IMG/VR virus record: IMGVR_UViG_3300030329_002218
Span: 1 to 20,125 of that record
Direction: 5' to 3' (one strand)
Length of the DNA stretch: 20,125 nt
Source of the DNA: a virus
How positions within the stretch are numbered: the first letter of the stretch is position 1; every line of letters starts with the position of its first letter. The notes beneath the pieces were generated by a model. That model was not told where the DNA came from, ran no database searches, and worked only from the letters and a program-made list of their open reading frames with translations. Below, in pieces: positions 1 to 20,125 of this stretch. A program made the translations under genes and the position numbers.

Positions 1-150
1 CCATCCATTAAGGGCAAGATTGGGTCGTCGATGCAGTCCCATCACTTCAAGAAAAAGAAGCCCTTGAGCGAGAAGGAAAAAATGAAAAGGGGTTTGGATC
101 AGGCCAAGGGGAGCGACTTGAAGTTCATTCCTAACGATGATGGAAAATAA
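1..150 (+). CDS. 3' end of an unrecognised basic protein
   Basis: The first 49 codons in the window are open in this frame and end at TAA 148-150; the start lies upstream of the window. The visible tail is rich in lysine and serine (KKKKP, EKEKMKRG) with an acidic end (NDDGK), and has no motif I recognise. It ends about 90 bases before the next start codon. A strong hairpin lies directly downstream, which may close this transcription unit. With only the C-terminus visible, no function can be given. Confidence 0.6.
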   Translation, partial: PSIKGKIGSSMQSHHFKKKKPLSEKEKMKRGLDQAKGSDLKFIPNDDGK

Positions 151-163
151 CTGGAAAATATTT

Positions 164-194
164 AAGGGGTGGGACAGTCAATGTCCTGCCCCTT
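164..194 (+). promoter_or_regulatory. 13-bp stem-loop between the first two genes
   Basis: The arms 164-176 and 182-194 pair over 13 positions, two of them G-U, around a 5-base loop. There is no T-run after it on the + strand (GAGGTATAAAGG follows), so it is not a classical intrinsic terminator; on the - strand it is followed by an A/T-rich run. A TATAAA at 199-204 just after it could be a -10 box, but I see no matching -35. It could be a transcript end protector or an attenuator. Confidence 0.45.
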
Positions 195-210
195 GAGGTA
201 TAAAGGAAAA

Positions 211-239
211 GCCTTCGGGCGAACTAACTAACTAACTAC
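211..239 (+). promoter_or_regulatory. UUCG hairpin plus TAAC-repeat leader element
   Basis: GCC-TTCG-GGC at 211-220 is a C(UUCG)G tetraloop mini-hairpin. It is followed at 222-239 by four tandem AACT/TAAC units ending in TAACTAC, three bases before the ATG at 243. There is no purine-rich ribosome binding site in the usual position. The same TAAC element, usually with a small hairpin, precedes three other starts in the window (2217, 5808 and the - strand start at 13815), so I treat it as a leader element rather than chance. Confidence 0.6.
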
Positions 240-242
240 AAC

Positions 243-470
243 ATGAGAAAAGACAGAATAACATATCATATCGACATCGTGTGTCTTGACCAACAGGACG
301 CAGTAGAGGTGCGGGAACTAGCCCGTGAACACCTTCGGCAGAAGGCAAAGGTGGGTGAGGGTGACGGCATATTCATTATGTCCCACCGTGAGTTGCCCAA
401 CCCCGGTGGCGTTAAGCCAATCAAGGTGCCGTCACCCAGCAACAAGAAGATCGAGGAGGTGGTGGCATGA
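243..470 (+). CDS. small hypothetical protein with TAAC-repeat leader
   Basis: A 75-residue protein of mixed charge with no signal peptide or membrane segment and no family I recognise. The N-terminal half (YHIDIVCLDQQDAVEVREL) could form a beta-strand followed by a helix, and the C-terminus ends in a lysine/proline stretch. The start is set by the TAAC element three bases upstream; no Shine-Dalgarno sequence is visible. The stop overlaps the next start by four bases (ATGA), so it is translationally coupled to the DUF932-type gene. Its place at the head of the small-gene cluster suggests an early accessory protein. Confidence 0.65.
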   Translation: MRKDRITYHIDIVCLDQQDAVEVRELAREHLRQKAKVGEGDGIFIMSHRELPNPGGVKPIKVPSPSNKKIEEVVA

Positions 471-1222
471 ACATGATGTTGCATTGCGGTGCGAAGGACA
501 CCCCTTGGGATGCCTTGGTTGATGTCCCCACCCCTGAACCCACACGGTCACATCGACCGGTGCCGCACCATGTCCTCTTCAACATGGTCAAGGAGGTCAT
601 GCGGGAGGCTGGTCTTGAGGTGACCGAGGAGCAGCACGGGACCACCAAGGGTGGTGCCCGTTACTTCGGCATGATGCAGTTGCATTCGGGCCTGCTTGAC
701 TGGGCACCGGTTGTCGGGCTGCGTAACAGCCATGACAAGTCCCTCTGCGCTGGGCTGGTCTTTGGCCTGAGTGTGTTTGTTTGCGACAATCTTGCGTTCT
801 ACGGGGACTTGTTCAGGCTGGACAGGAAACATACCAGCAAGATCATGGACGACCTTAAAGAGAGAATTAAGGCTGTTATCCGCAGGACCGACCAGCACAA
901 CAAGCGGATGGAACTGACCGTTGGTCACTACAAGAGGAAGGGTATGAGCAACCGCAGGGCACACCACATGATCGTGAAGTGCCTTGACGGGGGTGCTATC
1001 CTTCCCCGTTCTGTTCCTCATATACTGGAGGAGTGGAGGAAGCCAAGACACGACGAGTTCAAGCCTCGCAACGCTTGGAGTCTGTTCAATGCAATTACCG
1101 AAACAATGAAGGGTGCTGGCGAAATTGGTACACATATCAACCGGACCAGCAGGCTTCATAACGTGTTCGATAAGGAGTTGAAGACTCGCAAGGTTGTTCA
1201 GGAGGTTTCGTTCTCTGCGTGA
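467..1222 (+). CDS. DUF932-type phage/plasmid protein
   Basis: A 251-residue protein whose middle matches what I know of DUF932 (also described as the phage/plasmid-like protein TIGR03299). It has RNSHDKS at about 86-92, the hydrophobic VFVCDNL stretch at 103-109, RKHT at 120-123, and near the C-terminus the NAWSLFNAITE helix followed by R...RLHNVFD. The family is widespread in phages and plasmids; its biochemical role is not established as far as I know. Translation starts at the ATG overlapping the previous stop, with GAGGAGG about 8 bases upstream; ATG 473 is an alternative. It is coupled to the small gene before it and lies upstream of the replication block, which fits an early accessory function. 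Family assignment is from remembered motifs, not a search. Confidence 0.75.
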   Translation: MNMMLHCGAKDTPWDALVDVPTPEPTRSHRPVPHHVLFNMVKEVMREAGLEVTEEQHGTTKGGARYFGMMQLHSGLLDWAPVVGLRNSHDKSLCAGLVFGLSVFVCDNLAFYGDLFRLDRKHTSKIMDDLKERIKAVIRRTDQHNKRMELTVGHYKRKGMSNRRAHHMIVKCLDGGAILPRSVPHILEEWRKPRHDEFKPRNAWSLFNAITETMKGAGEIGTHINRTSRLHNVFDKELKTRKVVQEVSFSA

Positions 1223-1232
1223 GAAAGACCAC

Positions 1233-1430
1233 ATGCCCAACCAGAGAAAAAAAGGAAAAAAATTAATATCTCAATGGATCGCAACAGGAAACAGGAAGGC
1301 ACTTTATTCCGAGGCCGAGAGGCAGGGAAAAAGTGTTTCAGCCTTGCTGGATGAAATTCTTGAGACTGAAATTAAAAAGCTGAAGCGGAAGGCAAGAGCA
1401 ACAAATGGGAAAAGAAATAAATCAAAGTGA
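1233..1430 (+). CDS. ribbon-helix-helix (CopG-like) DNA-binding protein
   Basis: A 65-residue basic protein. After a lysine-rich N-terminus, the segment KLISQWIATGNRKALYSEAE continues into ERQGKSVSALLDEILETEI. This has the CopG/Arc pattern of a beta-strand, helix, GKSVSxLL turn and second helix. Such proteins bind DNA as dimers and usually act as repressors on short inverted repeats. I chose ATG 1233 over the in-frame ATG 1194, because 1194 would add arginine-rich residues overlapping the end of the previous gene. The tail (KLKRKARATNGKRNKSK) is strongly basic. A second gene of the same fold lies just downstream at 1541, and short dyads that could be its targets recur in the window. Confidence 0.65.
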   Translation: MPNQRKKGKKLISQWIATGNRKALYSEAERQGKSVSALLDEILETEIKKLKRKARATNGKRNKSK

Positions 1431-1554
1431 GCTAGACTCGCTGATCACACAGTTGCAAGTGGTTGAGAAACTAAAGCCAGTTTTAGATGCAATGATCAAG
1501 CGGATTGACGAACTTGAGAAGGAGGTTTCAAAACTGAAAAATGGAAACCGATAA
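1405..1554 (+). CDS. 49-residue coiled-coil protein
   Basis: ATG 1405 opens a 49-codon frame ending at TAA 1552. It overlaps the previous gene by 26 bases and the next start by 14. From about residue 9 the sequence is a clean heptad series of L/V/I (ITQLQVVEKL, KRIDELEKEVSKLKN), typical of a short parallel coiled coil. The shared overlaps at both ends and the amphipathic pattern argue that it is a real gene although it is very short. A purine stretch (AAGAG) about 7 bases upstream is a weak ribosome site. It sits between two ribbon-helix-helix genes and might be a partner or dimerising regulator; that is inference. Confidence 0.55.
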   Translation: MGKEINQSELDSLITQLQVVEKLKPVLDAMIKRIDELEKEVSKLKNGNR

Positions 1555-1741
1555 CACAACTAGCTACATTGGCATCCGTATTCCAGCCGACCTGAAAAGT
1601 CGGCTGGATACGGTGTGCCAAGAACAGGAGAGGTCGATGACCTCTGTGTGCAAAATTTTTTTGGAGAAGGGTGTAGACACCTATGATCCAAATAATTTTT
1701 TGCCCAAGGGTGTAGACACCAATGATAAAAGCAATGACTGA
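1541..1741 (+). CDS. ribbon-helix-helix protein with GVDT repeats in its tail
   Basis: A 66-residue protein. Residues 9-45 fit the ribbon-helix-helix fold: strand YIGIRIPADLKSRL, helix, turn RSMTSV and second helix VCKIFLEKG. The tail is unusual. It contains two copies of a short peptide, KGVDTYD and KGVDTND, 13 residues apart, each encoded by the same 12-base dyad GGTGTAGACACC. The DNA-binding core implies a regulator. AAGGAGG lies 15 bases upstream of the ATG, a rather long spacing. The last codons overlap the start of a 27-residue membrane peptide at 1734. The GVDT motif reappears in unrelated proteins at 6649 and 7143. Confidence 0.65.
   Translation: METDNTTSYIGIRIPADLKSRLDTVCQEQERSMTSVCKIFLEKGVDTYDPNNFLPKGVDTNDKSND
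1670..1720 (+). repeat. two GGTGTAGACACC dyads
   Basis: Identical 12-base inverted repeats (GGTGT-AG-ACACC) lie at 1670-1681 and 1709-1720, 39 bases apart start to start, so in frame with each other, and both encode GVDT. The second is 13 bases upstream of the small gene at 1734. Related copies occur at 2959, 6661 and 7161. They could be operator sites as well as coding sequence. Confidence 0.6.
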
Positions 1742-1817
1742 AAAATATATAGACAGGTTCTGTGCCTGCTACCTCGCAGCCTTTGTGCTGATCGTGGTTC
1801 TGCACATCGTGCTATGA
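1734..1817 (+). CDS. 27-residue single-span membrane peptide
   Basis: ATG 1734 overlaps the stop of the ribbon-helix-helix gene by 8 bases and opens 27 codons ending at TGA 1815. After a short polar start (TEKYIDRFCACY) the rest is a hydrophobic span (LAAFVLIVVLHIVL) that reaches the C-terminus, with three polar or charged residues D7, R8 and H24. It looks like a one-pass membrane peptide with a short cytoplasmic end. No Shine-Dalgarno is obvious, so reading may depend on coupling. A second micropeptide of the same design sits at 6122. Its function is unknown; small membrane peptides of this kind in phages can modulate host membrane enzymes or lysis. Confidence 0.45.
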   Translation: MTEKYIDRFCACYLAAFVLIVVLHIVL

Positions 1818-1859
1818 ACTTCCCCACCATTGTCCTTTATGCTGATGCATTCACAACTC

Positions 1860-2180
1860 ATGTCCGAGAATAAGACAATGCATAATTACGTTACCACAAA
1901 TGACACTAATGACACTCCTGCTTCCTCAGCACCGTGTCAGGGTGATGGTGGGAATCTTTACACCGTTCAACACCATTGTACTCGCACCGAGGTAGCCGAG
2001 CTACTGCACATGAGTACAAGAAGTGTTGATCGGTTGCTGGCTCAGGGACGGCTCACGAAAGTGAAGTTCTCTGAGGTGAAACAAGGTGCCGTCCGAATCC
2101 CCTACCGGTCGGTGCTTAATTACCTGAAGGGGATGAAACAGGGTGCCCCCCGTAACTACTCAGGAGGCACCCCTAACTAA
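1860..2180 (+). CDS. excisionase/MerR-type helix-turn-helix protein
   Basis: About 106 residues. The C-terminal half has the excisionase-family HTH pattern: TRTEVAELLHMSTRSVDRLLAQGRL as helix-turn-helix, then a wing (TKVKFSEVKQGAVRIPYRSV) and LNYLKGMKQ. Proteins of this kind bind DNA as regulators or recombination directionality factors. The N-terminal 45 residues are low complexity, with a short NDT repeat. The start is uncertain: TTG 1830 and ATGs at 1839, 1845, 1860 and 1878 are all in frame and none has a clear ribosome site. The stop codon TAA is itself part of the TAAC-repeat leader of the next gene. Confidence 0.65.
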   Translation: MSENKTMHNYVTTNDTNDTPASSAPCQGDGGNLYTVQHHCTRTEVAELLHMSTRSVDRLLAQGRLTKVKFSEVKQGAVRIPYRSVLNYLKGMKQGAPRNYSGGTPN

Positions 2181-2210
2181 CTAACTACGCCCCTTGCGGG
2201 GCAAACGGAG
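2174..2210 (+). promoter_or_regulatory. TAAC-repeat, GCCCC hairpin and ribosome site before the SSB-like gene
   Basis: Tandem TAAC units run through 2174-2187 and include the stop of the previous gene. A 5-bp hairpin GCCCC-TTGC-GGGGC occupies 2189-2202, and GGAG at 2207-2210 lies 6 bases before ATG 2217. Of the four TAAC leaders this is the only one that also has a normal Shine-Dalgarno, and here the hairpin follows the repeat instead of preceding it. Confidence 0.55.
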
Positions 2211-2216
2211 ACATAT

Positions 2217-2690
2217 ATGTCATTAACATTAAACGCAACAATAACTGGTCCCACTAGCAAGTGGGAAGAGGTGCCGGTAGGCACATATCAGGGAGCGATT
2301 GTCGATCTTGAGGCACTCGATCCCGTGGACGGCAAACCAAAGGGAGTCTTGAGGATGACCTTTGAGTTGGATCGAGTCGGAGAGAACGGTCAGAACCAGA
2401 CCATCAGGAGGTCGTTTCACAAGGTGCTGGACAACGAGAAGGCAGCGTTGCGCTTGTTCATCAAGCGGACGTTGCAACTCAAGCCAGAGGGTGAGTTCGA
2501 TCTGGAGAAGGAACTCATCGGGAAGTCCATCACGGTGAACGTCGAGCAGTTCAAGACTGACGATGGGATGAAGTCCTATGTGGACACCGACTTGTCTGGC
2601 CCACCGCAGGGCGAGGGGTTCAAGCCGACAGGCAAGTACATTCGCCAGCAGGACAGGAAGAAGGATGGCGATGACGACATGCCCTTCTGA
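2217..2690 (+). CDS. ssb: single-stranded DNA-binding protein with bacterial SSB-type tail
   Basis: A 157-residue protein. The body alternates strands and turns as an OB-fold would (VPVGTYQGAIVDLE, GVLRMTFELDRV, GKSITVNVEQF), resembling DUF669-type phage ssDNA-binding proteins more than canonical SSB. The last residues, after a hydrophilic linker, are GDDDMPF, almost the DDDIPF end of E. coli SSB that docks onto host repair and replication proteins. It would coat single strands during phage DNA replication. The start is fixed by GGAG 6 bases upstream. It is first in the run exonuclease, resolvase, primase-helicase, which supports the assignment. The OB-fold is inferred from pattern; the acidic tail is seen directly. 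Confidence 0.75.
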   Translation: MSLTLNATITGPTSKWEEVPVGTYQGAIVDLEALDPVDGKPKGVLRMTFELDRVGENGQNQTIRRSFHKVLDNEKAALRLFIKRTLQLKPEGEFDLEKELIGKSITVNVEQFKTDDGMKSYVDTDLSGPPQGEGFKPTGKYIRQQDRKKDGDDDMPF

Positions 2691-2703
2691 AAAGGACGAC
2701 ACC

Positions 2704-3396
2704 ATGTCTAGGGTCACCACAACCAATCCTGACTATGACTTCCCTCTCAAGAGGACTCATTTTGTCTTCGATATTGAAACGGGTTCACTCCCGTCCGACG
2801 AGATCGAAGCCTATTGTCCTAAAATTAAGCCCAGCAAGAGCATCAAGGATGCTGCGAAGCAAGAGGCATACATTGAGGGCAAGCGTAGTGAATGGTTTGG
2901 TAAGGCGGCACTCTCCCCGGTAACGGGGAGGGTGCTTGTCATAGGTGTCAGGGTGGAGGGTGTTAACACCATGTTCCACGTTGACGAGAACGGCAGCGAG
3001 AAGGGGGTGCTTGAAGCCTTCTTCGACATGGTGAGAAAGCACCGTGACCAGAAGTGGGTCGGTCACAATTGCCATGCCTTCGATTGGCCTTTCCTGAGAG
3101 GTCGTGCGATGGCAAATGATGTACACTTTCCCGTGGGCATCATCACCAGCATCTGTGGCCACCGATGGGTGAACTACGGTGCCAACTGCCGGGACACCAT
3201 GCTTGCGTGGAACCCCGACCCGACATCCAGAATTAGCCTGAGCAACTTGGGCAGGGTGTTGGGCTTGGGGACCAAGCTGGGCGAGCATGGATCAAGATTC
3301 GATGAGTTGTACGCAGAGAACCCCGACCTTGCCCTCAAGTATTGTGAGAGGGACTTGGAGTTAACTGACGACATATGGCAACGAATCGGAATATAA
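2704..3396 (+). CDS. DEDDy-type 3'-5' exonuclease (DnaQ/PolB proofreading-like)
   Basis: A 230-residue protein with all three exonuclease motifs. Exo I is FDIETG (D23, E25), Exo II is HNCHAFDWPFL with D127, and Exo III is YCERDLELT with Y213 and D217, the tyrosine marking the DEDDy subclass. It would degrade single strands 3' to 5' with two metal ions. It resembles the proofreading domain of family B polymerases but has no polymerase domain, so it acts alone or in trans. I chose ATG 2704 over a longer frame starting at 2578, which would lie inside the SSB-like gene. A GGACGA stretch lies 7 bases upstream. It overlaps the next gene by 22 bases. A perfect 12-base palindrome lies inside it at 2959-2970. 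Confidence 0.85.
   Translation: MSRVTTTNPDYDFPLKRTHFVFDIETGSLPSDEIEAYCPKIKPSKSIKDAAKQEAYIEGKRSEWFGKAALSPVTGRVLVIGVRVEGVNTMFHVDENGSEKGVLEAFFDMVRKHRDQKWVGHNCHAFDWPFLRGRAMANDVHFPVGIITSICGHRWVNYGANCRDTMLAWNPDPTSRISLSNLGRVLGLGTKLGEHGSRFDELYAENPDLALKYCERDLELTDDIWQRIGI
2959..2970 (+). repeat. perfect palindrome GGTGTTAACACC
   Basis: A perfectly self-complementary member of the GGTGTNNACACC family found in four other places. Here the reading frame gives GVNT, not GVDT, so the DNA dyad is kept while the peptide changes. Confidence 0.5.
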
Positions 3397-3866
3397 GGTA
3401 CATGGCATGTGACCCCGGAGTGTCCGGTGGATTCTGTTACAAGGATCAGTACGGCACACTCAAGGTATACAACATGCCGAAAGGCGACGACCGGGAGCAA
3501 CGTGCCCGACTGATCGTGGATTACCTGACTTTCCTGAGACCGGAAAACATCTTCATCGAGAGGGTGCAGGGTTACCACGGCAGTCGAAGCACGGGGCACA
3601 CCTCGTTCGTGCTGGGAGAGAACTATGGAACAGTCGTTGGTGCCTGCCTAGCGGTGGGCACCAACGTCATCCCCATCTCACCGCAGTCATGGCAGAAGAC
3701 GCTTGGCCTGAAGCGGGAGAAGGGCATGTCCCAGTCGGAATGGAAGCGGCACCTGAAGATGTGTGCGGTGGACATGTACCCAGCCGGTATTGGTGTCACG
3801 TTGAAGAACGCTGATGCCCTTTTAATTTTTGAGGCGGCACTCAGGCAGCGTGAAGGACTTGGATGA
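3375..3866 (+). CDS. RuvC-like Holliday junction resolvase
   Basis: A 163-residue protein of the RNase H-fold resolvase group. The first acidic motif is ACDPGVSGG (D13), followed by FIERVQ (E62) and a C-terminal KNADALLIFEAAL (D147, E153), the usual places for the RuvC catalytic carboxylates. The glutamine-rich PQSWQKTLG matches the conserved central part of phage RuvC-like proteins. It would cut four-way junctions during phage recombination or before packaging. It starts 22 bases inside the exonuclease gene and overlaps the primase-helicase gene, so the three are one translational unit. No strong ribosome site is visible; GGAG is 15 bases upstream. Confidence 0.8.
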   Translation: MATNRNIRYMACDPGVSGGFCYKDQYGTLKVYNMPKGDDREQRARLIVDYLTFLRPENIFIERVQGYHGSRSTGHTSFVLGENYGTVVGACLAVGTNVIPISPQSWQKTLGLKREKGMSQSEWKRHLKMCAVDMYPAGIGVTLKNADALLIFEAALRQREGLG

Positions 3867-5796
3867 ACTGAGGGCAATCATGCCCCTCCCCAGAATGCTT
3901 GAAGCCTTGGGCTTGGAGACCTCCGCACGAAGCGGCAACACACGGTCCCCGTTGCGGCACGACAAGAACCCGTCCTTCAGCGTCTTTGAGTTTGAGGGCA
4001 GGCACTTCTGGAAGGATCACGGCAACACCGACAAGGGTGATGAGTTGGATTTTTTGAAGCACTTCTATGGCATGGATTTCAAGCAGGCTTTGGCAAAGTG
4101 GTGCGACTTGTGTGGCAGGACGATGGAAGAGGAGAAATTTATCAAGAAGGAGAATTTCGACCCCTGTTTTGGTCTGGGGTCGGAGGGTCATAGTAGAGTG
4201 GTTAGGGGCCTCGCTGAGTGGCGAGGTTATAGTGAGTCCACATGTCGGTGGTTGGTAGACCACCGGCATGTTGGGCTTCACTCTCTGGGCATGTGCTTCC
4301 CCATCCTGAGTGCGCTTGGGGTGCTGAAGGGTGTGCATGTTTATGCACCGAAGAAGCGACCGAAGTTTCAGGTGTTGGGGGGCAAGCAACTGCCTTGGTA
4401 CATAGGGCCGAAGGACGCATCGGTTGTGCATGTTTTCGAGTCGCAGTTCGATGCCTTCAGCCTGTTGCAGTATCTGGGCTTTGACACGGCAGTTTTAATC
4501 ACAAGGGGTGCCAGCAACATAACAAAGGCCAAGGGTTATCTGGAGACCGTGCTGGGCAAGTCGAGCAACAAGGTTGCCGTATATATCTGGCCCCAGAATG
4601 ATGTGACTGATGACGGTGGGCAGACACCGGCACAGAAGTGGTGCGATGGGTTGGTTGCTGAGTTTGGTGTCGTGTACATCGTTGACACCCCGCATGAGTT
4701 CGAGGACCTGAACGACTGGCTCCGAAAGGGTGCAACCCCGGCGAGTGTGGCCGAGTGCATTTCCGGGGCCAAAAAAATTGGGGAAGACCTGAAGACCAAC
4801 TTGCCTGCCATAGTCAACTCACAGGCTTTTGTTGCACTCGACATGCCGCCACCGGTTCAGGTTATCAAGGGCGTCCTTCACAGGGGGTGCAAGATGGTGG
4901 TTGGGGGTGGTTCCAAGGGGAGAAAGACATGGTCCCTGATACACCTTGGGCTGGCTGTTTCAACGGGCAGGAACTGGTGGGGCTTTGACACCACCAAGGG
5001 CAAGGTGTTGTACATTAATTTTGAGTTGCCCGACTTCGTTGCACACGACCGGATCAGCAGGATCATGGAGGCAATGGAGGTGAGTGACACCGGCAACTTC
5101 GATGTGTGGAACCTGAGGGGTTACGCATGTGACGTTGAGCTTATTGGTCCGCAGATTACCGAGGCAGTTGAGGACCGGCAGTATGACCTGATGATTGTCG
5201 ATCCCATATACAAATTGCTGGGTGACCGGGATGAGAATGCTGCCGGTGAGATTGGCAGGGTGATGAATGCGATTGAGCAGATTTGCCACATCAGCGGTGC
5301 CGCACTCGCCTTCGGTCATCACTATGCGAAGGGTGATGCTAGTGCCAAGGCGAGCATAGACCGTATGAGTGGCAGCGGTGTGTTTGCAAGGGACCCTGAC
5401 TGCATCATTGCCATGACTGACCACGCTGACCCTGAGCATTTCATTGTTGAGCCTACTCTCAGGGCATTCGCCCCTGTGGAGGCGTTTGTGTTGCGATGGA
5501 GTTTTCCGCTGATGGAGGTGGCACACGGTGCTGATATTGAGTTCAAGGGGCAGAAGAAGGACAAGTCACCAAGTGGTTACACCGCAAGGGACATGTTGTC
5601 ATTGCTGCCGAAGGATGGCTACACCGATGCAGAGTGGAAGACCGCAGCCAACGAGAACTGCGGCATCGGCAGGACCAAGTATTACAATTTCCGCAAGCTA
5701 CTGTCCGATGAGGACAAGGTGTTCAAGAACTCGGACGGCAAGTTCGTTCGACTGATGGAGGACCACATGTTGTTTGGGAATAAAAAAACTAACTAA
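3850..5796 (+). CDS. primase-helicase fusion with degenerate primase motifs
   Basis: About 648 residues. Residues ~33-75 follow the layout of the DnaG/T7 CHC2 zinc domain (SPLRHDKNPSFSVF, then DELDFLKHFYGMDFKQAL), but the cysteines are gone. A TOPRIM-like region follows at ~190-290: FESQFDAFS carries the glutamate, while the metal-binding DxD position reads WPQND. A RecA/RepA-like ATPase comes next, with Walker A GGGSKGRKT (~350), Walker B LMIVDP (~448) and FGHHYAKG (~488). The last ~80 residues look like a winged helix. It would unwind DNA at the fork; primase activity is doubtful. I favour GTG 3850; TTG 3829 and ATG 3880 are possible. The stop lies in a TAAC repeat. Confidence 0.85.
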   Translation: MKDLDELRAIMPLPRMLEALGLETSARSGNTRSPLRHDKNPSFSVFEFEGRHFWKDHGNTDKGDELDFLKHFYGMDFKQALAKWCDLCGRTMEEEKFIKKENFDPCFGLGSEGHSRVVRGLAEWRGYSESTCRWLVDHRHVGLHSLGMCFPILSALGVLKGVHVYAPKKRPKFQVLGGKQLPWYIGPKDASVVHVFESQFDAFSLLQYLGFDTAVLITRGASNITKAKGYLETVLGKSSNKVAVYIWPQNDVTDDGGQTPAQKWCDGLVAEFGVVYIVDTPHEFEDLNDWLRKGATPASVAECISGAKKIGEDLKTNLPAIVNSQAFVALDMPPPVQVIKGVLHRGCKMVVGGGSKGRKTWSLIHLGLAVSTGRNWWGFDTTKGKVLYINFELPDFVAHDRISRIMEAMEVSDTGNFDVWNLRGYACDVELIGPQITEAVEDRQYDLMIVDPIYKLLGDRDENAAGEIGRVMNAIEQICHISGAALAFGHHYAKGDASAKASIDRMSGSGVFARDPDCIIAMTDHADPEHFIVEPTLRAFAPVEAFVLRWSFPLMEVAHGADIEFKGQKKDKSPSGYTARDMLSLLPKDGYTDAEWKTAANENCGIGRTKYYNFRKLLSDEDKVFKNSDGKFVRLMEDHMLFGNKKTN

Positions 5797-5806
5797 CGAT
5801 AACTAC
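5787..5806 (+). promoter_or_regulatory. TAAC-repeat leader without hairpin
   Basis: AACTAACTAACGATAACTAC holds the stop of the primase-helicase gene and ends one base before the ATG at 5808. No Shine-Dalgarno precedes that ATG. The run is interrupted by CGA but ends in the same TAACTAC as at 239 and 2187. Confidence 0.55.
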
Positions 5807-5807
5807 A

Positions 5808-6125
5808 ATGGTACGAAACACACAGATGGAACTGGGAGTGGGCAAGCACCCGCTCAGGGAAAAGTTTGAGCAATTCGATCACGACAATCCACATGTCTGG
5901 GACCTGTTCAAGCAGTTCACCTTTGAGGCAATCAGGAAGGGGCACCGCTACTTCAGCATTGCCTTGGTGACTGAGCGGATTCGGTGGGAGATCACGGTGA
6001 ACACGACTGACCCGGAGTTCAAGCTCAACAACAATTACAAGGCTTTTTACGCCCGGAAATTCCACAGGGACTACCCGATGTATGACGGGCTGTTCAGGAC
6101 CAGACCAAGTGTCGCTGACCTATGA
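5808..6125 (+). CDS. conserved phage protein of unknown function
   Basis: A 105-residue protein. The central part (WDLFKQFTFEAIRKGHRYFS, then ERIRWEI and FKLNNNYKAFYARKF) recalls a conserved protein often seen near replication genes of phages and prophages, for which I know no function. It is rich in aromatic and basic residues and could bind nucleic acid. It follows the primase-helicase gene by 11 bases and has the TAAC leader in place of a ribosome site. Its stop overlaps the start of a 26-residue membrane peptide (ATGA at 6122). Confidence 0.7.
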   Translation: MVRNTQMELGVGKHPLREKFEQFDHDNPHVWDLFKQFTFEAIRKGHRYFSIALVTERIRWEITVNTTDPEFKLNNNYKAFYARKFHRDYPMYDGLFRTRPSVADL

Positions 6126-6202
6126 GCCATGTCCTCATGGCCACAGTCCTGTTCATGCTGTTGCTGTTCGTGACGGTTATATATTTGGACAGCACCGACT
6201 GA
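6122..6202 (+). CDS. 26-residue single-span membrane peptide
   Basis: ATG 6122 shares an ATGA overlap with the previous stop and opens 26 codons ending at TGA 6200. Almost all of it is hydrophobic (VLMATVLFMLLLFVTVIYL) with a short polar end, LDSTD, so it is a probable one-pass membrane peptide. There is no independent ribosome site; the four-base overlap suggests coupling to the gene before. It parallels the peptide at 1734 in size, design and position. An antiholin-like or host-membrane role is possible but nothing in the sequence shows it. Confidence 0.45.
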   Translation: MSHVLMATVLFMLLLFVTVIYLDSTD

Positions 6203-6451
6203 ACCCGAATGACTCCCAAGTCGGAAACAAATTTTACCAGCCAACCGAGTATGACTTGGTCTACGATAAGTCCTCCTGCAAGTCGGGCCAAGTCGGGTTG
6301 GTGCCTGCCATCGAGTGGTGGCAGGCTGGTAAATTTCACCACGACCCGAAGTGCTGCTGCTGGGCACCTTTTATCGTCCCCCCTACGGGGGGACTTAAAA
6401 GGTGACCCCTTGGGTGGGTTCCCCCAGCAATCAGCACGAAGGGATTTTGTG
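6203..6451. other. non-coding stretch with short repeats and hairpins
   Basis: About 250 bases with no convincing gene. CAAGTCGG occurs at 6217, 6279 and 6289 and, inverted, as GACTTGG at 6253; the copies at 6279 and 6289 are exactly 10 bases apart, one helical turn. An inverted repeat CCTGCCA / TGGCAGG lies near 6304-6326, and the strong hairpin at 6365-6404 follows. The combination of short spaced repeats and stems just downstream of the helicase gene could mark a replication origin or regulatory site. An open frame through here (6082-6405) has low-complexity composition and no ribosome site. Confidence 0.4.
6365..6404 (+). promoter_or_regulatory. very stable 17-bp hairpin
   Basis: The outer stem CACCTTTTA / TAAAAGGTG (9 bp) and inner stem GTCCCCCC / GGGGGGAC (8 bp) are separated by a small TC/T internal loop and closed by a 3-base loop. 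No T-run follows on either strand, so it is not a standard terminator. It lies 48 bases before the next start codon. It could be an RNase III-type processing site, a transcript barrier, or part of an origin. Confidence 0.65.
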
Positions 6452-6637
6452 ATGAAGCGAGACGAAAAGACAAACGAGGAACCGATGGGGGTTTGTACCA
6501 ACTCACATTGCTTTGAGGACACTTGCCGAGGCGAGTGCTGCCGGGACTACCATTATCAGGCTTTGAGGCTTATCAGGAGAAGGCTTGATGAGGTGAAGAG
6601 GCTTGATGTGCCCATACGAGGCCCAGAAGGGGTGTAG
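6452..6637 (+). CDS. small cysteine-rich protein
   Basis: A 61-residue protein with five cysteines in the N-terminal half, spaced C-x4-C-x4-C-x3-CC (CTNSHCFEDTCRGECC), followed by a basic helix (ALRLIRRRLDEVKRL). The histidines and cysteines could bind a zinc ion, and the helix could contact nucleic acid; no named family comes to mind. I chose ATG 6452 because upstream extension (to 6209) would run through the hairpin region with unlikely composition. The ribosome site is weak (AAGGGA 11 bases upstream). It ends 11 bases before the next gene. Confidence 0.5.
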   Translation: MKRDEKTNEEPMGVCTNSHCFEDTCRGECCRDYHYQALRLIRRRLDEVKRLDVPIRGPEGV

Positions 6638-6648
6638 AAGCGATTATT

Positions 6649-6981
6649 ATGGCTGAGGAGGGTGTTGACACCTATGAGGACCTGAAAGAGGCTTACAGGT
6701 CCATTCTGAGCCTTACAGGAGGGACGGTGCGGTTTGTACTGAATCCGGGTGACGATATACCGTCAGGATTGGCCGACAGTTTGGCCACATGGCCGGGAAT
6801 AGCCGACGACCCTCATTGGAGGAACCACCCACAACTACGGGCTTACATCGAGCGAGGCTGGTTTGGCGGTGGCGGGAAGTGGGTTTACAGGAACAATAAA
6901 CGAGTCTTTTTGAAGGATTATGTGAAATATGAGTTTGATCAGGAAAAACGCTGTTGGAGGCATAGATGTTGCCCAGATTGA
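6649..6981 (+). CDS. hypothetical protein with N-terminal GVDT motif
   Basis: A 110-residue protein of unknown function. It begins with EEGVDTYEDLKEAYRSIL, where GVDT is encoded by the recurring dyad GGTGTTGACACC; the helix after it is amphipathic. The middle has FVLNPGDDIPSGLADSLATW, and the C-terminus is aromatic and basic with two adjacent cysteines (RCCPD). No membrane segment. The N-terminal motif is nearly the same as in the tail of the ribbon-helix-helix protein at 1541, though the two proteins are otherwise unrelated. Its end overlaps the next gene by 53 bases. Confidence 0.6.
   Translation: MAEEGVDTYEDLKEAYRSILSLTGGTVRFVLNPGDDIPSGLADSLATWPGIADDPHWRNHPQLRAYIERGWFGGGGKWVYRNNKRVFLKDYVKYEFDQEKRCWRHRCCPD
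6661..6672 (+). repeat. dyad GGTGTTGACACC near a gene start
   Basis: A member of the GGTGTNNACACC family, codons 5-8 of the gene at 6649 (GVDT). With its flank (CTATGA) it matches the copy at 1670 over 18 bases with one difference. Confidence 0.55.
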
Positions 6982-7123
6982 TGAGTGCGGTGGCGGTGTC
7001 GGAAACCTGAGTGTGGCCGACATAAACAAGAAACTGGACGCATGGCTTGCCAAGCGTGAGGGCAAGGATGTCACTACTTGGACCCAGCGGCACTACGGCA
7101 ACCGAGGCAAGAAAAAGTCTTGA
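6929..7123 (+). CDS. small basic hypothetical protein
   Basis: A 64-residue protein that starts 53 bases inside the previous gene. The N-terminus is glycine-rich (ECGGGVGNLSVADI), followed by a helix (INKKLDAWLAKREGKD) and a basic end (RGKKKS). No motif is recognised. The long overlap makes the exact start uncertain; the in-frame TTG at 6935 and downstream codons are alternatives, and no ribosome site decides. The stop is about 20 bases before the next gene. Confidence 0.5.
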   Translation: MSLIRKNAVGGIDVAQIDECGGGVGNLSVADINKKLDAWLAKREGKDVTTWTQRHYGNRGKKKS

Positions 7124-7142
7124 CAGACCCTATTAGGGGTGA

Positions 7143-7736
7143 TTGCACGGGCTTGTGGGAGGTGTAGACACCAATAAGCCTGCGAAGATAGCCGTAGGCC
7201 AGAAAGGGGCGATAAACCCCCGAAATTTAGCCGTCAGGGACCCGGAGAGGTATCAGGCTGTGGTCACCAGCCTGAAGGAAGGAAACAGCCTTACACAGAC
7301 TGCTGTGGAGTGCGGTGTGGCACGAAATACTGTTGACCGCATCAAGCACGAAAACAAGGACCAGTTGGCCGAGTGGAAGTGGAGGAACTACAACAAACTC
7401 GGCAAGATAATAGCCAAGGGGTTGGATCGGTTGGAAAGCGAGTTTGACTCGGTCCATATCAACTCAGTTGCTTTGCAAATTGGGATTCTTTTGGACAAAA
7501 GATCGATGATTGAGGGCGAATTGGTCGGAAAAGCCCCAGAAAAACAGGTAATTCTGCACGGTGACTTCAATAAACTTCTGGATCAGGTCAAAACTGGTAA
7601 TCTTGATTTGAAATCACCAGACAATGCGAAAACCCCAATAAAAACAGGGGTAATCGACGTTGAGGGTAAGGATCAGGTCCCTGAATCTGGCTCGAAGGGG
7701 GGCGGGGGGGGTGCCAACCCAATTTCAGCCGAGTGA
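7143..7736 (+). CDS. HTH protein, candidate terminase small subunit
   Basis: A 197-residue protein. Residues ~49-70 form a helix-turn-helix (SLTQTAVECGVARNTVDRIK), followed by a long helical region (LAEWKWRNYNKLGKIIAKGL, LDKRSMIEGE). That order, DNA-recognition HTH then oligomerising helices, is typical of terminase small subunits and of HTH regulators with similar N-termini. The C-terminus is low complexity with GGGGG. Its place upstream of the terminase large subunit, with small genes between, fits the first reading but does not prove it. The frame opens with TTG 7143; GTG 7155 is an alternative. The second to fifth codons after GTG hold the GVDT dyad. Confidence 0.6.
   Translation: MHGLVGGVDTNKPAKIAVGQKGAINPRNLAVRDPERYQAVVTSLKEGNSLTQTAVECGVARNTVDRIKHENKDQLAEWKWRNYNKLGKIIAKGLDRLESEFDSVHINSVALQIGILLDKRSMIEGELVGKAPEKQVILHGDFNKLLDQVKTGNLDLKSPDNAKTPIKTGVIDVEGKDQVPESGSKGGGGGANPISAE
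7161..7172 (+). repeat. dyad GGTGTAGACACC near a gene start
   Basis: Identical to the copies at 1670 and 1709 and again read as GVDT, here at codons 7-10 (or 3-6 from GTG 7155) of the HTH gene. A protein bound here would block the start of this gene. Confidence 0.55.
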
Positions 7737-7831
7737 TGCCGAAGTATTTATTCGGGTAAAAAAATATTTTGAAAAGATTCTCCCAACCCCAACCCCACAT
7801 ACACCTTCTTCAGATCATTGAGGGTGGTGAG

Positions 7832-7987
7832 ATGGTTACTGGGGCTGTTGCGTACCGTGTGGGGAGTGACCAATTTAGAGTTGGCTTAAAAAGCCGCCAT
7901 GAGCCAGAGGAGGCTCGTTGTCGTATTCATGGTTGGCTTGAAGAGGTGGTGGGAATGGAACACTCATGGTGTCACAGCAAAAGTTAG
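7832..7987 (+). CDS. small hypothetical protein
   Basis: A 51-residue protein with no recognised motif (AYRVGSDQFRVGLKSRHEPE, then RIHGWLEEVVGMEHSWC). I chose ATG 7832, preceded by GAGGGTGGTGAG; the frame is open back to TTG 7769 but the added residues are proline/histidine-rich and lie in an A/T-rich non-coding-looking stretch. It overlaps the next gene by 22 bases. The ~95 bases before it (7737-7831) hold only a weak CCGAA/TTCGG stem and A-runs. Confidence 0.45.
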   Translation: MVTGAVAYRVGSDQFRVGLKSRHEPEEARCRIHGWLEEVVGMEHSWCHSKS

Positions 7988-8334
7988 CGAAGGACTTGGG
8001 GGTTACTGCCCGTGAGTTGGGGAGAAAGCGTGAGAGGCTTTTGGAGGGTTTCCATTACGAGCCATCGGGGAGGACCTATTCGTGGACCCCTCATGGGGTG
8101 GATCAGGTGATGTTTGACATGGGTTTGGTGCCCACCCCTCCTTCCCATGCTGCTGAGGTGTATGGGAGGATTCCGAGGAACCGGAGGCTTGTGGGGGCGA
8201 AGATCGAGGGGACTGACCAGTTTGTGAAGGTGCGTGACAATTCCATGTACTGCAAAAACTTTAGTTTTCCGGTGAGGTGGGACGGCAATGGTTTTTATGC
8301 CATGAGGCATCCGAGGTTTAAAGGCAAGTTGTGA
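7966..8334 (+). CDS. hypothetical protein with possible HTH N-terminus
   Basis: A 122-residue basic protein. The N-terminal 30 residues (VSQQKLAKDLGVTARELGRK) look like a helix-turn-helix of the kind that reads short DNA sites. The following GFHYEPSGRTYSWTPHGVDQV could be a wing. The C-terminal half (FVKVRDNSMYCKNFSFPVRW) is beta-rich and ends in a basic tail. It could be a regulator or a DNA-binding packaging helper; I do not recognise a family. It is coupled to the next gene by a GTGA overlap. Confidence 0.55.
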   Translation: MVSQQKLAKDLGVTARELGRKRERLLEGFHYEPSGRTYSWTPHGVDQVMFDMGLVPTPPSHAAEVYGRIPRNRRLVGAKIEGTDQFVKVRDNSMYCKNFSFPVRWDGNGFYAMRHPRFKGKL

Positions 8335-8537
8335 TTGAGGAGCAGAAGCAGGATCAGCTATATGAGACCTTGTCCAAGGTGGTTGAGAGGTACATGGACG
8401 AGTTTGACATGACTTATGTTTCGGTAATTGGGTGTCTGGAGGTGTTGAAGGTTACCTTGGCTTGGGAGTCGTTTGAGGCTGACGAGGAGGATGATGACGA
8501 TGAGGGGGAGGAGTGGAAGATTGTTGTAGATGAGTGA
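8331..8537 (+). CDS. small acidic hypothetical protein
   Basis: A 68-residue protein read from GTG 8331, which overlaps the previous stop (GTGA). The N-terminal two thirds are a long helix pair (YETLSKVVERYMDEFD, SVIGCLEVLKVTLAWE) and the rest is very acidic (ADEEDDDDEGEEW). The acidic tail could mimic DNA or keep a binding surface soluble. No family is recognised with confidence. It overlaps the next gene by 8 bases, in the same tight series of small genes. Confidence 0.55.
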   Translation: MIEEQKQDQLYETLSKVVERYMDEFDMTYVSVIGCLEVLKVTLAWESFEADEEDDDDEGEEWKIVVDE

Positions 8538-8829
8538 AATGGATTTCAAGACAGACATGGCTAGGGAGGCGATGTTGCAGGCCCGAAGGAACTTGTTGGT
8601 GTTTGACAAGAAGCAGCAGGATTATGGGAGCAAGAACATTGCTTCATGGGGGACCAAGCGGCAGGACATGTTTGGTGTCCTGACGAGGATAAAGGACAAG
8701 GTCCACAGGATTGCGAATTTATTGGAGAGTGAAGGCGACCCCAACAACGAGTCCATTCAGGACAACTGCATGGACATCGCAAACTACGGGTTGATATTAA
8801 GTTTATTAAACGAAGACAAATGGAGGTGA
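8530..8829 (+). CDS. DUF1599-type protein (nucleotide modification associated domain 1)
   Basis: A 99-residue all-helical protein. It has KKQQDYGSKNIASWG at ~27-41, then a helix GVLTRIKDKVHRIANLL and DPNNESIQDNCMDIANYGLI, which together match my memory of DUF1599 (nucleotide modification associated domain 1), a MazG-like helical family common in phages. The acidic pairs (NESIQD, MDIANY) are where a metal-binding site of such enzymes would lie. A role in nucleotide pool control or base modification is suggested by the family's name and associations; no activity has been shown by this sequence. It starts 8 bases inside the previous gene. Confidence 0.75.
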   Translation: MSEMDFKTDMAREAMLQARRNLLVFDKKQQDYGSKNIASWGTKRQDMFGVLTRIKDKVHRIANLLESEGDPNNESIQDNCMDIANYGLILSLLNEDKWR

Positions 8830-8832
8830 AAT

Positions 8833-9249
8833 TTGACAAGAAAAGCGTTCGATCCTTCCCTGTATCGGGCAAACGATGCGAAGGGCAAGGGAGCGGTCAT
8901 GGCGCATTTACAGAAGGAGGGTTCCTATGTGAATGCTGCGGAGGACAAGGGGCATGATGTCAGGGAACTGGCACTCAGGCACCACGAAGTGGAAGTTCGA
9001 TCCGGTTGGACCGGAGCGAAATTCCCCTTCCCCACCATACACATCCCTTATCGGAAAAAGAGGTTAATGGGCAAGCCGTTTACATACTGGGTTTTGAATT
9101 ATGAATGCACACATGCCATGACGATTGATAGTGATGCCATTGCTGACAGTCCGGTGGTGAGTGTGGCCAACAAGTATGTCCCTGACGGGACTGAGGAGTT
9201 TTATGATATTCCGACCGAGTTGTTCAGGGAGGTTAAGTTGAACAAGTGA
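8833..9249 (+). CDS. conserved phage protein of unknown function
   Basis: A 138-residue protein that starts at TTG 8833, clearly set by GGAGGTGA seven bases upstream. The middle holds FPFPTIHIPYRKKRLMGKPF followed by a tryptophan-centred strand and DSDAIADSPVVSVANKYV, predicting a mixed alpha/beta fold. No motif is recognised. It ends in a GTGA overlap with the terminase large subunit gene, so the two are coupled; a packaging accessory role is plausible from position only. Confidence 0.6.
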   Translation: MTRKAFDPSLYRANDAKGKGAVMAHLQKEGSYVNAAEDKGHDVRELALRHHEVEVRSGWTGAKFPFPTIHIPYRKKRLMGKPFTYWVLNYECTHAMTIDSDAIADSPVVSVANKYVPDGTEEFYDIPTELFREVKLNK

Positions 9250-10859
9250 AGCACCCCGTTCTTCAGGACCTTGATGCCGACACCGTTGCCCAGATTAAGG
9301 AGCAGTATGGTGAGGAGCAGGGCACTCACCTGATAGAGAACGTCCTGAAGCCTGCACGGGCAGAGATTATACGGCAGGAGGAGGATGATGCTTATTACAA
9401 CGGATATATTCCTGATCATTGGAAGGATGCGGACGACTTATTAAGGAGTTATGATCACCTGTTGATAAGTGGGGGCAACCGGAGTGGCAAGACGAGTTAT
9501 AGTTGCAGGAAACTTGTTGATGTGATGGTCACCAAGCCCAAGGCCAAGGTGGTGGCGTTTAGCATGACCAACCAGAGTAGTGTGCGTGACCTTCAGCCTG
9601 CGGTTTACAAGTATCTGCCAAACGAGTTCAAGGGCAGGAAGAAGATGGGCAAGGTGGGGAACATTAGCTACACCCAGAAGAACGGGTTTACCAATGCGAG
9701 CTTCGTGCTGCCCAATGGGAGTCAATGCTTCTTCCATTATTACGAGCAGAGGTCCGATATTTTGGAGGGGATGGAGGCAGATTTGATCTACTGTGATGAG
9801 CTAGTGCCTGCATCGCTTGTGGAGACAGCAGTCTACCGCTTGGTCACACGGAAGGGGAAGCTAATCATTGCGGCCACCCCGATAACAGGCTGGACCCCGG
9901 TCGTGAATAAATTCATGGCCGGGGCGAAGCCGTTGCAGACTGTTGAGTCACCGTTGCTGCCTGATTCGGTCAACGTGCCGGGGTGTCCGGTTGGCACCAT
10001 GCCGTATACGATGGAGTGCATGGACCCCGGTTGTGCCGTGATCTTTTTTCACACCTCGATGAACCCGTATAATCCATATGACCAGATGGAGAGGGTGCTG
10101 ACGGGTGAGAGTTCCACGCAGATCAAGATCAGGGCATATGGGTGGTGTGACCGGACGAGCAACACATGGTTTCCGAAGTTTGGGAAGGACCACATTATCG
10201 ACCCTGCAAAAGTGCCAACGGATGGGACAAACTACATGGTTGCCGACCCTCATGGGGCACGGTCTTGGTATATCCTTTGGCTGCGGGTGTGCATTGTGGA
10301 CGGTGAGGAGAAATATTTTGTCTACAGGGAGTATCCTGACATGCCCGCCTATGGTGAGTGGGCTATTGGGGGTGACGATATGTCTGGGAAGGTTGGACCG
10401 GCCCAGAAGCCGGTTGGGACTGGTCACACGATGTATAAGGAGTTGATCGGGGAGCTTGAGGGGGATGAGGAGATTGAGGAGCGATATATAGACCCCCGTG
10501 CCGGTGGCAGCAAGGCGATGACCGATGATGGGGTGACCTTGATTGAGAGGATGGCATACGATGAACCGGCGATGTATTTTACCCCCGCCCCCGGAATACA
10601 CATCGAGCAGGGAGTGGGGGTTATCAATGATGCGCTGGACTACAACATTGATGATGCGGTGACGAGTGTGAACCAGCCGAAGTTGTATATATCAAGCGAG
10701 TGCAAGAACACGATAGCCTGCATGACTGAGGCGAGTGCGGCGGGAGGGGAGAGGAATGCATTCAAGGACCCGATAGACTGCCTGCGGTATCTTTTGACAT
10801 CAAACCCGATGCATGTGACTGACAAGACATGGAAAGCGGTGGGGGGAGGCACTTATTGA
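9246..10859 (+). CDS. terL: terminase large subunit
   Basis: A 537-residue packaging motor protein. The N-terminal ATPase has Walker A SGGNRSGKT (K82) and Walker B DLIYCDE (D184 with catalytic E185), then an IIAATP coupling motif. The C-terminal nuclease region shows spaced acidic residues in YMVADPHGA (D334), YIDPRAGG (D416) and KDPIDCLRYLL (D508, D511), as expected for the RNase H-like nuclease that cuts concatemers. It would dock on the portal and pump DNA into the procapsid. GTG 9246 overlaps the previous stop. Length is normal for the family. It is followed by two small genes and the portal gene, a standard packaging order. Confidence 0.93.
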   Translation: MKHPVLQDLDADTVAQIKEQYGEEQGTHLIENVLKPARAEIIRQEEDDAYYNGYIPDHWKDADDLLRSYDHLLISGGNRSGKTSYSCRKLVDVMVTKPKAKVVAFSMTNQSSVRDLQPAVYKYLPNEFKGRKKMGKVGNISYTQKNGFTNASFVLPNGSQCFFHYYEQRSDILEGMEADLIYCDELVPASLVETAVYRLVTRKGKLIIAATPITGWTPVVNKFMAGAKPLQTVESPLLPDSVNVPGCPVGTMPYTMECMDPGCAVIFFHTSMNPYNPYDQMERVLTGESSTQIKIRAYGWCDRTSNTWFPKFGKDHIIDPAKVPTDGTNYMVADPHGARSWYILWLRVCIVDGEEKYFVYREYPDMPAYGEWAIGGDDMSGKVGPAQKPVGTGHTMYKELIGELEGDEEIEERYIDPRAGGSKAMTDDGVTLIERMAYDEPAMYFTPAPGIHIEQGVGVINDALDYNIDDAVTSVNQPKLYISSECKNTIACMTEASAAGGERNAFKDPIDCLRYLLTSNPMHVTDKTWKAVGGGTY

Positions 10860-11029
10860 TGATGGACGACTTATGCCCACCTGAAGAGGGTGTTGATTTC
10901 TGGAAGAGGGAGGTGGTCAACTGGATGATGGACTTGGCCAAGCAGCAAACGGAGATTTTGAATGCCCTCAACGAGTTGAGGGACGAGGTCCGAAGGGAAG
11001 GAAAGGGGCGCAACGATGAGGGTGAATAG
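10859..11029 (+). CDS. small helical hypothetical protein
   Basis: A 56-residue protein whose ATG overlaps the stop of the terminase gene (TGATG). From residue ~13 it is one long amphipathic helix (FWKREVVNWMMDLAKQQTEI, then LNALNELRDEVRREGK), probably a coiled coil. The N-terminal EEGVDFW partly resembles the GVDT motif of other proteins, but the DNA dyad is not kept. It overlaps the next gene by 14 bases. Position between terminase and portal suggests an accessory packaging role. Confidence 0.55.
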   Translation: MMDDLCPPEEGVDFWKREVVNWMMDLAKQQTEILNALNELRDEVRREGKGRNDEGE

Positions 11030-11225
11030 CTACCCACCCCTGTTGAGTCTTTCCGAGGCAGCGGAGTTGACCGGATTGTCGAAGGAGTATTTAACCAAGC
11101 TGAGGCGCAATGGCATCTTGAAGACCTATACGCTTCAGGGCGGGGACAAGGGTTCCCCCCGCTATAAGATATTTAGGGACCACTTACTTGAACACACAGG
11201 ATTGAGAACAAAAAATGAAAAATGA
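11016..11225 (+). CDS. excisionase-type helix-turn-helix protein
   Basis: A 69-residue protein with one excisionase/MerR-like HTH: LLSLSEAAELTGLSKEYLTK, then LRRNGILKTYTLQ and a wing GSPRYKIFRDHLLEH. It would bind DNA; it may be a regulator of the late genes or a packaging specificity factor. It lies between terminase and portal, an odd place for a regulator, and overlaps both neighbours (14 and 11 bases). This is the second protein of this fold in the window after the one ending at 2180. Confidence 0.65.
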   Translation: MRVNSYPPLLSLSEAAELTGLSKEYLTKLRRNGILKTYTLQGGDKGSPRYKIFRDHLLEHTGLRTKNEK

Positions 11226-13308
11226 AACCGAAGACCACTTGGTCCATCACAAGGATAAGGTGGATATAGATGACCTGACTTTTGAGTACCGCAGAAGTTT
11301 AACTGACGGTCATGCGCTAGAACGGATACAGCAGGCAGATGACGTTCGTTATGCGAGGTGGAACTCGCAAACGGATGACTTTAAGAAACATGCTAGTGCG
11401 ATGACCGAGGGTACTCAGCCATTCCCCTTCGAGGGGGCGGCAGACAACAGGATCAGGCTTGCCGACGAAACCATCAACCAACTTGTGGCGACCCTGATGA
11501 ACGGGTTCCAAAAGGCGCAGTTGAAGGTGGGGGCAACGGAGTCCAACGACACCGAGGCTGCGGCGAGCATGAACACGTTGATGCGTTGGTTGATCGGCAC
11601 GAAGTTATACCATGAGATGAGGCGTGAAGCTGAACTCATGGCACAATATTCGATGCAGTACGGTTGGTCGGCAATGTTTGTGGGCTGGGAGCAGCAACAA
11701 CAGATGATGCCGATGAAGGTGACGCTTGAGCAGATCGTTGAAATGGCTCAAGCTGATCCAGCCTTCGCAGACTTTCCAAGGATGATACTTGACCCGGAGC
11801 AGGAGTCGGTGGTGACCGACATGCTGATCACTCAGGTGGACATGAAGCGGCGACCGGCGAAGAAGGTTATAAGGGAGTTAAGGGAAACCGGGGAGAGTTC
11901 GATCCCGGTGGAGTATACTGTGGCCAACAAGCCGTTGATGGTTGCTTGCCGTCCTTATGACGAGATCAGTTTCCCCCCTGAAACAACAACCCTGCAAAAA
12001 GCACGGGTTATATTCCGCAAGCAGTATATGTCCGAGGTTGAACTGCGAAGCATGATCAACGACGACGACTGGAGTAGCGACTGGGTGGATGAGGTTATAA
12101 AGACGACCGGTAGATCGAGCGACTTTAGCGACATCACCACCAGCAAGTCTGCATTGAATCCTGACTCCATAGATAGGCGGGACAACTTGGTGGAGGTGGT
12201 GTGGGCTTACACCAAGCAATTAAATGAGCAGGGGGTGCCTGCTGTGTATTGCACGGTGTTCGCACCATTGGTTCAGCGTGATGCCTTGGGCAAGGCGTTG
12301 TATGCGAAGCATGAGATGCTGGACTACAACCATTGCCGGTATCCGTTTGTGGAGTTCAAGCGTGAGGTGATCAAGCGCAGGGTGATTGAGAGTCGCCCGA
12401 TAACTGAAGTGATTGGAAGCTACCAGACGTTCCTTAAAAACCAGATTGACTCGATCATGGATCGGACCTCGTTTGAGACGTTGCCTGCCATTGAGGTGAA
12501 CAAGAGGTTGGGCTTGGTTAACAAGATTGGGCCTGCGGTTCAGTTGCCGGTCACCAAGGCTGGGGATTATTCGTTTATGAAGCCACCGGCAGGGGTGCCC
12601 AGTACGGCATTTGAAACGATAGCCTTTATTGAGAAGGCAGTTGCCAAGTATTTCGGTTTGACACACCCCGACATACCCCCGCAGATGACGATGATGACGC
12701 AGCAGTCGATGATGAACAACTGGTTGACGGTGTGGACCGAGATATACCAGATGATGTTCCAGTTGACGTTGCAGTATCTGGATGATGAAGACTTGATGAA
12801 GGTGACCGGGGCACAGGTGCCCATTAACCGGGACAAGGAGATGCCCGACTTTGTGCTGAAGTTTGATGTGAGTGATTTGGATCAGGATTACGTCCTGAAG
12901 AAGATGGAGATCATTGCACAGCAACTGGTGCCATTGGATGTGGGTGGCTCAATCGAGCGAAATGCATTGATTGAAAAACTGGTCAGGTCGATTTCGCCTG
13001 ATTTCGCTGATGAGATACTGACCGACCAGAAGAGTGCATCGCAAAGGATGTACAACGAGGTCAAGGGCGAGATGGGCGGCATGATGTTGGGCTTTGAACC
13101 TAACTACACCGAGAACGATCCAAGTGCTGGCACCAAGCTGCAATATGCACAGGAGATTAGCCAACGGAACCCGAAGGTGCAGGAGGCTGCGGAGAAGGAT
13201 GAGTTGTTCAGTCAACTGATCCAGAACTATATGCAGAATCTGCAAATGAGCGTGACGCAAGAGCAGAACGCTCAGATCGGACGCATCGGGGTCCAACCCG
13301 TAACATGA
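11215..13308 (+). CDS. portal protein
   Basis: A 697-residue protein directly after the terminase group, long for a portal but normal for podovirus-like phages. Supporting features are the N-terminal helical region, GAADNRIRLADETINQLVA and the following helices, repeated aromatic and acidic strands of the wing/clip region (VVWAYTKQLNEQGVPAVYCT), and a long helical C-terminus rich in methionine and glutamine that could form the crown or barrel (QLIQNYMQNLQMSVTQEQNA). As a dodecamer it would form the DNA channel at one vertex and bind terminase. The start overlaps the HTH gene by 11 bases. The call rests on position, size and pattern; I did not have a profile search. Confidence 0.85.
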   Translation: MKNETEDHLVHHKDKVDIDDLTFEYRRSLTDGHALERIQQADDVRYARWNSQTDDFKKHASAMTEGTQPFPFEGAADNRIRLADETINQLVATLMNGFQKAQLKVGATESNDTEAAASMNTLMRWLIGTKLYHEMRREAELMAQYSMQYGWSAMFVGWEQQQQMMPMKVTLEQIVEMAQADPAFADFPRMILDPEQESVVTDMLITQVDMKRRPAKKVIRELRETGESSIPVEYTVANKPLMVACRPYDEISFPPETTTLQKARVIFRKQYMSEVELRSMINDDDWSSDWVDEVIKTTGRSSDFSDITTSKSALNPDSIDRRDNLVEVVWAYTKQLNEQGVPAVYCTVFAPLVQRDALGKALYAKHEMLDYNHCRYPFVEFKREVIKRRVIESRPITEVIGSYQTFLKNQIDSIMDRTSFETLPAIEVNKRLGLVNKIGPAVQLPVTKAGDYSFMKPPAGVPSTAFETIAFIEKAVAKYFGLTHPDIPPQMTMMTQQSMMNNWLTVWTEIYQMMFQLTLQYLDDEDLMKVTGAQVPINRDKEMPDFVLKFDVSDLDQDYVLKKMEIIAQQLVPLDVGGSIERNALIEKLVRSISPDFADEILTDQKSASQRMYNEVKGEMGGMMLGFEPNYTENDPSAGTKLQYAQEISQRNPKVQEAAEKDELFSQLIQNYMQNLQMSVTQEQNAQIGRIGVQPVT

Positions 13309-13526
13309 ACCCAGACGATCTAATCACATTCGGATTCAAGGAGAGGAGTGCCCTTTACGAGGCCACAATGCGGCACCTAGAGGCTTTTATCGAGGGAGAG
13401 GTCCTTGCGGTGCAGGACAGGGAAAACATCGGTGAGGGGCGAATACACACATCGGGAAGGCTGGCGGGTCTTTCTGACTTTCGGGATCACCTCAACTTCT
13501 TGAGGGAACAGGCCCAGAGGAATTAG
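13305..13526 (+). CDS. small hypothetical protein after portal
   Basis: A 73-residue protein with an ATGA overlap with the portal stop. It is mainly helical (LYEATMRHLEAFIEGEVLAV, then SDFRDHLNFLREQAQRN) with a short glycine-rich loop (GEGRIHTSGRLAG) between. No family is recognised with certainty; small proteins of this kind often follow the portal gene in podovirus-like genomes. It is the last gene of this + strand unit, and the bidirectional terminator follows 45 bases later. Confidence 0.6.
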   Translation: MNPDDLITFGFKERSALYEATMRHLEAFIEGEVLAVQDRENIGEGRIHTSGRLAGLSDFRDHLNFLREQAQRN

Positions 13527-13568
13527 TCGGCTGGTTTGGTTGGTTAGTTAGTCTGAGTGGTGCCGACT
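13525..13568. repeat. inverted repeat flanking a reversed TAAC run
   Basis: AGTCGGC (13525-13531) and GCCGACT (13562-13568) are 7-bp inverted repeats. They enclose GGTTGGTTAGTTAGTC, the reverse complement of a TAAC run. No start codon of a gene on the - strand follows it in the sense seen elsewhere, so here the element may act in termination or be a remnant. Confidence 0.45.
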
Positions 13569-13571
13569 GAA

Positions 13572-13604
13572 AACCCCCTCCCTTTCAGACCAAGGGAGGG
13601 GGTT
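13572..13604. terminator. bidirectional intrinsic terminator
   Basis: A perfect 13-bp G/C-rich stem (13572-13584 with 13592-13604) with a 7-base loop. On the + strand it is followed by a T-rich GCTTGTTTACTT; on the - strand the stem is followed by TTTTCAG counting the closing A/T pairs. It lies between convergent genes ending at 13526 (+) and 13615 (-) and would stop both. Confidence 0.85.
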
Positions 13605-13614
13605 GCTTGTTTAC

Positions 13615-13815
13615 TTAATTGGTAAACTTGATGGTCTTGCCGACCCTTGGCAACAAGCTGGGGTCGGTATGCTTTCTGATCAAGGTCTTCACCTTCTCTT
13701 CAATGAAGTCCAAGGTCCCCTTTGACACACAGGTCCATTCGGTTTGTGTTCTTGCGTCTTTGTTCTTTGCTGTTTCCAGCACGAACCCTTTAACTGCTTT
13801 TCTGTTTATTAGCAT
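13615..13815 (-). CDS. small basic protein, the only - strand gene
   Basis: A 66-residue protein. It runs AVKGFVLETAK, a polar stretch, then VSKGTLDFIEEKVKTLIRKH and GKTIKFTN. The order V-S-K-helix-GKTIK resembles the middle of small histone-fold proteins of phages and bacteria (ISK..helix..KTIK), but the third helix that should follow is missing, so I call it a possible truncated histone-fold or other DNA-binding protein with low confidence. It has its own leader on the - strand: a perfect TATAAT (13860-13865), a hairpin and a TAAC element ending 5 bases before the ATG. Its opposite orientation and separate promoter suggest a different expression time, perhaps regulatory. Confidence 0.65.
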   Translation of the reverse strand: MLINRKAVKGFVLETAKNKDARTQTEWTCVSKGTLDFIEEKVKTLIRKHTDPSLLPRVGKTIKFTN

Positions 13816-13820
13816 TTTTC

Positions 13821-13853
13821 GTAGTTAGTTAGTTTGCCTGCTTCATGCAGGCA
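13821..13853 (-). promoter_or_regulatory. hairpin plus TAAC-repeat leader on the - strand
   Basis: Read on the - strand, a 7-bp hairpin TGCCTGC / GCAGGCA (13835-13853) is followed by AAACTAACTAACTAC (13821-13835) and then GAAAA and the ATG. There is no Shine-Dalgarno. The layout hairpin, TAAC run, ATG is the same as at 211-243 on the + strand. Confidence 0.65.
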
Positions 13854-13859
13854 GCACCC

Positions 13860-13865
13860 ATTATA
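13860..13865 (-). promoter_or_regulatory. probable -10 box for the - strand gene
   Basis: TATAAT on the - strand in an A/T-rich context, about 45 bases before the start codon. The position 17 bases further up does not match TTGACA, so this would be a promoter with a weak -35 or one read with phage or host factors. Confidence 0.45.
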
Positions 13866-13976
13866 TCATATCGGGTTTTTAAAAATCTCGGAATCGGGTC
13901 ATATCGAGACGAAAACAAGTCTGGTTGTTAGGAAATAAAAAATTAAAAAAAAATTTGACACGGTTTTGCCAAAAAG

Positions 13977-14013
13977 TTGTCGGGGAATTTTCTGAAAGTT
14001 TTTTACCCGACAA
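13977..14013. repeat. 8-bp inverted repeat TTGTCGGG / CCCGACAA
   Basis: Arms at 13977-13984 and 14006-14013 with a 21-base A/T-rich loop. On the - strand it is followed by CTTTTTGG, so it could be a weak leftward terminator; it could equally be an operator, with arms about three helical turns apart. Confidence 0.5.
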
Positions 14014-14103
14014 AATTAGTCAACCCATATACCCATACGATCCGCTATATTCAGCCTTCAGGCACCCTGTTCAAAACTGCTCTATGGACATATAGCCTTT
14101 TAG

Positions 14104-14131
14104 CCCGTCACAACGGTGACGGGTTTTCTTT
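14104..14131 (+). terminator. intrinsic terminator ahead of the structural genes
   Basis: A perfect 8-bp stem CCCGTCAC / GTGACGGG (14104-14111 with 14116-14123), 4-base loop AACG, followed by TTTTCTTT. No + strand gene lies between the previous terminator and this one, so it would end a short RNA or read-through, or protect the structural genes from upstream transcription. Confidence 0.8.
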
Positions 14132-14180
14132 GTCTCCCCCAAAAAGACAATGTTGCCGACTTGCAGGCATCTATAATCGC

Positions 14181-15206
14181 ATGGCTGAAGAACAGATTGA
14201 AGAGGTTAGCGGACCCTCTTCTGAAAAAGGAGAAAACCGTGAGTTCAAGAACGACGATTTAGGTCAAGCCTTGGATGAGAGTGGATTGGCGTCGCTCCTC
14301 GAAAAGCAAATGGAGAGTGATAGCCAACCGGTTGAACCGGAACCGGAGCAAACCACCGAAAGTGAAGCTGAACCGGAACAGACAGAAGACTCGGTTGAGG
14401 ACGCTGCGAGTGCAGATGAACCCGAAGCCGAAAAGAGTTCTTTGACAGACGACGATGGAAGCGAAGAACCGGAATGGTTCCAGAAGCGCATCGACAAACT
14501 GACTCGCCAGAGGCGTGAAGCCGAGGATGAGGTCAAGGATTTGCGGGATGAAATAAAGGATTTGCGGGATCAGGTATCTGAGAGCGCAAACACTCCGGTC
14601 CCCCGGAGTGGGTCAACTAACCCGTTTGAACACTTGACAAGTCAGGAGCAGATCAATGCCGAGAAAAAGAAGGCAAGGGATTTGCGTAAGTGGTGCAGAA
14701 GGAATCGGGACGGTGCAGTAGTGGACGGCAAAAATGGCGAAGTGGAGTATGATGCTGATCAAATTCAGGACATACTGGAAAACGCTGAAGATGCCTTGGA
14801 CACGCACTTGCCAGAACGTGAACGGTTTGTGGAGGCGAATGCCTACTGGGAACCTGAAGCGGAGAAGGCATACCCTTGGATTAATGATCGAAGCAGCAAT
14901 GAACACAAGTTGTTCAATCAGGCTTTAAAAGCATTCCCGGCGATCCAATCCCTCCCCGACCATAAAATCCTTTTAGGCGATATGTTGGTTGGCAGGGCAT
15001 TGAGGATGTCGAAGGAAACTGATTCAAAAACTGAGGCGATCAAGAAACCAAAAGCAAAGCCCAAGGCACCCAAGCAACCGGCAGCACCTAGTGCTGATCG
15101 AACAACCACTCCACCAACTGCCGCAAAGGTTACTGCAAACAAGAATCGCTTTCTCAAGTCTGGAGAGGAATCCGATTTAGCAGACTTAATGATGGACTAT
15201 GTATAG
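14181..15206 (+). CDS. scaffolding protein (head assembly)
   Basis: A 341-residue very hydrophilic protein directly before the major capsid gene. The first ~95 residues are strongly acidic (runs of EPE, DD), then a coiled coil with a repeated heptad unit (KDLRDEIKDLRDQ), a central helical part, and a basic, proline/alanine-rich C-terminus (KKPKAKPKAPKQPAAP) ending in LADLMMDYV. Acidic N-terminus, coiled coil and basic C-terminus next to the capsid gene is the usual make-up of a scaffold, which guides shell assembly and then leaves. The frame is open back to 13977, but that part spans a terminator and lacks scaffold-like composition, so ATG 14181 is the start. It lacks a clear ribosome site. 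Confidence 0.75.
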   Translation: MAEEQIEEVSGPSSEKGENREFKNDDLGQALDESGLASLLEKQMESDSQPVEPEPEQTTESEAEPEQTEDSVEDAASADEPEAEKSSLTDDDGSEEPEWFQKRIDKLTRQRREAEDEVKDLRDEIKDLRDQVSESANTPVPRSGSTNPFEHLTSQEQINAEKKKARDLRKWCRRNRDGAVVDGKNGEVEYDADQIQDILENAEDALDTHLPERERFVEANAYWEPEAEKAYPWINDRSSNEHKLFNQALKAFPAIQSLPDHKILLGDMLVGRALRMSKETDSKTEAIKKPKAKPKAPKQPAAPSADRTTTPPTAAKVTANKNRFLKSGEESDLADLMMDYV

Positions 15207-15231
15207 TCCGAAAAAGGAGAATTAAAATATT

Positions 15232-16407
15232 ATGGCAGGAGTAGTAGAATCCGGTTTTACCGGTAACGCACCGGGAGCAGGCCCAGCAGTACACGAAGAT
15301 TTAAGCGATTTGCTTGCAGTCGTGGACGCAAAAAGCACACCCGTGACATCCATGATCCCCAAGGGTCGTGCGGCTGGAGCAACGACATTTCATTGGCAAG
15401 CAGATGCACACGTTGCCGCTAAAAACATAGGGGTTATTGACGGCACCGATGTCACGACAACCCTTGTAAGTAGTGGAAACAATAATAACGATGATCTAAC
15501 AAGCACTTCAGCTAACCGCAAGGTTCTGAAAAACAATGTTCAGATTTATCGTCGTTCTGGTCGTGTTTCTTTGCTATCTGAAAATGTAGCAAACCCGGCT
15601 GGTGTGCGAAGTGAATTGGCACACATGGTGAGTCGTTTGATTCTCACTCAAAAACGAGACATTGAAACATCTTTGTCATCGAAGAGTGATGCACAAGACG
15701 GCAACCTGAGTGACCCTTTCCTTACAAAAGCATTGCAAAGCTGGCTGTCTCCAACTGGTCAAACTAGGGTTGTGACAAATGCGTCAGGAACATCCGTGGG
15801 AGCAAACCACGATTGCCCATGTGTTGTCCCTGATGCTTTTCAGGCAACAGCAGATGCAACGTCCAGCACAACCAAGGCGGCATTTACTGCCGACAAGGTG
15901 CAGGATGTTCTTGAGGCTATATATAATGAAACAGGGGTTGTTCGTGATTACGACTTGATTTGTGATTCACAAGTCAAACGTGCCTTCACGGGCTTTGCTG
16001 AAACTAGTGTTAACGAGGCAGCTACCACAGAAAATCACCCTGCAACCCGTGTTCGCACCTTAAACAAGGAGCAAGCAGACCGTTCGTTTGTATCGACCAT
16101 TGATATTTTTACCGGAGATTTTGGCACGTTGCGTTTGCACGTTTCCAACTTCCTTGAAAAAGGCGAATTGGTAGACACTACTGGCTCAGAAGGGGCTGCC
16201 ACCATTTCAACAGATCAGGACAACTCGCACGGGTATGGCATGATCTTACCGATGGATATGTTGGAGTTGAAATACAACATGACCACCAACGTCAAGCCTA
16301 TGACTAATAATGGTGCTGGTGAAGGCCGCATCATTACGACAATCGCAGGACTAGCGCATAAAAACCCACTTTCAAGCGGGTCCATTTCGTTTACTGCGGC
16401 GGCATAA
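15232..16407 (+). CDS. major capsid protein (DUF5309 / SU10-like)
   Basis: A 391-residue protein. The N-terminal part (HEDLSDLLAVVDAKSTPVTS, then ATTFHWQADAHVAA and the GTD turn) matches what I recall of the DUF5309 family of HK97-fold capsid proteins, which includes the SU10-type shell. The middle has the long helical spine region (SELAHMVSRLILTQKRDIET) and the C-terminus is rich in beta-strands and glycine. It would form the icosahedral shell around the scaffold. AAGGAG lies 11 bases upstream of the ATG. Codon choice here is less G/G-ending than in neighbours, as expected for a highly expressed gene. The stop overlaps the next start (TAATG). Confidence 0.87.
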   Translation: MAGVVESGFTGNAPGAGPAVHEDLSDLLAVVDAKSTPVTSMIPKGRAAGATTFHWQADAHVAAKNIGVIDGTDVTTTLVSSGNNNNDDLTSTSANRKVLKNNVQIYRRSGRVSLLSENVANPAGVRSELAHMVSRLILTQKRDIETSLSSKSDAQDGNLSDPFLTKALQSWLSPTGQTRVVTNASGTSVGANHDCPCVVPDAFQATADATSSTTKAAFTADKVQDVLEAIYNETGVVRDYDLICDSQVKRAFTGFAETSVNEAATTENHPATRVRTLNKEQADRSFVSTIDIFTGDFGTLRLHVSNFLEKGELVDTTGSEGAATISTDQDNSHGYGMILPMDMLELKYNMTTNVKPMTNNGAGEGRIITTIAGLAHKNPLSSGSISFTAAA

Positions 16408-16775
16408 TGTTTGAAAAGGACGTTGCTGAGTCTTTGTTTAACAGCGACCCCGATTTAGCATCGGACGTTGTCAAGGAGTTGAAAACTGGCTGGAGAATGC
16501 AGGCAGTTAATGCGGAGATTAACACCCGCAAGAAACTCCAAGAGGCAAAGATTAAGCGAGAGTCCAAGCATATCGACGGGGTGGGAGTCCACCGGTTAAG
16601 GGTGGACCCCACCTCGTATCATTATTGGGGCCAGAGGCTCGGTTACGAGTGCTGGTCGAATGAACAATTCATCAAGGAGTATGGAAGGGACAATCCTTCC
16701 GCATCCGTTATATGCAAACCGGCAAAGCCGAAGTTTGGGTACGGTAAAAAATATTCCAAAACATATAACCTGTGA
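16407..16775 (+). CDS. conserved hypothetical protein after the capsid gene
   Basis: A 122-residue basic protein, TAATG-coupled to the capsid gene. The first half is helical (KDVAESLFNSDPDLASDVV, AEINTRKKLQEAKIKRES), the second is aromatic and basic (YHYWGQRLGYECW, KPKFGYGKKYSKTYNL). Position between capsid and connector genes suggests a head completion or capsid-associated role, but I recognise no family. A strong RNA hairpin lies inside the gene (16578-16615). It overlaps the next gene by 4 bases. Confidence 0.6.
   Translation: MFEKDVAESLFNSDPDLASDVVKELKTGWRMQAVNAEINTRKKLQEAKIKRESKHIDGVGVHRLRVDPTSYHYWGQRLGYECWSNEQFIKEYGRDNPSASVICKPAKPKFGYGKKYSKTYNL
16578..16615 (+). other. strong stem-loop inside a coding region
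   Basis: Arms 16578-16593 and 16601-16615 pair over about 15 positions with a single A bulge at 16586, one G-U and a 7-base loop. No T-run follows. In coding sequence this may shape mRNA stability or expression of genes after the capsid gene. Confidence 0.5.
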
Positions 16776-17383
16776 TCCAACTCTCGTTTGCCAATGTTGT
16801 AAGTGGGGTGGCGCAACTTGCCGGTCTTGACCGGGACGCTTTGCCAAATCACTTCTTTAAGGCAGTAAGGGACTTGGCAGACCATCGATTGTCGATGGCA
16901 TGGAACTCGGAGTATTGGCCTGAGTTAATCAGGATTCAGGAAGCAACGGTCAGCAAGACGAACAACGCTGCCCCTTATTTTTATAACCTAGCAAACACAG
17001 TCGGTGAGGTTCTTGATGTGTATAGCAAGAACCCTGAGTCAACGACACAGACGGCACCGGTAGCGTGGAAGCACGGTCACGATGGAAATAATAGAAGGAT
17101 TATACTACGGGGTGCCGACACTCCTGTTTATATTGAGTATCGCTTGGCTAACCCGTCACTTACGGAATCGACAACGGGAGCGATTGATACGGCGCACGAT
17201 ATACCAAAGATATTTCAGGCGTACCTCATCCGGTCGGTATTCGCAGATTACCTAAAGGCAAACGGTCAGGTCGAGCAGGCCATGATCGAGGACGCCAACG
17301 CAGAAAGTCTTCTGCAACTTGAAGCCGACAAGGTTTATCGGCAGGCTGGTCAAATCAGGTCGGTCAACATGTTTACCTATTAA
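16772..17383 (+). CDS. head-tail connector or adaptor protein (putative)
   Basis: A 203-residue protein from GTG 16772, which overlaps the previous stop. It opens with a helical segment (FANVVSGVAQLAGL, ALPNHFFKAVRDLADHRLSM) and the last third is again helical (KIFQAYLIRSVFADYL, ESLLQLEADKVYRQAGQIRS), flanking a beta-rich middle (PVYIEYRLANPSLTE). Helical bundle with long C-terminal helices is the usual shape of small adaptor proteins that dock under the portal, such as gp6- or gp11-like proteins, and the gene position fits. I call it a putative adaptor only; a profile search could decide. Confidence 0.6.
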   Translation: MIQLSFANVVSGVAQLAGLDRDALPNHFFKAVRDLADHRLSMAWNSEYWPELIRIQEATVSKTNNAAPYFYNLANTVGEVLDVYSKNPESTTQTAPVAWKHGHDGNNRRIILRGADTPVYIEYRLANPSLTESTTGAIDTAHDIPKIFQAYLIRSVFADYLKANGQVEQAMIEDANAESLLQLEADKVYRQAGQIRSVNMFTY

Positions 17384-17389
17384 GAATTT

Positions 17390-17641
17390 ATGAACGTACA
17401 ACTAGCATCAATGGGCACTCCTTCGGTTGAGGAAACGGCAAGTTTGTCGGCAGATGACCGCAGAAAGAAACTAATCATCACCTCTCAAACAGGAGATGTT
17501 TATGTGAACTTCAGCACCACGGCAGCAACAACGTCTGTTTTCGACATAAAACTGGCTGCGGGAGCGTCTTATACCATCGACAACTATACCGGCCCATGCA
17601 CGGCAAATAATGCCAACGTCAGGTATGTGTCGTTTAAGTAG
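17390..17641 (+). CDS. small beta-rich structural protein (putative)
   Basis: An 83-residue protein. It has alternating hydrophobic and polar residues throughout (KKLIITSQTGDVYVNFSTT, FDIKLAAGASYTIDNYTG) and few charged residues after residue 27, giving an all-beta domain like those of small capsid decoration or head-fibre subunits. No cysteine pattern other than one residue. It is 6 bases after the adaptor-like gene and closes the head gene group. No ribosome site is obvious before ATG 17390. Confidence 0.55.
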   Translation: MNVQLASMGTPSVEETASLSADDRRKKLIITSQTGDVYVNFSTTAATTSVFDIKLAAGASYTIDNYTGPCTANNANVRYVSFK

Positions 17642-17667
17642 CTTTCTTGCAGGAGGCACCTTTTGTA

Positions 17668-17856
17668 ATGGACACAGAAAAAGCAAAACAAGCGTTGGAC
17701 ACGTTGTATGTGGCGGCAGGGCAGGCAGCACTTGCTAGGCCGCAACACGAAGCAGTAACTGCCGCAGCCAAAGAGTTGTTGGAGCAGATTGAAAGCTGCG
17801 AGAAGTGCGAAGGAACGACCCCTGTTGAGGTTGTCCCTCCAAGCAAGGGCAAATGA
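17668..17856 (+). CDS. small helical hypothetical protein
   Basis: A 62-residue protein. Two helices (KAKQALDTLYVAAGQAALA and VTAAAKELLEQIESCEKCE) are followed by a proline-rich end (TPVEVVPPSKGK). The C-x2-C pair could bind a metal, or be chance. I prefer ATG 17668, with AGGAGG about 12 bases upstream; TTG 17647 in the same frame would add 7 residues. Its stop overlaps the next start (ATGA). Confidence 0.5.
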   Translation: MDTEKAKQALDTLYVAAGQAALARPQHEAVTAAAKELLEQIESCEKCEGTTPVEVVPPSKGK

Positions 17857-18014
17857 AATGGGACTTGGAACTGATCAAGGTTATCGGGGCGACTGGACTC
17901 GGCACGGGAAACATGCTGTTGGACATAGACGTTATCCTGAAACTCCTGATCAGTTTCCTGTCACTTTTGTATGTTGCGAAGAAGACCTATGATCTTTATT
18001 TCAAAAAAAAATAA
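17853..18014 (+). CDS. small membrane protein, holin-like candidate
   Basis: ATG 17853 overlaps the stop before it and opens 53 codons ending at TAA 18012. Residues ~26-42 form a hydrophobic span (IDVILKLLISFLSLLYVA) flanked by charged residues, and the C-terminus is basic (KKTYDLYFKKK). That is the make-up of small holins or of their antagonists. The next gene is also a small membrane protein, and a spanin-like pair follows, so I read it as part of the lysis cassette. No homology is claimed. Confidence 0.5.
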   Translation: MKWDLELIKVIGATGLGTGNMLLDIDVILKLLISFLSLLYVAKKTYDLYFKKK

Positions 18015-18017
18015 ATT

Positions 18018-18188
18018 ATGCTGAAGTCAAAAACATTGTGGGGAGCGGTGACTGCCATAACCGGCAGTTTGTCGGCTTATTTTTTGGGGGAGATTGAGCT
18101 TGGTGCCATGTTGCAGATTTGTGTAACGAGTGCGCTCAGTATTTTCCTGAAACATGCCGTGAAAAAAGCTGAAGACAAGGCAGGCTAA
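18018..18188 (+). CDS. holin-like membrane protein
   Basis: A 56-residue protein ending at TAA 18186. Two moderately hydrophobic helices (LWGAVTAITGSLSAYFLG and LGAMLQICVTSALSIFL) are joined by a short turn with two glutamates and followed by a basic tail (KHAVKKAEDKAG). The SKTLWGAVTAI...GEIELG pattern is like that of small phage holins I remember next to endolysin genes. It would form membrane pores at lysis. It is 4 bases after the previous small membrane gene, with no clear ribosome site apart from an A-rich stretch. Confidence 0.6.
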   Translation: MLKSKTLWGAVTAITGSLSAYFLGEIELGAMLQICVTSALSIFLKHAVKKAEDKAG

Positions 18189-18193
18189 AAACA

Positions 18194-18496
18194 ATGCTTG
18201 GCTGGTTGTTAGCTTTACTGCGAGCCGTTCCCTCGTTGGAACGGCTTTTTGTCAACATAGGTGAGCAATTGAAGCAGCACCGTGCGAACGAGAAGCATGA
18301 AGAGGAGTTGGATCATATTGACGCTGCCATTGCTGGTGCTAGGGGCGGGGTGCAGGACAGTCGAGTATCAGGACTTGAATGGAGTCTCGACCCTGACCGC
18401 ACACCCGGAGTTCCCCATAGCGGCACAACAGGCACCGGAGTTCACTCGATCAGCATTGCGGGAGGTGGCGAGGCTGAACCGAATCATAAGGAGTAA
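18194..18496 (+). CDS. small phage protein overlapping a lipoprotein gene; possible inner-membrane spanin
   Basis: A 100-codon frame from ATG 18194. The first ~50 residues (MLGWLLALLRAVPSLERLF, then a charged helix QLKQHRANEKHEEELDHIDA) look like a small phage protein with an amphipathic or membrane-associated N-terminus, a type I have often seen in lysis regions. The part after residue ~55 is low complexity (GTTGTGVHS, GGGEAE), consistent with sequence shared with the lipoprotein gene in the next frame. The N-terminal helix carries R10, E16 and R17, so a clean membrane span is doubtful. With an embedded lipoprotein gene the arrangement is that of Rz/Rz1, hence the tentative call. A terminator-shaped hairpin lies in codons 10-19. 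Confidence 0.5.
   Translation: MLGWLLALLRAVPSLERLFVNIGEQLKQHRANEKHEEELDHIDAAIAGARGGVQDSRVSGLEWSLDPDRTPGVPHSGTTGTGVHSISIAGGGEAEPNHKE
18223..18250 (+). terminator. terminator-shaped hairpin inside the coding frame
   Basis: A perfect 9-bp stem AGCCGTTCC / GGAACGGCT (18223-18231 with 18238-18246), 6-base loop, then TTTT with T18246 closing the stem, so five T in a row. It is 35 bases after the holin-like stop and inside the codons for RAVPSLERLF. It could be a partial terminator that lowers expression of the spanin and tail genes. Confidence 0.7.
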
Positions 18497-18500
18497 ATAA
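18297..18500 (+). CDS. Rz1-like outer-membrane spanin lipoprotein
   Basis: A 67-residue protein read in the +1 frame within the gene at 18194. It begins MKRSWIILTLPLLVLGAGC, a basic n-region, a hydrophobic core and a lipobox (LGAG-C19) for signal peptidase II, so mature protein would be anchored in the outer membrane by C19. The mature part is ~48 residues (VEYQDLNGVSTLTAHPEF and so on) and ends in a basic helix (ALREVARLNRIIRSK). Small size, lipobox and embedding in a membrane-protein gene are the hallmarks of Rz1. ATG 18297 is preceded by GAGAAG; GTG 18282 is in frame too. It implies a host with an outer membrane. The stop overlaps the next start (TAATG). Confidence 0.7.
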   Translation: MKRSWIILTLPLLVLGAGCRTVEYQDLNGVSTLTAHPEFPIAAQQAPEFTRSALREVARLNRIIRSK

Positions 18501-20125
18501 TGCCAATACCTGATCCACTATCTGACGGTGATGCAGCTTTCGTTGGCGTAAACATGAACGTGGAACCGTCTGTGGTGCCGCAGGGTCATGTTGCATTGGC
18601 CAACAATGTTAGATTTGAAAAAGGCAAAATCAAGACCCGTCCCGGCACCAAGTGCATGGATTGGTCGGGCATTGAGGCATATGAGAACAAACCGTATGCG
18701 GCGAATGATAAGGTTTTGTTTTCGGGAAAGAAGGGAAGCAACCTTAACGTAAGTGCTGGCACGGTAACATTGGGGAATGTAGCCAATGCAGTATCGGATT
18801 CCAATTTCGCCACCCAGACCACGTTAAGCACCAGCACGACACCTTGGGAGTTGGACGACAACCAGACCCCGGCCAACACGAACGGTGCGTGGACCATAGT
18901 CAGCAATGCCGCAAAGATAGCCGAGCCGTCAGGGTCTGTGACGAACTTGGTTCAGGATATTTCTGCTTCGGAAAACACCCAGTATGGTGTGGACTTGGAG
19001 ATTAAAAGTTTTATCCCTGCGGTCACGATCAAGGGAACGACAACGAATGGGGTGACGACCGGATACGGGATGTCTACCAAGGTTGTTAAGTATGGGGCAA
19101 TGAGCATTGCCTCATCGGATAACGGGGCCGGGGTTTTTGATGCAACCAAAACTGCCAAGTTTGAGGTGGAGCCTTTAACGGAAGCATTTCCAGCGGGAAC
19201 GGAGATTGTTTGGTACTACACCGATGAAACGAGCGACCACACGACCTCCACGGTTAGGGCGAAGTTTACTCTTTCTGTTGCTCACCTTGTGGGCGGCACT
19301 TATTTAAATGGAACACTTACAGCAGGCGACGATTCAACAGATAACACCGGCACCGTTGCTGCCGATGCCAGCGGCTTTAAGGTTCAAACGCTAACGGTTG
19401 AAACCCTGCACTCTCCCTCTTCTGGTAATGCCTTGATTAAGGGAAGGGCTATTTATTTTGACAACGGGGCAAGCATGAACCTTACGGACAACTCTGGTTC
19501 AGGTGCTTCCACGGTGGAGGGGACTGTTCACTTGAGCCAATTAAAGATTGGCACCAAGGGTTACGGTGAGTTGAGGGTCTTTATTGGCAACACAGGGAAG
19601 GGTTCCCCCGTCAGGATAACGGATGGTCCCTTCCCAAAAACCATCAAGGAGATTATAACTTCCGGTGGGGGTAGTCCTGAAAAGATCAAGATTCAGGCTA
19701 ATGAGCATTGGGCGGGCGAGATTGATAGCGTCAGCTTGACCGAGCCTGCATCGGTTGTTCTGACCAGCACAACCGGACCGGCATCGAACCCGGATATAGG
19801 GCCGGTGTTCAAGCGCAAGTCGAATGCCAATGATGAAATCAAGCCGCCGCTGCACATTGTGAACGGGTCACAGGTCCTCGATGGGACCAACTGGGAGGAA
19901 ATAACGGGACACTCCATATTTGGCCTAGGCACGATTTACGGGGTGGGGACGTTTAATGACCCCAACGGAAACGAAACTGTCCTTGTAGCCACCAATGCGG
20001 GCCTTTATGGGGCATCTGAGAATAGTTCTTTCAGCCAAATCCCCATGCCAACCGGTGAAGCCTTTGCCGAGCCGGTTGAGTTTGTTCAGGCATTCCATGA
20101 AGTCCTGATCTTTCGGGGGTTTGAC
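18500..20125 (+). CDS. large tail protein, N-terminal part; nozzle-like (partial)
   Basis: ATG 18500, with AAGGAG 9 bases upstream, opens a frame that has no stop to the window end, 542 codons. The start (VGVNMNVEPSVVPQGHVAL, then NNVRFEKGKIKTRPGTK) follows the pattern of T7 gp12-type nozzle proteins, in which a short N-terminal strand is followed by an N-x-R-x-GxxxTRPG segment before a beta-propeller. The last ~110 visible residues (HIVNGSQVLDG, IFGLGTIYGVGTF, VLVATNAGLYGA) look like propeller blades. Between them about 260 residues of threonine- and serine-rich beta-structure (residues ~110-370) look like inserted carbohydrate-binding or immunoglobulin-like domains. I infer a tail tube/nozzle or host-recognition protein; the nozzle identity is tentative. 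Confidence 0.65.
   Translation, partial: MPIPDPLSDGDAAFVGVNMNVEPSVVPQGHVALANNVRFEKGKIKTRPGTKCMDWSGIEAYENKPYAANDKVLFSGKKGSNLNVSAGTVTLGNVANAVSDSNFATQTTLSTSTTPWELDDNQTPANTNGAWTIVSNAAKIAEPSGSVTNLVQDISASENTQYGVDLEIKSFIPAVTIKGTTTNGVTTGYGMSTKVVKYGAMSIASSDNGAGVFDATKTAKFEVEPLTEAFPAGTEIVWYYTDETSDHTTSTVRAKFTLSVAHLVGGTYLNGTLTAGDDSTDNTGTVAADASGFKVQTLTVETLHSPSSGNALIKGRAIYFDNGASMNLTDNSGSGASTVEGTVHLSQLKIGTKGYGELRVFIGNTGKGSPVRITDGPFPKTIKEIITSGGGSPEKIKIQANEHWAGEIDSVSLTEPASVVLTSTTGPASNPDIGPVFKRKSNANDEIKPPLHIVNGSQVLDGTNWEEITGHSIFGLGTIYGVGTFNDPNGNETVLVATNAGLYGASENSSFSQIPMPTGEAFAEPVEFVQAFHEVLIFRGFD

Follow-up and report, generated by a model that had tools for sequence, protein, structure and literature searches.

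A candidate intrinsic terminator was found inside a small protein-coding gene of a 20,125-base virus record (IMGVR_UViG_3300030329_002218, the whole of which is called the window below). It is probably a partial one-way (Rho-independent) terminator that is overprinted on codons 10-20 of an i-spanin-like gene and perhaps suppressed by translation. Relatives indicate that the hairpin is under selection: in a group of uncultured phages it persists although the sequence around it varies. One stretch of DNA thus appears to serve as protein code and as regulatory switch at once. The features are listed in Table 1.

Table 1. Features of the candidate lysis region and the upstream terminator-like site of the window (d, d'Aubenton score).
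Feature	Positions	Strand	Remarks
Small membrane protein ORF (MKWDLELIKV...), holin-like by position	17853..18014	+	start set by eye
Putative holin ORF, 56 aa, upstream of the hairpin-bearing gene	18018..18188	+	
i-spanin-like ORF, 100 aa, candidate terminator in codons 10-19	18194..18496	+	78 non-redundant loci including the window
Candidate terminator hairpin, 9-bp stem AGCCGTTCC/GGAACGGCT, loop CTCGTT	18223..18246	+	
T run of five	18246..18250	+	7 T in 50 of 64 carriers
Lipoprotein ORF, 67 aa, o-spanin-like, +1 frame, overlaps the host ORF	18297..18500	+	MKRSWIILTLPLLVLGAGC...
Downstream gene, first 542 codons, runs off the window	18500..20125	+	
Second forward terminator-like hairpin, after portal, before the likely scaffold start ATG 14181	14104..14123	+	d = 21.0

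The hairpin and its coordinates were confirmed. It extends from the third base of codon 10 to codon 19 of the i-spanin-like ORF, and its perfect stem with a 6-nt loop is followed by TTTTG. The preliminary description spoke of five T, which holds if the T closing the stem is counted and not otherwise. Three perfect inverted repeats with stems of 9 bp or longer and loops of 3-8 nt exist in the window, against an average of 0.56 over 100 dinucleotide shuffles, and in none of these shuffles is such a repeat followed by at least four T among the next five bases. Given the peptide RAVPSLERLF and the codon usage of the window, the chance of nine pairs (G-T allowed) together with a T run of at least five is about 0.001. 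The hairpin energy is -16.8 kcal/mol in the window and ranges from -11.9 to -20.1 over 46 distinct regions (-19.9 in L061 and L064), and the z-score of the local 101-nt fold is -2.0. The window has a short T run (TTTTTGTC, d = 14.6), and CTCTTTG stands at this place in L002, a near relative. A standard terminator scanner run on the window did not report the hairpin, presumably because the extension of the stem by G-T pairs consumes a part of the T run. A known RNA family was rejected as the identity of the hairpin, as Rfam gave no gathering-score match in the window and none at E up to 1 in positions 17900-18600. This single sequence would not be convincing by itself; the relatives are.

The window genes that match known families are those of the terminase and an SU10-type capsid protein; the match of the portal is weak and below the Pfam cut-off. 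No near DNA match to the window was found in the phage collection, and C75C1 is the only named phage matched by its terminase (30.6%). The protein of the hairpin-bearing gene has no tblastn match at E up to 1 among cultured phages, and the proteins of two relatives have only short matches in Microbacterium phages, with E about 3-5. No relatives were found in the genome contigs searched. The small membrane protein upstream has one strongly hydrophobic segment (hydropathy 2.12 over 19 residues, computed from position 17856 on) and no Pfam or PHROG match. The putative holin has hydropathy 1.79, no Pfam match and a single insignificant PHROG match. It ends five bases before the i-spanin-like ORF, and each of the seven longer relatives examined has a homologue of it beside the spanin-like gene. 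The ATG of the downstream gene shares one base with the lipoprotein stop; this gene is called a tail gene solely from its place and from repeats in relatives.

The identity of the gene pair as spanin-like is plausible. As in the two-component spanins described in PMC6139136 (lambda Rz/Rz1, P2, T7), a small ORF is combined with an overlapping lipoprotein gene in the +1 frame. According to the same source, the genes of such pairs may be embedded, overlapped or separated; the word 'terminator' is absent from its main text. The pair also adjoins a putative holin, and in 76 of the 78 loci the +1 frame is open for 55 codons or more, from stop to stop. The lipoprotein ORF has a signal peptide with a lipobox cysteine, judged by eye (LVLGAGC in the window; LTAC, TAGC or AAGC in relatives), although LVLGAGC is not a textbook lipobox and was missed by a simple pattern. 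Unlike known two-component spanins, the host ORF has a weakly hydrophobic N-terminal segment (19-residue hydropathy maximum 1.33 in the window and 1.26-1.66 in six relatives) and no Pfam or PHROG match. Its predicted structure is a poor model (mean pLDDT 54.8) with helices at residues 3-11 and 13-52. Thus the name 'spanin-like' given in the preliminary description suits the architecture of the pair, whereas the host ORF is no more than a candidate i-spanin.

The window coordinates and sequence also support the terminator shape proposed there, its place within a coding gene and the overlap with a lipoprotein gene. However, the lipoprotein gene is not entirely contained in the host ORF, as it ends 4 nt past it. 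Likewise, two proteins and a terminator do share one stretch, but no base serves all three functions, since the lipoprotein start comes only after the hairpin.

Relatives were sought with protein alignments (54 and 73 loci), in which every codon is permitted, avoiding a bias towards the stem. The window protein as the query yielded three loci, and a search with the lipoprotein only yielded 71. Many loci are the same contigs recovered by more than one search, and merging of identical regions left 78 non-redundant loci, the window included. A DNA pattern search that required the stem found 16 stretches, all from the hairpin-bearing gene. It was treated as a lead, and its loci (L005-L016, L018) were excluded from the counts, as was L004, which is the window itself. 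L140 was dropped, the hairpin region not being reached.

At least eight of the nine stem pairs are formed in 64 of the 78 non-redundant loci, and all nine in 45; these 64 carriers are kin, hence not 64 independent cases. Among the 14 loci without the hairpin, 13 have seven pairs and one has four, and a T run of five occurs in none of them. Such a run of at least five T is present in 55 of the 64 carriers, while in the other nine there is one T before C or G. The fairest fraction comes from the lipoprotein-anchored search, where the hairpin is present in 50 of the 70 loci holding the region (40 of 54 non-redundant ones), because the peptide-anchored searches demand a VPSLERLF-like motif and thus cannot count losses fairly. 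Indeed, all 14 hairpin-less loci come from the former search. In eight of the nine longer relatives searched the pattern occurs at one site each. Preservation of the stem where relatives keep the protein, which the preliminary description had named as a check, was thus observed (64 of 78), the exception being a 13-member clade with the peptide KAIPSLERL.

The element has the properties of a canonical intrinsic terminator: a stable GC-rich stem of about 8-10 bp, a small loop and a U run directly 3' of the stem, the T run being on one side of the hairpin only. The value of d at the hairpin is positive in 62 of the 64 carriers (median 28) and in none of the 14 other loci; in L046 and L174 the stem is kept and the score is below 0. 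The only forward sites with d > 0 in the window are those at 14124 (21.0), 18246 (14.6) and 13603 (1.9). From -1500 to +800 relative to the hairpin, a span wholly reached by 48 of the 78 loci, no other forward sites with d > 10 were found save in L045 and L063.

The main evidence for selection on the hairpin is synonymous constraint, and covariation is secondary. In the 64 carriers, Ala11 is encoded by GCC in 63 and Arg17 by CGG in all 64. Phe19 is TTT in 61 of the 62 carriers having phenylalanine at this position, and codon 20 is TTG or TTA in 56 of 64. In the loop, Pro13 uses all four codons (CCA 22, CCG 19, CCT 15, CCC 8) and Ser14 uses both TCN and AGT. The same is seen at the invariant control residue Ala31 (GCG 25, GCA 23, GCC 13, GCT 3). 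Fitch changes at third codon positions were counted on a tree built from the flanks of 61 carriers, with L034, L036 and L047 excluded for their short flanks. The stem codons Ala11, Val12, Leu15, Glu16 and Arg17 have 1, 8, 0, 9 and 0 changes respectively, and codons 18 and 19 have 5 and 1. The loop codons 13 and 14 have 21 and 24, and the mean over 23 other codons is 16.5 (range 8-21). The difference between the stem and tract codons and the other codons is significant (Mann-Whitney p = 6e-5). The changes at Val12 (T or C) and Glu16 (A or G) partly keep the pairing and partly yield a C.A mismatch. On a tree with 75 tips, Ala11 has 2 changes versus 21 at Ala31, and Arg17 has none versus 21 at Arg34.

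Compensatory synonymous changes, the other expectation of the preliminary description, are few, and the single clear two-sided change alters the protein. Between the third base of codon 12 and the second base of codon 16 the window has a T-A pair. Ten loci (L061, L082, L084 and others) have C-G there, the pairing having been regained through the replacement of Glu16 by glycine. This change is essentially confined to one clade. Two of the ten loci (L089, L159) have the codon GGT, creating a T.T mismatch at the next pair, and L108 has Gly16 with T, giving a T-G pair. In 16 carriers the C that ends the Val12 codon stands opposite A in the second position of codon 16. Altogether 19 of the 64 carriers have one broken pair: C.A in 16, T.T in two, and one in L034. 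In the covariation tool, the fraction of paired cells, the cells with two-sided changes and the covariation score exceed those in all 500 shuffles. The count of pairs changed on both sides and the count of pair types are no higher than in the shuffles, 454 and 319 of the 500 reaching them.

The 13 loci of the exceptional clade keep KAIPSLERL and have no terminator; thus the peptide does not force it. They keep homologues of the holin and the lipoprotein and have a different downstream gene. The longer record of this clade, G005, has no match at E up to 1e-3 to the capsid, portal, terminase and tail proteins of the window. In L099, L100, L105, L107 and other members, the same codons fold into a shifted stem, CCA.ACCGT / ACGGT.TGG, without a T run. 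This stem could be ancestral, a relic, or an RNA element of another kind.

The order terminase, portal, terminator, scaffold, capsid, putative holin, embedded terminator, lipoprotein, tail was observed in G001, G003 and G006. In G009 the order from terminase to tail is the same except for the lipoprotein, for which there was no tblastn hit. The terminator-like site at the portal-scaffold boundary is likewise present in these four records, and in G002 it is weak (d = 0.8). Two forward terminator-like sites flank the capsid-holin block, which is therefore bracketed in the window and in the longer relatives with this order. Downstream of the element, 45 of the 64 carriers have a tail gene like that of the window, and five could not be told. 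The other 14 have a convergent terminase there, about 490 aa long and without significant similarity to the window terminase. In this group the embedded terminator is the sole forward site with d > 10 found in the scanned span, and the spanin-like pair comes after it. The preliminary description suggested that the element sets the level of late lysis and tail genes. This fits the window and the 45 carriers, but not the tail part in the 14 loci with the convergent terminase; the genes common to all carriers beyond the terminator are the spanin-like pair. In L147 the convergent terminase ORF (2316-3788) and the spanin-like ORF (2001-2354) share the final 39 bases of the latter, and thus transcripts of both genes would collide there.

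The likely mode of action is as follows. Polymerase leaving the capsid-holin block would produce a GC-rich hairpin with a U run about 30-60 nt past the start codon of the gene, and a fraction of transcripts would stop at the U run. The remaining transcripts would read through into the spanin-like pair and whatever follows, in the window the tail gene. By occupying the 5' arm, a ribosome entering the host gene would suppress termination. As described in PMC5021804, ribosomes can keep intrinsic terminator hairpins from forming. In 45 of the 78 loci the start codon of the host gene overlaps the stop of the gene before it, and as the hairpin starts about 30 nt past such a start, a ribosome should prevent its formation. 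Termination itself, its partial efficiency and its relief by translation are what we infer from these features. In some relatives CGGCT was seen by eye at the upstream stop; it could pair with the 5' arm.

A broader scheme is possible but considerably more tentative. The holin-spanin cassette may carry a translation-gated terminator in the first 20 codons of the i-spanin, which would gate the spanins and everything downstream and would have dictated a part of the protein. If so, only transcripts whose ribosomes reach the i-spanin gene would continue, translation of the lysis genes would license expression of the spanins and of the genes beyond, and a cassette with its own terminator would occur in phages with unrelated terminases.

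Another possibility is that the hairpin acts in translation or mRNA stability, influencing initiation of the host ORF or the lipoprotein or protecting a 3' end, and causes no termination. The position agrees with this, as the start codon is 27-36 nt before codon 10 in all 78 loci (with starts picked mechanically) and the hairpin is upstream of the lipoprotein start. Also consistent are the two loci that keep the stem without a good U run (L046, L174) and the shifted stem without a T run in the terminator-less clade. However, such an element would not need the U run that is kept in 55 of the 64 carriers, and for a translational hairpin the preferences at Phe19 (TTT, 61 of 62) and codon 20 (TTG or TTA, 56 of 64) would be superfluous. 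Hence this role is unlikely. On the other hand, one could suppose that RAVPSLERLF is conserved for the protein and that its preferred codons form a palindrome by accident; no other invariant stretch of the protein is as long, and CGG is the arginine codon in the terminator-less clade as well. Codon bias alone is largely refuted by codon usage, since the invariant Ala31 and Pro13 use all codons, by the chance of about 0.001 under the codon usage of the window, and by the near-zero third-position changes, which are confined to some stem and tract sites. The C-G change, which alters the protein, also argues against it, and this explanation is very unlikely.

A role of the dyad at the DNA level, as an operator, recombination or packaging site, is highly improbable despite the near-perfect palindrome with one site each in eight of the nine longer records. 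The stem tolerates G-U-type changes and C.A mismatches, the loop is variable and the T run is one-sided. Indeed, 37 of 57 distinct rows have G-U at one pair of the stem, which suits RNA better than a DNA dyad. Finally, CTT TTT TTG 3' of the hairpin could be a site of frameshifting or transcriptional slippage, fusing the N-terminus of the host protein to the lipoprotein, as the second gene is in the other frame and the +1 frame is open through the hairpin in seven of the 78 loci. In the remaining 71 there is a stop in the frame of the lipoprotein between it and the hairpin, so that an open path into the second frame does not exist and this candidate was rejected. Moreover, the lipoprotein has its own start and signal peptide, and the T run of the window is just five bases long. 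Slippage is thus extremely improbable.

The candidate terminator differs from canonical intrinsic ones in that a translated gene contains the whole of it, close to the 5' end, that the genes it would limit include the one holding it, and that it is kept across phages with unrelated terminases. In phage T7 the terminator T-phi is located downstream of the capsid gene. LUZ100, a T7-like phage, is described as having a terminator immediately downstream of the capsid gene (PMC10134795). As here, a forward terminator parts the capsid block from later genes, but the element described above is about 1.8 kb farther from the capsid gene and within a lysis gene, and 14 carriers have a convergent terminase as the next gene. 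Late terminators of SPP1, as described in PMC6316719, are mostly intergenic. Predicted terminators in coding regions were reported for rsxC and narY of E. coli, where ribosome coupling affects rsxC in vivo and narY has no in vivo effect (PMC5021804). These also are predicted hairpins within an ORF; however, they belong to single host genes, whereas the present element is kept across many phage loci. No conserved terminator in a spanin gene was found among the literature matches listed (titles and abstract openings of open-access papers).

The element is well supported as an instance in which a regulatory RNA signal is overprinted on coding sequence and kept across many phage loci, beside an already overlapping gene pair. 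It offers a testable prediction of how phages with little intergenic space part the expression of capsid, lysis and tail genes. It also suggests that such sites can escape terminator scans that skip coding sequence or extend stems via G-T pairs.

A conserved small basic protein (KDPRLARAGVSGFNKPKRTPNHKTKSHVVVAK..., L113 1275-1577) accompanies the lysis cassette. It is encoded upstream of the cassette in one clade and downstream in another, and in L089, L151, L157 and L159 it lies downstream of the lipoprotein. Two further inverted repeats were noted in the window. One is a perfect 10-bp repeat with a 7-nt loop at 1582-1608, inside the ORF 1541-1741 and without a T run. The other, of 13 bp, at 13572-13604, is situated between the gene 13305-13526 and the reverse-strand ORF 13615-13815. 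Its d is 17.6 on the reverse strand and 1.9 on the forward strand, and it is perhaps a shared terminator of convergent genes.
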